Shown here: positions 1 to 64,000 of the stretch, piece by piece
Numbering within the stretch: position 1 is the stretch's first letter
Layout: the number at the start of each line of letters is the position of its first letter
DNA from: Solirubrobacterales bacterium
Lineage (GTDB): Bacteria > Actinomycetota > Thermoleophilia > Solirubrobacterales > Solirubrobacteraceae
NCBI GenBank assembly: GCA_019240115.1
Contig: JAFAYV010000025.1
Location: 1-64,000 of the forward strand
Direction of reading: 5' to 3'
DNA length: 64,000 nucleotides
Translations under genes and position numbers: made by a program
The notes under the pieces: generated by a model
What the model was told of the DNA's origin: nothing
The model's database searches: none
The model's input: only the letters and a program-made list of their open reading frames with translations

Positions 1-181
1 TGACCAGCAAGCTGCTCACGCGCGGCTCCCACCGCTCAGTCCGTCAGCTCAACACCGACATCCGCGCCTGGATCCAGACCTGGAACGATCACCCCCGGCC
101 CTACGTCTGGACCAAGACCGCAGACCAGATCCTCCAATCAATCGCCGCCTACTGCAACCGAATTAACGAGTCAGGACACTA
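1..181 (+). mobile_element. right end of an IS630-type insertion sequence
   Basis: Only the 3' part of the element is visible. The transposase stop codon and the stop codon of the opposing mobA share the TA at 180-181. IS630 elements duplicate a TA target, so 180-181 is a plausible right boundary. The left end and the terminal inverted repeat partner are outside the window, so the exact boundary is inferred. Confidence 0.6.
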
Positions 182-182
182 G
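1..182 (+). CDS. IS630-family transposase, C-terminal fragment
   Basis: The first 182 bases hold the last 59 codons of a transposase read in frame 3, ending at the TAG at 180-182; the start lies outside the window. The peptide includes RAWIQTWNDHPRPYVWTKTA and DQILQSIAAYC, the typical tail of IS630/Tc1-mariner transposases just after the last catalytic acidic residue. Known family: DDE recombinases that cut and paste into TA dinucleotides. The DDE core cannot be checked because it lies upstream. The stop codon overlaps the stop of the convergent mobA gene. Confidence 0.88.
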   Translation, partial: TSKLLTRGSHRSVRQLNTDIRAWIQTWNDHPRPYVWTKTADQILQSIAAYCNRINESGH

Positions 183-1000
183 ACGCTGACCGCGAGCGCA
201 TCCCCGGCGACGAGCGGGAGCTCGGGATCAAGCTCGATCGGCTCGCCGTGGAGCGCGATCCGGGTCCCGCCGGGGTGCAGCGCGACCCCGAGCGCGGCGG
301 CGAGCTCACCGAGGGTCCAGGCGCCGATGTGCCGGGGCGGTTCCGGCGCGCCGGGGCCGAGCGCGACCTCGATCTCCGGCGCCGGGAGCGCCCGGGCGCG
401 CGCGTAGTCCTCGGGCGCGTTCAGGTTGCTGATCGACGCGAGCTGCGGATCGACGCGCGCCAGCCACGGATCGGCGAGCATCGACGCCGCGTCGAGGCGC
501 CGCACGCGGCAGCGCTCGAACAGGTCTCCGGGACGACGCCGGCCGGCGGCGACGAGCGCCTGCACCTCGGGCGCGAGCGCGACCCGATAGGCCGCCGACA
601 GCGGCTGAGCGAAGCCGCCGAGCTCGGGCAGGGCGACGTCGACCGTCGGCCCGAGGGCGCTAAGGACCCGCCGGACGAACGCCGGGTGCAGCAGCGGCAC
701 GTCGGTCGAGCAGACGTAGGCGGCGGTCGCCCAATCGGTCAGCGCGGCCAGACCGGCCGCCAGTCCCTGCAGCGGCCCTCGCCCCTGCACGGGGTCGGCG
801 ACGATCTCGACCGTGGGCGCCAGCTCGGGCAGGACCTGACCGGGCGCGCGCACGACCACGACCGGTCCGTCGACCGCGCGCGCCAGCAGCCCCGTGACCC
901 GCCGCAGCAACGTCGAGCCGTGCCACTCGAGCGCGGCCTTCGGCGATCCCATCCGCGACGATCGCCCGCCGGCCAGGACGATCGCGGCGGCGTCGCTCAC
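179..1000 (-). CDS. mobA: molybdenum cofactor guanylyltransferase (MobA-like) with C-terminal beta-grasp-like tail
   Basis: Expected to transfer GMP from GTP to molybdopterin in the cytoplasm. The 273-residue product starts at a GTG; upstream codons of the longer open frame do not resemble the family. The nucleotide-binding signature LAGGRSSRMGSPKAAL is at residues 9-24, the metal-binding STDVPLL is near 98, and NLNAPEDY is near 195. Residues from about 206 onward are extra for MobA (about 190-200 residues usually) and end with TRIALHGEPIEL then LVAGDALAVSV, which resembles the last strands of a ThiS/MoaD beta-grasp fold but lacks a terminal Gly-Gly. A -10-like TAGCAT lies 7 bases before the GTG, so the mRNA may be leaderless. 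The stop overlaps the IS630 end, so the tail may be truncated. Confidence 0.85.
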   Translation of the reverse strand: MSDAAAIVLAGGRSSRMGSPKAALEWHGSTLLRRVTGLLARAVDGPVVVVRAPGQVLPELAPTVEIVADPVQGRGPLQGLAAGLAALTDWATAAYVCSTDVPLLHPAFVRRVLSALGPTVDVALPELGGFAQPLSAAYRVALAPEVQALVAAGRRRPGDLFERCRVRRLDAASMLADPWLARVDPQLASISNLNAPEDYARARALPAPEIEVALGPGAPEPPRHIGAWTLGELAAALGVALHPGGTRIALHGEPIELDPELPLVAGDALAVSV

Positions 1001-1038
1001 CGGCGCGATGCTAGTGGTCGTCCCCGCGAGTACGGTCG

Positions 1039-1118
1039 ACCGAGAGCGCTCACCAGTGGATGCCTGGCGAGGACGCAGAAGTCGACGTGTAACAGCGCTA
1101 CACGAGACTTCGAGGACA
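1039..1118. repeat. dispersed repeat R1, copy 1 (conserved peptide end plus 34-base hairpin)
   Basis: This 80-base block matches 54982-55061 at 75 of 80 positions by my count, with no gaps. Positions 1078-1111 form an interrupted palindrome: GAAGTC..CGTGTA, loop ACAGCGC, then TACACG..GACTTC. On the plus strand the block reads ESAHQWMPGEDAEVDV followed by TAA, the same C-terminal peptide that ends the gene at 53860-55035, but no gene precedes it here. A second conserved piece, starting GTGCTCGAATGC, follows at 1266-1296. Confidence 0.8.
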
Positions 1119-1160
1119 GCCGGACGACGCGAGCGCGGGGCGGGCGGGTCCGGGTCGCGA

Positions 1161-1240
1161 AGCCGGATGCCGAGAGCCGGATGATGCGCGGCGCGCGATC
1201 TGGCGAGGCGGGATGCCGAGCGCGCGCCAGGCGCGAATGC
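1161..1240. repeat. dispersed repeat R2, copy 1
   Basis: Two blocks shared with the aceE-aceF gap at 9989-10127. Block A (about 1164-1209) ends in GATCTGGCGAGGC; block B (1215-1240) starts GCCGAGCGCGCGCCAG. Both copies can fold into an imperfect hairpin around a GCGC-rich centre. It lies between the two conserved pieces of repeat R1, as if inserted there. Confidence 0.65.
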
Positions 1241-1750
1241 AGGCTCGCGCAGGCGCCGCTGGGGGGTGCTCGAATGCGAGCGTACTTGCGGGACGGCCAA
1301 AGTGGCCGCTCCTCAGGGGGTGGTCGCCAGTCATTGGGGATGGCCGCTGGCGCGCCCATCGGGATGAGATGAAGAACCCACACCGCGCGACCCTCCCCGG
1401 GGCCGGCCTGAAGCTTCGGAGGGAGGGGGTAACGCGACATCCGGCGGCGGCGCTGCCGCCCGGCGTCGTAGAACCCCCGTCCACCGGGGGTCAGACGACG
1501 CCGGCCTGCGAGCGCGCCGACCAGAGTCGTAGCGGCCCCACCGAGGTGCGGATGCGGCCCGCCGCGAGCGGCCGACGCTCCGGCGATCAGGCCGCCCCGA
1601 GCCAGTGGCCATCGATCAGTGGGGACGGCGGCGGCGCTCACGGCGCCGGATGAATCCGCAGGGATCCTCAGACGGTCACGCAAGCCGATCCTCAACCCGA
1701 CCGACCCGGCGCGGCACTTCGGCGGCCACCCCGTGATCGAGCGCCCGCGA
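1241..1750. other. gene-poor intergenic region
   Basis: No reading frame here has family resemblance or a convincing start; the open frames are GC-rich shadows. What is visible: the trailing R1 piece at 1266-1296, an inverted repeat CCCTCC/GGAGGG around 1390-1425, and a perfect 7-base-pair hairpin at 1473-1491 (ACCCCCG, loop TCCAC, CGGGGGT) with no T-tract. I see no known riboswitch or small-RNA consensus. Confidence 0.5.
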
Positions 1751-2158
1751 TCAATCATCCAGTGGACGACCGGCGGCCGGCTCCTCGGGGTGATGTGCCT
1801 GCACCCGGTGCCCGTCCGGCACGGCCCCTGCCGGCGGCATGGTCGAGAAGGAGTCGTAGAGCTGTTCGAAGGCCTCGCGCGCGCTGTCGCTCTGGCGCCG
1901 GTCGGCGACCACCGCGACCTGGCGCGTCGCCCGGTCGACGGCGATCGTCGTCCACCCGGCGCCGTTCTCGTGGCTGAGGTGGATGAGCAGCGTGTGCGCG
2001 TCGTGCTCGACGCGGAGGCGATGCGACGGGGCACCAGCCTCGTGCAGGGATCGCAACGTCCGACCGTCGGCATCCTCGCCGGCGACGAACGAGGTCCATG
2101 CCCGGCCGCGCGTCGGCGGACGCGTCAGCCCGTCGCGGTCGCGGTCGCTCGCTGCCAT
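1751..2158 (-). CDS. hypothetical protein (135 aa)
   Basis: Starts MAASDRDRDG and has a patterned middle: HTLLIHLSHENGAGWTTI, then VDRATRQVAVVADRR, consistent with a small beta-sheet domain followed by a helix (AREAFEQLYDSF). No signal peptide or membrane segment. The ATG at 2158 is chosen over upstream in-frame ATGs because a -10-like GATAAT lies 9 bases ahead and upstream starts would run into the divergent gene at 2195. I do not recognise the family; function unknown. Confidence 0.6.
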   Translation of the reverse strand: MAASDRDRDGLTRPPTRGRAWTSFVAGEDADGRTLRSLHEAGAPSHRLRVEHDAHTLLIHLSHENGAGWTTIAVDRATRQVAVVADRRQSDSAREAFEQLYDSFSTMPPAGAVPDGHRVQAHHPEEPAAGRPLDD

Positions 2159-2194
2159 CGCGGCCCGATTATCCGCCGCCGTCACAATCGGAGC
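2159..2194. promoter_or_regulatory. divergent promoter region
   Basis: Only 36 bases separate the starts of the two divergent small genes. The minus-strand -10-like GATAAT is at 2068-2073 plus 100, that is 2168-2173; on the plus strand CACAAT lies at 2184-2189, six bases before the ATG at 2195. Both spacings fit leaderless transcripts. Inference from hexamers only. Confidence 0.45.
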
Positions 2195-2416
2195 ATGAAC
2201 GAGCCCGACATCGCGGAGTACCTCGGCCACCACGCCCCCGAGCTCGACGCCGGCGAGGTCGCCGAGTGGATGGCCGCGCATCCCAAGCCCGACGAGGAGC
2301 CCGGTTCGCATCTCGACTGGGCGGTCCGCGTCCTGCGCCAGCTCGGCGAGACCCAGCTCCAGGAGCGGCTCGACGTCGATCGCGTCGCCGACGAGATCCG
2401 CCGCCGCGACGCGTAG
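2195..2416 (+). CDS. hypothetical small acidic protein (73 aa)
   Basis: A 73-residue cytoplasmic protein, MNEPDIAEYLGHH to ADEIRRRDA, rich in Glu and Asp, predicted helical, with no Cys and no membrane segment. CGGAG lies just before the ATG. Shorter than usual gene-finder cut-offs but well separated from its divergent neighbour. Its last 10 codons and the stop lie in the first unit of a tandem duplication that continues to the opposing FKBP gene. Family not recognised. Confidence 0.6.
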   Translation: MNEPDIAEYLGHHAPELDAGEVAEWMAAHPKPDEEPGSHLDWAVRVLRQLGETQLQERLDVDRVADEIRRRDA

Positions 2417-2486
2417 CCGAATGTCAGTGGACGCCGACGAGATCCGCCGCCGCGACGCGTAGCGAAGGTCAGTGGACGCCGACGAG
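2387..2486. repeat. tandem duplication across a convergent gene boundary
   Basis: Units at 2387-2432 (46 bases) and 2433-2477 (45 bases) are almost identical, and a third partial unit GCCGACGAG follows at 2478-2486. Unit 1 holds the 3' end of the 73-aa gene; the end of unit 2 and the partial unit hold the 3' end of the FKBP gene on the other strand. Confidence 0.85.
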
Positions 2487-2849
2487 GTCGGCGACGAAGA
2501 CGAGCGTCTCGTCGGGTCCGATGACCCCTCCGGCGCCGCGCTTGCCGTAGGCGAGCATCGGCGGGATCGTGATCCGCCGGCGTCCGCCGACCCGCATCCC
2601 CGCGACCCCCTGATCCCAGCCGGCGATCACCTGGCCCCGGCCGAGGCCGAAGCGGAACGTCTGGCCGCGGTCCCAGGAGGCGTCGAACTGACGTCCGGTC
2701 TGCCAGGAGACGCCGACGTAGTGCACCTCCACGACCCGGCCCGGGACCGCCTCCTCGCCGTCGCCGACGGTGATGTCGTCGAGCTCGAGCTGGTAGGACG
2801 GGGCCTCGTCGGCGGGGACCTCCACGTCGGGCTTGGTCGGCTCTGCCAC
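2469..2849 (-). CDS. FKBP-type peptidyl-prolyl cis-trans isomerase
   Basis: A 126-residue cytoplasmic FKBP. The single domain spans about residues 28-126: VEVHYVGVSWQTGRQFDASW, then RGQVIAGWDQGVAGMRVGGRR and IPPMLAYGKRG, the canonical order of FKBP strands and active-site aromatics (Y, F, W, Y). It catalyses prolyl isomerisation and is probably a folding helper. GTG start with a -10-like TAGGCT seven bases upstream (2857-2862), so probably leaderless. The last residues VGVH lie in the tandem duplication. Confidence 0.92.
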   Translation of the reverse strand: MAEPTKPDVEVPADEAPSYQLELDDITVGDGEEAVPGRVVEVHYVGVSWQTGRQFDASWDRGQTFRFGLGRGQVIAGWDQGVAGMRVGGRRRITIPPMLAYGKRGAGGVIGPDETLVFVADLVGVH

Positions 2850-2934
2850 CTCACCCAGCCTAGTGCCCGGCGCAGGTTGCGGGGCGCGGACCGAGTGGGG
2901 TCCGCGCCTCGCTTCGTTCTGCGCCCGCGCTTGC

Positions 2935-3843
2935 CTAGGCGAGCCTGAGCCGGGTGCCGGGGAAGATCAGGTTCGGATCCCCGGTCCCGATCCGCGCGGC
3001 GTTCATGTCCCAGATCGCGACGAGCTTGGTCTCGATCGCGGCATCGGTCGCCTCCGGCCCGAGGAGCCGGGCGGCGATCGACCACAGCGAATCGCCGGGC
3101 TTGACCATCACGCTGCCCGGCGACGTCTGGGTGGACGGTCCGGCCTTGCGCGCCGGAGTGCGCACGAGCGGCGCGCCCCGGTCGACGAGCGTGACCACCC
3201 GCACCTCCTGCCCGCGGGTGCCCAGCACGACCGCCGAGTACGCCTTGCCCGGCATCACCGTCATGTGCACGACCGAGACCAGCGGCGCGGCGTCCCCCGG
3301 GCGCATCGCGCTCAGCGAGTGCGACCCGGCGGGCAGCGGCAGATAGGGCGTCGCCTGACGGTAGGCGAGGCTCTTGACGACCGATTTGCCGTCGACGCTC
3401 AGCGAGGGCGACCCGAGTTCGGGCGCCCCGTGGATCACGCGCACCAGACTTGTCCCCGGCTTGCCGCCCTGCGCCTTATAGACGCCAAGCCAGACCTTCA
3501 TGTTGCGCTCGAGCACGAGGATGTCGTACGCGCCGTTGCCGACCGTCACATCTCCGGAGGCGAGCGTCTTGCCCCCGTTCTCGAGCGTCCAGCGAAACCG
3601 TCCCGACCGGATGCTGTGCCACCGCGTCGACTGCGCGAACGCGATGGACCCGACATCCGTCAGCCCGGTTCCGTCGTCGACCTGCACCGTCGCCCGCCCC
3701 ACGCCCGGCACGCCGTGCACGAAGCGGACCAGGGCTCTGGCAAGCGACTGCGCGGGCCAGACCAGCCACATGCACACGCCCAACACCAAAGGTGCCAGAC
3801 TGCGTCTGCGCACGTACAGGAATCGCACCGTATAAGCCTCCAT
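2935..3843 (-). CDS. secreted DUF4397-LysM protein
   Basis: 302 residues. A signal peptide covers about 1-36 (RRSLAPLVLGVCMWLVWPAQSLARA). Two DUF4397-type repeats follow, each opening with a VRxxHGxP motif (VRFVHGVPG near 40; VRVIHGAPELG near 137). The last 55 residues are a LysM domain (VMVKPGDSLWSIAARLLG ... IFPGTRLRLA), which binds peptidoglycan. Inferred role: a cell-wall-associated surface protein. Starts at an ATG 81 bases from the divergent TTG-started gene at 3925; no clear -10 close to the ATG. Confidence 0.82.
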   Translation of the reverse strand: MEAYTVRFLYVRRRSLAPLVLGVCMWLVWPAQSLARALVRFVHGVPGVGRATVQVDDGTGLTDVGSIAFAQSTRWHSIRSGRFRWTLENGGKTLASGDVTVGNGAYDILVLERNMKVWLGVYKAQGGKPGTSLVRVIHGAPELGSPSLSVDGKSVVKSLAYRQATPYLPLPAGSHSLSAMRPGDAAPLVSVVHMTVMPGKAYSAVVLGTRGQEVRVVTLVDRGAPLVRTPARKAGPSTQTSPGSVMVKPGDSLWSIAARLLGPEATDAAIETKLVAIWDMNAARIGTGDPNLIFPGTRLRLA

Positions 3844-3924
3844 GCTTTCGTCAGTGGGTCAGAAGAGCTCTTGCGGACTTAACGGATACGCGTCACCGGC
3901 GATGACAGATCATTCTTACCCATT

Positions 3925-5148
3925 TTGTCCGGGTTAGCCACCAGACGCCTGATCGATGCGTGCGCGCGTCTGGACCCGGCAAACCGCGCGTTTCTCAACC
4001 TATGGGTGAACCGGGGGCTCGGTGAGGAGCGGCTCGTCGAACTGACCGGTCTCTCGCCCGAGGCGGTGGCGGCCCGGCGCGAGACCATCGTCGACAGCCT
4101 GTCGGGCGACCTCGGGTTGCCCGCGTCGACCATCCGCGAGGCGCTGAGGCAGATCGAGCCCAACGGTCCGGCGGCCGAGTCCGCACAGGCCACGGAGCCC
4201 GCAGAGGCGACACAGCCCGCAGAGCCCGACGCCGCCGCCGCCAAGCCCGACGCTGCCGCGGCCGAGCCCGCAGAGGCCACACAGCCCGCAGCGCCCGACG
4301 CCGCCGCTGGCGAGCCCGCAGAGGCCACACAGCCCGCAGTGCCCGACGCCGCCGCGGCCGAGGCCACACAGCCCGCCGAGGCCACACAGCCCGCAGAGCC
4401 CGACGCCGCCGCGGCCGAGCCCGCAGAGGCCACAGAGGCCACAGAGCCCGCAGCCCTCGCGGCCGAGCCCGCGCCGGCCGCCCCGGAACCCCCCACGCCC
4501 CCCCCCGCCGACCCCGCGCCGGCCGCCCCGGAACCCCCCACGCCCCCACCCGCCGACCCCGCGCCGGCCACCCCGGAACCCCCCACGCCCCCACCCGCCG
4601 ACCCCGTCGCCGCCGAGCCCGCCGCCGCGCCCATCGACGCCCCCCGCCGCCACCGCGGCCGCGGGACGCTCGCCGCCCTCGCGCTCCTCGCGATCGTCGT
4701 CATCGCCATCCTGATCGCCACGAACGGCGGCTCCTCCAAGCCCCGATCCGCGGCCCACCCCGCCGCGCCGAGCCCCACGGCGACGACGACCGCGGCCGCG
4801 GCGCCCCCGGTGACGCACGGTCCCGACCCGTTCGCGTCGCTCCCGGGCGGGCTGGCGGGCGCGAGCGGATCGGTCACCGTCGCCGGCCGGCCCTCGAGCC
4901 TCAAGCTCTCCTTGAGGCTGAGCGGCCTGCCCCCGGTGCCCGCCGGCGGCCACTACGAGGCCTGGCTGTACAACTCGGTGCTCGATTCCCAGGCGCTCGG
5001 CTGGCCGCGCGACGGGCAGCCGATGAACGTCTCGCTGCCCGCCGACGCCGCCCGCTTTCGCTTCATCGACATCTCGCTGCAGCCGCGCGGGGCGGTCAAC
5101 CACAGCGGCGAGTCCGAGCTGCGGGCCCCCAACCCGGCGCGCAGCTGA
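3925..5148 (+). CDS. sigma4-like / anti-sigma-like membrane protein with repeat-rich linker
   Basis: 407 residues in three parts. Residues 1-80 resemble a sigma region-4 helix-turn-helix (LDPANRAFLNLWVNRGLG, then RLVELTGLSPEAVAARR). Residues about 85-240 are low-complexity Ala/Pro/Glu repeats. One membrane helix follows near 252-268 (LAALALLAIVVIAILIAT). The outer domain (about 310-395, with GGHYEAWLYNS and RFIDISLQPR) resembles the C-terminal domain of RskA-type anti-sigma-K factors. Inferred role: trans-envelope regulator. The TTG start is the only in-frame start before the conserved part. No sigma gene adjoins it. Confidence 0.65.
   Translation: MSGLATRRLIDACARLDPANRAFLNLWVNRGLGEERLVELTGLSPEAVAARRETIVDSLSGDLGLPASTIREALRQIEPNGPAAESAQATEPAEATQPAEPDAAAAKPDAAAAEPAEATQPAAPDAAAGEPAEATQPAVPDAAAAEATQPAEATQPAEPDAAAAEPAEATEATEPAALAAEPAPAAPEPPTPPPADPAPAAPEPPTPPPADPAPATPEPPTPPPADPVAAEPAAAPIDAPRRHRGRGTLAALALLAIVVIAILIATNGGSSKPRSAAHPAAPSPTATTTAAAAPPVTHGPDPFASLPGGLAGASGSVTVAGRPSSLKLSLRLSGLPPVPAGGHYEAWLYNSVLDSQALGWPRDGQPMNVSLPADAARFRFIDISLQPRGAVNHSGESELRAPNPARS
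4471..4605 (+). repeat. coding minisatellite, 45 bp x 3
   Basis: Three near-identical 45-base units at 4471, 4516 and 4561, each encoding a 15-residue Pro/Ala-rich unit (APAAPEPPTPPPADP). They form the second half of the linker in the membrane protein. The first half (about 4190-4450) is a looser array of units around EATQPAEPDAAAAEP. Confidence 0.85.
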
Positions 5149-5162
5149 GCGCCGCGCTCAGC
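5144..5162. terminator. palindrome containing both convergent stop codons
   Basis: GCTGAGCGC and GCGCTCAGC flank a single central C. The TGA of the plus-strand gene (5146-5148) and the TGA of the minus-strand SDR gene (5158-5160) both lie in the arms. Probable bidirectional hairpin terminator; there is no T-tract, so strength is uncertain. Confidence 0.6.
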
Positions 5163-6003
5163 GGCGCCGGACCGCCTGCAGCCGCTCGCCGAGGCGCAGC
5201 AGGTCCATGTACGCGTTCGGCGCCAGCCGTGTCAGCACGTCGAGCGCGGCCGCGTCCGGGCCGACGAGGATGCGGCTGCGCCCGGCGCGGACGCCCTCGT
5301 GGATGATCTGCGCGGCGCGCTCGGGCGTGGTCTGGACGATCGCGTCGAACTGCGCGCAGGCGCCGGCGTGGCTGTCGCGGCGCGCCGGGTCGCCGTGATA
5401 GCGCGCGTTGCGCAGGATCGACGTCCGCACCCCGCCCGGCAGGACGGTGACCGCGCTCACGCCGCTGCCGCGCAGCTCGTGGCGCAGCGCCTCGGTGAAC
5501 CCGCGCACCGCGAACTTCGATGCGCAGTACGCGCTCTGGGCGGGATAGCCGAGCAGGCCGAAGACGCTCGAGGTGTTGACGATCACTCCCGAGCCCTGCC
5601 GCCGGAGGATCGGCAGGAACGCCCGCACCCCGTGGACGACGCCGCCGAAGTTCACATCGATGACCCAGCGGTCGTCGCGCACGTCGGCGCCGGCCACCGG
5701 CTGAACCGTCGTCACGCCCGCGTTGTTGAACACCAAGCCGATCGGGCCTGCTGCCCAGTCGGCCACCTCGGCCGCGAACGCGGCCTGCGCCGCGGCGTCG
5801 CGGACGTCGAGCTCGCGGGCGAGCACGGGGCCGCCGATGGCCGCCGCCGTTTGCCGCAGGCCGTCGCCGTCCTGGTCGACGACCGCCAACGGGCAGCCGT
5901 GCGCCGAGAGCCGTCGGGCCATCGCCGCCCCGATGCCCGAGGCGGCTCCCGAGATGAAGGCCGCGCGCCCGTCGACGGCGACCCGCGAACGGCGCGCGAT
6001 CAC
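5158..6003 (-). CDS. short-chain dehydrogenase/reductase
   Basis: 281 residues, classical SDR. Cofactor loop SGAASGIGAAMARRL near 18-32 (TGxxxGxG type), D near 42 suggesting NAD(H) preference, NNAG near 93, catalytic Ser in VNTSSVFG near 142 and Tyr/Lys in YCASK near 158-162. Substrate unknown; probably an alcohol or keto group. GTG start overlaps the TGA of the upstream esterase (GTGA), so the two are translationally coupled and may act on the same ester-derived compound. Convergent with the gene at 3925. Confidence 0.9.
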   Translation of the reverse strand: MIARRSRVAVDGRAAFISGAASGIGAAMARRLSAHGCPLAVVDQDGDGLRQTAAAIGGPVLARELDVRDAAAQAAFAAEVADWAAGPIGLVFNNAGVTTVQPVAGADVRDDRWVIDVNFGGVVHGVRAFLPILRRQGSGVIVNTSSVFGLLGYPAQSAYCASKFAVRGFTEALRHELRGSGVSAVTVLPGGVRTSILRNARYHGDPARRDSHAGACAQFDAIVQTTPERAAQIIHEGVRAGRSRILVGPDAAALDVLTRLAPNAYMDLLRLGERLQAVRRR

Positions 6004-7052
6004 CGCAGCGCCGTCACCAGCTCCCGGATCGCGCCGGGGTAGCGGTGCGCGATGCCCCCGTGGCGCCCCTCGAACAGCTCGAGCGAGTGCTGCACCCCGA
6101 GCCGCGTCAGCTCGGCCGAGAACGCGCTCGCGCCGAGGTCGAGGTAGTACTCGTCACCGCGGCCGGCGTCGAGATAGATGCGGCGCATCGAGCGCAGCGC
6201 GTCGGCGTGCCCCTCGGCCATGCGGACCGGGTCGAGCGCGAGCCATCGCCCCCAGACGTCCTCGTCCAGCCGGCCGGTCGCGACGTCCAACGGCAGCAGC
6301 GCCTCGCCCGGGCGGTCGGGGTCGGGGGTGTAGGCGCACGCGTAGCCGTAGACCTCGAGCGGCCGGCCGAAACGGCCGAAGTCGAACGTCGGCGCCGCGG
6401 CCAGACGCTCTTGGAAGACCTCCCAGGACCCTTCGAAGCGATCGCGCAGCTGGCGCACGACCTCGGGGAAGCCCGGCAGGTAGCAGCATTCGAAGAGCGC
6501 GTCGCCCGCGTGCGACGCGAGGGCGCCGAAGACGTCGGGACGCATCATCGGCACGACCATCGCCCCGTAGCCACCCGAGGACTTGCCGGTCAGCCCGCGG
6601 TGGTCGCGCCCGGCGAGCGTCGGATAGCGCTCGTCGATGAACGGGACGACCTCGTCGCAGAGGTAGTCCTGGTAGCGGCCGGTGCTGCTGGAGTTCAGAA
6701 ACTGCGAGCCGCCGCGCGAGGTCCACGCGTCGACCATGACGACGATCGCCGGCGGGCAGCCGCCGGCCCCGAACAGCAGGTCGAGACGCTCGACGAATGT
6801 CGCCTCGAACGTCGGGCGCGCGAGCCAGCCGTCGACCTGGCCGGTGAAGCCCTGGATCACGTAGACGCTGGGCACCGGCTCCGAGCCGGCCTGCGCGCCC
6901 GGTGGCCGGTAGACGTACAGGGGACGCACCGCGGGGTCGCCGAGAGGGTTGTCCACGAGCAGCTCCGAGCGCACGGTGAGTCGATCGAGCGTCCCGTCCA
7001 GCCGACGGTCCCAGGGCGGTCCCGGCAGCCCCGAGTGCTCGCGCAGCGCCAT
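6000..7052 (-). CDS. alpha/beta-hydrolase, esterase D / enterochelin esterase-like family
   Basis: 350 residues, cytoplasmic. PSVYVIQGFTGQ near 62 (oxyanion region), nucleophile elbow GKSSGG near 151-156 in LTGKSSGGYGAMV, acidic residue likely in the GRGDEYYLDLG region near 302, and catalytic His in FEGRHGGIAHR near 330. This matches PF00756-type esterases, often trehalose- or siderophore-ester or S-formylglutathione hydrolases; the substrate here is unknown. ATG with -10-like TAGGTT six bases ahead (7059-7064), so predicted leaderless. First gene of the operon with the SDR. Confidence 0.85.
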   Translation of the reverse strand: MALREHSGLPGPPWDRRLDGTLDRLTVRSELLVDNPLGDPAVRPLYVYRPPGAQAGSEPVPSVYVIQGFTGQVDGWLARPTFEATFVERLDLLFGAGGCPPAIVVMVDAWTSRGGSQFLNSSSTGRYQDYLCDEVVPFIDERYPTLAGRDHRGLTGKSSGGYGAMVVPMMRPDVFGALASHAGDALFECCYLPGFPEVVRQLRDRFEGSWEVFQERLAAAPTFDFGRFGRPLEVYGYACAYTPDPDRPGEALLPLDVATGRLDEDVWGRWLALDPVRMAEGHADALRSMRRIYLDAGRGDEYYLDLGASAFSAELTRLGVQHSLELFEGRHGGIAHRYPGAIRELVTALR

Positions 7053-7137
7053 CGCCGCAACCTACACCTCCCGCCAATCCGGGGAGCGTCGGCGCGGGTA
7101 TGATCGGGCGCGAGCCACCGGGAGGTCACAGATCGAC

Positions 7138-9906
7138 ATGGCAGACGCGACGGAAACCCAGAAATCGTCGACGCGCGGCAACGGCGCGCGAGGCGACGAG
7201 GATCGGCGCCCGGAGGCGGCCGTCGACGCGACCGGCGACGGCGCCCCGCCCTCCGAGACCGACGCCGACGCGGTCGAGACCAGCGAGTGGCTCGAGGCGC
7301 TCGATGCCGTCGTGGCCAACGACGGCGCCGACCGCGCCCGCGATCTGCTGACGCGCATCATCGAGCGCGCGCAGCACAAGGGCACCGGGCCCGTCGCGAG
7401 CCTGAACACGCCGTACGTCAACACCATTCCCGCCGACCGTGAGCCCGAGTTCCCGGGCGATCCGGCAGTCGAGCGCCGGCTGCGCTCGATCGTGCGCTGG
7501 AACGCGATCGCGATCGTCGTGCGCGCCAACAGGCTCTCGTCCGAGCTCGGCGGCCACATCGCGAGCTTCCAGTCGCTGGCCACGCTGTACGAGGTTGGCT
7601 ACAACCACTTCTGGCACGCGCCGTCGCAGGACCACGGCGGCGACCTCGTCTACTTCCAGGGCCACTCTTCGCCGGGCAACTACGCGCGCGCGTACCTCGA
7701 GGGCCGCTTGACCGAGGAGCAACTGGACAACTTCCGCCAGGAGGTGGACGGCGACGGGCTCTCCTCGTATCCGCACCCGTGGCTGATGCCCGACTTCTGG
7801 CAGTTCCCGACGGTGTCGCTGGGGATCGGTGCGATCACCTCGCTCTACCAGGCGCGATTCATGAAGTACCTGCAGGCTCGCGGGATGGCCGACACCGCGC
7901 AGCGCAAGGTGTGGGCGTTCCTCGGTGACGGCGAGATGGACGAGCCCGAGTCGATGGGCTCGATCGGGCTCGCTGGGCGCGAGCGTCTGGACAACCTCAT
8001 CTGGGTGGTCAACTGCAACCTGCAGCGCCTCGACGGCCCCGTCCGCGGCAACGGCAAGATCATCCAGGAGCTCGAGTCCGACTTCCGCGGCGCCGGCTGG
8101 AACGTCATCAAGGTGATCTGGGGCAGTCGCTGGGATCCGCTGCTCGCCGACGACGTCGACGGCGCGCTCGAGCAGGTCATGGAGGAATGCATCGACGGCG
8201 ACTATCAGACGTTCAAGTCCCGCGACGGCGCCTTCGTGCGCGAGCACTTCTTCGGGCGTGATTCGCGCTGCCTGGAGCGGGTGCAGGACATGACCGACGA
8301 CGAGATCTGGCTGCTCAACCGCGGCGGCCACGACCAGCAGAAGGTCTACGCCGCCTACGACGCGGCGATCCAGCACACCGGCTCGCCGACGGTCATCCTC
8401 GCCAAGACGATCAAGGGCTACGGCATGGGGGTCTCGGGCGAGGGCCAGATGATCACCCACCAGGCCAAGAAGATGACCGAGGAGGCGCTGCTCGCCTTCC
8501 GCGATCGCTTCGAGCTGCCGCTGAGCGACGACCAGGTCCGCGCCGCCGAGTACTACAAGCCCTCCGACGACTCGCCGGAGATGCAGCTGCTGCGCGAGCG
8601 GCGCGAAGCCCTGGGCGGCTCGATGCCGGTCCGCCGCCGCCGCGCGGACGCGCTGAAGGCCCCCGACCTCTCGCTGTTCGACCCCCAGCTGCAGGGCACC
8701 GGGGAGCGTGAGAACTCGACCACGATGGCGTTCGTCCGGGTCTTGGCGGCGCTGCTGCGCGACAAGCAGCTCGGCCGTCACATCGTCCCGATCATCCCCG
8801 ACGAGTCGCGGACGTTCGGCATGGAGGGCCTGTTCCGCCAGGTCGGGATCTATTCCCCGGTCGGCCAGCTCTACCAGCCCCAGGACTCCGAGCAGCTGAT
8901 GTTCTACAAGGAGGACGAGCACGGGCAGATCCTCGAGGAGGGGATCACCGAGGCGGGCTCGATCTCCTCGTTCGTCGCCGCGGGCACGTCGTACAGCACC
9001 CACGCGGTCCCGATGGTCCCGTTCTACATCTACTACTCGATGTTCGGCTATCAGCGCGTCGGCGACCTCGTCTGGGCCGCCGGCGACACCCGCACCCGCG
9101 GCTTCATGCTCGGCGGCACCGCGGGGCGCACGACGCTGAACGGCGAGGGGCTGCAGCACGAGGACGGCCACAGCCACCTCCTGTTCTCGGTCGTGCCCAA
9201 CTGCCGGGCGTACGACCCGGCGTTCGGCTACGAGCTCGCGGTCGTCGTCCAGGACGGCCTGCACCGGATGCTCGACGAGCAGGAGGACGTCTTCTACTAC
9301 GTCACCCTGATGAACGAGAACTATCACCATCCCCCGATGCCCAAGGGCGCGCAGGAGGGCATCCTGCGCGGCATGTATCAGCTGCGCGAGGCGCCGAAGC
9401 GCACGCGTAAGCCGGTCGTCCAGCTGCTGGGCTCGGGCACGATCCTCAACGAGGTGATCGCCGCCGCCGACCTGCTCGCCGACGACTTCGGCGTGCTCAG
9501 CGACGTGTGGAGCGTGACCTCGTTCTCGGAGCTGCGGCGTGACGGGCTCGCGGTCGAGCGCCACAACATGCTGCATCCGAAGGACAAGCCGCGGCAGGCG
9601 TACGTCTCCGAGCAGCTCTCGGAACGGCGCGGTCCGGTGGTGGCGTCGACAGACTATCTGCGCGCGGTGCCCGACCAGATCCGCCAGTGGGTCCCGGGCC
9701 GCTATCGCACGCTGGGCACCGACGGCTACGGGCGCAGCGACTCGCGTAAGGCGCTGAGGCGCTTCTTCGAGGTCGACCGCTACTACGTGACGGTGGCCGC
9801 GCTGTCGGAGCTGGCGGCCGCGGGCACGATCGACGCCGACGTGGTCGCCGAGGCGATCGCCTCGTACGAGATCGACGCCGACGCGCCGATGCCGACGACG
9901 GTATGA
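7138..9906 (+). CDS. aceE: pyruvate dehydrogenase E1 component, homodimeric type
   Basis: Decarboxylates pyruvate with thiamine diphosphate and acetylates the E2 lipoyl group. 922 residues, a little longer than E. coli AceE because of a disordered acidic N-terminus (about 1-45). Hallmarks: HFWHAPSQDHGGDLVYFQGH near 156-175, ThDP motif from GDGEMDE near 262 to NCNLQ near 292, and the pyrimidine/transketolase-like half from about 500. The start is the ATG at 7138; GGAGG lies about 12 bases ahead and a -10-like TATGAT at 7099-7104 gives a short 5' UTR, unlike the leaderless neighbours. First gene of aceE-aceF-lpd. Confidence 0.97.
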   Translation: MADATETQKSSTRGNGARGDEDRRPEAAVDATGDGAPPSETDADAVETSEWLEALDAVVANDGADRARDLLTRIIERAQHKGTGPVASLNTPYVNTIPADREPEFPGDPAVERRLRSIVRWNAIAIVVRANRLSSELGGHIASFQSLATLYEVGYNHFWHAPSQDHGGDLVYFQGHSSPGNYARAYLEGRLTEEQLDNFRQEVDGDGLSSYPHPWLMPDFWQFPTVSLGIGAITSLYQARFMKYLQARGMADTAQRKVWAFLGDGEMDEPESMGSIGLAGRERLDNLIWVVNCNLQRLDGPVRGNGKIIQELESDFRGAGWNVIKVIWGSRWDPLLADDVDGALEQVMEECIDGDYQTFKSRDGAFVREHFFGRDSRCLERVQDMTDDEIWLLNRGGHDQQKVYAAYDAAIQHTGSPTVILAKTIKGYGMGVSGEGQMITHQAKKMTEEALLAFRDRFELPLSDDQVRAAEYYKPSDDSPEMQLLRERREALGGSMPVRRRRADALKAPDLSLFDPQLQGTGERENSTTMAFVRVLAALLRDKQLGRHIVPIIPDESRTFGMEGLFRQVGIYSPVGQLYQPQDSEQLMFYKEDEHGQILEEGITEAGSISSFVAAGTSYSTHAVPMVPFYIYYSMFGYQRVGDLVWAAGDTRTRGFMLGGTAGRTTLNGEGLQHEDGHSHLLFSVVPNCRAYDPAFGYELAVVVQDGLHRMLDEQEDVFYYVTLMNENYHHPPMPKGAQEGILRGMYQLREAPKRTRKPVVQLLGSGTILNEVIAAADLLADDFGVLSDVWSVTSFSELRRDGLAVERHNMLHPKDKPRQAYVSEQLSERRGPVVASTDYLRAVPDQIRQWVPGRYRTLGTDGYGRSDSRKALRRFFEVDRYYVTVAALSELAAAGTIDADVVAEAIASYEIDADAPMPTTV

Positions 9907-9988
9907 GCAGCCGGACGACTCACGCGACATCGGCTCGGCGAGCCAGCCGGAGTCAGACCCCGCCCACCCTGCCCGATCCGGCAAGACA

Positions 9989-10127
9989 GGATGCCGATAG
10001 CTGGACGATTTGCGGGATGCGCAATCTGGCGAGGCAGCCGGGCGACGCGACGGCCGCCCGATCGAGCGAGCCTGGATGGCGAGCGGGCGGCCCGGTCGCG
10101 GCCGAGCGCGCGCCAGCCGCGAACGCC
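9989..10127. repeat. dispersed repeat R2, copy 2, in the aceE-aceF gap
   Basis: The 241-base gap between aceE and aceF holds no gene. It carries block A (9989-10035, ending CAATCTGGCGAGGC) and block B (10101-10127, GCCGAGCGCGCGCCAG) of the repeat seen at 1161-1240. A weaker, related sequence starts right after aceE at about 9907. Block A can fold as GATTTGCG/CGCAATC. It interrupts the operon and may affect E1:E2 ratio. Confidence 0.6.
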
Positions 10128-10147
10128 AGCCCGCCCAGGGCGAGCGG

Positions 10148-11605
10148 ATGTCAAGCGTGAGCGCCAGCACCGTCCCGGTGCCCGACATCGGGGACTTCTC
10201 CGACGTCCCCATCATCGAGATCCTCGTCTCGGTGGGCGACACCGTCGCCGAGGAGGACCCGCTCGTCACGCTCGAGTCCGATAAGGCGACGATGGACGTC
10301 CCCGCGCCGTTCGCCGGCGAGGTGAAGGAGATCGGGGTCTCAATCGGCGACACCGTCTCCGAGGGCAGCCCGCTGATGACGATCGAGCAGGCCGGCGGCG
10401 ACGATGGCGCCGAGGGCTCCGGAGAGTCGGGCGAGGAGCAGGAGCAGAAGGAGCAGAAGGAGCAGGAGCAGAAGCCGGAGGATCAGGACCAGGACGAGGA
10501 GGAGCAGGAGCAGAAGCAGAAGGATCAGGAGCAGGAGGCTCCTTCGACGTCCGCGCCATCGTCGGCAGAGCCACCGGCGCCCCCGCCATCGCAACCTCCC
10601 CAGGACGCCAACGGCGCGACCTCGGAGACATCGAGCGAGCCCCGCGCCGCCGAGGGTCCGATCTACGCCAGCCCCTCGGCCCGGCGGCTGGCCCGCGAGC
10701 TGCACGTCGCCCTGGAGGGCGCGCGGGGCAGCGGACGCAAGGGCCGGATCACGCCCGACGACGTCCGTGCAATGGCCGAGGGCGACCGACCGGCGGACGG
10801 CGACGGCGACGGCGACGGCACGAGCGCTGAGGCGGCGCCCGCGGCCGCTCCGACCACGGACGACGGCGGGGGCCTGAACCTGCTGGCGTGGCCGCAGGTC
10901 GACTTCGAGCGCTTCGGCGAGGTCGAGCGCCAGCCGCGCAGCCGGATCCAGAAGATCTCAGCGCCGAACCTCGCGCGCAACTGGGTGATGATCCCCCACG
11001 TCACCCACAACGACGAGGCCGACATCACCGATCTGGAGGCCTGGCGCAAGCGCCTGAACGGCGAGCACGAGCGCGAGGGGGTCAAGTTCACGATGGTCAC
11101 ATTCCTCGTCGCCGCCTCCGTGGCCGCGCTGCGGCGGTTTCCGTTCGTCAACGCCTCGCTCGATGGCGAGGAGCTCGTCGTCAAGCACTACTACAACATC
11201 GGCTTCGCCGCCGACACCCCCGGCGGGCTCGTCGTCCCGGTGATCAAGGAGGCCGACCGCAAGGGCCTGAAGGAGATCGCACAGGACCTGACCGAGCTGT
11301 CGGGCAAGGCCCGCGACGGCAAGCTCTCCCGCGAGGACATGAGCGGGGCGACGTTCACGATCTCGTCGCTGGGCGGGATCGGCGGAACCTCGTTCACGCC
11401 GATCATCAACGCGCCCGAGGTGGCGATCCTCGGCGTCACCCGCTCGGCGTTCAAGCCCGTGTGGGACGGCTCGGAGTTCGTCCCGCGCCTGATGGTGCCG
11501 CTGTCACTGTCCTACGACCATCGGGTGATCGACGGCGCTGCCGCCGCCCGGTTCACCGGCTACCTGGGCTCCGTCCTGTCTGACCTGAAGCGAGCGTTGC
11601 TATGA
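10148..11605 (+). CDS. aceF: dihydrolipoamide acetyltransferase, E2 of pyruvate dehydrogenase
   Basis: 485 residues. One lipoyl domain (8-82) with the lipoylated Lys46 in ESDKATM; a highly charged Glu/Gln/Lys linker (about 95-135) followed by Pro-rich sequence; a peripheral subunit-binding domain (about 176-212, SARRLARELHVAL ... GRITPDDV); and the catalytic domain with the active-site motif SYDHRVIDGAAAARF near 455. ATG at 10148 with GAGCGG just upstream; an open frame extends to a TTG at 10010 but only through repeat sequence. The stop overlaps lpd by ATGA. Confidence 0.96.
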   Translation: MSSVSASTVPVPDIGDFSDVPIIEILVSVGDTVAEEDPLVTLESDKATMDVPAPFAGEVKEIGVSIGDTVSEGSPLMTIEQAGGDDGAEGSGESGEEQEQKEQKEQEQKPEDQDQDEEEQEQKQKDQEQEAPSTSAPSSAEPPAPPPSQPPQDANGATSETSSEPRAAEGPIYASPSARRLARELHVALEGARGSGRKGRITPDDVRAMAEGDRPADGDGDGDGTSAEAAPAAAPTTDDGGGLNLLAWPQVDFERFGEVERQPRSRIQKISAPNLARNWVMIPHVTHNDEADITDLEAWRKRLNGEHEREGVKFTMVTFLVAASVAALRRFPFVNASLDGEELVVKHYYNIGFAADTPGGLVVPVIKEADRKGLKEIAQDLTELSGKARDGKLSREDMSGATFTISSLGGIGGTSFTPIINAPEVAILGVTRSAFKPVWDGSEFVPRLMVPLSLSYDHRVIDGAAAARFTGYLGSVLSDLKRALL

Positions 11606-13482
11606 GCGAGGAGATCCGCGTCCCCGACATCGGCGACTTCGACGACGTCCCGATCATCGAGATCCTCGTGTCGGTGGGCGACGAGGTCTCCGAGGAGGAT
11701 CCGCTCGTCACGCTCGAGTCCGACAAGGCCACGATGGACGTCCCCGCGCCGATGGCCGGCACGATCAGTCAGCTGCGGGTGTCGATCGGCGACCGGGTTT
11801 CGGAGGGCAGCGTGCTGCTCACGCTGGATACCGACGGCGCCGGCCCGTCGTCGGACGCCGACGAGGAGGAGACCTCCGACGCGCAGAAGACCTCCGACGA
11901 GCAGAAGACCGCCGACGAGGAGGAGACCTCCGACGCGCAGAAGACCGCCGACGCGCAGAAGACCGCCGACGAGCAGAAGACCGCCGACGAGCAGAAGACG
12001 TCTGACGAGCAGGAGACGTCCGACGAGCCCGCCGAGACCACGGCCGTCACGTCCGAGCCACCGCCGACCGACGACGACGACGGCGGAGAGCGCGACGCCC
12101 AGGTGGTCGTGCTCGGCTCCGGTCCCGGCGGCTACACGGCCGCGTTCCGCGCCGCCGATCTGGGACTGAAGACGATCCTGATCGAGCGCTACGAGCGTCT
12201 CGGCGGGGTGTGCCTCAACGTCGGCTGCATCCCCTCCAAGGCGCTGCTGCACGCCGCGAAGGTGATCGCCGAGGCCGACGCACTGTCCGAGCACGGGGTC
12301 AGCTTCGGGCCGCCGAAGATCGACATCGGCAAGCTGATCGAGTTCAAGGACTCGGTCGTCGACAGACTGACCGGCGGCCTCGACGGCCTCGCCAAGCAGC
12401 GCCAGGTCGAGGTCGTCCACGGCGAAGCTCGGTTCACCGGCGCCCATAGCCTGCAGGTCGCAGACCGCGAGATCAGCTTCGAGAACTGCATCATCGCCGC
12501 CGGCTCGCAGGCGGCGATGATCCCCGACCTGCCCGACGACCCTCGCATCGTCGACTCGACCGGCGCGCTGTCGCCGACCTCGATCCCCGGCCGGATGCTC
12601 GTCGTCGGCGGCGGGATCATCGGTCTGGAGATGGCGTGCGTCTACGACGCGCTCGGCTCCAGAGTGACCGTCGTCGAGATGCTCGACCACCTCATGGACG
12701 GCGCCGACCCCGACCTCGTGCGCCCGCTGGCCAAGCGGATCGGCGCCCGCTACGACGACGTGCTGCTCGACACCCGCGTCGAGTCGATGAAGGCCCAGAA
12801 GAATGGGCTGAAGGTCGAGATCAGCGGCGTCGGCGCCAAGCTGTACGACAACGTGCTGATCGCCGTCGGCCGGGTGCCCAACGGCCAGGCGATCGCCGCC
12901 ACCGCCGCCGGCGTGAAAGTCGACGAGCGCGGATTCATCGCCGTCGACGAGCGCCAGCGCACGAACGTGTCCCACATCTACGCGATCGGCGACATCGTCG
13001 GGCCGCCGCTGCTCGCCCACAAGGCGACGCACGAGGCCAAGGTCGCCGCCGAGGTGATCGCCGGCCACGACGTCGCCTTCGACGCGCGCACGATCCCGGC
13101 GGTCGCCTACACCGACCCCGAGATCGCGTGGATGGGCCTGACCGAGACCGCCGCCAAGGCCGACGGAATCGAGTTTGAGAAGCAGAGCTTCCCGTGGGCG
13201 GCATCCGGACGCGCGCTCGGCCTCGGCCGCGGCGAGGGAATGACCAAGCTCCTCGTCGAGCCCGAGTCGCGACGCGTGCTCGGCTGCGGGATCGTCGGCG
13301 TCGACGCCGGCGACCTCATCTCCGAGGCCGTGCTCGCGCTCGAGATGGGAGCGGACGCCGAGGACATCGCGCTCACGGTGCACCCCCACCCGACGCTGTC
13401 GGAGACGTTCGCGTTCTCGGGCGAGCTCGCCGATGGGTCGATCACCGACCTGATGCCGCCGCGCCAGCCCGCCAAGGGGTGA
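11602..13482 (+). CDS. lpd: dihydrolipoamide dehydrogenase with N-terminal lipoyl domain, E3
   Basis: 626 residues against about 470 for ordinary E3: residues 1-80 are a lipoyl domain (Lys42 in ESDKATM, nearly identical to that of E2), residues 91-145 a hexapeptide-repeat linker, and the rest a full flavoprotein. FAD motif GSGPGGYTAAF near 173, redox-active disulfide GGVCLNVGCIPSK near 201-213, NAD motif GGGIIGLEMACVY near 335, catalytic HPHPTLSE near 594. Reoxidises E2 lipoamide with NAD+. ATGA overlap with aceF; ends in a shared terminator with the next, convergent gene. Confidence 0.96.
   Translation: MSEEIRVPDIGDFDDVPIIEILVSVGDEVSEEDPLVTLESDKATMDVPAPMAGTISQLRVSIGDRVSEGSVLLTLDTDGAGPSSDADEEETSDAQKTSDEQKTADEEETSDAQKTADAQKTADEQKTADEQKTSDEQETSDEPAETTAVTSEPPPTDDDDGGERDAQVVVLGSGPGGYTAAFRAADLGLKTILIERYERLGGVCLNVGCIPSKALLHAAKVIAEADALSEHGVSFGPPKIDIGKLIEFKDSVVDRLTGGLDGLAKQRQVEVVHGEARFTGAHSLQVADREISFENCIIAAGSQAAMIPDLPDDPRIVDSTGALSPTSIPGRMLVVGGGIIGLEMACVYDALGSRVTVVEMLDHLMDGADPDLVRPLAKRIGARYDDVLLDTRVESMKAQKNGLKVEISGVGAKLYDNVLIAVGRVPNGQAIAATAAGVKVDERGFIAVDERQRTNVSHIYAIGDIVGPPLLAHKATHEAKVAAEVIAGHDVAFDARTIPAVAYTDPEIAWMGLTETAAKADGIEFEKQSFPWAASGRALGLGRGEGMTKLLVEPESRRVLGCGIVGVDAGDLISEAVLALEMGADAEDIALTVHPHPTLSETFAFSGELADGSITDLMPPRQPAKG
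11872..12027 (+). repeat. coding minisatellite in lpd, 18 bp units
   Basis: About nine tandem 18-base units encode hexapeptides of the type T-(S/A)-D-(A/E)-(Q/E)-(K/E). They make the hinge between the lipoyl domain and the FAD domain of E3. Units differ mainly by ACCTCC/ACCGCC and GCG/GAG codons. Confidence 0.85.
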
Positions 13483-13490
13483 CCCGAAGG

Positions 13491-13511
13491 CCGGCGCGAT
13501 CAGCGCGCCGG
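13491..13511. terminator. bidirectional hairpin between convergent genes
   Basis: CCGGCGCG and CGCGCCGG form a perfect 8-base-pair stem with a five-base loop, in the 31-base gap between the stops of lpd and the minus-strand gene at 13514. No T-tract. Confidence 0.6.
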
Positions 13512-13513
13512 GG

Positions 13514-13927
13514 TCAGTCGCGGCGCAGCCGGCGGACGATGACCACCGCCAGGGTGGCCACCGCGGCCACCCCCACGGCACCCGCCGCCCAGGTCTTCCA
13601 CGACGGCCCGCCCGCGTTCGCCTCGCCCGCCGTCAGCGGGACCGACGGCATCGTGAACTCCTCGGCGGCATGCCCGTCGTGGGCCTCGCCGATGCCGCTG
13701 GGCTCGCCGGGATCGTCGGGGAGCGCCACCGGGCCGTGCTCGTGCGAGAGCGTCGGATCCTCGGCGGGCACGGCGAACTCCTCGGCGGCGAGCACGTCGT
13801 GCGCTTCCTCGACGTGCAGCCCGGGGTCGGGCGCGGGCACGGCGAACTCCTCGGCGGCGAGCACGTCGTGCGCCTCCTCGTCGGTGCGGACGAGCCAGTT
13901 CGATAGCCCGGACAGCCAGTTCAGCAT
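13514..13927 (-). CDS. small repeat-containing tail-anchored protein (137 aa)
   Basis: Starts MLNWLSGLSNWLV. It then carries two near-identical 23-residue units built on EEAHDVLAAEEFAVPA-x-DP and a degenerate third (GEAHDGHAAEEFTMP), and ends in one membrane helix (WAAGAVGVAAVATLAVVIV) followed by RRLRRD, so it is probably tail-anchored with the acidic repeats on the opposite side. The ATG at 13927 is chosen because upstream codons to 14047 show no conserved pattern and enter the lon promoter. I do not recognise a named family. Divergent from lon. Confidence 0.65.
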   Translation of the reverse strand: MLNWLSGLSNWLVRTDEEAHDVLAAEEFAVPAPDPGLHVEEAHDVLAAEEFAVPAEDPTLSHEHGPVALPDDPGEPSGIGEAHDGHAAEEFTMPSVPLTAGEANAGGPSWKTWAAGAVGVAAVATLAVVIVRRLRRD

Positions 13928-14084
13928 CACGGTGAATGTTCCCAGAAATGGCCCGCAAACACGAGCCTTTCGCGCGTGGACTGATAATCTTAGTCTGTTC
14001 GACTGAGATCGTCGCCCACCGCCCGGGTGGGCGATGGTATCCTTCACTTATTGCTGGTAAGCACCTAGTGAAAGTGAAGCCTTG
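13928..14084. promoter_or_regulatory. lon promoter region with 8-bp inverted repeat
   Basis: An AT-richer gap. CTTCACTT (14042-14049) and AAGTGAAG (14072-14079) are a perfect inverted repeat with a 22-base spacer; a -10-like TATCCT overlaps the first arm. Further upstream are GATAAT and TAATCT around 13982-13990. It matches neither the CIRCE nor the HAIR heat-shock operators I know. Possible operator or 5' UTR hairpin of lon. Confidence 0.45.
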
Positions 14085-16367
<2,283 letters not shown>

Positions 16368-16379
16368 CGCTGCGTCTCG

Positions 16380-16860
16380 GTTCCCGCCCGGCCGTCCGGA
16401 TGGTGGCCGGGCGGCGGGCGGCCCGGCGGCGGACGGCCGGGCGGCGGACGGCCGGGCGGCGGGCTGAGACGCGATCCCGCCCGGCGCAGCGCGTTCGCTG
16501 GGGCGCGGCGCGGCACCGGGGTATCGGCGACACAAGCTGCGCCGTTCGGGACGCGTCCAGCCCGCCCCCGCCCGGGCCCGGGACATCCGGGGCACCGGCG
16601 CTGGGGGGCGGCGGGGCGCGTGGCGGTCGCCGGCAGCGCCCTTGTTTCGCTGGCTCCCTGGCTCGGTGCCGCGCCCTGAACGCGGGCGCTGCCCGGTGAC
16701 CGACGACGTGCGCTGCCGTCCGGAGCGCGGCGCCCTCGCCACGCGCGCTGCCGTCCGGAGCGCGGCGCCCTCGCCCCGCGGGCGGCCGCGGTGACCTGCC
16801 CAGGCGCGGCGGCGCCCTCGCCACGCGCGCTGCCGTACACGCGCGCTGGCGTCCGATACG
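16380..16860. repeat. gene-free repeat region: GC tandem, repeat R3 copy A, 35-bp tandem
   Basis: The 526-base gap after lon contains no convincing gene. 16400-16465 is a 15-base tandem of GCGGCGGACGGCCGG type. 16478-16700 is repeat R3, sharing with 44121-44463 the motifs GGCGCAGCGCGT, GCGGCACCGGGG and ACACAAGCTGCGCCG, with inverted arms at 16518-16536 and 16641-16658. 16710-16779 is a 35-base tandem of GCGCTGCCGTCCGGAGC type, with a partial unit near 16806-16840. Confidence 0.7.
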
Positions 16861-16893
16861 TCCTCTGCGGCCCTGGCGGGGTAGGTTGGGGGT

Positions 16894-18363
16894 ATGAGCA
16901 CGATCACCGCATCCCAAGAGCAGGACGTCGTCGACCGCGTCCCCAAGCAGCTGTACATCGGCGGGCAGTGGCGCGATGGCGCGAAGGGCACGCTCGTCGT
17001 CGAGGATCCCTCGACCGGCGAGCCGCTGTGCGAGGTCGCCGACGCCTCGGTCGACGAGGCCCGGGCCGCGCTCGACGCGGCGGTCGACGCGGGTCCCGAG
17101 TTCGCCGCCATGGCGCCGCGGGATCGCGGCGAGATCCTCCGCCGCGCATTCGAGGCGATCACCGAGCGTCAGGACGAGCTGGCGGTGCTGATGACTCTCG
17201 AGATGGGCAAGACGATCGCCGAGTCGAGCGCCGAGATCAGCTATGCCGCCGAGTTCTTCCGCTGGTTCTCCGAGGAGGCGGTGCGGATCGACGGCCGCTA
17301 CGGCGTCGCCGCCAACGGCGCGAGCCGGGTGCTGACGATGAAGCAGCCGGTCGGGCCCTGCCTGATGATCACCCCCTGGAACTTCCCGCTGGCGATGGGC
17401 ACCCGGAAGATCGGCCCCGCGGTCGCCGCCGGCTGCACGATGGTCGTCAAGCCCGCGAAGCAGACGCCCCTGTCGATGCTCGCGCTCGCGAGCATCCTCG
17501 AGGAGGCGGGCCTGCCGGGCGGGGTGCTCAACCTCGTCACCGCGTCGTCGGCCGGCGAGACGACCAGGCCGCTCATCTCCGACCGGCGCCTGCGCAAGCT
17601 GTCCTTCACCGGCTCCACCGAGGTCGGGCGCCAGCTGATGGCCCAGTCCTCCGACGGGCTGTTGCGCCTGTCGATGGAGCTCGGGGGCAACGCGCCCTTC
17701 CTCGTGTTCGAGGACGCCGACGTCGACGCCGCCGTCGAGGGCGCCATGCTCGCCAAGATGCGCAACATCGGCGAGGCCTGCACCGCGGCGAACCGCTTCC
17801 ACATCGCCGGCGCGGTCGCCGACGAGTTCGCGGCCAAGCTCGCCGACAAGATGGGCGCGCTGACGCTCGGCCGCGGCGTGCAGGACGGCGTCGACGTCGG
17901 CCCCCTGATCGACGACGCCCAGCGCACCAAGGTCACCGACCTCGTCTCCGACGCGATCGGCCGCGGCGCCCACGCCGTCGTCGGCGGCCAGGCCCGCGAG
18001 GGCGCCGGCTACTTCTACAACCCGACCGTGCTGACCGACGTCCCCGGCGACGCCGAGCTGCGTCAGGAGGAGATCTTCGGCCCGGTCGCCCCGGTGTTTG
18101 GCTTCGCCGACGAGGACGAGGCGATCGCCGCCGCCAACGACACCGAGTACGGCCTCGTCGCCTACGTCTACACCTCCAACCTCAAGCGCGCCCTGCGCGT
18201 CTGCGAGAAGCTCGAGACGGGCATGATCGGACTCAACCAGGGCATGGTGTCCAACGCCGGGGCCCCGTTCGGCGGGGTCAAAGCCTCGGGCTTCGGCCGC
18301 GAGGGCGGCTACGAGGGCATCGAGGAGTATCTCGAGACCAAGTACGTCGCCGTCAACCTGTGA
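16894..18363 (+). CDS. NAD(P)+-dependent aldehyde dehydrogenase, succinate-semialdehyde dehydrogenase type
   Basis: 489 residues. Conserved ALDH features: MITPWNFPLAMGTRKIGPA near 158 (cofactor-binding Asn and Trp), FTGSTEVGRQL near 235, general base Glu in MELGGNAPF near 262, catalytic Cys in NIGEACTAANRF near 294, and EEIFGPVAPVF near 392. The GEACTAANR context resembles GabD-type succinate-semialdehyde dehydrogenases, but related aldehydes cannot be excluded. Predicted leaderless: TAGGTT at 16882-16887, six bases before the ATG. Convergent with the poxB operon. Confidence 0.88.
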   Translation: MSTITASQEQDVVDRVPKQLYIGGQWRDGAKGTLVVEDPSTGEPLCEVADASVDEARAALDAAVDAGPEFAAMAPRDRGEILRRAFEAITERQDELAVLMTLEMGKTIAESSAEISYAAEFFRWFSEEAVRIDGRYGVAANGASRVLTMKQPVGPCLMITPWNFPLAMGTRKIGPAVAAGCTMVVKPAKQTPLSMLALASILEEAGLPGGVLNLVTASSAGETTRPLISDRRLRKLSFTGSTEVGRQLMAQSSDGLLRLSMELGGNAPFLVFEDADVDAAVEGAMLAKMRNIGEACTAANRFHIAGAVADEFAAKLADKMGALTLGRGVQDGVDVGPLIDDAQRTKVTDLVSDAIGRGAHAVVGGQAREGAGYFYNPTVLTDVPGDAELRQEEIFGPVAPVFGFADEDEAIAAANDTEYGLVAYVYTSNLKRALRVCEKLETGMIGLNQGMVSNAGAPFGGVKASGFGREGGYEGIEEYLETKYVAVNL

Positions 18364-18384
18364 CCGCCCGGGCGGGCGCGCCCG

Positions 18385-18567
18385 CTACGCGTGCCCGCCG
18401 CCCTGGGCCTGCGCGACGACCTGCACGAGGTGCAGCGCGGCGTTGACCGTCTGGCCGGCCAGGCCGGTGCCGCGCCCGCGGGCGACGATCGGCGCGTCGT
18501 GCGAGTGGGCGGCGGGGGCGGCGCCGTCGCTCGCACCCGAGGTCATCGCCTGCTCCGCGACGGCCAT
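18385..18567 (-). CDS. possible small protein coupled to the PoxB-like gene (60 aa)
   Basis: Starts with an ATG that overlaps the poxB-like stop (TGATG), a spacing typical of translational coupling. The peptide has a His/Asp patch (AAHSHDAPIVARGRG), then a helical segment TVNAALHLVQVVAQAQ and ends GGGHA. No family recognised. It could be a small accessory subunit or a chance frame; a second frame through the same DNA is Arg-rich and looks like a shadow. Confidence 0.42.
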   Translation of the reverse strand: MAVAEQAMTSGASDGAAPAAHSHDAPIVARGRGTGLAGQTVNAALHLVQVVAQAQGGGHA

Positions 18568-20369
18568 CACTCGCCGTCCTGCAGGAGCTGGGCAAGCTCG
18601 GAGCGCGCGGCCTGCAGGCCCGGCGAGACGGCGACGCGCTCCTCCTGGAGCAGACGTCGCGCCTTGGGCACGGCGCCGGGGCTGCCGTCGGCCAGCGCCT
18701 GGGCCAGGTGCTTGGCCTGCGCGGGCTTCAGCGTCTCCCCGAGGGGCGACTCCTCGGGATCCACGACGCAGTCGACCAGCGCCGGCCCGTCGTGCGCCAG
18801 CGCGTCGCGCAGCGCCGCCTCGCAGTCGCCGGGATCGGTGACCCGGGTCGCCCTCAGGCCGCAGCCCTCGGCCACCTTCGCGAAGTCGACCGGCGACAGA
18901 TCGCACGCGAACTCCGGATTGCCCAGGAACGCCATCTGCTCCCACAGGATGAGGTTGATCGACGAGTTGTTGATGACGACGACGGTGATCGGCAGGCGGT
19001 GCTGGGCCAGCGTCGCGAGATCGCCCATCAGCATGCTGAGCGCGCCGTCGCCGGTGAAGGCGACGACCTGGCGGTCCGGGAAGGCGACCTGCGCGCCCAT
19101 CGCATACGGGATCGATGCCGCCATCGAGCAGTTGGTGCCCGAGAAGGTGAAGCTCTGGCCCCGGCGCAGCCTCATCCGGCCCTGCCAGATCGTCGTCGTC
19201 CCCGCGTCCCCGCACACGATCGCGTCGTCGGCGAGCAGCCGCTGCAGGTGGTGGGTGACGACCTGGGGCTTCATCGGCGTCGAGGGGTCGGTGCCCTGCC
19301 GGTCCATCAGGGCCCACCAGTCGCGCATGCCCTCCTGGGCGCGCTCGAGGAACGATCGATCCGAGTTGGGCTCCAGTTGCTCGAACAGCTCGGCCAGCGT
19401 CGCCCGGGCATCCCCGACCAGCCCGACCTGCACCGGATAGCGCAGCCCGATGCGCTCCTCGCGATCGTCGATCTGGACCCCGACCGCCTGGCCGGGCGCC
19501 GGCCAGAAGTCGTAGTAGTTCGACGAGGACCCGACGATCAGCAGCCCGTCGCACGTCTCGAGCGCCTCCTGGCTCGGGCGGGTGCCCGCGAACGCGATCC
19601 CGCCGGTCGTGTAGGGCGAGTCGTCGGGCACGCAGTCCTTGCCGAGCGCGGGCTTGGTGATCGGCGCGGCCAGCCGCTCGGCGACCCGCTCGAGCTCCTC
19701 GCCGGCGCCCCGGGCGCCGGCCCCCGCGATGATCGCCACCTTCGTGCGTCCGCGCAGCGCCGCCGCGGCGCGCGCAAGCTCGGCGCGTGGCGGCACGGTG
19801 ACGCGCGGGTCGCGGGTCACCGAAGTGTGGCCGGGGACGTTCTTGTCGGAGATCATGCCCTCGTCCAGCTCCCAGCTCTGCACGTCGATGGCGATCGCCA
19901 GATGCGAGGCCGCGCGGTGCGCGAGCGCCGCACGAACCGCGAGATCGGCCGCGTTGACCGCGTGCGCGGGGCCGTTGACGCGCTGGTTGAACGCGCACGC
20001 GTCGTTGAAGACGTAGTCCTGGTTGAGGTCCTGCAGGAAGTGGGTGCCGACCATGTCGTGGTAGGTCGTGCCGGTGATCGCGATCAGCGGCGCGCCCTCG
20101 ATCCTGGCGTCGTACAGCCCGTTGAGCAGGTGGATCGCGCCGGGGCCGGAGGTGGTGACGCATGCCGCCGGACGGCCGGAGAGCTTCGCGTGCCCAACGG
20201 CCGCGAGCGCGGCCTCCTCCTCGTGGCGGACGTGGATGAAGCGGATCCGATCCGAGCGCGTGCGCAGCGCCTCGAAGAACCCGTTGATCCCGTCGCCGGC
20301 GAGACCGAAGTACGTGTCGATCCCCCACTCCAGCAGGCGGTCGACGATCAGCTCAGAGGTGGTGGGCAT
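18567..20369 (-). CDS. poxB: thiamine-diphosphate enzyme, pyruvate oxidase/dehydrogenase (PoxB) type
   Basis: 600 residues. N-terminal pyrimidine-binding domain with the conserved Glu in HVRHEEEAAL near 51 and TSGPGAIHLLNGLYDA near 72; central FAD/DHAP-like domain (ALGKDCVPDDSPYTTGG near 260); C-terminal ThDP motif GDGALSMLMGDLATL ... VVVINNSS near 436-462. The C-terminus has an extra helical stretch like the membrane-binding tail of E. coli PoxB (residues after 540). Expected to convert pyruvate to acetate and CO2, passing electrons to quinone. A strong AAGGAG lies seven bases before the ATG. The 60-aa frame follows in the same operon. Confidence 0.83.
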   Translation of the reverse strand: MPTTSELIVDRLLEWGIDTYFGLAGDGINGFFEALRTRSDRIRFIHVRHEEEAALAAVGHAKLSGRPAACVTTSGPGAIHLLNGLYDARIEGAPLIAITGTTYHDMVGTHFLQDLNQDYVFNDACAFNQRVNGPAHAVNAADLAVRAALAHRAASHLAIAIDVQSWELDEGMISDKNVPGHTSVTRDPRVTVPPRAELARAAAALRGRTKVAIIAGAGARGAGEELERVAERLAAPITKPALGKDCVPDDSPYTTGGIAFAGTRPSQEALETCDGLLIVGSSSNYYDFWPAPGQAVGVQIDDREERIGLRYPVQVGLVGDARATLAELFEQLEPNSDRSFLERAQEGMRDWWALMDRQGTDPSTPMKPQVVTHHLQRLLADDAIVCGDAGTTTIWQGRMRLRRGQSFTFSGTNCSMAASIPYAMGAQVAFPDRQVVAFTGDGALSMLMGDLATLAQHRLPITVVVINNSSINLILWEQMAFLGNPEFACDLSPVDFAKVAEGCGLRATRVTDPGDCEAALRDALAHDGPALVDCVVDPEESPLGETLKPAQAKHLAQALADGSPGAVPKARRLLQEERVAVSPGLQAARSELAQLLQDGE

Positions 20370-20486
20370 CACGGCTCCTTCTCGGTGCGGACTCGTGAAG
20401 CACGCGCTACCCGGGTCCCGCCGGGGGCCAGCATTTTCCGTTCGCTGCCGAAACACGCGCCGCCCCGTGCGCCAGCATGCCCGGCA

Positions 20487-20972
20487 GTGCCCGCGCTGAC
20501 CACCATCGGCGTCTACGAGTTCGACGCCGACTCGTTCCTGGCGACGCTGCGCGACGCCGAGGTCACGCTCGTCGTCGACGTCCGCCAGCGGCGCGGCGTG
20601 CGCGGACCGCGCTACGCGTGGGCCAACGCACGCCGGCTCCAGGGCCTGCTCGCGGACGCCGGGATCGCCTACGCCCACCATCGCGAGCTGGCACCGAGCA
20701 CCGAGCTGCGCCACCTGCAGTACCGCGACGACGACCTGCAGGGGGTCGGCAAGCGCACGCGGCAGCGCCTGTCGCCCGAGTACGTGGCGCGCTACACCGC
20801 CGAGGTCCTCGATCCGGCGCCGCTGTCCGCGCTCGTGCGCGAGCTGCCGGCCGACGGGATCTCGGCGCTGCTGTGCGTCGAGGCCCTGCCCGAGGCCTGC
20901 CACCGCTCGCTCATCGCCGCGCGCCTGGCGCAGCGGTTCGGGATCCCCGTCCGCCACCTCCTGCCCGGCTGA
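20487..20972 (+). CDS. DUF488 family protein
   Basis: 161 residues. TTIGVYEFDADSFLATL at the N-terminus, VDVRQRRGVRGPRYAWA near 35 and a C-terminal LLCVEALPEACHRSLIA with the conserved Cys...Cys-His, all typical of DUF488. Biochemical role of the family is unknown. GTG at 20487 gives the standard N-terminus; upstream the frame is noncoding. Lies between two divergent/convergent ThDP-enzyme operons, which is probably coincidence. Confidence 0.8.
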   Translation: MPALTTIGVYEFDADSFLATLRDAEVTLVVDVRQRRGVRGPRYAWANARRLQGLLADAGIAYAHHRELAPSTELRHLQYRDDDLQGVGKRTRQRLSPEYVARYTAEVLDPAPLSALVRELPADGISALLCVEALPEACHRSLIAARLAQRFGIPVRHLLPG

Positions 20973-20978
20973 CCGCGC

Positions 20979-21182
20979 TCAGGGGTGGTCGGTCGCGGCG
21001 GGTTCGGGCACGAAGCCCTCGCAGCGGGTCACCGGCAGCCGCGGATACTTCGGGTAGCGCTCGGGCTGGGCTCGAGAGCGCCGGCAGAGCAGGAACGTCG
21101 AGCCGCGCGTGTTGCGCACCTCCTGGCGGTGACGGCACTGCGCGCACAGCCCCGCCGACGGGTCGCGGGCTACTCGGTCCAC
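20979..21182 (-). CDS. small Cys-rich (zinc-ribbon-like) protein, 67 aa
   Basis: Starts with GTG 13 bases inside the end of the decarboxylase gene. Contains CAQCRHRQEVRNTRGSTF, FLLCRRS, then RYPKYPRLPVTRCEGF: four cysteines in the order CxxC-x(n)-C-x(n)-C, compatible with one zinc site. I recognise this pattern from short conserved actinobacterial proteins of unknown function. Frame and overlap indicate coupling to the upstream gene. Confidence 0.7.
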   Translation of the reverse strand: MDRVARDPSAGLCAQCRHRQEVRNTRGSTFLLCRRSRAQPERYPKYPRLPVTRCEGFVPEPAATDHP

Positions 21183-22780
21183 ATCCCCGGCGCGACGGGC
21201 ACCTGGACGAGGCTCGGTCCGTCGCGATCGGCGATCGCCTCGCGCAGGGCGGCGGTGAGCTCCTCGCGCGTGGCGACCTCGCGCGCCGGAACGCCGTAGG
21301 CGCGCGCGACCGCGGCGACGTCGAGCCCCGGCAGCTCGAGGCCCGGAATCCCGGTGAGCCGGCCCGACTGCGCGAACCACCGGAGAATCGAGTAGTCGTC
21401 GTTGCGCAGCACCAGGAAGGTGACCGGCACCCGGTGCGCCGCCGCCGTCCACAGCGCCGTGATCCCGTACTGCGCCGACCCCTCGCCGACGACGCACACC
21501 ACCGGCCGCGCCGCCTGGGCGAGCGCGATACCGACGCTCGCCGCGATCGCGAAGCCGAGTCCGCCGCTGGCGGTGAAGTAGAGGCTCCCCGGTTCCGAGA
21601 GACGCAGCCGGTTGCGCAGCGCGCCGAGGCTCGAGGGCGGCTCGACCGCCGCGATGCCGTCCTGCGGCCAGGCGTCGGCGAGAGCCGCCATCGCCTCCGA
21701 GCCGCTGAGCCGATCCGGCGGGTCGGCCGGCGGCGGCTCGCCGGGCGCCGCACGGGCCGGCGGCGCGGGCCGCTCTGACTCGGGGACGAGCTCGACGAGC
21801 GCACGCAGGGCGAGGGCGACGTCGCCGAGGATCGCGTCGCCCATCGGCGCCCGGGCGGCCTCGCGCGGATCGTCGGTGATCGCCGTCAGCGCCGTGCCGG
21901 CGGCGAGCAGCGGACCGGGCACGTAGGGGTAGTAGGGGAACACCGCCGAGCCGACGACGACGACGAGGTCGTGGGCGGCGAGGGCCTGCCCGAGCGGCCC
22001 GATCGCCGGGGGCAGGATCCCGGCGAACCGGGGATGGGATTCGGGGAAGCCGATCCGCGAGCCGCCGGTCGTCGGCGGCGCGAACACCGACAGGCGCTGC
22101 TTGCCGGCGAGCGCGATGGCAGCCTCCCAGCCGCCGGCGGCGTCGATCCCCGGACCGGCGACGAGCGCCGGGGCGCGCGCGTCCTGGAGGCGCCGGGCGA
22201 GGTCGGCGAGCGCGTCCGGATCGGGTCCCGGCGGCGGGCCGATACGCCGCGCGATCGCCTGGGTCGACAGCTCGAGGTCGGCCTCCTGCTCCCAATCGTC
22301 CATCGGGATCGAGACGAACGTCGGGCCGCGCGGCGGGAGCGACGCCTCGGCGATCGCGCGGGCCAGCGCCCCGGGCACGTCCTGCGCCCGCGGGGGCTCG
22401 ATCGCGTACTTGACGTACGGCGCCGGGCCGACGATCGCGTCGCGGTTGGTCAGCAGCGACTCCATCGTCATCTGCGCGCGGACCTGCTGACCCGCGGTGA
22501 TGACGAGCGGCGCCTTGTTCGCGTGGGCGTTGAGGATCCCCCCGACCGCGTTGCCGACGCCGGGAGCGGTGTGCAGGTTGACGTGCGTGGGGCGGCCGCT
22601 CGCCTGGGCGAAGCCGTCGGCCATCCCGACGACCACGAGCTCCTGGAGCCCGAGGACGTAGCGGAAGTCGGGCGGGAACTCGGCGAGCATCGGCAGCTCG
22701 GTCGAGCCGGGATTGCCGAAGATCGTCGTCATCCCCCGGGCGCGGAACAGCTCGAAGGTGGCGTCGCGCACGCTCGTCAT
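21170..22780 (-). CDS. mdlC: thiamine-diphosphate decarboxylase, benzoylformate decarboxylase type
   Basis: 536 residues. FGNPGSTELPML near 24, catalytic Glu in GLQELVVVGMADG near 47, NLHTAPGVGNAVG near 72 and the ThDP motif GEGSAQYGITALWTAA ... VLRNDDYSI near 428-460. The N-terminal GNPGSTE and VNLHTAPGVGNA patterns are characteristic of MdlC-like enzymes that decarboxylate aromatic 2-oxo acids; the real substrate is unknown. ATG at 22780 with AGGAG about 8 bases ahead. Its promoter region carries a 25-base tandem duplication. Confidence 0.83.
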   Translation of the reverse strand: MTSVRDATFELFRARGMTTIFGNPGSTELPMLAEFPPDFRYVLGLQELVVVGMADGFAQASGRPTHVNLHTAPGVGNAVGGILNAHANKAPLVITAGQQVRAQMTMESLLTNRDAIVGPAPYVKYAIEPPRAQDVPGALARAIAEASLPPRGPTFVSIPMDDWEQEADLELSTQAIARRIGPPPGPDPDALADLARRLQDARAPALVAGPGIDAAGGWEAAIALAGKQRLSVFAPPTTGGSRIGFPESHPRFAGILPPAIGPLGQALAAHDLVVVVGSAVFPYYPYVPGPLLAAGTALTAITDDPREAARAPMGDAILGDVALALRALVELVPESERPAPPARAAPGEPPPADPPDRLSGSEAMAALADAWPQDGIAAVEPPSSLGALRNRLRLSEPGSLYFTASGGLGFAIAASVGIALAQAARPVVCVVGEGSAQYGITALWTAAAHRVPVTFLVLRNDDYSILRWFAQSGRLTGIPGLELPGLDVAAVARAYGVPAREVATREELTAALREAIADRDGPSLVQVPVAPGMWTE

Positions 22781-22802
22781 GAGATCGGCTCCTGGTTGCG
22801 GG

Positions 22803-22883
22803 CCGGCGGCCACAGCCTACCCCGCACCCGGCGGCCACAGCCTACCCCGCACGCGCGAGACCCTTCCTACACTTTTTGAAGTC
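22803..22883. promoter_or_regulatory. divergent promoter region with 25-bp tandem duplication
   Basis: Two perfect 25-base units (22803-22827, 22828-22852) each contain, on the minus strand, the -10-like TAGGCT (22814-22819 and 22839-22844), giving mdlC two equivalent promoters with 5' UTRs. On the plus strand TACACT (22868-22873) lies 10 bases before the ABC exporter ATG, a leaderless arrangement. Confidence 0.6.
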
Positions 22884-24638
22884 ATGAACACCTTCTGGAG
22901 ACTGCTCGGCTTCCTGCGCCCGTATCGGCGGGGGGTCGTCTGGTCGTTCCTGCTCGCCGGGGGAGCCCTCTCGGGGACCGTGCTGATCCCGTACCTGACC
23001 GGGCTGGCGATCAACGCCATCCGCGGCCACCACCACCACGCGCTGACCCTGCTGGCGACGGTGATCACCGCGGCGGGTCTCGTGCGCCTCGTGCTGAGCG
23101 TGCTGCGGCGGCTCATCGCCGGCCAGGTCTCGCTCGGCGTCGAGATGGACCTGCGCACGGCGCTCTACGGCCATCTGCAGGAGCTCGAGCTCGGCTTCTT
23201 CGATCACCAGCAGACCGGGCAGCTGATGTCGCGGGCGACCGTCGACCTGCAGTCGGTGCGCTTCTTCCTCGGCTACGGGCTGATCTTCATCGCCCAGTCG
23301 GTGGTCACGATCCTGCTCGCGGCGGTGGCGATGTTCCTGCTGCAGCCGGCGCTCGCGGCGATCTCGCTCGCGCCGGTGCCGTTCGTCGTCGTGATCGCCG
23401 ACCGCTACGGGCACCGGTCGCGCCCGGCGATGCAGGAGGCCCAGCAGCGGATCGCCGAACTGACCGCCGACACCGAGGAGAACGTGTCCGGCGTGCGCGT
23501 CGTCAAGGCGTTCGCCCAGGAGGCGCGCCAGCTCGCGCGCTTCGCGCACGCGACCCAGCGCGTGTTCGAACAGCAGGTGTACGCGACCCGCATCCAGGCG
23601 TTCTACACCCCGCTGATCAGCTTTCTGCCGAACCTCGGCCTGGCGGCGATCCTGCTCGTCGGCGGCCGCGAGGTCATCGACGGGTCGCTGTCGGTCGGGG
23701 CCTTCACCGCCTTCTACGCGTATCTGCTGATGCTCATCTCGCCGATGCGCACGCTCGGGTACATGCTCGGCGCCGCGCAGCGCTCGACGGCGTCGGGGGC
23801 GCGGATCTTCCAGATCCTCGATCGCGCCCCGCGGATCGTCAGCGCCGCGGACGCGCCACCACTGCCCGCCGGCAACGGTCACGTCGTCCTGCGCGACGCC
23901 GGGCTGACCTTCGGGGGCGCGGCCGGGCCCGCGCTGTCGCACGTCGATCTCGACGTGCCCGGCGGCCAGACGATCGCGCTCGTCGGCGCGATGGGATCGG
24001 GCAAGTCGGCGCTCGTATCGCTGCTGGCGCGCCTGTACGACGTCACCACCGGATCGGTGTCGATCGACGGCGCCGACGTGCGCTCGGTCGACCTTCACCG
24101 ACTGCGCGCGCAGCTGGCCATCGTCACCGACGACCCGTTCCTGTTCTCGGCCACCGTGCACGACAACATCGCCTATGCGCGTGCCGACGCCAGCCGCGAG
24201 GAGGTCGCCCGCGCCGCGGCGGCGGCCCAGGCCGACGGCTTCATCGAGCGCCTGCCCCACGGCTACGACACGATGATCGGCGAGCGGGGGCTGACCCTGT
24301 CGGGCGGCCAGCGCCAGCGCATCGCGATCGCCCGGGCGATCCTCGCGCAGCCGCGGATCCTCGTGCTCGATGACGCCACCTCGTCGGTCGACGCCTCGAC
24401 CGAGGCCGAGATCAAGCGCGCGCTCGAGCAGGTGATGGCCGACCGCACGACCTTCGTCATCGCCCACCGCCTGTCGACGATCTCGCTCGCCGAGCGGATC
24501 GTCGTGCTCGACCACGGCCGCGTCGTCGCCGACGGCACCCACGACGAGCTGCTCGAGGCCTCCGACCTGTACCGCGAGATCGTCGAGCAGGGTCGGCTCG
24601 CCCGGCCAGCGCAGGACGTCGAGGTGGCGGGGCTGTGA
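22884..24638 (+). CDS. ABC exporter, fused membrane-ATPase subunit 1
   Basis: 584 residues. Six-helix exporter domain (about 1-310) then ATPase: Walker [15 protein letters not shown] near 371, signature [14 protein letters not shown] near 472, Walker [13 protein letters not shown] near 492, switch His in IAHRLSTI near 526. The degenerate Walker A (GAMGSGKS) still keeps Gly-Lys-Ser. ATG at 22884; the longer frame to 22713 is antisense to mdlC. GTGA overlap with the next exporter gene, so the two form a heterodimeric transporter of the MdlAB/BmrCD kind. Substrate unknown (drug, lipid or peptide). Confidence 0.9.
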
Positions 24639-26434
24639 GCGTCCTGTCCTACACCGAGCTGGCGCGCCGGCTGCGCGAGACCGGCGGGCGCGCGCGCAAG
24701 CTGCGCGGGCTCGGCGAGATCCTCGCGCCGTACCGCTGGCGGGTGCTCGCGATGTTCCTGTCGCTGATGGCGGCCACCGCCGCCTCGCTCGCCCCCGCGC
24801 CGCTCGCAAAGTTCGCGATCGACCGGGGCATCCGCCACCACGACGTCGGCGCCCTCGACGTCGTCGTCGTCGTGTTCCTCATCTCGGCGATCGTCTACGG
24901 CGTCGCGACGTATCTGCAGACCTATCTCGTCGGCTGGGTCGGCCAGCGGGCGCTCCGCGACCTGCGCCTGCGGCTCTTCGTGCACCTGCAGTCGCTGTCG
25001 ATCGGCTTCTACTCGCGCAACCGCGCCGGCGTCGTGATCAGCCGCATGACCAACGACATGGAGGCGCTCGACCAGCTCGTCGAGGACGGACTGGCCACCC
25101 TCATCCAGTCGAGCCTGACCCTCATCGGCGTCGTCGTCATCCTGCTCGTGCTCGACCTGCACCTCGCGCTGCTGACCTTCATCGCGCTGCCGATCCTGTT
25201 CGCCGGCGCGCTCGCGTTCCGCATCGCCTCCGCCGACGCCTACCGGCTGACCCGCGAGCGGATCGCCGCCATCACCGGCTATCTCGCCGAATCGCTGTCG
25301 GGGATCCGGGTCGTGCGCTCGTTCGGCCAGGAGCCCCGCCACATCGAGGAGTTCCGCGAGCTCAACGAGGCCAACCGGGCGGCGAACATGACCACGGTCA
25401 AGCTCAACGCCGCCTACTTTCCCGCGGTCGAGCTCCTCTCGGCGCTCGTCACCGTCGAGATCCTCGTCATCGGCGGCCTCGAGGCGATCAACGGCCACAC
25501 CTCGACCGGCGTCGTGTTCGCGTTCATCGCCGCGCTGAACAACTTCTTCGATCCCATCCAGCAGCTCTCCCAGCTCTACGCGACCTATCAGTCGGGCATG
25601 GCCGCGCTGGACAAGATCTTCAACCTGCTCGACGAGCCGCCCGAGCTCGTCGACGCGGACGATGCCGTCCCCCTCCCCCGCCTCCGCGGCGAGCTCGAGT
25701 TCCGCGACGTCTCGTTTCGCTACGGGTCGCACGACGACGGCGCCTGGGCGCTGCGCGACGTCGACCTGCGGGTCGCGCCCGGGCAGACGCTCGCGCTCGT
25801 CGGCGAGACCGGCGCGGGCAAGTCGACCTTCGCCAAGCTCGTCGCCCGCTTCTACGACCCCACGCTCGGCGCGGTGCTCGTCGACGGACACGACCTGCGG
25901 ACGGTGACCGCCGAGTCGCTGCGCTCGCAGATGGGGATGGTGCCCCAGGAGGGCTTTTTGTTCAGCGGCACCGTGCGCGACAACATCGTCTTCGGCCGCC
26001 CCGGGGCGACCGACGACGAGATCGCCGCGGCGGCCCGGGCCGTCGGAGCGCAGGACTTCATCCGCGAGCTCGAGCGCGGCTACGACACCGAGGTCGGCGA
26101 ACGCGGCGTCCAGCTGTCGGCCGGCCAGCGCCAGCTCGTGGCCTTCGCGCGCGCGCTGGTCGCCGATCCCCGGATCCTCATCCTCGACGAGGCGACCGCG
26201 AACGTCGACGTCCACACCGAGGCCGTCATCGAGCAGGGGATGCGCCGGCTGGTGGCCGGTCGCACCGCGATCATCATCGCCCACCGGCTCTCGACGATCC
26301 GCAACGCGTCGCGGATCCTCGTCATGGAGCACGGCCGGATCGTCGAGCAGGGCAGCCACGAGGAGCTGCTCGACGCCGGCGGGCGCTACTGGGAGCTCTA
26401 CCGGGACTGGGAGCGCCCGAGCCAGGCGGCGTAG
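24635..26434 (+). CDS. ABC exporter, fused membrane-ATPase subunit 2
   Basis: 599 residues. Exporter domain (about 30-320), Walker A GETGAGKSTFAKLV near 389, signature LSAGQRQLVAFARA near 491 (LSAGQ instead of LSGGQ), Walker B ILILDEATANVD near 512, IAHRLSTI near 546. Here Walker B has the catalytic Glu (DEATA), whereas the partner has Asp (DDATS), so one of the two ATP sites is probably degenerate, as in other heterodimeric exporters. GTG start overlaps the partner by 4 bases. Confidence 0.9.
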   Translation: MSVLSYTELARRLRETGGRARKLRGLGEILAPYRWRVLAMFLSLMAATAASLAPAPLAKFAIDRGIRHHDVGALDVVVVVFLISAIVYGVATYLQTYLVGWVGQRALRDLRLRLFVHLQSLSIGFYSRNRAGVVISRMTNDMEALDQLVEDGLATLIQSSLTLIGVVVILLVLDLHLALLTFIALPILFAGALAFRIASADAYRLTRERIAAITGYLAESLSGIRVVRSFGQEPRHIEEFRELNEANRAANMTTVKLNAAYFPAVELLSALVTVEILVIGGLEAINGHTSTGVVFAFIAALNNFFDPIQQLSQLYATYQSGMAALDKIFNLLDEPPELVDADDAVPLPRLRGELEFRDVSFRYGSHDDGAWALRDVDLRVAPGQTLALVGETGAGKSTFAKLVARFYDPTLGAVLVDGHDLRTVTAESLRSQMGMVPQEGFLFSGTVRDNIVFGRPGATDDEIAAAARAVGAQDFIRELERGYDTEVGERGVQLSAGQRQLVAFARALVADPRILILDEATANVDVHTEAVIEQGMRRLVAGRTAIIIAHRLSTIRNASRILVMEHGRIVEQGSHEELLDAGGRYWELYRDWERPSQAA

Positions 26435-26446
26435 TCTCCGCCGGCG

Positions 26447-27217
26447 ATGCCCGCCTCGGTCACCGGCCTGTCCACCGCCCCGGTCAAGGGGATGCGGGTC
26501 AGCGCCGTCGAGTCGATCGAACTCGACGAGCGCGGCGCGCGCGGCGATCGCGCGTTCTTCATCATCGACGCCGACGGCCGGCTCGTCAACGGCAAGCGGC
26601 TCGGCGACCTGCAGGCGATCGTCCCCGAGTTCCAACCCGCGGCGAACGTGCTGGCGCTGCGCTTTCCCGGAGGCGAGAGCGCGAGCGCAGCGCTGCGCTA
26701 CGGGAACATGCTGGTGACGCGGTTTCACTCGCGAGCCCTGCCGGCGCGCGAGGTGCACGGCCCCTGGTCGGACGCGCTGTCGACGTTCGCGGGCCGTCCG
26801 CTGCGCCTGGTCGCGTCCGAGACGGCGATCGACCGCGGGCCGGGCGGGACGGTCTCGATCATCTCGAGGGGATCGCTGCGCCGGCTCGCGGAGGCTGCGC
26901 AGACCGACGCGGTCGACGCGCGGCGCTTCCGGATGCTGATCGAGATCGACGGCGTCGCCGCGCACGGGGAGGACGACTGGGTCGGACGGCGGATCGCCAT
27001 CGGCCCGTCGCTCGTCGCCGTCAACGGCCACGTCGGACGCTGCGTGGTCACCACCCGCGATCCCGACACCGGCATCGTCGGCTTTCCCACGCTGCGGCTC
27101 CTGGCCACCTACCGCCGCGAGGTGGACAGCACCGAGCCGCTGGCTTTCGGGATCTACGGCGGCGTGCTCCAGGGCGGGACGGTCCGCCTCGGCGATCGGG
27201 TCGCGCTCGCCGGCTGA
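26447..27217 (+). CDS. MOSC domain protein with N-terminal MOSC beta-barrel
   Basis: 256 residues. N-terminal MOSC_N part (GLSTAPVKGMRVSAVESIELDERG cut at residue 1-30: start VTGLSTAPVKGMR), then MOSC with DARRFRMLIEID near 160 and NGHVGRCVVTTRDP near 188, the conserved Cys position. MOSC proteins bind molybdenum cofactor and reduce N-hydroxylated compounds or carry sulfur. The ATG is 12 bases after the exporter stop; TAGTCT at 26432-26437, whose first three bases are that stop codon, is a -10-like box nine bases before the ATG. Confidence 0.82.
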   Translation: MPASVTGLSTAPVKGMRVSAVESIELDERGARGDRAFFIIDADGRLVNGKRLGDLQAIVPEFQPAANVLALRFPGGESASAALRYGNMLVTRFHSRALPAREVHGPWSDALSTFAGRPLRLVASETAIDRGPGGTVSIISRGSLRRLAEAAQTDAVDARRFRMLIEIDGVAAHGEDDWVGRRIAIGPSLVAVNGHVGRCVVTTRDPDTGIVGFPTLRLLATYRREVDSTEPLAFGIYGGVLQGGTVRLGDRVALAG

Positions 27218-27251
27218 ACCCCCGCGCCGGGGCGACTAGGATCGGGCGTCG

Positions 27252-28049
27252 ATGGCCGAGTCAGAGCGGGTCCGCACCGAGATCGCCGACCACGTCGCCG
27301 TGGTCACGCTGACGCGCGCCGACAAGCACAACGCGCTCGACCTGCCGATGTTCGAGGCCGTCGTCGACGCCGCCGCTCGCGTGGGCGCCGCCCCCGGCAT
27401 CCGCGCGGTCGTCCTGCACGGCGACGGGCCGAGCTTTTGCTCGGGCATCGACCTGGCGTCGATGATGGGCTCCGACGACGGCCTTGAGAGGATCGCCGAC
27501 GCGGTCGGCGAGACCCCGCCGAACCTCTTCCAGCGCGCCGCCCACGACTGGATGATGCTGCCGATGCCGGTCATCGCGGCGCTGCACGGCAACTGCCTCG
27601 GCGGCGGCCTGCAGATCGCACTCGGCGCCGACATCCGGGTCGCGGCGCCCGACGCCCGCCTGTCGGTGATGGAGGTCAAGTGGGGCCTGGTGCCCGACAT
27701 GGCGATCACCCGGACGCTCACCCGGCTCGTCGCGATCGACGTCGCCAAGGAGCTGACCTACACCGCGCGCGCGCTCGACGCCGTGGAAGCGCACCGCCTC
27801 GGGCTCGTCACCCACCTCGCCGGGGACCCGCTCGCCGCCGCCCGCGCGCTCGCCGCCGAGATCGCGCAGCGCTCGCCGGATGCGGTCCGCGCCGCCAAGC
27901 GGCTCTACGACTCCGCCTGGAGGGGCTCCGCCGCCGAGACGCTCGCGCTCGAGGCCGAGCTCCAGCTCGGCCTGCTCGGCTCGCCGAATCAACTGGCGGC
28001 CGTGGCCGCCGGGCTCAAGCGCGAGCCCGCCGAGTTCGTCGATCGCTGA
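27252..28049 (+). CDS. enoyl-CoA hydratase/isomerase family protein
   Basis: 265 residues. First oxyanion motif GDGPSFCSGIDLASM near 58, second NCLGGGLQIALGADIR near 117, and the catalytic region KWGLVPDMAITRTL near 143 with a Glu/Asp pattern seen in crotonases. The DHNALD-type start DKHNALDLPMFEAV near 20 is typical. Probably acts in fatty-acid or branched-chain acyl-CoA breakdown. Predicted leaderless: TAGGAT (27237-27242), nine bases before the ATG. Confidence 0.88.
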   Translation: MAESERVRTEIADHVAVVTLTRADKHNALDLPMFEAVVDAAARVGAAPGIRAVVLHGDGPSFCSGIDLASMMGSDDGLERIADAVGETPPNLFQRAAHDWMMLPMPVIAALHGNCLGGGLQIALGADIRVAAPDARLSVMEVKWGLVPDMAITRTLTRLVAIDVAKELTYTARALDAVEAHRLGLVTHLAGDPLAAARALAAEIAQRSPDAVRAAKRLYDSAWRGSAAETLALEAELQLGLLGSPNQLAAVAAGLKREPAEFVDR

Positions 28050-28090
28050 TCGCGGGTGCGCCAGCCGCCGGCCGGCCACCGAGACTCAAG

Positions 28091-28162
28091 CTGGGGAACA
28101 GGGACTCGAACCCCAAATTCGACATCCAGAGTGTCGCGTGTTGCCGATTACACCATTCCCCA
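28091..28162 (-). tRNA. tRNA-Gln (anticodon CUG)
   Basis: 72 bases. Acceptor stem TGGGGAA pairs with TTCCCCA, with discriminator G. Anticodon arm CGACA-CTCTGGA-TGTCG gives anticodon CUG for CAG codons. T-arm contains GGTTCGAGTCC. CCA is not encoded (CTT follows the discriminator). Confidence 0.95.
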
Positions 28163-28216
28163 GGGGCAGCGATCTGGGATCGACCACCGCAGTATAGGTG
28201 GTGGTCGGAGCGGCGG

Positions 28217-29458
28217 CTACTCGACGGTCTCCAGATCGGTGCCGAGGTCGCCGAGCCCCTCGGCGCGGTCGCCGAGATCGGTGCCGGCGGCGACGAGCCG
28301 CCGGGCAGCCTGGAGATCATCGGAGCGTCCGACGGTCAGGGCGCCGGCGACCCGCCCCTCGTGCAGGTAGAAGACGGTGAACTCGCCCTCGTCCGGGTTG
28401 CCGCGCACGACCTCGCGGTCCCAATCGTAGGCGGGGCCGACGTACTCGAGCGCGGCCCAGTCGGAGAGGTCGGAGAAGAAGTAGGGCACGGCTTCGTGAT
28501 CGACGTCCCGGCCGAGCATGTTCAGCGCCGCCGTCTTGCCGTGGCCGAAGGCGACGTCCCAGTGCTCGACGCGGATCCGGCGGCCGCCGTTGACGACGCT
28601 CGTGTACTCGGCGACGTCGCCGGCGGCGAACACGCCCCGGGTGGCCGTCTGCAGCTGGGAGTCGACGAGGATCCCCCCCGAGTCGCCGAGCTCGAGGCCG
28701 GCGGAGCGCGCCAGCATGACGTCGGGGTTGACCCCCGTGCCGATGACGACCGCGTCGGCCTCGATCTCGCGGCCCTTCTTCGTCACGACGCGGGTGACGT
28801 GGCCGTCGGCGCCCTCGAAGCGCTCGAGCTCATCCTCGGCGTGCACCTCGATCCCGTGGTCGACGAGGATGTCGTGGAAGAAGCGCGCGGCCGCGGGGCC
28901 GAAGGTCCGGCTGAGCGCGATCGGCTCCATCATCACCATCGTGCAGCGGCTGCCGAGCTCGGTCAGCGTGGCGGCGACCTCGGAGGCGATGTAGGAGCCG
29001 CCGATGAGCACGACGCGCTTGCCGGCGGCGTTCGCGCGGATCTCGTCGCTGTTGGCGAACGTGCGCAGGTAGTGCAGGCCCTCGAGGTCCGCGCCGTCGA
29101 CGGCCAGGCGGCGCACGTTGGCCCCGGTGGCGAGCAGGAGCTGGCCGAAGGCGATCTCCTGCTTGTCCGACAGGCGCACGGTGCGGGCCTGCAGGTCGAG
29201 CTTCATCGCCGACGTCCGGGTCAGCGTCTCGATGCTCTGGTCGGCGTAGAAGTCGGCGTCCTGCATCAGCGCGTCCTCCCGCGACTCCTGGCCCTGCAGG
29301 TAGCCCTTGGACAACGGCGGACGGTCATAGGGCAGGTCCGGTTCGCGCCCGACGAGCAGGATCGATCCCTCGGCACCCTCGCGGCGCAGCCAACGGGCGC
29401 AGTTGCCGCCGGCGATGCCGCCGCCGACGAGGAGGTAGTCGATGTCACGGTCGGCCAT
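28217..29458 (-). CDS. FAD-dependent NAD(P)H oxidoreductase (ferredoxin reductase/AIF-like)
   Basis: 413 residues. FAD motif LVGGGIAGGNCARWL near 9, conserved PYDRPPLSKGYL near 43, NAD motif VVLIGGSYIASEVAATL near 149, second FAD motif GVFAAGDVAEY near 275, then a C-terminal domain with VEHWDVAFGHGKTAA typical of putidaredoxin-reductase-like proteins. Electron partner unknown. The gene starts 4 bases after the TrkA-like gene and is the last of that operon. The final residues are a short acidic repeat (LGDRAEGLGDLGTDLETVE cut here). Confidence 0.88.
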   Translation of the reverse strand: MADRDIDYLLVGGGIAGGNCARWLRREGAEGSILLVGREPDLPYDRPPLSKGYLQGQESREDALMQDADFYADQSIETLTRTSAMKLDLQARTVRLSDKQEIAFGQLLLATGANVRRLAVDGADLEGLHYLRTFANSDEIRANAAGKRVVLIGGSYIASEVAATLTELGSRCTMVMMEPIALSRTFGPAAARFFHDILVDHGIEVHAEDELERFEGADGHVTRVVTKKGREIEADAVVIGTGVNPDVMLARSAGLELGDSGGILVDSQLQTATRGVFAAGDVAEYTSVVNGGRRIRVEHWDVAFGHGKTAALNMLGRDVDHEAVPYFFSDLSDWAALEYVGPAYDWDREVVRGNPDEGEFTVFYLHEGRVAGALTVGRSDDLQAARRLVAAGTDLGDRAEGLGDLGTDLETVE

Positions 29459-29462
29459 GGCC

Positions 29463-30140
29463 TCAGCTGCCCGCCGACACCCGAGCGGCGGCGAAGTACG
29501 GCGTGATCTCCCCCTCGAGCCCCGGGTCGAGGATGAGCATCACCTGGTCGCCGGCCTGCATCACCGTGTCGGCCTTGGGGACGAAGCCGCTACCGCCGCG
29601 CAGGACGGAGATGATGAGCGCGCCCTCGGGCAGCATGACGTCGCGGACCGCGCGGCCGGCCGCCGGCGAGCCCTCGCCGACCTCGAGCTCGATGATCTCG
29701 AGGTGCTCCTCCTCGAGCGCGAGGAGCTGGACGAGGCCGTACTCGGGGACCTCGTGCTCGATCAGGCGCAGGATGAGGTCGGTGGCCGAGACGGCGGGCT
29801 GCACGCCGAGCAGCTTGAAGTGGTCGAAGTTGCGCGGGTTGTTGACGCGAGCGACGATGCGCTCGACGTTGTACTTCTCCTTGGCGACCTGGCAGATGAG
29901 GATGTTGTCCTCGTCGTCGCCGGTGACCGCGATCACGAGGTCGGCGCGCTGGATCCCGGCCCGCTCGAGGATCCACAGCTCGGTCGCGTCGCCGTACTGG
30001 ACCGCGTGCTCGAGCTCCTCCTCGACGATCCGGTAGCGGCGGTGATCGGACTCGATCAGCGTCACCTCCTGGTCGCGGGCGATCAGCTCTCGAGCGAGGT
30101 TCCACCCCACCTTGCCGGCGCCGGCGATGATCACGTACAC
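29463..30140 (-). CDS. TrkA-type potassium uptake regulator (NAD-binding plus TrkA_C)
   Basis: 225 residues. Rossmann motif VIIAGAGKVGWNLA at residues 3-16, Asp/Glu at the end of strand 2 (LIESDHRRYR), VTGDDEDNILICQVA near 73, and a TrkA_C domain (about 140-215, IIELEVGEGSPAAGR ... AGDQVMLILDPG). Such proteins bind NAD(H) or nucleotides and gate potassium channels/transporters. GTG start with GAGGAGAAGG about 8 bases ahead and a TACGGT -10 further upstream. No TrkH/KtrB pore gene is in the window. Confidence 0.88.
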   Translation of the reverse strand: MYVIIAGAGKVGWNLARELIARDQEVTLIESDHRRYRIVEEELEHAVQYGDATELWILERAGIQRADLVIAVTGDDEDNILICQVAKEKYNVERIVARVNNPRNFDHFKLLGVQPAVSATDLILRLIEHEVPEYGLVQLLALEEEHLEIIELEVGEGSPAAGRAVRDVMLPEGALIISVLRGGSGFVPKADTVMQAGDQVMLILDPGLEGEITPYFAAARVSAGS

Positions 30141-30186
30141 GAGTCGCTTCCCTTCTCCTCGGGTTGACCGTAGCGGCCCCGCCGGC

Positions 30187-30609
30187 TCACGGCGCGAGCA
30201 CCACCTGCTCGGCCTCGTCGATCGCCGACTGGGTCGGGCAGATCGTCAGCAGCCCCTGCTCGCCGTACCACGCCGCCCGCGCCGGATCGGCGACGCGCAC
30301 CACCACACGCGGCACGTTGAAGCGGCGCTGCGCCAGCTGAGCGATCACCAGATTTGTGTTGTCCCCGCTCGTCGCGGCCATAAACACGTCGGCCGCCTCT
30401 ATTCCGGCGGCGATCAGGCCGTCGATCTCCAGCGCCGCCGCGACCGTGAACCGGCCCCCGGCGTCCTCCCAGCTCGTCGACTGGTCCTTGTCGAGCCGCT
30501 CGTGCGACAACGGGTCCGAATCGAGCACCGAGACGTCATGTCCGGCCGACAGCGCCCGCTTGGCGACCGCCGATCCCACGCGCCCGGCGCCCACGATGAC
30601 GATGAACAT
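30187..30609 (-). CDS. second TrkA-N domain protein, lacking TrkA_C
   Basis: 140 residues, starting MFIVIVGAGRVGSAVAKRAL, a Rossmann GxGxxG motif; ATSGDNTNLVIAQLAQRRF near 78 matches TrkA_N. It stops after the first domain, unlike the neighbour. The ATG at 30609 is chosen: TACGAT lies seven bases ahead (30617-30622) and the upstream 10 codons are unconserved. Paired TrkA-like genes (CeoB/CeoC) are usual in actinobacteria and probably form a mixed ring. Confidence 0.85.
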   Translation of the reverse strand: MFIVIVGAGRVGSAVAKRALSAGHDVSVLDSDPLSHERLDKDQSTSWEDAGGRFTVAAALEIDGLIAAGIEAADVFMAATSGDNTNLVIAQLAQRRFNVPRVVVRVADPARAAWYGEQGLLTICPTQSAIDEAEQVVLAP

Positions 30610-30639
30610 GGCGCGAATCGTAGGGATCCGCGCGCCCAC

Positions 30640-30890
30640 GCGCCCCCCGGACTCTCAGAACATCCGCGCCAGCACCACCACAGAACGCGGCGCAGGCCAC
30701 AGCCCCACCGGGAGACCGACGGCGACTGAGGCCGACCGTCCCCGTCCGGCGGCACTTGCGTGAACCTCCGCGGCGACCCGCGCCCCGACCAGCGCAGCGG
30801 TGCCGGCCGGCGGGGAGGGGGCTGCCTCAGGCGTGCCGACGGACGGGCGGGCTGCTTCGGATGACCGTCCCGCCCCCGGCCGGCTGCCCC
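30640..30890. other. intergenic region downstream of hppA
   Basis: No gene. An imperfect inverted repeat pairs 30802-30817 (GCCGGCCGGCGGGG...) with 30869-30884 (..CCCCCGGCCGGC), lying right after the hppA stop on the minus strand; it could act as a terminator. No T-tract is seen. Confidence 0.4.
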
Positions 30891-32960
30891 TCAGGTGATC
30901 AGCGGAATGATGAGCAGTGCAACGATGTTGGCCACCTTGATCATCGGGTTGATCGCCGGCCCCGCCGTGTCCTTGTACGGGTCGCCGACGGTGTCGCCGG
31001 TGACCGCGGCCGCGTGAGCCTCGGAGCCCTTCCCCCCGAACTCGCCGTCCTCGATCAGCTTCTTGGCGTTGTCCCAGGCCCCGCCGCCGGCGGTCATCGA
31101 GACCGCCATGAAGATGCCGACGACGATCACGCCGATCAGCAGCCCGCCCAGGGCCTCGATGCTGATGACGCCGACGATCACCGGGACGACGATCGGGATC
31201 AGCGCCGGGACGATCATCTCGCGCTGCGCGGACCGGGTGACGATGTCGACGCAGGTGCCGTACTCGGGTTCGTCGGTGCCCTCCATGATCCCCGGCTTGT
31301 CGCGGAACTGGCGGCGCACCTCCTCGACCACGGCGCCGCCGGCCCGGCCCACCGCCTCCATCGAGAGAGCGGCGAACAGGTAGACCATGAGCCCGCCGAC
31401 GAGCAGGCCGATCAGCACCGGCGGGTTGCCGATCGCGAAGTTGAACGAGTTGCCCTTGCTGGTGGCGGCGAGCTCGCGTTCGAACGCGTTGAACAGCACC
31501 AGGGCCGCCAATGCCGCCGAGCCGATCGCGTAGCCCTTGGTGACGGCCTTCGTGGTGTTGCCGACCGCGTCGAGCGGGTCGGTGATGTTGCGGACCTCCT
31601 CGGGCAGCTCGGCCATCTCGGCGATGCCGCCGGCATTGTCGGTGATCGGACCGAACGCGTCGAGCGCCACGATGAGGCCGGTGAGCGAGAGCTGGGCCAT
31701 GACCGCGACGCCGATGCCGTAGACGCCGTGACCGCTGCCGCCGGCGAGCTTCCAGGAGCCGAAGATCCCCAGCGCGATGACGATCGCCGGCAGCGCCGTG
31801 GCCTGGTATCCCTGCGCCAGGCCCTGGATGATGTTCGTCGCGTGACCGGTCTGCGACGCGCGCGCGGTCGACTTGACCGGCGAGAACCGCGTCGAGGTGT
31901 AGTAGTCGGTGATCACGAACAGGCACGCGGTGACGACCAGGCCGATGAGCGCGCACAGGTAGTAGTGCCACCAGGGCGAGGCGGCGTGGCCGCCCGTGTA
32001 GGTGATCCCGTGCATGAGCCAATAGGTGACCGGGATGAAGATGAGCGCCGCCAGCCCCCCGGACAGGATCAGCCCCTGGTACAGCGCGCGCTCGACGTTG
32101 CCCGTGCGGGACTTGACCGCGAACGTGCCGATGATCGAGGCGATGATCGAGACGGCGCCGAGGATCAGCGGGTAGATCGCCAGGGCGCTGTGCTGGGTGA
32201 AGCTCAGGATGCCGAGCAGCATCACCGCGACCGCGGTGACCGCATAGGTCTCGAACAGATCGGCGGCCATGCCGGCGCAGTCGCCGACGTTGTCGCCGAC
32301 GTTGTCGGCGATCACCGCCGGGTTGCGCGGGTCGTCCTCGGGGATCCCGGCCTCGATCTTGCCGACGAGGTCGGCGCCGACGTCGGCGCCCTTGGTGAAG
32401 ATGCCGCCGCCGAGGCGGGCGAACACCGAGATGAGCGAGCCGCCGAAGCCGAGGCCTATGAGCGCGTCGACGGCGTGCCGCGTGGACTCGCCGGCGATCC
32501 AGGTGAGGATCCCGTAGTACGCGGAGACGCCGATGAGCGCGAGGCCGACGACGAGCATGCCGGTGACTGCCCCGCCGCGGAAGGCGACGTCGAGCGCCTT
32601 GCCGATGCCCCCGCGGGCGGCCTCGGCGACCCGCGCGTTGGCGCGCACCGACACGTTCATGCCGACGTAGCCGGCCGACGCCGACAGCACCGCGCCGATC
32701 AAGAAGCCGATCGCGACGCGGATGTTCTGCAGCGGGATGAGCACGATGAAGACGACGACGCCGACGCCCGCGATCGTCGTGTACTGGCGGTTCAGGTACG
32801 CGGAGGCGCCCTCCTGCACGGCCGCGGAGATGGTCCGCATGCGCTCGTTGCCGGCCGAGAGGGCGAGCAGCGCCCGGGACGTCGCGGCGCCATAGACGAT
32901 GGCGGCTCCGGCACACACCAGCGCGACGAGGACGCCATGGTTCGTCAGAAAGCTAGACAA
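30891..32960 (-). CDS. hppA: membrane H+-translocating pyrophosphatase
   Basis: 689 residues, about 15-16 membrane helices. Pumps protons using pyrophosphate hydrolysis. Substrate motifs: [18 protein letters not shown] near 184-201 and [12 protein letters not shown] near 217-228, plus [10 protein letters not shown] near 445. In [14 protein letters not shown] near 468 there is Lys where K+-dependent enzymes have Ala, so it is predicted K+-independent. TTG start with GGAGG at the right distance (32967-32971). Stands at the head of the group with the TrkA-like genes. Confidence 0.96.
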
Positions 32961-33017
32961 GAAGGGGCCTCCGGATGAGTCTCAGATCAGGGGCGCGCCC
33001 GAGCGCGTCACAACGGC

Positions 33018-33048
33018 AAAAGGGGCCTCCGCACGACGCGGGGGCCCC
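33018..33048 (-). terminator. Rho-independent terminator
   Basis: Read on the minus strand: GGGGCCCCCGC, loop GTCGT, GCGGAGGCCCC, followed by TTTT. One mismatch pair in the stem. Ends the ybdK/DUF1844-like transcript, upstream of hppA. Confidence 0.75.
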
Positions 33049-33107
33049 GGCATGAAGCCGCGCGCGAGTCTAGCGGGCGGGTCGGCGCCGCGTCGCCGTT
33101 GCGGGGC

Positions 33108-33665
33108 TCACTGCCCCGGAACCCAGAGCCGCCCGCTGCGCTGAGCCGGACCCGGTTCGTCGGGGGTCGAGTGCTCGGGCGCCGTGGGCGTCGGCGGCTC
33201 GGCGTCGGGCCGGTCGGCGTCGGGCCGGTCGGCGTCGGGCCGGTCGGCGACCGGGGCGGCGGGGTCGGCGGGCGCGCCGGGGTCGGCCGTCGCGCCCGGG
33301 TCGGCCGTCGCGCCCGGGGCGGCCGTCGCGGCGGACTCCGCGGCGGGGCGCGGCGCTCCCGGCGAGCCGCCGAGCCGCACGTAGGCCATCTGCAGCTGGG
33401 AGAGGGCGTCGCGGATCGGCCCGCCCTGCTCGGGGGCGCAGCGCTCGATCAGCGGGAGCAGCGCGCGCACCGCCTCGATCGCCATCTGCACCTGGCCGAT
33501 GTCGCGCTCGTCCTCGGTGCCCGCCGACAGGCCGGTCCGGCGCATCCCGAGGTTGACGAGCGAGACGACCTGCTCGAGCAGGATCTGCTCGACGCGGATC
33601 TTCTTGAGCTCCGCCTCGTAGGCGGCGCGCAGCTCTTCCTCGGAGGGTTGACCGGTCGCACTCAT
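33108..33665 (-). CDS. DUF1844-like protein with repeat-rich tail
   Basis: 185 residues. The conserved part (about 8-90) contains LEQVVSLVNLGMRRTGL and DIGQVQMAIEAVRALLPLIE, which resembles DUF1844 proteins. The second half is disordered: ATADPGA-type units then DADRP-type units, both visible as DNA tandem repeats at 33203-33310. Function unknown. Its ATG overlaps the YbdK stop (ATGA). Confidence 0.68.
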   Translation of the reverse strand: MSATGQPSEEELRAAYEAELKKIRVEQILLEQVVSLVNLGMRRTGLSAGTEDERDIGQVQMAIEAVRALLPLIERCAPEQGGPIRDALSQLQMAYVRLGGSPGAPRPAAESAATAAPGATADPGATADPGAPADPAAPVADRPDADRPDADRPDAEPPTPTAPEHSTPDEPGPAQRSGRLWVPGQ

Positions 33666-34852
33666 AGCGTCTCCTCTCTGGTTCTCGATCCCACGGCCGT
33701 CGCCGCCGGGCCGCCCAGCGCGCCCGAGTATGTCTCGCTCGTCTGCGCCTGGACGGTCGCGAACGCCTCGGCGAGGCTCATGTCGGCCTCGAGCAGGGCG
33801 CGCTGGCGCTGGGCGCCGTTGCGGATGGGCAGCGCGACGTCGATCCCGAGCTCGGCGCGCATCGGCGCCGTCCACTGCAGCAGGCGCGGCAGCGCCTCGG
33901 TGGCCGGATAGGTCCGCCCGTGCTCGAGATCGAGCAGCTCGCCGTCGAGGCCGTAGCGCAGCGCGCGCCACATGTTCTCCTCGATCAGCCGGTTGGGGAG
34001 CTCGGCGGCCGGCACCCTCTCGTCGACGTCACGGGCCGCCTGGGCGACGCAGGCGACGATGAGCGCCGCCAGGGCGTCGGACTCGGCGGCGGTGAACTGG
34101 GCGTCGCAGATCCGCACCTCGACCGTCCCGAACGCGAAGTGCGGGCGGATCGACCACCATACCTGCGTGTATTCGACGATCGACCGGGTCGCGACCAGCA
34201 GCGCGATGTAGTCGCCGAACGTCGCCCAGTCGCCGAACGGGTCGGGAACGCCGCACCGGGGGAAGCTCTTCGTGAAGATCTGGGTGCGCGCGCTGTGCAG
34301 CCCGGTATCGCGCCCGTCGAGAAACGGCGAGTCGGCCGAGATGGCGAGCAGGATCGGCAGCACCGGACGCAGCCGGTCGCAGACCGCGACCGCGCGGTCG
34401 GCGCCACGGACGCCGACGTGGACGTGCAGCGAGAACGTGTTGTTGCGCCAGGCGACGTACCGCAGGCCCTCCTCGACGCGGCGATAGTGCTCGGTCTGGA
34501 TGATCGACTGATCGCGGTAGTCCGAGAAGGGGTGCGTTCCGGTGGACGAGAGCTCGACCCCCTCGGCGGCGGCCAGCGCAAACAGCCGCCGGCGCAGGTC
34601 CTGCTGAGCGGCGTGGGCGGCGGCCAGGTCGGCGCCGCGGCCGGAGCGGATCTCGATCTCCGAGGAGATGAGCTCGCCCGAGATCGACGCGGCGAGCGGG
34701 GGATCCGCTGCGGCGGCATCGCGCAGCGCTTCGAACTGCGGCACGAGCTCGAGCGTCTCGGGATCGAGCAGCCCGAACTCCTCCTCCAGGCCGACGGTGA
34801 AGTCGGTCGAGGCGTCGAAGGCCGCTCGGGCGGTGTCAAGATCGAGCTCCAC
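33662..34852 (-). CDS. carboxylate-amine ligase, YbdK/glutamate-cysteine ligase 2 type
   Basis: 396 residues. TVGLEEEFGLLDPET near 18-32 is the family signature with the metal-binding Glu cluster; SSEIEIRSG near 64, NTFSLHVHVGVRGADRAVA near 133 and FGTVEVRICDAQ near 239 follow in order. GCS2-family enzymes ligate an amine to a glutamate gamma-carboxyl, often with weak gamma-glutamylcysteine activity; actual substrate unknown. GTG start 16 bases after the rex stop, so co-transcribed with rex. Confidence 0.88.
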   Translation of the reverse strand: MELDLDTARAAFDASTDFTVGLEEEFGLLDPETLELVPQFEALRDAAAADPPLAASISGELISSEIEIRSGRGADLAAAHAAQQDLRRRLFALAAAEGVELSSTGTHPFSDYRDQSIIQTEHYRRVEEGLRYVAWRNNTFSLHVHVGVRGADRAVAVCDRLRPVLPILLAISADSPFLDGRDTGLHSARTQIFTKSFPRCGVPDPFGDWATFGDYIALLVATRSIVEYTQVWWSIRPHFAFGTVEVRICDAQFTAAESDALAALIVACVAQAARDVDERVPAAELPNRLIEENMWRALRYGLDGELLDLEHGRTYPATEALPRLLQWTAPMRAELGIDVALPIRNGAQRQRALLEADMSLAEAFATVQAQTSETYSGALGGPAATAVGSRTREETL

Positions 34853-34868
34853 GGAGTGTGGGCGACCA

Positions 34869-35543
34869 CTAGGTCAGGTAGAAGTACAGCGCGTAGAGCA
34901 GATCGACGGCCGGGCTCGACGTGTGGACGGTGACCTCGGGCGGCACCTGGAGGAGCGCGTCCGAGTAGTTGAAGATGATCTTCACGCCCGCGGTCACGAG
35001 CTCGTCGGCGAGCGTCTGAGCGGCGGCGGAGGGGACTGCGAGCACCGCGACCACGATCTCCTGCTCGTCCACGACAATCTGCAGCTCGGAGTTGTGGCGC
35101 ACCTCGAGGGTGCCGATGCGCGTGCCGACGCGGTCGCGATCGACGTCGAAGACGGCGACGACCCGGAACCCGTGGTCGGCGAAGATGTCCGAGGTGGCGA
35201 TCGCGGTCCCGAGGTGGCCGGCGCCGAACAGGGCGATGTTGTGCTGCCCGGCGGTGCGCAGGATCTTGCGGATCTGGCTGACGAGCGAGTCGACGTTGTA
35301 GCCGACGCCCCGTTTGCCGAACTTCCCGAACCCCGACAAGTCGCGTCGGATCTGGGTCGAGTTGACGTGCGTGTAGTCGGCGAGCTCCTGGCTGGAGATC
35401 GTCTCCTTGCCGATCTTGCGCGCCTGCGTGAGCACCTGCAGATAGCGCGACAGGCGCGCGGCGACGCCGAGCGACAGCTTCTCCCCCGGTTTCTCCAGTC
35501 CCGTGCCTGCGGACTCGGTCCCGCGACCGACGGTGTAGCTCAT
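34869..35543 (-). CDS. rex: redox-sensing transcriptional repressor Rex
   Basis: 224 residues. N-terminal winged helix (about 25-85, ISSQELADYTHVNSTQIRRDL, then GFGKFGKRGVGY), Rossmann domain with ALFGAGHLGTAI near 100 and a C-terminal swapped helix. Rex binds DNA when NAD+/NADH is high and lets go on NADH, controlling respiration and fermentation genes. Predicted leaderless: TAAGGT (35554-35559), ten bases before the ATG. I did not find a clear Rex operator in the window. Confidence 0.95.
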   Translation of the reverse strand: MSYTVGRGTESAGTGLEKPGEKLSLGVAARLSRYLQVLTQARKIGKETISSQELADYTHVNSTQIRRDLSGFGKFGKRGVGYNVDSLVSQIRKILRTAGQHNIALFGAGHLGTAIATSDIFADHGFRVVAVFDVDRDRVGTRIGTLEVRHNSELQIVVDEQEIVVAVLAVPSAAAQTLADELVTAGVKIIFNYSDALLQVPPEVTVHTSSPAVDLLYALYFYLT

Positions 35544-35563
35544 CCGGCGCCCAACCTTAGCTC

Positions 35564-35803
35564 CTAGCCCAGCGCCCGCACGAGGTCGGCCTCGTCGACG
35601 AAGAGCTCGAACGTCTCCACGCCGTCGATCGTCACGACCGGTATGCGCTCCAGATACGCCCGCAGGAGCCCGTCATCGTCCTCGATGCTGCGCTCGCAGA
35701 AGGCGAACGGGCGCTGCTCGCGCACGCGCAGCAGCACCCGGCGAGCGTCGTCGCACAGATGGCAGCCGGGACGGCCGTAGAGGATCACCGAGGGCTGGCG
35801 CAT
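35564..35803 (-). CDS. glutaredoxin-like thioredoxin-fold protein
   Basis: 79 residues. VILYGRPGCHLCDDARRVLL carries the CxxC (CHLC) of DUF836/glutaredoxin-like proteins; IPVVTIDGVETF near 55 has the cis-Pro. Probably a small thiol-disulfide protein. The ATG at 35803 lies 19 bases inside tsaD; longer frames run through tsaD and are not used. Confidence 0.85.
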   Translation of the reverse strand: MRQPSVILYGRPGCHLCDDARRVLLRVREQRPFAFCERSIEDDDGLLRAYLERIPVVTIDGVETFELFVDEADLVRALG

Positions 35804-36801
35804 CTCGGCAGCTCGCCGCTGGCGTAGACGTCCAGATCGAGGTAGCGGGGGTACTCGAGCGCCGGCGTGAAGCGTGCGGCGGAGGCGATCATCGCCGCGT
35901 TGTCGGTGCACAGCGCGCGCGGCGGGACGTCGAGCTGCGCGCCGAGCTCGCCCAAGCGGGCGCGCAGCGCACCGTTGGCGGCGACGCCGCCGCCGATCGC
36001 CAGCCGGTGCAGGCCGGTGTGCTCCAGCGCTCGCGCGGCCCGCGTCGCGAGCGACTCGACGATCGCGCGCTGATATGAGGCCGCGAGATCGGCGCGCCGC
36101 GCCGGCGCCTCGGAGCCGAGGTCGCGGACCGCGTAGAGCAGCGCCGTCTTGACGCCCGCGAAGGAGAAGTCCAGCCCGCGCACCCGAGCCGCGGTCGGGA
36201 ACGCGAACGCTTCGGGGTCCCCGTCGGCGGCCAGCCGTTCGAGCGCGGGGCCGCCGGGGTAGCCCAGCCCGAGCAGTCGCGCGCCCTTGTCGAACGCCTC
36301 GCCGGCGGCGTCGTCGAGCGTCTGTCCGAGAACGGCGTAGCCGGGGCCGTGATCCTCGACGCGGGCGACGAAGGTGTGGCCTCCGCTCGCGACCAGGCTG
36401 ACGAACGGCGGTGGCAGCGGCGCGTCCCCGATGAAGCTCGCGGCGACGTGGCCGTGGAGGTGATCGACGGCGGCCAGTGGGAGGCGGTGCGCGGCCGCGA
36501 GCGCCTTGGCGCTCGAGAGGCCGACGAGCAGCGCCGCGACGAGTCCGGGACCGCGCGTCACCGCGACGAGATCGAGCTCGGGCAGGGAGGTCTCCGCCTG
36601 GCGCAGCGCATCGGCGACCGCGGCGTCGATCAGCTCGAGGTGATGGCGCGAGGCGATCTCGGGCACCACCCCGCCGTAGCGATCGTGGATGCCCTGGGAG
36701 GAGATGACGTTGGCGCGGATCTCGCCGTCGCGGGTGAGGACCGCGGCGCAGGTGTCGTCGCAGCTGGTCTCCACGGCGAGGATGAGTCGGCGGTCAGACA
36801 T
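35785..36801 (-). CDS. tsaD: tRNA N6-threonylcarbamoyladenosine transferase TsaD
   Basis: 338 residues. ETSCDDTCAAVL near 10, metal-binding VDHLHGHVAASF near 107-118 (HxxxH type), SGGHTF near 138, and GGGVAANGALRARL near 270. Transfers threonylcarbamoyl from AMP to A37 of ANN-decoding tRNAs, with TsaB and TsaE. Overlaps rimI by 8 bases and the glutaredoxin gene by 19. Confidence 0.97.
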   Translation of the reverse strand: MSDRRLILAVETSCDDTCAAVLTRDGEIRANVISSQGIHDRYGGVVPEIASRHHLELIDAAVADALRQAETSLPELDLVAVTRGPGLVAALLVGLSSAKALAAAHRLPLAAVDHLHGHVAASFIGDAPLPPPFVSLVASGGHTFVARVEDHGPGYAVLGQTLDDAAGEAFDKGARLLGLGYPGGPALERLAADGDPEAFAFPTAARVRGLDFSFAGVKTALLYAVRDLGSEAPARRADLAASYQRAIVESLATRAARALEHTGLHRLAIGGGVAANGALRARLGELGAQLDVPPRALCTDNAAMIASAARFTPALEYPRYLDLDVYASGELPRCASPR

Positions 36802-37276
36802 CGGGCACCGCGGCGTCCGAGATGGTCTCCACGGTGCGCCACATGATCAGCGCGTCCTCGCCGTTGTCGCGGTAATAGCGCGGACGCGTGCCGGCGCAGC
36901 GGAAGTGCAGCCGTTCGTACAGCGCGATCGCGGGCGCGTTGGAGACGCGCACCTCGAGCGTGTACTGCTGCTCGGTCCCGGCGCGCTCGATCATCGCCTG
37001 AAGCAGCGCCTGGCCGATCCCGCGGCGGCGCCGGAGGGGCTCGACGGCGACGTTCATCAGATGCCAGACGGTGTCGTAACGCGAGCAGACGAGGTACCCG
37101 ACGAGGCGCCCGGTGTCGACGTCGGCCGCTGCGAGGCAGATCCCCGAGGGCTTGGAGAGCTCGAGCACGAACATCGCCAGCGACCAGGGCGTCGAGAACG
37201 CGCGGCGCTCGATCGCGATCACCTGCGGCAGATCCGAATAGCCGAGCGACCGGATCGTGAACGAGTCGGAGGTCAT
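36794..37276 (-). CDS. rimI: ribosomal protein S18-alanine N-acetyltransferase RimI-like
   Basis: 160 residues, GNAT fold. Starts MTSDSFTIRSLGYSDL; RRAFSTPWSLAMFVLEL near 24, acetyl-CoA loop RRRRGIGQALLQ near 88-98, and SNAPAIALYERLHF near 116 with the conserved Asn and Tyr. ATG at 37276 chosen because upstream codons are tandem repeat sequence. Standard partner of tsaB/tsaD; the acetylated protein may be S18 or another. Confidence 0.9.
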   Translation of the reverse strand: MTSDSFTIRSLGYSDLPQVIAIERRAFSTPWSLAMFVLELSKPSGICLAAADVDTGRLVGYLVCSRYDTVWHLMNVAVEPLRRRRGIGQALLQAMIERAGTEQQYTLEVRVSNAPAIALYERLHFRCAGTRPRYYRDNGEDALIMWRTVETISDAAVPDV

Positions 37277-37330
37277 CGGAGGGTGGCGGTCATCGGGGGT
37301 GGCGATCGTCGGGGGTGGCGGTCGAAGGCA
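37271..37330. repeat. 16-bp tandem repeat at the tsaB-rimI junction
   Basis: GTGGCGGTCATCGGGG-type units at 37283, 37299 and 37315, with a partial unit before them. The array holds the last codons and stop of tsaB (37290-37292) and the RimI start (37276). Confidence 0.8.
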
Positions 37331-38069
37331 TCGGGGAGTCGCGTTCCCGTGCGCGCAGGGCGATTTCGGCATCGGGCCGGCGCAGGTAGGCCGGCCGCAC
37401 CGCGTGGGGAGCCTCCGGCTCCAGCGCGCTCGCCAGCCGGCAGTGCGACAGCGCGCCGACCCGGTGCAGCGCCGACCCGTCGGACGCGACGAGGACGCCC
37501 GCCCGCTCCAGCGTCGTTCGGAACGCGACCGCCCCCTCGCCCACCGCCAGCCAGCGTCCGCCGCCCGCGCGCAGGGCGGCGGCGAACTCGTCGGGCGCGA
37601 GCGCCGCGGGGCGCAGCGACGGCGACGCCGCCGCCATGACCTCGGGATCGTGCGAGGGGGTCGACCAGCCCGCGGCGAACGCCTCGCCGCGGCGCGCGTC
37701 GAGCACGGCGAGCGCCGCCCGGCCGTGCTCGCAGGCGGCGAGCGCCGCGCCGCCCGCGAGCGCGCGCAGGGTGCAGACCCCGACGATCGGGATCGCGCGC
37801 GCGATGGCGAGCGCGCGGGCGGTGGCGATGCCGATCCGCAGGCCGGTGAACGTCCCGGGGCCGACGCCGACCGCGATCCGGTCGACGCCGTCCCAGTCGA
37901 CGCCGGCCTCTTGGAGCGTCTCGACGACGAGCCCCATCAGGCGCGGCGTGTGACGGGGACGCGCGCCCCGCGGCGGATCATCGCGCCGCCCCACCGCCGC
38001 GCCGGTCTCGGTGTCCAGCCAGGCGACCGTCGTCGCGCGCGTCGCCGTGTCGAGCCCGAGGATTCTCAT
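37290..38069 (-). CDS. tsaB: t6A synthesis scaffold protein TsaB
   Basis: 259 residues, inactive homologue and partner of TsaD. LGLDTATRATTVAWLD near 4 and GPGTFTGLRIGIATARAL near 69-86 are family signatures. The C-terminal tail (TATPDDRHPR) is encoded by a tandem repeat and is not conserved. Spacing of 13 bases to rimI and 29 from tsaE supports one operon. Confidence 0.94.
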   Translation of the reverse strand: MRILGLDTATRATTVAWLDTETGAAVGRRDDPPRGARPRHTPRLMGLVVETLQEAGVDWDGVDRIAVGVGPGTFTGLRIGIATARALAIARAIPIVGVCTLRALAGGAALAACEHGRAALAVLDARRGEAFAAGWSTPSHDPEVMAAASPSLRPAALAPDEFAAALRAGGGRWLAVGEGAVAFRTTLERAGVLVASDGSALHRVGALSHCRLASALEPEAPHAVRPAYLRRPDAEIALRARERDSPMPSTATPDDRHPR

Positions 38070-38098
38070 CGCGGATCAGCCGTTGGGAGCGAGGCGCG

Positions 38099-38512
38099 TC
38101 ATCGGACCTCCACGCGCCGCCGGCCGCCCCCGGCGTGCTCGAGGCTGACCCGGGCCACGATCCGGCCGAGGCCGGCGAGCGTCGGCTCCTCCCCCAGCGG
38201 CCACTCGACGAAGCCGATCGCGTCCGGGCCGAGGTAGTCGGCGAGCAGGTCGGGGTCCTCATCGGCGAGCGAGGCGACTCGGTAGAGGTCGACGTGGCCA
38301 ACCGGCACCGCCGCCGGATAGCGCTGCCCGATCGTGAACGTCGGGCTCGTGACCGGGCCGGGCACCCCGAGGCGGCGGCAGGCACCGCGCACGAACGTCG
38401 TCTTGCCCGCGCCGAGCTCGCCGGCGACGAGCACGACGTCCCCGGGGCGCAGGCGCGCCGCCAGGCGCGCGCCGAGCTCCTCGGTCTGCGCCGCGTCGAG
38501 CGATGTGAACAC
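38099..38512 (-). CDS. tsaE: t6A synthesis ATPase TsaE
   Basis: 137 residues. Walker A GELGAGKTTFVRG near 33-45, VTSPTFTIGQRY near 55, Walker-B-like HVDLYR near 74, and GFVEWPLG near 102. ATPase that drives the TsaB-TsaD cycle. The start is taken as the GTG at 38512 (FTSLDAAQTEELG follows, the usual N-terminus); another GTG at 38530 lies inside an 18-base palindrome. Confidence 0.93.
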   Translation of the reverse strand: MFTSLDAAQTEELGARLAARLRPGDVVLVAGELGAGKTTFVRGACRRLGVPGPVTSPTFTIGQRYPAAVPVGHVDLYRVASLADEDPDLLADYLGPDAIGFVEWPLGEEPTLAGLGRIVARVSLEHAGGGRRRVEVR

Positions 38513-38524
38513 GCCCCGCACCCC

Positions 38525-38542
38525 GGTCACTCTAGAGTGACC
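38525..38542. promoter_or_regulatory. 18-bp perfect palindrome between tsaE and the flippase gene
   Basis: GGTCACTCTAGAGTGACC is its own reverse complement. It lies 12 bases upstream of the chosen tsaE start and about 37 bases before the -10-like TACCGT (38579-38584) of the divergent flippase gene. A dimeric regulator could bind it. Confidence 0.55.
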
Positions 38543-38594
38543 CGCGCCGGCGTTTCGCGGGCCGACCTGCGGTTTCGCTACCGTCGGGCGGGTC

Positions 38595-39995
38595 ATGACT
38601 CCCGCGACCGACGAGGGCCGGGGACCGATGGCCGCGCTCATCGCCCGGATCACCGGCGGGCGCGAGGGCATGCCCACATCGGTGGCGCAGCTGCGTGGCT
38701 CCGAGACGGCCAAGGCGGCCGGGCTCGCCGGAGCGATGATCGCCAACAACGTCATCGCGCTCGGTTCGACGGTCGTTTTCGCGCGGCTTCTCGGCGACTA
38801 CGGCTCGCTCGCCGCGCTCGTCAGCTACTTCCTCATCCTGTCAGTCGTCGGGCAGGCGCTGCAGGTGGCGACCGCCCGCGAGGCGGTGCTCGGGCATCTC
38901 GGCGTCGGCGCCGGCCTCGAGGCGACCGTGCGCGACTGGTCGCGCGCCCTCGCTTGGTTCACGCTGGCGATCGCGGTCGTCTCGGTGCTCCTGCGGGCGC
39001 CGATCGCCGACGCCGTCGGCGTCCCGCACGATCGCTGGGCCGCCGCGCTCGGGCTTCCGGCCGGCGCCCTGTGGCTCGAGCTCTCGATCCTCCGCGGGGT
39101 GCTGCAGGGCGTCGGCGACTACGCCGGCGTCGGGCTGAGCCTCGTCGGCGAGCAGGGCTCGCGGCTGGTGCTCGGCGCGATCCTCGCCGCGTCCGGCCTC
39201 GGCGTGACCGGGGCCTATCTCGGCACGCCGCTGTCGTTCATCGCCATGGGCGCGTTCTGCGCCTGGCGCCTGCGCGGTCGCGTGCCGCGCGCGCCCGGCG
39301 AGGCTCCCAGAGCCGCGCTGTCGCTGCCCCGGCACGTCGCCCGGGCGTGGGCCCCGATCGCGGGCCTGATCGTCATCGCGGTGCTGCAGAACATCGACAT
39401 CATCGCCGCCAAGCACCGCTTCTCCACCTCGCTGGCAAGCTCCTACGGGGCAACCGCGGTCGCCGCCAAGGTCCTCATCTGGGTGGCGATGGGAGCGGGC
39501 TTCTATCTCGTGCCCGAGGTGTCGCGACGCCGCGCCGCCGGCGAGAGCACACGACCGATCCTCGGCCGCGCGCTCGCGATCATCGCTGTGTGCGCGGTCC
39601 CGGTGCTGCTCATCTTCGCCTTCGGATCGCATCCGCTGATCGAGGCCGCGTTCGGCGCCAAGCGCACCGGCGCGTCGGGGTCGCTGTTCGTGCTCGGCCT
39701 CGCCTTCACCGCGCTCTCCTGCACCTATCTGGCGATCCAGTATCTGCTCGCGCTGCGCCGCACCCGGTTCTTGGCGGCGATGGCGCTCGTCGCCGTCGCC
39801 GAGCCGATCCTGCTGCTCAACGCTTCGCGCCGACCGGCGGGCTTCGTCGCCGTCGCGCTCGCGGTGCAGCTCATCGGCGCGCTCGTCGCCTTCGCGTTCG
39901 CGCTGCGCCCCCAGGGTCCGACGCCCGATGCCAGCGGCCCGCCGGCGGAGCCGCTCGCCGCGCAGGCGCCGCAGGTGCCCGAGCCCGTCAGCTGA
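38595..39995 (+). CDS. polysaccharide/lipid flippase-like membrane protein (MOP superfamily)
   Basis: 466 residues with about 12 membrane helices (for instance AAGLAGAMIANNVIALGSTVVFARLLG near 42 in helix 1; LVSYFLILSVVGQAL near 76). Resembles Wzx-type or MurJ-like flippases; the second half begins after RAWAPIAGLIVIAVLQNIDI. The Pro/Ala tail is cytoplasmic. ATG with -10-like TACCGT ten bases ahead. Its exact lipid substrate is unknown. Confidence 0.75.
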   Translation: MTPATDEGRGPMAALIARITGGREGMPTSVAQLRGSETAKAAGLAGAMIANNVIALGSTVVFARLLGDYGSLAALVSYFLILSVVGQALQVATAREAVLGHLGVGAGLEATVRDWSRALAWFTLAIAVVSVLLRAPIADAVGVPHDRWAAALGLPAGALWLELSILRGVLQGVGDYAGVGLSLVGEQGSRLVLGAILAASGLGVTGAYLGTPLSFIAMGAFCAWRLRGRVPRAPGEAPRAALSLPRHVARAWAPIAGLIVIAVLQNIDIIAAKHRFSTSLASSYGATAVAAKVLIWVAMGAGFYLVPEVSRRRAAGESTRPILGRALAIIAVCAVPVLLIFAFGSHPLIEAAFGAKRTGASGSLFVLGLAFTALSCTYLAIQYLLALRRTRFLAAMALVAVAEPILLLNASRRPAGFVAVALAVQLIGALVAFAFALRPQGPTPDASGPPAEPLAAQAPQVPEPVS

Positions 39996-40004
39996 GAGAA
40001 GGAC

Positions 40005-40048
40005 GGCGTCAGAAGAGACCGAGCCGGGCGTCAGAAGAGACCGAGCTG
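40005..40048. repeat. 22-bp tandem duplication of the UDG gene end
   Basis: Two units (40005-40026, 40027-40048) containing GGCGTCAGAAGAGACCGAGC. On the minus strand the second encodes the last residues LGLF and stop of the uracil-DNA glycosylase; the first repeats them downstream of the stop. Confidence 0.8.
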
Positions 40049-40783
40049 GGCGTCGGCGACCGGGGGCGCGACGGCCTCGGGAAGGTCCATCGCGTCCGCC
40101 GCGTCCGCCGCCGCCGCGCCGGCCGCCTCGGCGGAGCGCGGCGGGGGCTCGGGCTCGGCGGGCTCGGGCACCGGCTCGATCGGCTCGGGCTGGGGCGGGG
40201 CGCCGAGGCTCAGCAGCTCCGGGATGCGGTGGAAGTCGGCGCGCAGCGTCTCGAGCGTCGACGGCGTGTAGAGCGCGGCGGCCGGATGATAAAGGGGGTA
40301 CAGACGGACCGCCCGCGGCCCGATGGTGCGGACCTCCTCCCGTCCGTGCAGGCGCGAGATGCCGGTCGTGTCCTCGCGCAGCAGCTTGGTCGAGAAGTTG
40401 CCCAGCGTGCAGATGACCGTCGGCTCGATCAGCGCCACCTGGCGGCGCAGATACCCGTGGCAGGACTCGATCTCGTGCGGATGGGGATCGCGGTTGTTCG
40501 GTGGACGGCACTTGACCGTGTTGGCGATGAACACGTCGCCGCGATCGAGGCCGATCTCGCCGAGGAGCTTCTCGAGCAGCTTCCCGGCCTGGCCGACGAA
40601 GGGCAGCCCCTGCCTGTCCTCGTTGGCGCCGGGCGCCTCCCCGATGAACATGAGGTCGGCGTCGGCGTTGCCCGAGCCGAAGACGACCGTCGTCCGCGTC
40701 CGGTGCAGCGGACAGGCGACGCAGCCCTGCGCCTCCTCGTAGACCGACTTGAGCATCTCGCGGCGCTCGTGAGCGGTTGCCAC
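40031..40783 (-). CDS. family-4 uracil-DNA glycosylase with C-terminal clamp-binding peptide
   Basis: 250 residues; core about 1-190. [17 protein letters not shown] near 49 is the uracil pocket, Cys ligands for a 4Fe-4S cluster are in QGCVACPL near 19-26, [10 protein letters not shown] near 90 and HGYLRR, and YHPAAALY near 164 is the second active motif. Removes uracil from DNA. The last 60 residues are a Pro/Glu/Ala-rich tether that ends in QLGLF, which matches the beta-clamp-binding consensus QLxLF. Predicted leaderless: TAGGAT (40790-40795), six bases before the GTG. Confidence 0.9.
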
Positions 40784-40894
40784 GGCGCGATCCTACGACC
40801 CGTTATCCTGTCCGTCGCCGGCCGTGACCGCTCAGCGGTACGGACCCCCGCAAACAGCAGGAAATAATCACCACCACCGACCGGTATCTCTGAC

Positions 40895-41818
40895 GTGGGA
40901 ACTGGAACGGCACCCGACATTCCCTCCGCGCACGCCGTCACGCTGAAGGTCGTCCGCACGATCGCCGAGCTGCGCGCCGAGCTCGGGCCGGGCCGGCGCC
41001 GTTCCTCGGAGCCCTCGGTGGGGCTCGTGCCGACGATGGGCGCGTTCCACGAGGGCCACCTGTCGCTCATGCGCCGCGCCCGCGCGGCCTGCGACGTCGT
41101 CGTCGTGTCGCTGTTCGTCAACCCCTCGCAGTTCAACGACGCCTCCGACCTCGCCGCCTATCCGCGCGACGAGGCGCGCGATCGCGCGCTCGCCGCCGCG
41201 CTGGGGATCGACTACCTGTTCGTGCCGGCGCCCGAGGCGATCTATCCGCCCGGCTTCGCCACCACCGTCGTCGTCGATGGGGTCACCGCGGGCCTGGAGA
41301 CCGCGCACCGCGGGCCCGAGCACTTCCGGGGGGTCGCCACGGTCGTCGCCAAGCTGCTGAACATCGTCGCGCCCGACGTCGTCTACTTCGGCCAGAAGGA
41401 CGCGCAGCAGGCGGCGACGGTCAAGCGGATGGTGCGCGACCTCGACATGCCGGTGCGGGTCGACGTCTGCCCGACGGTGCGCGGCGCCGACGGGCTCGCG
41501 CTCTCGAGCCGCAACGTCCTGCTCGGCGCCGAGGAGCGGGAGCGGGCGCCGGCGCTGCACCGCGCGCTCCGCGCCGTCGCGGACCGGCTGCTCGCCGGAG
41601 AGCGCGACCCCGAGCGCGCCGTCGCCGCCGGGCAGGCCGAGCTGTGGGCCGCGGGCCTTGTGGCGGAGTACCTGCTGGTCGTCGACCCGGCGACGATGGT
41701 CCCCCTGCAGCGGGTCGACGGCGAGGCGCTCGTCGTCGTCGCCGCCCGCCTCGGGGCGGTGCGGCTCATCGACAACCTGCCGGTGATGCCCGCCCCGGTC
41801 GTCGCCGGAGTCCACTGA
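40895..41818 (+). CDS. panC: pantothenate synthetase
   Basis: 307 residues. PTMGAFHEGHLSLM near 44-57 (HIGH-type motif), NPSQFND near 77, YFGQKDAQQAATV near 165 and SSRNVLL near 203. Joins pantoate to beta-alanine with ATP. GTG at 40895 is the only start before the conserved core; TATCTC is near but no clear promoter or Shine-Dalgarno. Followed by panB after 18 bases. Confidence 0.95.
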   Translation: MGTGTAPDIPSAHAVTLKVVRTIAELRAELGPGRRRSSEPSVGLVPTMGAFHEGHLSLMRRARAACDVVVVSLFVNPSQFNDASDLAAYPRDEARDRALAAALGIDYLFVPAPEAIYPPGFATTVVVDGVTAGLETAHRGPEHFRGVATVVAKLLNIVAPDVVYFGQKDAQQAATVKRMVRDLDMPVRVDVCPTVRGADGLALSSRNVLLGAEERERAPALHRALRAVADRLLAGERDPERAVAAGQAELWAAGLVAEYLLVVDPATMVPLQRVDGEALVVVAARLGAVRLIDNLPVMPAPVVAGVH

Positions 41819-41836
41819 GAGCAGCGGCGCGCACCC

Positions 41837-42730
41837 ATGTCCGCCACCCCGCCGATCACGATGCCCGCGAGCCTCGATGCGCCGCTCCCGATGACGCTGC
41901 CGCGGCTGGCCGAGAAGAAGGCGCTCGGCGAGCCGATCGTCATGGTCACCGCCTACGACTACCCGTCGGCGCGGGTCGCCGAGGGCGCGGGCGTCGATGT
42001 CGTGCTCGTCGGCGACTCGGGTGCGATGACGGTGCTCGGCTATCCCTCCACGGTCCCGGTGTCGACCGAGGAGATGCTCATGCTGGCGGCCGCCGCGCGC
42101 CGGGGCCTGCGTGCCCCGCTGCTTGTCGGCGACCTGCCGTTCGGGTCCTACGAGGGCTCCGACGAGCAGGCCGTGGCCACCGCCCAGCGGTTCGTCAAGG
42201 AGGCGGGGTGCGATGCCGTCAAGCTCGAGCGCGGCGGCACGAGCGCTCAGCGCGCGCAGGCGGTCGTCGCCGCCGGGATCCCGGTCATGGGCCACGTGGG
42301 ACTGACTCCCCAGACGGCGACCGCGCTCGGCGGCTATCGGGCGCAGGCGCGAACCGCGGCGGCGGCGCTCGCGGTCGCCCGAGAGGCGCTCGACCTCCAA
42401 CAGGCGGGATGCTTCTCGATCGTGCTGGAGGCGATCCCGGCCGCGGTGACCGCCGAGCTCATGCCCCGGATGCGGGTGCCGGTGATCGGGATCGGCGCCG
42501 GCCCCGACACCGACGGCCAGGTGCTCGTCTTCCACGATCTGCTCGGGCTCTACGACGGCCGCCAAGCGCGATTTGCCAAGCGTTATGCCGACCTGGGAGG
42601 CGAGATGCTCGCTGCGGTGATGCGCTATGCGGACGACGTCCGAGCCCGTGCGTTCCCCGCGTCCGAGCACTGCTATTCGATCGACGAAGCGCAGCTCGAG
42701 GGCTTCCGGTCAAAGCTCGCGGGTCAGTAG
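41837..42730 (+). CDS. panB: 3-methyl-2-oxobutanoate hydroxymethyltransferase
   Basis: 297 residues. MVTAYDYPSARVAEGAGVDV near 35-54, VGDSGAMTVLGY near 56-67 (metal-binding Asp), KLERG near 131, MGHVGLTPQ near 152 and the catalytic Glu in VLEAIP near 195. First step of pantothenate synthesis; same operon as panC. The 3' end is the first copy of a 46-base tandem repeat. Confidence 0.95.
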   Translation: MSATPPITMPASLDAPLPMTLPRLAEKKALGEPIVMVTAYDYPSARVAEGAGVDVVLVGDSGAMTVLGYPSTVPVSTEEMLMLAAAARRGLRAPLLVGDLPFGSYEGSDEQAVATAQRFVKEAGCDAVKLERGGTSAQRAQAVVAAGIPVMGHVGLTPQTATALGGYRAQARTAAAALAVAREALDLQQAGCFSIVLEAIPAAVTAELMPRMRVPVIGIGAGPDTDGQVLVFHDLLGLYDGRQARFAKRYADLGGEMLAAVMRYADDVRARAFPASEHCYSIDEAQLEGFRSKLAGQ

Positions 42731-42832
42731 GAACCGCGGGCTCGAGGGCTTCCGGACAGAGCTTGCGGGCCAGTGGGAACCGGGGGCTCGAGGGCTTCCG
42801 GACCGACCTTGCGGGCCAGTAGGATCCGCGGT
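42695..42832 (+). repeat. 46-bp tandem repeat x 3 from the panB end
   Basis: Units at 42695, 42741 and 42787, each starting CTCGAGGGCTTCCGG. Unit 1 holds the last panB codons and stop. The position that is TAGGAA in unit 1 and TGGGAA in unit 2 is TAGGAT in unit 3, where it forms a -10-like box for the DUF47 gene. Confidence 0.92.
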
Positions 42833-42836
42833 GGAG

Positions 42837-43463
42837 ATGCCGCGCTTCACCCAGGTGTTCACCCCCCGGGACCGGACGTACTTCGAGCTCTTCGAGGAGG
42901 CGGGCCAGAACATGCTCGAGGCGTCGAGCCTGCTCTACGACCTGCTGCTCAACTATCCCGACGACAAGCACCTCGCCGGCGAGATCCTCGACCTCGAGCA
43001 CGAGGGGGACCGGATCACGCACGAGATCATCAGCCGGCTCAACCACACGTCCGCGGCCCCGATCGACCGCGAGGACATCCTCGCCCTCGCCTCGGCGCTC
43101 GACGACATCGTCGACTACACCGAGGAGGTCGCCGACTACCTCGGGCTGTACAAGATCGAGGCTCCGATGGACCAGTCGATCCAGCTCGCGCGCGTGCTCA
43201 AGCACGCCTGCACCGAGGTCGCCGAGGCAATCTCCCAGCTGCACGCCTTCCGCGACATCTCCCGCCACACCGTCGAGGTCAACCGCCTCGAGAACGAGGG
43301 CGACCGCATCACCCGCGAGGCGGTCGCCTCGCTGTTTGACGGTGGCATCGATCCGATGGTCGTCATCCGCTGGAAGGACCTGTTCGAGCGCCTCGAGGCT
43401 GCGATCGACGCCACCGAAACGGCGGCGCACATCCTCGAGGGCATCGTCATCAAGAACTCCTGA
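42837..43463 (+). CDS. DUF47 / PhoU-like phosphate transport regulator
   Basis: 208 residues, all-helical. Asp/Glu-rich metal motifs LDLEHEGDRITHEI near 57 and VNRLENEGDRITREA near 143 are the DUF47/PhoU signature; AGQNMLEASSLLYDLL near 22. Such proteins partner a Pit-type phosphate transporter; no pit gene follows in the window. ATG at 42837; a GTG at 42831 is five bases from TAGGAT, so either start could serve a leaderless mRNA. Confidence 0.88.
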   Translation: MPRFTQVFTPRDRTYFELFEEAGQNMLEASSLLYDLLLNYPDDKHLAGEILDLEHEGDRITHEIISRLNHTSAAPIDREDILALASALDDIVDYTEEVADYLGLYKIEAPMDQSIQLARVLKHACTEVAEAISQLHAFRDISRHTVEVNRLENEGDRITREAVASLFDGGIDPMVVIRWKDLFERLEAAIDATETAAHILEGIVIKNS

Positions 43464-43467
43464 CGGC

Positions 43468-44055
43468 TCAGCCGCGCACGGAGCGCAGCACCCGCGCCGG
43501 CGCGCCCGCCGCGACCGAGAATGCCGGAACGTCCGCGGTGATCACCGAGTTGGCGCCGATCACGCACCGCTCGCCGACCGTCACCCCGCTCGTGACCACG
43601 ACGTTGGCGCCGCACCACACGTTGTCGGCGACCCGCGTCGGGCCCTTGGAGCGAAACCCCTGCCAGGTGATCGGCAGCTCGGGGTCGTCGACCCGATGGT
43701 CGGCATCGGTGATGAAGCAGCCGTTGGCGAACATGCAGTGATCGCCGATCTCGACGAGGTGCAGCGACGCCACGGTGACGCCGAGGTTCAGGAAGGTCCC
43801 GGCCCCGATCCGCACCCGCGCCCGGTCAGGCGCGGTGATCCACACCCCGGGCTCGAACAGCGTCCCCTCCCCCACCTCGAGTCGTCCCTCGAGCAGCGCT
43901 TCGAGCACGTTGCCGTTGATCGGCCAGCGCGCGAACGCGCCGCGGCGCATCAGCTCCCAGTGGATCCGGGCTCGGTTCCACGGCAGCGTGTTGCGCTCAT
44001 ACCAGCGCCACTTCTGCGCCCATAGGAGGGCTCGCGAGGCGGTCGGCTCGGTCAC
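43468..44055 (-). CDS. hexapeptide-repeat acyltransferase
   Basis: 195 residues, left-handed beta-helix. Hexapeptide motifs run from about 70 (VRIGAGTFLNLGV) to 170 (VTVGERCVIGANSVITADV), with the active-site-type ITDADHRVDD near 113 as in maltose/galactoside O-acetyltransferases. Acceptor unknown. GTG start; convergent with DUF47, with only 4 bases between the stops. Confidence 0.85.
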   Translation of the reverse strand: MTEPTASRALLWAQKWRWYERNTLPWNRARIHWELMRRGAFARWPINGNVLEALLEGRLEVGEGTLFEPGVWITAPDRARVRIGAGTFLNLGVTVASLHLVEIGDHCMFANGCFITDADHRVDDPELPITWQGFRSKGPTRVADNVWCGANVVVTSGVTVGERCVIGANSVITADVPAFSVAAGAPARVLRSVRG

Positions 44056-44120
44056 CTTCGGATTCTCCCACGTTGGGCTCCGGCTGAGACTGGCGTCGTC
44101 CGGGGGCGGGTAAGACGGGC

Positions 44121-44463
44121 GCCCGCGCGGCGCAGCGCGTCACCGGTGGTGCGCGGCGGCACCGGGGCACCGACGAACACAAGCTGCGCCGGAGCGGGGC
44201 CCGTCCACCCGCCCCCGCCTGGCGCCGGAGCACCCGGGCGCGGAGCCTCGCGCGGGCCCGCGGGACCTCGCGCGCGATCGGTCGCTCGCGGCGGCCGGGC
44301 GTCGCTGGCTGACCCGCGAGGCTGTGGGGCCGCCGCGCCCTTGCACCGCGAGGCGGTCGGTGCGGCGGGGCGCTCGGTAGTCGCCGACGCCGCCCTTGTG
44401 TTCGTCGGCGCCCCGACCACGCAACGCGCCCTCTGGTAACGCGGGCGGCGCCCGGCGACTACC
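44121..44463. repeat. dispersed repeat R3, copy B, with 20-bp inverted arms
   Basis: The 451-base gap before uvrA contains no gene. It aligns at both ends with 16478-16700 (GGCGCAGCGCGT, GCGGCACCGGGG, ACACAAGCTGCGCCG; right end CGCCCTTGT and AACGCGGGCG). The arms GGGGCACCGACGAACACAAG (44164-44183) and its inverse at 44395-44414 match at 19 of 20 positions and enclose a 251-base unit. Confidence 0.7.
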
Positions 44464-44543
44464 GATGCGCGCCGCCGCCCGCCACCCCCTGAGGAGCGCC
44501 CGGCGACTACCGATGCGCGCTGCCGCTCGCCGACCGACGCCGA
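44448..44543. repeat. 48-bp duplication of the uvrA 3' end
   Basis: Imperfect units at 44448-44495 and 44496-44543 share GCGCCCGGCGACTACCGA. The second holds the UvrA stop (44507-44509) and last codons; the first repeats them downstream. Confidence 0.7.
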
Positions 44544-47458
44544 GCCGCGGTCTTGGACCCGGTGGCACGCCCGTTGCCGTTCGGAGTCGCCGCCCGGCGT
44601 CGGGGGCGCTTGGCCGCGACCGGCAGCAGCGGGACGAGGAACTGGCCCGTGTAGGAGACGGGCACGGCGGCGACCTCCTCGGGCGTGCCGGTGGCGATGA
44701 GCTGCCCCCCCTCGTCGCCACCCTCGGGACCGAGGTCGATGAGATGGTCGGAGACCTTGATCACGTCGAGGTTGTGCTCGATGACGACGACCGAGTTGCC
44801 CGCCTGCACGAGGCGGTCGAGCACCGCGAGCAGGCGCTGGATGTCGGCGAAGTGCAGGCCGGTCGTGGGCTCGTCGAGGATGTACATGGTGCGTCCGGTG
44901 GCGACCTTGCTCAGCTCGGCGGCGAGCTTGACGCGCTGGGCCTCCCCGCCCGAGAGCGTCGTCGCCGGCTGGCCGAGGCGCATGTAGCCGAGGCCGACCT
45001 CGACGAGCGCGTCGACGCGGCGGCGGATCTTCGGGATGTGGGCGAAGAACTCAAGCGCCTCCTCGATCGGCATCTCGAGCACATCGGCGATCGTCTTGCC
45101 CTTGAAGCGGACCTCGAGCGTCTCGCGGTTGTAGCGCTTGCCGTCGCACTGCTCGCACGGCACGTAGACGTCGGGGAGGAAGTGCATCTCGATCTTGATC
45201 TGGCCGTCGCCCCGGCACACCTCGCAGCGCCCCCCCTTGACGTTGAACGAGAACCGGCCCGGACGGTAGCCGCGGGCGCGCGCCTCCTGGGTCTTGGAGA
45301 ACAGCTCGCGGATCTGGTCAAACAGCCCGATGTACGTCGCCGGGTTCGAGCGCGGCGTGCGTCCAATCGGCGACTGGTCGACGGAGATGATCTTGTCGAG
45401 CTGGTCCAGGCCGGTGATGCGCCTGTGCGTCCCGGCGCGCTGACGGCTGCGGTGCAGGTGGTTGGCGACCGCCTTGAGCAGCACCTCGTTGACGAGCGTC
45501 GACTTGCCCGAGCCCGACACCCCGGTGACGCTGCACAGCACGCCGAGCGGGACCTTGACGTCGATCCGGCGCAGGTTGTTCTCCGCGGCGCCCTGGATCG
45601 TCACGTATCCCGACGGCGTGCGGCGGCGGTCGGGCACCTCGATCCGGCGCGTGCCGGCGAGGAACTGCCCGGTCAGCGAGTCGGGCACCTCGGCGATCTG
45701 GGCCGCGGTCCCCTCGGCGACGACGTGGCCGCCGTGCTCGCCGGCCTCCGGCCCCATGTCGACGATGTGATCGGCAGCCCGCATCGTTCCTTCGTCGTGC
45801 TCGACGACGAGCACGGTGTTGCCGAGGTTGCGCAACCGCTCCAAGGTGCCGATGAGCTTCGCGTTGTCGCGCTGGTGCAGGCCGATCGACGGCTCGTCGA
45901 GGATGTAGAGCACGCCGACGAGCGACGAGCCGATCTGCGTCGCCAGGCGGATGCGCTGCGCCTCGCCGCCCGACAGCGTCGCCGACGCGCGGTCCATCGA
46001 CAGGTAGCCGATCCCGACGTTCTGAAGGAACTGCAGCCGCTCCTCTATCTCGCGCAGGACGAGCCGCGCGATCCGCCGGTCGTGGTCAGAGAACTCCCGT
46101 TCGCGGATCCACTCGAGCGCCCGCCGGGCCGACAGCGCGGTGAAGTCATGGATCGCGGTCCCGTGCACGAGCACCGCGCGCGACTCGGGCCGCAGCCGGG
46201 CGCCGCGACAGTCGGGGCACGGCCGCAACGTCATGAACTCCTCGATCTTCTCGCGCGCGCCGTCGGAGTCGGTCTCGCGATAGCGCCGCTCGAGGCTGGG
46301 GACGATCCCCTCGAAGCGCGTCGCGTACGAGCGGCGGCGGCCGAAGCGGTTGCGATAGGAGATCTGGACCCGTTCGCCGTTGGTCCCGAACAGGAAGAAG
46401 TCGCGAGAATCCGGCGGCAGGTCCTGCCAGGGCGTGTCCAGGTCGACGTCGTAGCGCTCGGCGATCGCCTCGGTCAGCTGGTCGTAGTAGTTGGAGGCGC
46501 TCGCCGTCCACGGGGCGATCGCGCCCTCGCCGATCGACAGCGTCGGGTCGGGGACGACCAGCTCGGGGTCGATCTCCATCTGCGAGCCGAGACCGGTGCA
46601 GCGCGGACACGCCCCGTGGGGCGCGTTGAAGGAGAAGATCCGCGGCTCGAGCTCGACGAGGCTCGGGCCGTGGACCGGGCAGGCGAAGCGCTCGGAGAAG
46701 GTCAACAGACGCTCGGCGCCACCGGGCGGATCGGACGGGGACCGATCGACGAGCTCGATCTCGACGAGGCCGGCGGCGAGCGTCACCGCGGTCTCGATCG
46801 AGTCCGCGAGGCGCTTGCGCAGGTCGGATCGCATCACCAGCCGGTCGATGACGACCGCGATGTCGTGCTTGTACTTCTTGTCGAGCACGATGTCCTCGTC
46901 GAGACGACGCAGCTCGCCGTCGACCTTGACCCGGCCGAACCCCTCCGCCCGCAGCTCCTCGAACTGCTTGCCGTACTCCCCCTTGCGCCCGCGGACGATC
47001 GGCGCCAGGACCATGAATCGCGTCGACTCGGGCAGCTGCATCACCTGGTCGATGATCTGCTCGGCGGACTGGCCGCTGATCGGCCGGCCGCAGATGTGGC
47101 AGTGCGGATGGCCGATCCGGGCCCACAGGAGCCGGAGGTAGTCGTAGATCTCGGTGACGGTGCCCACCGTCGAGCGCGGGTTGCGCGACGTCGTCTTCTG
47201 GTCGATCGAGATCGCCGGCGACAGACCGTCGATCGAGTCGACGTCGGGCTTGTCCATCTGCCCCAGGAACTGGCGCGCGTAGGCCGACAGCGACTCGACG
47301 TAGCGCCGCTGCCCCTCGGCGTAGATCGTGTCGAACGCGAGCGAGGACTTCCCCGAGCCCGACAGCCCCGTGATGACCGTCAGCGAGTCGCGGGGAATCG
47401 CCAGGGTCACGTCTTTCAGGTTGTGCTCCCGGGCGCCCGAGACGACGATCTTGTCCAC
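44507..47458 (-). CDS. uvrA: excinuclease ABC subunit A
   Basis: 983 residues. First ATPase Walker [10 protein letters not shown] at 31-39, zinc-finger CPVHG ... CPRCTGLG near 255, signature [12 protein letters not shown] near 490; second ATPase [12 protein letters not shown] near 645, zinc finger [10 protein letters not shown] and CEQCDGKRY near 745-770, [12 protein letters not shown] near 834. Damage recognition in nucleotide excision repair. The Arg-rich tail ([18 protein letters not shown]) is unconserved. Predicted leaderless: TAGACT (47467-47472) eight bases before the GTG, with a LexA box just upstream. Confidence 0.98.
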
Positions 47459-47478
47459 TCGGCGCGAGTCTAGTGGGC

Positions 47479-47492
47479 CGAACAGACGTTCC
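47479..47492. promoter_or_regulatory. LexA (SOS) box at the uvrA promoter
   Basis: CGAACAGACGTTCC contains GAAC-N4-GTTC, the actinobacterial/Bacillus LexA core, with one mismatch to the full palindrome CGAAC-N4-GTTCG. It lies about 7 bases upstream of the uvrA -10 box and 25 bases before the -10 of the divergent DUF1707 gene. Confidence 0.75.
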
Positions 47493-47530
47493 GGTTGCCG
47501 CTTCGCGCCCCTGGACTAGAGTTTCGCGCA

Positions 47531-48127
47531 ATGAGCGAGGACCAGCCGCCGCTGCAGCCTCCGGCGCCGACCGGTGCGGCGCGGGCGCCGGCCCCGGGGG
47601 GCGGCATGCGCGCCTCTGACGCCGACCGCGAGCGCGTCGTCTCCGAACTCGAGGAGCACGCCGCCGAGGGCCGGATCGACACCGACGAGCTCGAGGATCG
47701 CATCGAGCGCGCCTATGCGGCCCGGACGACGCAGGAGCTCGACGAGCTGAGCCGCGACCTCCCGCAGTCCCGGGCGCTGGCGGCGCTGACCCAGCGCGCG
47801 CGGCGCCGCCACCTCGGCCGGCGGGTCATCCAGGAGACCGGCGGATCGCTGGGCGCGTTCGTCGTCTGCGCCGGGATCTGGCTCGCCGCGGGCGTGACCG
47901 GCGCCTTCTGGCCGATCTGGATCCTCGCCCTGTTCGTGCTCAGCCTCGTGCGCAACGGCTGGCTGCTCTTCGGCCCGGCCGCGGACCTCGACGCCGTCGA
48001 GGCTCAGCTCGACGCGCGCCGCGACCGCCACGGCAGCCACCGGGCGCGCCACGATGCGCATCAGGCGCGCCGCGACGCCCGGCGGGCCGAGATCGATCGC
48101 CGCCACTCCGAGCGCCGCGGCGACTGA
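47531..48127 (+). CDS. DUF1707 / 2TM domain membrane protein
   Basis: 198 residues. DUF1707 segment MRASDADRERVVSELEEHAAEGRI near 27 with EDRIERAYAARTTQELDEL, then two membrane helices (GGSLGAFVVCAGIWLAAGV near 105; FWPIWILALFVLSLV near 125) and a His/Arg-rich tail. Function unknown, widespread in actinobacteria. Predicted leaderless: TAGAGT (47517-47522), eight bases before the ATG. Divergent from uvrA, sharing its regulatory gap. Confidence 0.82.
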   Translation: MSEDQPPLQPPAPTGAARAPAPGGGMRASDADRERVVSELEEHAAEGRIDTDELEDRIERAYAARTTQELDELSRDLPQSRALAALTQRARRRHLGRRVIQETGGSLGAFVVCAGIWLAAGVTGAFWPIWILALFVLSLVRNGWLLFGPAADLDAVEAQLDARRDRHGSHRARHDAHQARRDARRAEIDRRHSERRGD

Positions 48128-48134
48128 CGAGGGC

Positions 48135-49055
48135 TCAGCCCTCGACGCTGGCGTACACCTCGTCGAGGAGCCCACCCGCGTCCGTGAGCGAGAAGTTCTC
48201 GCGCAGGTACTTGGCGGTCTCCTCCCGGGGCGTTCCGTTCAGCGCCATGTTCAGCGCGATCAGCCGCGCGCCCTCGGTGTCCTCGCCGCTCGACCCGAAC
48301 TCGGTCCCGCCGGAGACGCCACCCTCGGTGACGTGATCGGCCGGCACCTCACCGTTGACGATCGTCGGCGCGTCGTGGCCGGCGAGCGGATCGGCCTCGC
48401 CCGCGGGCGCAACGGGCCACCCGGCCTCGCCCGCGGGCTCCACGAGCGGCTCCTCGGCGAGTGGGGCGTCACCGGGCCTCCCGAAGGCGGGCGCATCCGG
48501 GGCGGGTGGCGGAGCGGTCGGGTCCGCGACGGCGGTCTCCGCGCCGGCGGCCTCGGGCTCGAAGCGGGGCCGCGGCGCGACGGCGCCCGAGACCTCGCTC
48601 AGCCCGCCCTCGAGCTGGCGCAGGTCGTCGCCCAGGCGCGTCGAGCTTGAACGCAGCGACTCGATCAGCTGGCCGAGCTCGGACTCCATCGCGTCGAGGC
48701 GCTTGAGCATGCCGTCGGTCGACTCCGACACCTTGCCGACGTATTCGCGCGCCTGCTGGGTCGCCTGCTCCCGGGTCGCCTGCGCCTCGCTGTTGGCCTC
48801 GTCCCGGATCTCGCGCGCGTCGTCCTCGGCGTTGCGCTGGATCTCGGCGGCGCTTGACTCGGCCGCCTCGACGATCGAGCGCACGTGATCGGAGGCCGCG
48901 GACGCGAGCGAGTCGGTCCGCCGCCGCGCGCTGCGCTTGAGGTCTGAGACCTCGTCGGCTAGCGCGCTGAGGTGGGCATCGACCGCCTCGGGGTCGTACC
49001 CCCGGCGGCCGACGGGAAAGTCCTTCTTCTCGATGCTCTGCCTGTCCAGCGCCAC
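48135..49055 (-). CDS. DivIVA-domain coiled-coil protein
   Basis: 306 residues. DivIVA-type N-terminus (IEKKDFPVGRRGYDPEAVDAHL near 8), coiled coil about 28-155 (SAAEIQRNAEDDAREIRDEA), disordered Pro/Ala linker 160-250 and a helical C-terminal domain (IALNMALNGTPREETAKYL). Such proteins mark curved membrane, poles or septa. GTG start with TGGAGG ahead and TACGCT (49096-49101) upstream. Convergent with DUF1707. Confidence 0.82.
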   Translation of the reverse strand: MALDRQSIEKKDFPVGRRGYDPEAVDAHLSALADEVSDLKRSARRRTDSLASAASDHVRSIVEAAESSAAEIQRNAEDDAREIRDEANSEAQATREQATQQAREYVGKVSESTDGMLKRLDAMESELGQLIESLRSSSTRLGDDLRQLEGGLSEVSGAVAPRPRFEPEAAGAETAVADPTAPPPAPDAPAFGRPGDAPLAEEPLVEPAGEAGWPVAPAGEADPLAGHDAPTIVNGEVPADHVTEGGVSGGTEFGSSGEDTEGARLIALNMALNGTPREETAKYLRENFSLTDAGGLLDEVYASVEG

Positions 49056-49105
49056 GGTGGTACCTCCACTTGAAAAGTCGGTGTGAGCCGCGGCCAGCGT
49101 AACCC

Positions 49106-49138
49106 AAAATCCCCGCGCCGGCGCAGCTTGCGGCGGGG
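49106..49138 (-). terminator. Rho-independent terminator after uvrB
   Basis: On the minus strand CCCCGCCG pairs with CGGCGCGGGG across CAAGCTGCGC (two-base bulge), followed by ATTTT. It lies 9 bases after the uvrB stop and just before the DivIVA promoter. Confidence 0.68.
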
Positions 49139-49146
49139 ACGTGCGA

Positions 49147-51150
49147 TCAGCCGGCGGCGATGACCTGATCGAGTTCGCGCTTGAGGTCGCGGATCTCGTC
49201 GCGCAGCTTGGCGGCGTACTCGAAGCGCAGGTCCTCGGCGGCGGCCAGCATCTCCTCCTCGAGCTCGACGATCGCCTTCTCGATCTCGGCCGGCGGCATC
49301 GAGCTCGCAGCGCGCTGGCGGCGGCGCCGGGACTTGGGCACCTTCGAGTCCGACATCAGGAACTCGGCGATGTCGGAGATGCCCTTGACGATCGTCTCGG
49401 GGGTGATCGCGTGCTCCTCGTTGTAGGCCCGCTGGATGGCTCGCCGGCGGTCGGTCTCCTCGATCGCCGCGCGCATCGCGGCCGTCTCCTTGTCGGCGTA
49501 CATGAGGACCTTGCCGTCGACGTTGCGCGCCGCGCGGCCGATCGTCTGGATCAGCGAGGTCTCACCGCGGAGGAAGCCCTCCTTGTCGGCGTCGAGGATC
49601 CCGACGAGCGACACCTCGGGCAGATCGAGACCCTCGCGCAGGAGGTTGACGCCGACGAGCACGTCGTACTCGCCAAGGCGCAGCTCGCGGATGATCTGGA
49701 TGCGCTCCAGCGTGTCGATCTCGGAGTGCAGGTAGCGGACCTTGAACCCCATCTCGAGCAGGTAGTCGGTCAGGTCCTCGGACATCTTCTTGGTCAGCGT
49801 GGTGACGAGCGTCCGCTCGTCGCGGTCGGTCCGCTCGCGGATCTCGTTCATCAGGTCGTCGATCTGGTTGCGGGTCTCACGGACCTCGACTTCGGGGTCG
49901 ACGATCCCCGTCGGCCGGACGATCTGCTCGACGATCCGCGGCGAGTGCGAGCGCTCGTACTCGCCCGGGGTGGCCGAGACAAAGACCATCTGCGGCGTGA
50001 TCGACAGGAACTCGGCGAACGTCTGCGGGCGGTTGTCGAGCGCCGAGGGCAGGCGGAAGCCGTAGTCGACGAGGGTCTGCTTGCGCGAGCGGTCGCCCTC
50101 GTACATGCCCCCGATCTGGGGCACGGTCTGATGGGACTCGTCGATGAAGCAGACGAAGTCCTCGGGGAAGTAGTCGAGCAGGCAGTAGGGCCGATCGCCG
50201 GGGTTGCGGCCGTCGAGGATCCGCGAGTAGTTCTCGATCCCCGAGCAGAAGCCGAGCTCGCGGAGCATCTCCATGTCGTACTGGGTGCGCTGGCGCAGGC
50301 GGTGGGACTCGAGCAGCTTGCCCTGGCGTTCAAGCTCGGCGCAGCGGGCGTTCAGCTCGGAGCCGATCTCGGCGACCGCGTCCTCGATCATCCCCTCGCG
50401 CACGTTGTAGTGCGAGGCGGGCCAGATCGCGATGTGCTCCATGTCGTCCTCGAGCAGCTCGCCGGTGACCGGATCGAAGTGCTGCAGGTGCTCGACCTCG
50501 TCGCCGAACATGACCACCCGGTACGCGGTCTCGGCGTAGGCGGGGAAGATCTCAAGCGTCTCCCCGCGGACTCGGAAGGTGCCGCGGGCGAGCGCCGTGT
50601 CGTTGCGCGTGTACTGGATCGAGACGAGCTTTCGCAGCAGCCGGTCGCGGTCGATCATCTCCCCGCGGTTCAGCGTCTGCAGGTTCTCGTCGTAGACCTC
50701 GGGCGAGCCGAGGCCGAAGATGCACGAGACGCTCGCGACGATGACGACGTCGCGCCGGGCGAACAGGCCCGCGGTGGCGGCGTGGCGCAGGCGGTCGATC
50801 TCCTGGTTGATCGCCGAGTCCTTCTCGATGTAGAGGTCCTTGGACGGGACGTAGGCCTCGGGCTGGTAGTAGTCGTAGTAGGAGACGAAGTACTCGACCG
50901 AGTTGTTCGGGAAGTACGTGCGGAACTCGTTGCATAGCTGGGCGGCGAGCGTCTTGTTGTGCGCGATGACGAGCGCCGGGCGCTGAACCGCCTCGATCGT
51001 CGCCGCCATCGTCATCGTCTTGCCGGTGCCGGTGGCGCCGAGCAGCGTCTGGAAGCGCTCCCCGTCCCGCACGCCGGCGGCGAGCGCCTGCACCGCCGCG
51101 GGCTGGTCGGCGGTGGGGACGAAGGCGCTGTCGAGCTCGAACGTCGGCAC
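49147..51150 (-). CDS. uvrB: excinuclease ABC subunit B
   Basis: 667 residues. Walker A GATGTGKT at 38-45, beta-hairpin [13 protein letters not shown] near 93, Walker [10 protein letters not shown] near 335, helicase motifs to about 590, and the C-terminal UVR motif [20 protein letters not shown] near 630. Loads on damage handed over by UvrA. GTG with TACCCT (51158-51163) seven bases ahead, so predicted leaderless. No LexA core found here. Confidence 0.98.
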
Positions 51151-51174
51151 GATCCCGAGGGTAGACGGCGGCCG

Positions 51175-51837
51175 TCAGAGGCCGAGCTGGGACGGGTACG
51201 TGCGTCGGTAGTCGCGCCGCTCCGCCAGGACCCGGGCAACGTAGTCGCGCGTCTCGGGGAACGGGATCTGCGCGATCCGCATCCGCTCGCCGTGGGCGCG
51301 CGCCGCGGCCTCCCAGCGGTCGACGTTGGCCTCGCCGCCGTTATAGGCGGCGAGGGCGAGGACAAGCGAGCCGTGGTACTCGTCGAGCAGGTACCGCAGG
51401 TAGTAGCTGCCATAGGCGATGTTGACCCGGGGCTTGGCGAGGTCGGCGGTCTGGAACGTCGTCGCGCCCGAGCGCCGGGCGAGGAAGTCCGCGGTTGCGG
51501 GCAGGATCTGCATCAGCCCGACGGCGCCCGCCGACGAGGTGCGGGGATCGAACTTCGTCTCGGCGTAGATGACCGCGGCGACGAGCGCGGGGTCGAGGCG
51601 CTTCTCCTGTGCCTGCCGGCGAATGACATCGGAGTAGCGCAGCGGGAGCCCGAGCTCGGACACGGCGCGCTCAGCCAGCGGCATCGCGACCACGACCGCG
51701 ATCACGACGACGATCGCCACCGTCAGCGCGAGCGCCCCGGCGAGGACGCGGCGACGTCGGGCCGCGGCACGACCTCGGACGCCCGGTCGACGCCGAGCGG
51801 CCGGGCGACGAGTCGCCGAGGCGGTCGACGGGCTCAC
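51175..51837 (-). CDS. lytic transglycosylase (SLT domain)
   Basis: 220 residues. Arg-rich start, one membrane anchor (about 33-58, VLAGALALTVAIVVVIAVVVAMPLA cut), then SLT domain: catalytic Glu in YAETKFDPRTSSAGAVGLMQ near 112, NIAYGSYYLRYLL near 156 and AAYNGGEANV near 178. Cleaves peptidoglycan outside the membrane. GTG start overlaps the coaE stop (GTGA). Confidence 0.9.
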   Translation of the reverse strand: MSPSTASATRRPAARRRPGVRGRAAARRRRVLAGALALTVAIVVVIAVVVAMPLAERAVSELGLPLRYSDVIRRQAQEKRLDPALVAAVIYAETKFDPRTSSAGAVGLMQILPATADFLARRSGATTFQTADLAKPRVNIAYGSYYLRYLLDEYHGSLVLALAAYNGGEANVDRWEAAARAHGERMRIAQIPFPETRDYVARVLAERRDYRRTYPSQLGL

Positions 51838-52442
51838 TCCGACAGTGTGTCAAGAATGGCCGACAGTGCCGCCGCAAGCTCGGCCTCGGTGCCGTCGTTG
51901 ACGACGGTGTAGTCCGCTCGCTGCGACTTCTGCACCTGGGTCAGCTGACGCGCCAGGCGCTCGTCGAGCGCCCGATGACCGCGATCAGCGGCGCGTCGCG
52001 CGCGCACCGACTCATCCGCGATGACCGCGATCGTCGCGTCGTAGCCGCGGTCCAGGCCCGACTCGAACAGCAGCGGCACCTCGACGACGAGCGCCCGCGG
52101 CGCCGGCTGCCGGGCCGCCTGCTCTCCGCGCCAGCCGAGCACGCGCTCCCCCACGCGCGGCCACAGGAGCTGCTCGAGCCACCCGCGGTCCGCCTCGGTG
52201 GCGAACGCCCGGGTGGCCAGCCGAGCCCGGTCGATCTCGGGGGGAGTGCCCCCGGTCAAGACCTCGACCCCGAATCGCTCGACGACCGCCTCGCGAACCT
52301 CGGGGCTGCAGTAGAGCTCGTGCACGACCTCGTCGGTCGACAGCGTCGCCGCACCGAGGCGTCGCAGCGCCGCGAGCGCAGTCGACTTTCCGGCGCCGAT
52401 GCCGCCGGTCAGACCGATGAAGGGTGGGCGGGAGGAGCTCAG
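51834..52442 (-). CDS. coaE: dephospho-CoA kinase, apparent CTG start
   Basis: Phosphorylates dephospho-CoA in the last CoA step. 202 residues if started at the CTG at 52442: SSSRPPFIGLTGGIGAGKST puts the P-loop at 11-20, as expected. DEVVHELY near 36, VVEVPLLFESG near 122, RADYTVVNDGT near 177. The next in-frame standard start (GTG 52325) would remove the P-loop, and no ATG/GTG/TTG precedes it in this frame before a stop. The CTG overlaps the rpsA stop as CTGA. Confidence 0.92.
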   Translation of the reverse strand: MSSSRPPFIGLTGGIGAGKSTALAALRRLGAATLSTDEVVHELYCSPEVREAVVERFGVEVLTGGTPPEIDRARLATRAFATEADRGWLEQLLWPRVGERVLGWRGEQAARQPAPRALVVEVPLLFESGLDRGYDATIAVIADESVRARRAADRGHRALDERLARQLTQVQKSQRADYTVVNDGTEAELAAALSAILDTLSE

Positions 52443-53746
52443 GCCGTGGGCGAGTCGGCCGGCGGTGGGACCGGCTCGTCGGCCACCGTCGACTGCACCG
52501 GAGCCTCGTCGTCGACCGCGAAGACCTCCTCGGACAGCCCCAGCTCGGGCACGTCGTCCAGAGCGGCGGGGCCGCTATCGATCGGCGGCTCGATCGGACG
52601 CACCGGCAGGACCTGGCCCTCGACGCGCTTGATCGACAGCGACAGGCGGCGGCGATCGGAGTCGATCTCGAGGATCTTCACCCGGACGGGGTCGCCCGGC
52701 TGGATGATCTCGCGGGGGTTCTCGACGTGGTGCTGGGCGAGCTCGGAGATGTGGACGAGGCCCTCGACGCCGTCGAGGATCTCCACGAACGCGCCGAAGG
52801 TCACGACCTTCGTGACGTTGCCCTCGAGCTCGTCGCCGATGTTGTAGGTGTCGACGACGCGCTGCCACGGGTCCTCCTGGGTCTGCTTGAGACCCAGCGA
52901 GATGCGCTGGCGCTGGCGGTCGATGTCGAGGACCTTGACGCTGACCGTGTCGCCGATGCTGAGGATCTCCGACGGGTGGTTGACGTGCGACCACGACAGC
53001 TCGGAGATGTGGATGAGGCCGTCGATTCCGTCGAGGTCGACGAACGCGCCGAAGTCGACGATGTTCGAGATCGTGCCCTCGACGACCTGGCCGGGCTGCA
53101 GGCGATCGAGGATCCGCTCGCGATCCTCCTTGCGCTGCTCCTCGAGCACCGCGCGGCGCGAGAGCACGACGTTGTTGCGGCTGCGGTTCAGCTCGATCAC
53201 CTTGCACTCGATCGCCTGGCCCATGTACTCGTCGAGGTTGGGCACCCGGCGGATGTCGACGAGCGACGCCGGCAGGAAGCCGCGGACGCCGAGGTCGATG
53301 ATCAGGCCGCCCTTGACGACCTCGATGACCCCGCCCTCGACCGGCTCCCCGGACTCGGCCGCCGCCTCGATGCGCCGCCACGCCTTCTCGAACCGGGCCC
53401 GCTTCTTGGACAGGATCAGCCGTCCGTCCTGGTCCTCCTTGGTCAGGACCAGCGCGTCGACCTCTTCTCCGAGCGAGACCTCATCGGAGGGGTCGACGGA
53501 CTTGCGGATCGACAGCTCCCCGGACGGGATGACCCCTTCGGATTTGTAGCCGATGTCGACCAGGACTTCGTCGTTGTCGATCCGGACGACGTGGCCGGTC
53601 ACGACGTCACCCTCGGTGAAGGGGTGCAGCGTCGCGTCGTAGTTGGGGACGATCTGACCGTCAATCTCCAGCAGCAGGCCGTCGGAGCCTTCGACGATCC
53701 TGGCGTTGGAGAGCTCGGCGGGCGGCGTCAAGGTTGAGGTAGACAT
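52439..53746 (-). CDS. rpsA: 30S ribosomal protein S1
   Basis: 435 residues, four S1 domains at about 45-115, 132-197, 217-287 and 302-374 (for instance GTISNIVDFGAFVDLDGIDG and GNVTKVVTFGAFVEILDGVEG), and an acidic disordered tail. Four domains is the usual actinobacterial form. Predicted leaderless: TATGCT (53757-53762), ten bases before the ATG; notable because S1 itself helps initiation on leadered mRNA. Heads rpsA-coaE-transglycosylase. Confidence 0.97.
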   Translation of the reverse strand: MSTSTLTPPAELSNARIVEGSDGLLLEIDGQIVPNYDATLHPFTEGDVVTGHVVRIDNDEVLVDIGYKSEGVIPSGELSIRKSVDPSDEVSLGEEVDALVLTKEDQDGRLILSKKRARFEKAWRRIEAAAESGEPVEGGVIEVVKGGLIIDLGVRGFLPASLVDIRRVPNLDEYMGQAIECKVIELNRSRNNVVLSRRAVLEEQRKEDRERILDRLQPGQVVEGTISNIVDFGAFVDLDGIDGLIHISELSWSHVNHPSEILSIGDTVSVKVLDIDRQRQRISLGLKQTQEDPWQRVVDTYNIGDELEGNVTKVVTFGAFVEILDGVEGLVHISELAQHHVENPREIIQPGDPVRVKILEIDSDRRRLSLSIKRVEGQVLPVRPIEPPIDSGPAALDDVPELGLSEEVFAVDDEAPVQSTVADEPVPPPADSPTA

Positions 53747-53859
53747 GAGTCTTGGGAGCATAGCCGCCTGATCGCGGCGGTGCGGGCGGACGGGTCGCTG
53801 ATCACGGCGGTGGGGGCGGACCGGTCGCGCCGGGGCTCGCGCCTATCATCGACCGGCGG

Positions 53860-55035
53860 ATGCCCAGCCGAGCCACCAAGCGCGGCGCCGATCGCACGCC
53901 GCTGCAGCGCGACTGCGACGTCCTCATCTGCGGCGCGAGCTTCGCCGGACTGGCGGTCGCGCGCGAGCTCGCCGGCAGCGGTGCCGACGTGATGGTCGTC
54001 GACCGTTACGCGATCGGCGAGCGCCAGACGTCGGCGTGCGGGATCCCGACCGCGTGGCTGCAGGCGATGGATCTGCGCGGGGCCGAGCAGCAGAGCTTCG
54101 ACGAGCTCGTCATCCACACCCCGCACGTCACCGTCCGCTACGACCTGCCGTGGACGTTCTCGACCTTCGACTACCGCACGCTGTGCCGCCTGCTCGCCGC
54201 CCAGGGCACGTTCACGTTCGAGACCGCGACCGTGCGCGGGCGCGACGGGGATGTCGTCGAGACCGACCGCGGCCCGCTCCGGGCGCCGCTGATCGTCGAC
54301 GCGCTCGGTTGGCGGCGGGTGCTGAGCCCGGGTGCCAACGTCCAGCCGCCCGACGCGCTGCTCTCGCGCGGGCTCGAGGTGCATCCCTTCGGCGGCGGCC
54401 GCGACCTCGAGGTGTGGATCGACCGCGGCTACGTGCCCGCGGGCTACGGCTGGAGCTTTCCCGCCGGCGAGGAGCTGCGGATCGGCGTCGGCTCGTTTCA
54501 CCCGCGCTTCCACGTCCGCGAGCCGACGATGCGCCTCGCGTCGGACCTCGCCGCCGAGACCGTGCGCTACCAGGGCAACTGGATCCCGCACGCGCTGCGC
54601 CCGGCGACCGAGGACGGCGTGTTCTTCGCGGGCGACTCGGCCGGGCACTGCCTGCCGCTGACCGCCGAGGGGATCCGCACCGCGCTGTACTTCGGCCTGG
54701 CGTGCGGACGCGAGCTGCGCCGCGTGATCGCCGGCGAGCAGAGCCGGGCGCAGGCGCTCGCGCGCTACCACGAGTTCTCGGCCGACCACCGCGTCGCGTT
54801 CGCCTGGATGCTGCGGACGCAGCGGCTCGTCCCGCGGATCGCGCCGCGACTACTCGGCCCCGCGCTGCGGGCCATGGGCGCCAAGCGGTTCGTCGACTGG
54901 TCGTTCGGTCACTACCTGGCGATCGCGCACCCGCGCTTCGTGCCCGCAGCGGCAGGTGTCCGCGTCCGTAAGTCGTGCGGCACCGAGAGCGCTCACTGGT
55001 GGATGCCGGGCGCGGACGCAGAAGTCGACGTGTAG
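53860..55035 (+). CDS. FAD-dependent reductase, geranylgeranyl reductase-like
   Basis: 391 residues. FAD motif VLICGASFAGLAVAREL near 21-37, VVDRYAIGERQTSACG near 47, second FAD motif GVFFAGDSAGHCLPLTAEGIRTAL near 248. Resembles geranylgeranyl reductase/halogenase-like flavoproteins; prenyl or lipid substrate is inferred. Predicted leaderless: TATCAT (53844-53849), ten bases before the ATG. The last 16 residues (ESAHWWMPGADAEVDV) come from repeat R1. Confidence 0.8.
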   Translation: MPSRATKRGADRTPLQRDCDVLICGASFAGLAVARELAGSGADVMVVDRYAIGERQTSACGIPTAWLQAMDLRGAEQQSFDELVIHTPHVTVRYDLPWTFSTFDYRTLCRLLAAQGTFTFETATVRGRDGDVVETDRGPLRAPLIVDALGWRRVLSPGANVQPPDALLSRGLEVHPFGGGRDLEVWIDRGYVPAGYGWSFPAGEELRIGVGSFHPRFHVREPTMRLASDLAAETVRYQGNWIPHALRPATEDGVFFAGDSAGHCLPLTAEGIRTALYFGLACGRELRRVIAGEQSRAQALARYHEFSADHRVAFAWMLRTQRLVPRIAPRLLGPALRAMGAKRFVDWSFGHYLAIAHPRFVPAAAGVRVRKSCGTESAHWWMPGADAEVDV

Positions 55036-55061
55036 CAGCGCTACACGAGACTTCGAGGACA
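54982..55061. repeat. dispersed repeat R1, copy 2
   Basis: 75 of 80 positions match 1039-1118. The hairpin (55021-55054) contains the TAG of the reductase gene, and the second conserved piece (GTGCTCGAATGC ... ACTTGCGGACGG) follows at 55082-55112, only 20 bases away rather than 150. Confidence 0.8.
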
Positions 55062-55436
55062 AAGCCCGGCGCCGCCAGGGAGTGCTCGAATGCCGCAGGA
55101 CTTGCGGACGGGGGCACCAGCGGCACGGCGGCACGTGCCGTCACACGGGCGGCGTAGCCGATTCGCGCGTCGGCGCGCTGGTGATGCTCGGTGGCTGACG
55201 GTCGCGGCCGCCGGGCAGCGGTCCGTTTCGAAGTCGGCTGAGCAGCGTTCCGCCCCCGCGTCGCGCCGATCTCGACGGGATGGCTGGCGGCGCCGGACAG
55301 CCGATCAGCGGAGATGGTCAGTCGAACCTCTGATCGTCAACCGAACCTCTGATCGTCAACGGATAACGGGTAGTACACGCACACACCCACCGGTCGGGCT
55401 CGGCGCCGGCCGGCCAACCAACATGGGAGGGGTCAC
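55062..55436. other. intergenic region upstream of the Gly-rich gene
   Basis: No convincing gene. Contains the trailing R1 piece and a perfect 19-base tandem duplication (55323-55341, 55342-55360; CGAACCTCTGATCGTCAAC), followed by an AT-richer stretch GGATAACGGGTAGTACACG that may hold the promoter of the next gene. Confidence 0.5.
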
Positions 55437-55664
55437 ATGACCGGACGGGACGAGTACGAAGATCAGGGCGGCCAGGGCGGCGGCTACGAGGACGACCCCG
55501 GCGGCGGCGGCGGTGGCGGCGGCGGTGGCGGCTATGAGGACGACCCCGGACGCGGCGGCGGCGGTAGCGGCGGCGGCTACGACGACGACCCCGGCGGCGG
55601 TGGTGGCGGCGGCGGCGGCGACGACCCCGGAGGTGGCGGCGGTCAGGGTGGTGAGAACTACTAG
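55437..55664 (+). CDS. Gly-rich acidic repeat protein (75 aa)
   Basis: Starts MTGRDEYEDQGGQ. More than half the residues are Gly; units of GGGYEDDPG / GGGYDDDPG repeat three to four times. No signal peptide, no membrane helix. A good GGAGG lies about 6 bases before the ATG, which supports translation. Could be a flexible, phase-separating or cell-surface filler protein; nothing is known from the sequence alone. Confidence 0.6.
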   Translation: MTGRDEYEDQGGQGGGYEDDPGGGGGGGGGGGYEDDPGRGGGGSGGGYDDDPGGGGGGGGGDDPGGGGGQGGENY

Positions 55665-55794
55665 CCGAGTGCCGAAGCGCTAGTGGCCGTTCCGGCACGT
55701 ACGGGGCCGACCACCGCGGCTCGCCGGGCGACCGGTCTGGCCGCGGCTCGGCTGGACGACCGGTCCGGCCCGAGCCGCCGGCCTGTACCACGCG

Positions 55795-55827
55795 GGCGCC
55801 CGTGCATCGGATCGGTGCGCGGGCGCC
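55795..55827 (-). terminator. hairpin directly after polA
   Basis: GGCGCCCGTGCA and TGCGCGGGCGCC pair with one mismatch around a nine-base loop, ending 1 base from the polA stop. No T-tract. May also serve the Gly-rich gene on the other strand. Confidence 0.5.
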
Positions 55828-55828
55828 G

Positions 55829-58417
55829 TCATTTCGCCGCCAGCCAGTCGGCCCCGATCCCCGCCTCGACGGCGAGGACCGGGTCGAGCTCGTGGGCGGC
55901 CGCCATCTCGCGGATGGCGATCTCCTTGACCGTCTCGGCCTCCTGGGGCGAGGATTCGAACAGCAGCTCGTCGTGGATCTGGAGCACGAGCCGCGCTTGC
56001 AGGCCGGCGTCGCGCAGCGCCTGGTCGCAGCGGACCATCGCCACCTTCATGATGTCGGCCGCGGTGCCCTGGATGACCATGTTGACCGCGAAGCGCTCGC
56101 CCTGCTTGCGCAGCTCCCAGCGTCGCGCGCGCAGCTCGGGCACCTGGCGTCGGCGGCCGAACAGCGTCGAGACGTACCCGTGCTCGGTCCCCTGCTGGAT
56201 CGTCTCCTCGATGAAACGCCGAACCGCCGGAAAGCCCTCCATGTAGCGCTGGATGAACTCGTCGGCCTCGGACTGCGGGATGTCGAGGCGGTCGGCCATG
56301 CCGTAGGCCGACAGGCCGTAGACGATCCCGTAGTTGATCATCTTCGACTTCGAGCGCATGCCGGGGTCGATCTCGCCGGGGGTGACCTCGAACACGCGGC
56401 AGGCGGTCGCGGTGTGCACGTCCTCGCCGCGGCGGAAGATCTCCTTGAGCACCTCCTCGCCGGCGATGTGGGCGAGGATCCGCAGCTCGACCTGCGAGTA
56501 GTCGGCGGAGACGAGCAGGTGGCCGGGCTCGGCGACGAAGCAGGCGCGGATCTCGCGCCCGAGCTCGGTGCGGATCGGGATGTTCTGGAGGTTCGGGTTG
56601 TTCGAGGACAGCCGGCCGGTCGTCGCCGCGGTCTGGTTGAACGTCGTGTGCAAGCGGCTGCGCGCGTCGACGAGCAGCGGGAAGGCGTCGAGGTAGGTCT
56701 GGGCGAGCTTGGTCAGCTCGCGCCAGCGCTCGATCTTGGGCACGATCTCGTGCTCGGAGCGGATCGCCTGCAGCACGCGGGCGTCGGTCGAGTAGCCGGT
56801 CTTGCCGCGGCGCTTGCGCGACAGGCCGAGCTTGCCGAACAGGACCTCCTCGAGCTGCCGCGGGGAGCCGAGCGTGAACTGCTCGCCGGCGAGCTCGTAG
56901 ATCTCGGACTCCAGCCCGTCGGCCTCGAGCTTGACCCGCTCCGAGATGGCCCGCAGCCGCCGGGTGTCGAGCCGGACTCCGGCGAGCTCCATCTCGCGCA
57001 GGATGCGCACGATCGGCAGCTCGACTCCCATCAGCAGCTCGGTCAGGCCCCGGCCGCGGATCTCCTCGCGCTGCCAGGCGGCGAGCGCCTGCGCGAGCCG
57101 CGCGTCGGCGCCGGCGGGATCGTCGACGTCGGTCGCCAGCCCGCGCTCCTCGCACAGCTCGCGGAACGGGTAGGCGCGCCGGGCGGGCTCGAGCAGGTAG
57201 GCGGCGACCTCGGTGTCGTGGGCGAGGCCCGGCGGCACCTCGCCCAGGGACTTGGCGTCGTGGGCGATGACGGGACGCGTCCCGACGGCCTGCACGAGCG
57301 CCTCCGGACGCTCGCACTCGCCGACGAGCACCTCACCGTCGCGCGCGCCGTAGACGCCGAAGCGCCACTGCTGCTCGCCCTCGGCGAACAGCGCGCCCTC
57401 GGGCGCCTCGGGGACGCGGACGGCCACCGACAGCTCGGCGTCACCCGATGCCGCCTGCAGATCGGCGAGCCGCGCCCGGCGGACGGTGGCGGCCAGCGCC
57501 TGCTCGGCGGCGGGGGCCGGCGCCGCGGCGTCGGCGGACCCGAGCGCCTCCTCGAGGCGGCGCAGCGGCTCGCGCAGCTCGAACTCGCGGAAGACCTCGC
57601 GCAGCCGCGAGCGGTCGGGCTCGACGGAGGCGAACCGCGCGACGTCGAGCCCGTCGAGTGGGATGTCGCGCTTGGCGGTCGCCAGGTGCTTGGAGACGCG
57701 CGCGTCGTCGGCGTGCTCGGTCAGGTTCTGCTTGCGCTTGGCGCCCGAGATGTCGTCGATGTGGTCGAGCACCGCCTCGAGCGAGCCGAACCGCTGCAGC
57801 AGGTCGGCGGCGGTCTTGTCGCCGATCCCGGGGACCCCGGGGATGTTGTCCGACGTGTCGCCCTTCAAGCCGATGAAGTCGGGCACGAGCTCGGGCGGGA
57901 TGCCGTAGCGGTCGATGACGCCGTCGCGGTCGTAGACGCGGGTGTCGGTGATCCCGCGCGAGGTCGTCATGATCGAGACCTGCTCGTCGACGAGCTGGTA
58001 GGCGTCGCGGTCGCCGGTGACCACCATGACTTCGATCGGCGGGTCCTGCGCCTTGGCCTGCTCGGCGATCGAGGCGATGACGTCGTCGGCCTCGTAGCCG
58101 TCGACCTGCAGGTTGCGGTAGCCGAAGGCGTCGACGAGCGGCTCGAGATGCGGCCACTGCTCCCGCAGCAGGTCGGGGCGGGTGGAGCGCTGGGCCTTGT
58201 ACTCGGAGTAGACCTCCTTGCGCCCGCTCGACCCCGCGTCCCAGACCACGACGGTCGCCTTGGGCCCGTAGTCGGTGAGGATCTTGACGAGCATCGAGGC
58301 GAAGCCGAAGATCGCATTCGTCGGCACCCCGGTCGAGGTCGCGATCGACTCCGGGAGCGCGAAGAACGCCCGGTAGGCGAGGCTGTTGCCGTCGATCAGG
58401 AAGAGCTCGTCGGCCAT
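55829..58417 (-). CDS. polA: DNA polymerase I
   Basis: 862 residues. 5'-nuclease domain 1-290 (LFLIDGNSLAYRAFFALP, DGYEADDVIASIA, GLKGDTSDNIPGVPGIGDKTA), a reduced 3'-5' exonuclease domain 310-470 without the DxE motif, and polymerase domain with SADYSQVELRILAHI near 640, RSKSKMINYGIVYGLSAYGM near 693 and LQIHDELLFE near 818. Gap filling in excision repair and Okazaki fragments. Predicted leaderless: TACGCT (58427-58432), nine bases before the ATG. Confidence 0.98.
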   Translation of the reverse strand: MADELFLIDGNSLAYRAFFALPESIATSTGVPTNAIFGFASMLVKILTDYGPKATVVVWDAGSSGRKEVYSEYKAQRSTRPDLLREQWPHLEPLVDAFGYRNLQVDGYEADDVIASIAEQAKAQDPPIEVMVVTGDRDAYQLVDEQVSIMTTSRGITDTRVYDRDGVIDRYGIPPELVPDFIGLKGDTSDNIPGVPGIGDKTAADLLQRFGSLEAVLDHIDDISGAKRKQNLTEHADDARVSKHLATAKRDIPLDGLDVARFASVEPDRSRLREVFREFELREPLRRLEEALGSADAAAPAPAAEQALAATVRRARLADLQAASGDAELSVAVRVPEAPEGALFAEGEQQWRFGVYGARDGEVLVGECERPEALVQAVGTRPVIAHDAKSLGEVPPGLAHDTEVAAYLLEPARRAYPFRELCEERGLATDVDDPAGADARLAQALAAWQREEIRGRGLTELLMGVELPIVRILREMELAGVRLDTRRLRAISERVKLEADGLESEIYELAGEQFTLGSPRQLEEVLFGKLGLSRKRRGKTGYSTDARVLQAIRSEHEIVPKIERWRELTKLAQTYLDAFPLLVDARSRLHTTFNQTAATTGRLSSNNPNLQNIPIRTELGREIRACFVAEPGHLLVSADYSQVELRILAHIAGEEVLKEIFRRGEDVHTATACRVFEVTPGEIDPGMRSKSKMINYGIVYGLSAYGMADRLDIPQSEADEFIQRYMEGFPAVRRFIEETIQQGTEHGYVSTLFGRRRQVPELRARRWELRKQGERFAVNMVIQGTAADIMKVAMVRCDQALRDAGLQARLVLQIHDELLFESSPQEAETVKEIAIREMAAAHELDPVLAVEAGIGADWLAAK

Positions 58418-58638
58418 CGTCCGCTGAGCGTATCTCGCGCCGGCGGGGCGTCGGGACCCGTGTGGCGAAAGTGCAACGAGGGGGGTGCGACGGGGGCGGC
58501 CGAGAGCTCTGCTGGGAGATGACGCAACCAATCGACCGACCCTCGGGCGCCGCACCCCGCCTCGGCGGCGAGCATCCGGACGCCGGATGCGAACCACCCC
58601 ACCTCGTCAGGGTGCTCGGGGTTCGGCGGCTTGTCCGC
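58418..58638. promoter_or_regulatory. divergent region with 8-bp-arm palindrome
   Basis: Between polA and the AbiEi-like gene. GCATCCGG-ACG-CCGGATGC at 58572-58590 is a perfect 8-base inverted repeat with a three-base centre, suitable for an autoregulator with a winged-helix domain. An upstream ATG at 58519 is in frame with the following gene. Confidence 0.45.
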
Positions 58639-59574
58639 GTGCAGGGCACGCTGCACCAGCGGATCGCGTCGGTGGCCTCGATGCAGCGCGGCTGCATCGC
58701 TCGTCACCAGCTCCTCGGGCTCGGGATCGGGGCCGCCACGATCACCCGCCTCATCGAGCGCGGAAGCCTGCATCGGCTCCGCCGCGGCGTCTACGCCGTC
58801 GGCCACCGCGCCCGCGCGCCGCTGCGCGACGAGACCGTGGCCCTGCTCGCGGTCCCCCGCGCCCGGGCGATCAGCCACGCCTCGGCCGCAGGGATCTGGG
58901 GCCTGCACCTCCCCGGCTCGCGCGACCGGCGCATTCACCTCCTGCTCGACGGCGACGCCCCGGTCAGCCGCCCCGGCCTGTGCGCGCATCGCAGCCGGCT
59001 CGTGCCCGACCGCGACCTGCGCACGCGTCAGAGCCTGCCGGTGACCTCGGTCGCGTGGACGCTGATCCACCTGGCGGAGTCGATCGCCGACGCGCCGCTC
59101 GAGCGCGTGATCAGCGACGCGCTGCGCTCACGCCTCGTCGGCGAGACCGAGCTTGCCGAGGTCGCCTCCCGGGCGCCCGGCCTCCGGGGGGCCGCACGCG
59201 TGCGCGCGGCGCTCGCCGACGACGCCGCCCCGGCGCTGACCCGGTCCGACGGCGAGATCCGGATGCTCGAGCTCGTCCGCGCCGCCGAGCTCCCGCCGCC
59301 CCGGCTCAACGTGCCCCTCGAGGGGTTCGAGGTCGACTTCCACTGGCCCGAGCATCGGCTCGTCGTCGAGGTCGACAGCGTCGCCTTCCACACCGACCGC
59401 TGGGCCTACGAGCGCGACCGGCGCAAGGACGCCGCGCTGCGCGCTGCCGGCCTGACCGTCATCCGGATCACCTGGCGGCAGCTGAAGGAGCGACCGATGG
59501 TCGTCGTCGCCCAGCTCGCCGCCGCGCTGGCCTGGGCCACGTCCGGCCTCGCCGCCGCCCCCACCCGCCGCTGA
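58639..59574 (+). CDS. AbiEi-type antitoxin domain fused to DUF559 nuclease-like domain
   Basis: 311 residues from a GTG. N-terminal winged helix of AbiEi type (GCIARHQLLGLGIGAATITRL near 16, then LRRGVYAVGHR near 45). C-terminal DUF559/VSR-like domain about 215-300: VDFHWPEHRLVVEVDSVAFH with the PD-(D/E)xK-like D...E-x-D, then ERDRRKDAALRAAGLTVIR. No AbiEii toxin gene adjoins it. Family members are common in actinobacteria; activity unproven. Alternative starts: 58519 (ATG), 58612 (GTG). Confidence 0.78.
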   Translation: MQGTLHQRIASVASMQRGCIARHQLLGLGIGAATITRLIERGSLHRLRRGVYAVGHRARAPLRDETVALLAVPRARAISHASAAGIWGLHLPGSRDRRIHLLLDGDAPVSRPGLCAHRSRLVPDRDLRTRQSLPVTSVAWTLIHLAESIADAPLERVISDALRSRLVGETELAEVASRAPGLRGAARVRAALADDAAPALTRSDGEIRMLELVRAAELPPPRLNVPLEGFEVDFHWPEHRLVVEVDSVAFHTDRWAYERDRRKDAALRAAGLTVIRITWRQLKERPMVVVAQLAAALAWATSGLAAAPTRR

Positions 59575-59580
59575 GATGCC

Positions 59581-59976
59581 TCAGTCGGCCGGCGTCGACC
59601 CCGCCTCGGCGGGCGGGCCCTCGCTGGCCGCCCCCGCGGGCGGGCCCTCGGAGTCCGCGCCCGCGGGCGGGCCCTCGCTGGCCGCCCCCGCGGGCCGGCC
59701 CTCGCTGGCCGCCCCCGCGGGCGGGCCCTCGGAGTCCGCCTCGCCGCCGGCGCGCCGGCGCGGCAGCACCCCCTCCTCCCTCCATGCCGACCCCGGCCGT
59801 CCCGGGAGCAGGCAGACGAGAAGAAACCCGACGAGGCTGAGGATCAGCCCGAAGGTCAGCCCGACGCGCTCGCCGTAGCCCTTGCGGTCCGACATCCAGG
59901 CGGCCCCGGCGGCGGCGAGCAGCCACACGAACAGGAGGTAGAGGGCGGTGGCGCCGAGGGTGGCGACGACGAGCAC
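59581..59976 (-). CDS. small membrane protein with nonapeptide-repeat tail (131 aa)
   Basis: Two membrane helices (about 4-27, ATLGATALYLLFVWLLAAAG; 38-57, VGLTFGLILSLVGFLLVCLL) and a cytoplasmic tail of five SEGPPAGAA-type nonapeptides encoded by a 27-base minisatellite (59600-59740). GTG start 6 bases after livF, so last gene of the liv operon. Not a known Liv component; function unknown. Confidence 0.7.
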   Translation of the reverse strand: MLVVATLGATALYLLFVWLLAAAGAAWMSDRKGYGERVGLTFGLILSLVGFLLVCLLPGRPGSAWREEGVLPRRRAGGEADSEGPPAGAASEGRPAGAASEGPPAGADSEGPPAGAASEGPPAEAGSTPAD

Positions 59977-59982
59977 GCGGCG

Positions 59983-60690
59983 TCAGGTCCCAAGGTAGGC
60001 GCGCTGGACCTCAGGGTCGTCGCGCAGCTGGGCGGAGGTGTCGGCGAGCACGACGCGGCCGGTCTCGAGCACATAGCCGCGACGGGAGACCTCGAGCGCG
60101 TAGTTGGCGTTCTGCTCGACGAGGAGGATCGTCACCCCGGCGCGGTTGATCTCGCCGATCGTCTCGTAGATCCGCTGGACGAGGATCGGTGCGATCCCCA
60201 TCGAGGGCTCGTCGAGCATGAGCAGCCGCGGCCGGGCCATGAGCGCACGGCCGATCGCGAGCATCTGCTGCTCGCCGCCGGACATCGTCCCCGCCTTCTG
60301 CTTCTCGCGCTCGCGCAGGCGCGGGAAGAGCGTGAACACCCGCTCCATGTCGGCGCTCACCTCGGCGCCGCGGCGGTGATGCGCGCCGAGGTCGAGGTTC
60401 TCGCGCACGGTCATGCGCGGGAAGCAGTGGCGGCCCTCGGGGGCGAGCGCGATCCCATGGCCGGGGATCCGGTGGGCGGGGACGCGGGTGATGTCGGCCC
60501 CGGCGAAGCGGATCCGGCCGCTGCTGGCCGGCGTCAGGCCCGAGATCGAGCGCAGGGTCGTCGACTTCCCGGCGCCGTTGGAGCCGATCAGGGTCACCAC
60601 CTCCCCCTCCTGCACCTCGAGCGAGACCCCCTTCAGCGCCTCGATCGAGCCGTAGTGGGAGTGGATCCCGTCGACCTCGAGGAGGGCCAC
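59983..60690 (-). CDS. livF: branched-chain amino-acid ABC transporter ATPase LivF
   Basis: 235 residues. Walker A GSNGAGKSTTLRS near 37-49, signature MSGGEQQMLAIGRAL near 139, Walker B LLMLDEPSMG near 159 and the switch His replaced by VEQN near 191 as usual in LivF. Powers uptake with LivG. No gap after livG: its ATG follows the livG stop directly. Confidence 0.93.
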   Translation of the reverse strand: MALLEVDGIHSHYGSIEALKGVSLEVQEGEVVTLIGSNGAGKSTTLRSISGLTPASSGRIRFAGADITRVPAHRIPGHGIALAPEGRHCFPRMTVRENLDLGAHHRRGAEVSADMERVFTLFPRLREREKQKAGTMSGGEQQMLAIGRALMARPRLLMLDEPSMGIAPILVQRIYETIGEINRAGVTILLVEQNANYALEVSRRGYVLETGRVVLADTSAQLRDDPEVQRAYLGT

Positions 60691-61509
60691 CTAGTCCTGC
60701 TTTCCCAGGTAGGCCTCGATCACCCGCGGGTTCTCGCGCACCGCGGCGGCCGAGCCCTCGGCGATCTTCTCGCCGTGGTCGAGGACCCAGACGTGCTCGG
60801 AGACCCCCATCACGACCCTCATGTCGTGCTCGATGAGCAGGATGGTCAGGCCGAGGTCGTCGCGGAGCTTGCGCATGAAGGCGGTCAGCTGCGCGGACTC
60901 CTGGGGGTTCATACCGGCGGTCGGCTCGTCGAGGAGGAGCATCGTCGGGTCCGAGGCGAGCGCCCGGGCGATCTCGACCCGGCGCTGGTCGCCGTAGGAC
61001 AGCTGCGTCGACAGCTGGTCGACGGCGCCGGGGGCCAGCCCGACGTAGGTCAAGAGCTCCCGGGCGCGCTCGCGAGCGTCGCGCTCCTCGCGAGCGATCC
61101 ACGGCGGCCTGAAGATCGATCCGAACAGTCCGGCGCGCATCCGCGCGTGACGGCCGATGAGCACGTTCTCCAGGGCGGTCATCGCGCCGAACAAGCGGAT
61201 GTTCTGAAAGGTGCGCGCCACCCCCATCCCGGTGATGCGATCAGGCCGGGCCCGGCTGATATCCCGCTCGCCGAGCAGGATGCGGCCCGCGGTGGGCTTG
61301 TAGAGGCCGGTCAGCATGTTGAACAGCGTCGTCTTGCCGGCGCCGTTGGGCCCGATCAGCGACACGATCGCGCGGCTGGGCACCCGCAGCGAGACGTCGT
61401 CGACGGCGACCAGGCCGCCGAACTCCTTGGTCACGTGGTCGACCGCCATCGCGGGAGCCGGTCCCGCCCACCCCGCCGGGGCCGCCTGCGCCGAGGCCCC
61501 GACGCTCAC
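60691..61509 (-). CDS. livG: branched-chain amino-acid ABC transporter ATPase LivG
   Basis: 272 residues. MAVDHVTKEFGGLVAVDDVSL near 19, Walker A GPNGAGKTTLFNML near 50, VARTFQNIRLFG near 93, signature LSYGDQRRVEIARAL near 165 and Walker B MLLLDEPTAGMN near 185. GTG start overlaps the livM stop (GTGA). Confidence 0.93.
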   Translation of the reverse strand: MSVGASAQAAPAGWAGPAPAMAVDHVTKEFGGLVAVDDVSLRVPSRAIVSLIGPNGAGKTTLFNMLTGLYKPTAGRILLGERDISRARPDRITGMGVARTFQNIRLFGAMTALENVLIGRHARMRAGLFGSIFRPPWIAREERDARERARELLTYVGLAPGAVDQLSTQLSYGDQRRVEIARALASDPTMLLLDEPTAGMNPQESAQLTAFMRKLRDDLGLTILLIEHDMRVVMGVSEHVWVLDHGEKIAEGSAAAVRENPRVIEAYLGKQD

Positions 61510-62684
61510 GGCACCGTGCTCTCCACGAGCTGCGCGTCCTCGGCGGCGATCTCGGCGGTCATCTCCATCCGGCGCCGTCGCTCGGGGATGAGCCCCTGCG
61601 GGCGCAGCACCATCACGAGCACGAGCAGGAACCCGAAGATCCCGTACTCGATCGTCGTCGTCGAGAAGTTCAGGCCGAGCTTGGAGGGCAGGTCGTTGAG
61701 CACGTCGGGGATCAGGTAGTTGTTGATGTAGCCGAGCAGCAGCCCGCCGACGACCGCCCCCCAGATCGAGCCCAGTCCGCCGATGATGACCATGGCGAGG
61801 ATGAAGATCGAGAAGCCGAACTGGAACTGCCCGGCGTTGACCTCGGTGTAGTAGGTCCCCAGAAAGGCGCCCGACATGCCGCCGAACATCGCGCCGATCG
61901 CGTAGGCGGAGAGCTTGGTGCGCACCGACGGGATGCCCATCGAGACGGCGGCGACCTCGTCCTCGCGCAGCGCCACCCAGGCGCGCCCGAGTCGCGAGTC
62001 GCGCAGGCGCAGGTTGACGAACAGCACGACGAACAGGATCGCCAGGATGAGCCAGTACCAGGGTCTGAGATCGAGCAGGTTGAACTGCCCGATGCCCGGG
62101 AAGGAGGGTGAGTCGACGGCGCTGATGCCGAGGTTGCCCGCGGTCAGCGTCATCCCCCCGCCGACGTGGACGCTCTGTCCGTTGACCGCGACCCGGTCGA
62201 TGATCTCCCCGAAGGCGAGGGTGACGATGGCGATGTAGTCGCCGCGCAGGCGCAGCGTCGGGAGCCCGATCAGCATGCCGGCGATCGCGCAGATGGCGGC
62301 GGCGGCGATGAGGATGAGCACGAAGTTCAGATGGACGCCGATCTCGGTGGCGGCGACCCCCGAGACCCCGACGTGGACGTGCGCCTGGAAGAAGAAGCTC
62401 GAGCCAAACCAGCCGAGCGCGTAGGCGCCGAGCGCGTAGAACGCGACGTAGCCGAGGTCGAGCAGGCCGGCGAAGCCGACGACGACGTTGAGCCCCAGCG
62501 ACATCACCGCGAAGGCCACGGCGATGATCGTCGCGTTCATGAACCCGCTGTTCTGCGAGAAGAAGAACGGCAGCACGATCCCGATGAAGATCGCCGTGGC
62601 CGCCAGGCCCCGCGACCACCAGGGCGGCAGCCGGGCGCCGATCGCCTCGCGCCACTCCCGCAGCTGCGCCGCCAGCTCGCTCAT
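61506..62684 (-). CDS. livM: branched-chain amino-acid ABC transporter permease LivM
   Basis: 392 residues, about 9-10 membrane helices; GLNVVVGFAGLLDLGYVAFYALGAY near 64, the conserved LivM motif, and LRLRGDYIAIVTLAFGEI near 147. The ATG overlaps the livH stop (ATGA). The longer open frame upstream runs through livH and is not used. Confidence 0.93.
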   Translation of the reverse strand: MSELAAQLREWREAIGARLPPWWSRGLAATAIFIGIVLPFFFSQNSGFMNATIIAVAFAVMSLGLNVVVGFAGLLDLGYVAFYALGAYALGWFGSSFFFQAHVHVGVSGVAATEIGVHLNFVLILIAAAAICAIAGMLIGLPTLRLRGDYIAIVTLAFGEIIDRVAVNGQSVHVGGGMTLTAGNLGISAVDSPSFPGIGQFNLLDLRPWYWLILAILFVVLFVNLRLRDSRLGRAWVALREDEVAAVSMGIPSVRTKLSAYAIGAMFGGMSGAFLGTYYTEVNAGQFQFGFSIFILAMVIIGGLGSIWGAVVGGLLLGYINNYLIPDVLNDLPSKLGLNFSTTTIEYGIFGFLLVLVMVLRPQGLIPERRRRMEMTAEIAAEDAQLVESTVP

Positions 62685-63793
62685 CCGGCCTCGCGCGTCT
62701 CCTCGCCGAGCAGCCCGCGGGGGCGCAGGATCATGATCACGATGAGGTAGCCGAACACGACCGCCTCGGTCCACTGCGGGCCCATGCGCGAGTCCGACAG
62801 CGACTGGATGACACCGATGATCAGCCCGCCGAGGACGGCGCCGCGGACGTTGCCGATACCGCCCATGACGGCCGCCGTGAACGCGATCAGTCCCGCCTCG
62901 AAGCCCTGGAAGTACCAGATGTTCGTCTCGTAGAGGGCGTAGACGAGGCCGGCCGCGCCGGCGAGCATCCCGCCGAGCAGGAAGGTCAGCGAGATCGTCC
63001 GGTTGACGTCGATGCCCATCAGCCGCGCCGCCTCGGGGTCCTGCGCGGTCGCGCGCATCGCCCGGCCCGGACGGGTGTTCGTGATGAACCAGGCGAGCCC
63101 GAGGACGAGCGGGATCATGACGAGGAGCGCCAGCAGATACCCGCGCTGGATCGGCACTCCGGAGATGGTGAACACCGTCTGGCTCTGGTGGACGAGGTCG
63201 TTGACGCCCTGGGGCGAGCCGCCGAGCCACAGCAGCCCCACGTTCTGCAGGATGAACGAGAAGCCGACGGCGGTGATGAGCGGGGCGAGCTTCGGCGCCC
63301 CGCGCAGCGGGCGGTAGGCGACGCGCTCGATGAGCACGTTCAGCGAGCCGCAGACGAGCATCGAGACGATGAGCGTCGCGATCAGCCCGACGACGAGCCC
63401 GAGCGGGCCGGTCGCCAGCCCAAGGCCGAGCGTCCCCCAGAAGCCCGCGGCGGTGAACGAGCCGATCATGAACACGTCGCCGTGGGCGAAGTTGATCAGC
63501 TCGATGATCCCGTACACGAGCGTGTACCCGATCGCGATCAGCGCCCAGATCGTCCCGTTCGAGATCCCCTGGACGAGGTTGTTGCCGAGGTAGGTGAGGT
63601 CGTGACTCACGGTGGCGTGCCCGTGGGCGTAGCCGCCGTAGCCCGTCGTCAGGTCGTGGATGGCGTACACGACCGGCAGCGCGAGCAGCGCCACCAGGAG
63701 GCCCCACCGTCCGAATGCCCGCCGGACCGGCGCCAGCGCGTCGTTCAGGCGCGCGAGCGCGGGGGCACGGGGGGCGAGTGAACCGGCTTCCAA
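62681..63793 (-). CDS. livH: branched-chain amino-acid ABC transporter permease LivH
   Basis: 370 residues from a TTG. NGTIWALIAIGYTLVYGII near 78, LINFAHGDVFMIGSF near 98 (LivH signature), GVDVNRTISLTFLLGGMLAG-type segment near 245. N-terminal 65 residues, with an extra helix (WGLLVALLALPVVYAI), are longer than usual LivH. The frame is open upstream into a partial livH copy, so the start is uncertain. No periplasmic binding protein gene is in the window; it may lie beyond the right edge. Confidence 0.85.
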   Translation of the reverse strand: MEAGSLAPRAPALARLNDALAPVRRAFGRWGLLVALLALPVVYAIHDLTTGYGGYAHGHATVSHDLTYLGNNLVQGISNGTIWALIAIGYTLVYGIIELINFAHGDVFMIGSFTAAGFWGTLGLGLATGPLGLVVGLIATLIVSMLVCGSLNVLIERVAYRPLRGAPKLAPLITAVGFSFILQNVGLLWLGGSPQGVNDLVHQSQTVFTISGVPIQRGYLLALLVMIPLVLGLAWFITNTRPGRAMRATAQDPEAARLMGIDVNRTISLTFLLGGMLAGAAGLVYALYETNIWYFQGFEAGLIAFTAAVMGGIGNVRGAVLGGLIIGVIQSLSDSRMGPQWTEAVVFGYLIVIMILRPRGLLGEETREAG

Positions 63794-63841
63794 GTGATGA
63801 TCCTGGCCGACCGTCCGGGGCGGGCACGGAGCCCGGAGGCG

Positions 63842-64000
63842 GAGGCTGCCGCAGACGAGCATGGAGACGATCAGCGTCAGCAGCAGGCCGAGCACCAGGC
63901 CAACCGGGCCGGTGGCCAGACCGAGCCCGATCGAGGCCCAGAAACCAGCTCCGGTGAAGGACCCGATCATGAACACGTCGCCGTGGGCGAAATTGATCAG
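63842..64000 (-). pseudogene. partial second livH copy, cut by the window edge
   Basis: 53 residues from LINFAHGDVFMIGSF to VCGSL match LivH at 45 of 53 positions by my count; homology stops at 63842 and the sequence then becomes RLRAPCPPRTVGQD. The frame stays open into livH. Either the remnant of a truncated upstream livH or the 5' part of a fused gene; the edge prevents a decision. Confidence 0.6.

What the first reader, a model, noticed from the sequence alone, without database searches (positions are those of the whole stretch)
54982..55061. Dispersed repeat R1 carries a C-terminal peptide, stop codon and hairpin
The 80-base block here and at 1039-1118 match at 75 of 80 positions. Both read ESAHxWMPGxDAEVDV then stop, with the stop inside a 34-base interrupted palindrome. 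In this copy the peptide forms the end of a flavoprotein; at 1039 no gene precedes it. A second conserved piece follows at different distances (20 versus about 150 bases). It looks like a mobile gene-end cassette: it supplies a tail, a stop and a hairpin to whatever it lands behind.
Basis: partly seen in the sequence, partly recalled or inferred. Interest (0 to 1): 0.66.

Follow-up and report, generated by a model that had tools for sequence, protein, structure and literature searches.

The report
Hairpin-shaped miniature transposon in stop codons
The repeated block is part of a 162-base miniature transposon, folded as one long hairpin, that is scattered through soil bacteria of the class Thermoleophilia; it often lands in the stop codon of a gene without breaking the gene, and its inner hairpin is preserved across the whole class even though its ends differ between lineages.

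Summary
The 80-base block is real, matches its partner at 75/80 positions, and has 17 copies in this genome. It is the inside of a larger element, here 54956-55117: 162 bp with terminal inverted repeats, folding end to end into one rod (z about -11). Copies occur in 19 of 28 genomes of the genus. A conserved core occurs in several Thermoleophilia families and in none of 358 other genomes of the phylum.

Paired changes support the fold: 35 of 58 pairs change on both sides, with invariant internal loops. IS630 (DDE_3) transposons in the same genus carry matching ends (22/25 and 21/25), and an occupied/empty pair shows insertion into the TA of a TAG stop codon. It is therefore an IS630-type MITE.

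The element's first G completes TAG, so genes survive; this is the commonest arrangement (24 of about 80 facing gene ends). A peptide tail, as on the flavoprotein, is the exception: no inspected homologue in the genus has it. MITE peptide tails are known from ERIC/RU-1. What is new is the deeply conserved, covarying core joined to exchangeable ends. Its function is not shown.

The parts
54956..55117 (+). Complete short-form R1 element (162 bp), one long imperfect hairpin
   Evidence: covariance-model match 175.9 bits over all 162 positions; folds with z -10.7 as DNA
54956..54983 (+). left terminal arm (TIR), GTGTCCGCGTCCGTAAGTCGTGCGGCAC
   Evidence: pairs with 55090-55117; the type-2 consensus of this arm matches the TIR of an IS630 transposon in G001 at 21/25
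55090..55117 (+). right terminal arm (inverted repeat of the left one)
   Evidence: pattern match
54953..54955 (+). CAG, left flank; candidate 3-bp target-site duplication with 55118-55120
   Evidence: 3-bp flank repeats in 9 of 80 copies versus 2.5 expected
55118..55120 (+). CAG, right flank; candidate 3-bp target-site duplication
55012..55063 (+). conserved core: internal loop GCGGACGCA / CGAGGACAAA around the apical hairpin
   Evidence: invariant loop bases in the genus alignment; core pattern in 115+ Thermoleophilia stretches
55021..55054 (+).
53860..55035 (+). FAD-dependent oxidoreductase (flavoprotein); conserved to about residue 364, last ~26 residues encoded by the R1 element
1014..1300 (+). 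second R1 copy (long form), left flank TA at 1012-1013; right terminus slightly degraded
1119..1255 (+). extra hairpin repeat(s) (R2) inserted in the long R1 copy, which displace the right arm (approximate limits)

Best explanation
R1 is a non-autonomous miniature transposon (MITE) of the IS630/Tc1-mariner type. Shown: it has 25-28 bp terminal inverted repeats that match those of IS630-family transposons in the same genus. It inserts at TA (sometimes with a 3-bp TNA/CAG repeat), and one occupied/empty pair shows insertion into the TA of a TAG stop codon. Inferred: an IS630 transposase moves it in trans. In these GC-rich genomes TA is scarce, and stop codons offer a place where insertion is harmless, because the element begins with G and so rebuilds TAG. 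Insertions elsewhere in genes are lost, so surviving copies sit flush with gene ends. When an insertion falls just upstream of a stop, as in the flavoprotein, the gene reads into the element and ends at one of its internal stops. Shown: the inside of the element is preserved as a structure (paired changes in the stems, invariant internal loops) across the class. Inferred: the hairpin itself, as RNA or extruded single-stranded DNA, is under selection, either to be recognised during movement or to insulate neighbouring transcripts.
For: Copies: 17 matches in own genome; covariance-model matches in 19/28 genus genomes, up to 53 in one. Nearly fixed 162-bp length and GTG...CAC ends. TIR match: G042 IS630, 1249 bp, 22/25 to type 1; G001 IS630, 1249 bp, 21/25 to type 2, both encoding DDE_3 proteins. 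Empty site: G022 ...AAGTCCTAGATCATCC versus G023 ...AAGTCGTA[element]TAGGTCATCC. Flank statistics. Stop at offset -2 in 24 and -3 in 6 of about 80 gene ends facing an element. Covariation: 35/58 pairs with both-side changes, score 0.436 versus 0.174 shuffled, 0/500; apical helix in 105 class-wide cores 83.6% paired versus 57% after re-pairing.
Against: Several element-rich genomes (G007, G008, G009, G010, G019, G022, G005) show no DDE_3 match, though these are fragmented MAGs in which repeated IS copies are often lost. No autonomous transposon with these TIRs was found in the window's own genome. TA/TA flanks as such are no more frequent than independent pairing predicts (2-bp matches 27 versus 24.9), and 2-bp and 3-bp flank repeats coexist. 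Other lineages carry unrelated-looking ends (GAACTCGTTTC..., AGGCTGTTGAAG...), for which no transposase was identified. A function of the core is inferred from conservation only.
Confidence: 0.83

Rival explanations
1. Gene-end cassette: the element is selected because it supplies a peptide tail, stop and terminator hairpin to genes.
For: Flavoprotein tail; elements sit at gene ends, often between convergent genes; the hairpin is extremely stable.
Against: Only about 8 of about 80 facing genes read into an element. The peptide changes whenever stems change in a paired way. The stop is usually the native TA completed by the element's G. No T-run follows the hairpin, so it is not a canonical intrinsic terminator (sequence inspection).
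Confidence: 0.07
2. REP/RAYT-like element: moved as single-stranded hairpin DNA by a tyrosine (HUH) transposase that recognises the conserved core rather than the ends.
For: The core and internal loops are the most conserved part across the class while the ends differ; several element-rich genomes lack DDE_3.
Against: TIRs with TA/TNA flank repeats and close matches to IS630 ends fit a DDE transposase; REP units are 20-40 bp (PMC3733652) and, from general knowledge, lack target duplication. No RAYT search was made.
Confidence: 0.06
3. Mobile structured RNA (ribozyme or regulatory RNA) spread by a DNA transposon, the RNA being the main selected part.
For: Strong paired changes and invariant internal loops; nearly fixed length of about 160 nt across the class.
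Against: No Rfam family matches, even permissively; no expression data; DNA-level hairpin recognition would give the same signal.
Confidence: 0.2
4. The paired changes are an artefact of quasi-palindrome correction (template switching), with no selection on structure.
For: Long palindromes are prone to such mutation; TIRs of DNA transposons are expected to pair anyway (general knowledge).
Against: The mismatched internal loops (CACCGAGAG/CTCGAATG, GAGGACGCAG/CGAGGAC) are almost unchanged in all 17 aligned copies, and the central one is seen class-wide, although the set was chosen by matching it; template switching should erase loops.
Confidence: 0.1

Closest known systems
RUP (repeat unit of pneumococcus), mobilised by IS630-Spn1
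   Same: Small TIR element whose ends match an IS630 transposon and which inserts at TA (PMC2229807).
   Different: RUP is 107 bp and intergenic in one species, with stops in all six frames and no reported core motif; R1 has a class-wide conserved core and sits in stop codons.
ERIC / RU-1 (enterobacterial MITE)
   Same: Long imperfect hairpin in many dispersed copies; can extend a host protein's C-terminus (E. carotovora amidase ECA3499, PMC2759123), just like the flavoprotein here.
   Different: Different hosts and no relationship known; I did not compare the sequences, and I know of no identified transposase for ERIC.
Correia / NEMIS elements (Neisseria)
   Same: TIR element with TA at its ends; hairpin in transcripts; in-frame fusions to genes (PMC2229807).
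   Different: Different size classes and hosts; NEMIS hairpins are proposed RNase III targets, untested here.
bcr1 of the Bacillus cereus group
   Same: Mobile repeat of about 155 bp with a conserved fold (recalled from general knowledge; papers that mention it listed, not read).
   Different: Different host and, from memory, a different target duplication.

Membership tests
MITE (bacterial miniature inverted-repeat element) | small, non-coding, many dispersed copies | tested here: met
   162 bp (long forms to ~287 bp), 17 matches in own genome, tens in relatives
MITE (bacterial miniature inverted-repeat element) | terminal inverted repeats | tested here: met
   28-bp arms pair in 96% of cells
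MITE (bacterial miniature inverted-repeat element) | target-site duplication | tested here: met
   TA at one occupied/empty pair; 3-bp repeats in 9 of 80 versus 2.5 expected. The 2-bp statistic alone is not significant.
IS630/Tc1-mariner-type MITE | TIRs shared with an IS630 (DDE_3) transposon | tested here: met
   G042 and G001 IS630 ends 22/25 and 21/25, in relatives rather than in the window's genome
IS630/Tc1-mariner-type MITE | 2-bp TA target duplication only | tested here: inconclusive
   TA in the resolved case; TAA, TTA, TGA, TCA and CAG 3-bp repeats also occur
IS630/Tc1-mariner-type MITE | mobilised in trans by the transposase | not testable with these tools
   needs an experiment
Known RNA family (Rfam) | match to a curated covariance model | tested here: not met
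   no match at gathering threshold or E<=1 to the element
REP/RAYT | 20-40 bp palindromic unit | tested here: not met
   162 bp with TIR/TA architecture
REP/RAYT | cognate RAYT (tyrosine transposase) gene | not tested
   no search for RAYT genes was made

The most novel reading that the evidence does not exclude
A class-wide family of mobile hairpins in which the interior, not the ends, is the constant part: the same structured core (RAGGACGCAG - hairpin - CGAGGACG) is carried by different transposon ends in different Thermoleophilia lineages, so the core is a functional structured RNA or DNA that has exchanged its mobilising ends repeatedly.
Probability: 0.35. Interest if true: 0.78.

Novelty: new variant of a known kind. 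Interest (0 to 1): 0.58.

Why it matters
Bacterial MITEs are usually shallow families defined by their ends. This one can be followed across several families of a class, keeps a covarying structure with invariant loops, and shows how an element can spread through compact GC-rich genomes by using stop codons as landing sites that it repairs itself. It makes a testable question of what the inside of a MITE does. It also warns annotators that C-terminal extensions in these MAGs may be transposon-derived.

Tried and rejected
Known RNA (Rfam, gathering and permissive): nothing on the element. Viral contigs: no core match. Plasmid and phage records: no match to the 162-bp element; an earlier plasmid query used a stretch not checked to hold the element and is not counted. 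Class-wide covariance-model scores alone were not accepted as homology, because a rod scores about 70 bits on its own opposite strand; homology was judged from the conserved core sequence. TA/TA flanks alone as evidence of duplication: rejected after permutation. Autonomous partner in the own genome: not found with either TIR type. Literature: no paper on such an element in Thermoleophilia or Solirubrobacter in the open library, which does not cover most subscription journals.

Full report
WHAT IS THERE. The block has 17 matches in the window's genome, a 4.03-Mb, 99-contig assembly. Aligning the flanks shows that it is the inside of a longer element with terminal inverted repeats. In the window the complete short form lies at 54956-55117, exactly 162 bp. 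The copy at 1039 is a long form (about 1014-1300). That piece is simply the right arm. Shorter relics exist that consist of little more than the two arms, about 40-70 bp.

STRUCTURE. The short form folds end to end as one rod, as RNA (G007 copy, z -11.3) and as DNA (window copy, z -10.7). In 17 copies from several genomes, 35 of 58 pairs have changes on both sides; the covariation score is 0.436 against 0.174 in shuffles (0/500), and sliding the partners destroys it. The terminal arms themselves vary in this paired way. The invariant bases lie mostly in the internal loops: CACCGAGAG opposite CTCGAATG, GGATG, and GAGGACGCAG opposite CGAGGAC. The peptide is not what is conserved: paired changes in the stems alter the codons. 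The 17 sequences are related, so the shuffle counts are not probabilities.

DISTRIBUTION. Within the genus 19 of 28 genomes have matches, with up to 53 in one (a few places are counted on both strands). In a phylum-wide sample the strict core occurs in 5 of 38 genomes of the class and 0 of 358 outside it. Across the class the outer arms differ by lineage while length (about 160 nt) and core stay. In 105 distinct cores the apical helix is 83.6% paired, against 57% when partners are dealt anew. The strict pattern fixes the loop, so variation there is underestimated. No matches in viral contigs, plasmids or phage records and none in Rfam.

HOW IT MOVES. Copies begin GTG and end CAC. The flanks are TA|...|TA in 26 of 80, but this is no more than independent pairing predicts; the 3-bp repeats (TAA, TTA, TGA, TCA, CAG) in 9 of 80 are significant (2.5 expected, p<0.001). 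The window copy has CAG|...|CAG. The clearest single case is a site occupied in G023 and empty in G022...GAGAAGTCCTAGATCATCC... against ...GAGAAGTCGTA[element]TAGGTCATCC..., that is, insertion into the TA of a TAG stop. Another occupied junction, hrcA-dnaJ in the window's genome, is empty in most relatives but its flanks are not a clean repeat. IS630-family transposons (Pfam DDE_3, confirmed) in the genus have matching ends: 22/25 for the left end of the G042 transposon against the type-1 arm (its right end matches less well), and 21/25 and 20/25 for the two ends of the 1249-bp G001 transposon against the type-2 arm. Scrambled arms score no better than 13 in the same alignments, against 20 and 17. 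Against this, several element-rich MAGs have no DDE_3 match, and none of the arm matches found in the window's own genome was tied to a full-length transposon. Mobilisation in trans is therefore inferred.

GENE CONTEXT. Of about 80 gene ends facing an element, 24 have their stop codon straddling the border, with TA outside and the element's first G completing TAG; 6 end flush. About 8 read into the element, stopping mostly at +13 or +77. Gene calls used open frames with high third-position GC, so these are estimates. The natural reading is that TA targets are rare in GC-rich genes, stop codons are harmless ones, and the element's terminal G rebuilds the stop. The flavoprotein belongs to the minority: 25 of the 28 genus genomes, the window's included, have a match to the protein; the aligned parts of the homologues stop at about residue 361-372, and none of the C-termini read out has the tail. 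In G009 a related R1 copy sits at the TAG stop of the same gene.

COMPARISON. The closest known element is RUP of pneumococcus, whose ends match IS630-Spn1 and which targets TA (PMC2229807). ERIC/RU-1 provides the precedent for a C-terminal tail: amidase ECA3499 is lengthened by the repeat and has lost its own stop (PMC2759123). So the mobile-tail idea is not new. What differs is depth and constancy: a covarying core kept across a class while the ends change. Whether that core is recognised during movement, works as RNA, or insulates transcripts is not shown.

VERDICT. Observation confirmed; interpretation partly right; an IS630-type MITE with high probability; a new variant of a known kind, with an unexplained conserved core.

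Noticed in passing
L071:1501-1563 (G000 C19:147452-147514): A second dispersed hairpin repeat, R2 (about 65 bp), is inserted in frame inside an Rrf2-family regulator, adding roughly 24 residues; the Pfam Rrf2 match begins only after the insert. It recalls the in-frame Rickettsia palindromic elements (from memory).
   Followed up: partly
L073, L062, L068, L072: R2-type repeats sit between a stop codon (GGATGA) and the next start (GTGAGC), for example at a junction just before a trpB-like gene, sometimes as mosaics of several hairpins.
   Followed up: no
window 1239-1936: A segment of about 700 bp including the right end of the R1 copy is duplicated at C57 (L061:1505-2198) with 619 of 703 aligned positions identical. 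Nature unknown.
   Followed up: no
L227:1066-1275: Two R1-core copies in direct tandem 163 bp apart sharing a TA border, in a lake MAG (K_DeepCast_65m); fits insertion into the TA at the end of an existing copy.
   Followed up: no
L212 (FR_37, JAOSKU010000001.1): A Thermoleophilia genome, 4.6 Mb in one contig, with 126 matches to its own R1-type end AGGCTGTTGAAGAATGACG, a good genome for finding the mobilising transposase.
   Followed up: partly
L074 (G000 C93:12284-12445): An R1 copy separates hrcA from dnaJ, a junction that is empty in most relatives.
   Followed up: partly
L159:1659-1750: A TPP riboswitch lies immediately next to an R1-type element.
   Followed up: no
window 55438-55600: Downstream of the element begins an ORF-like stretch of tandem Gly/Asp-rich repeats (GGGGGGGYEDDPG).
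   Followed up: no
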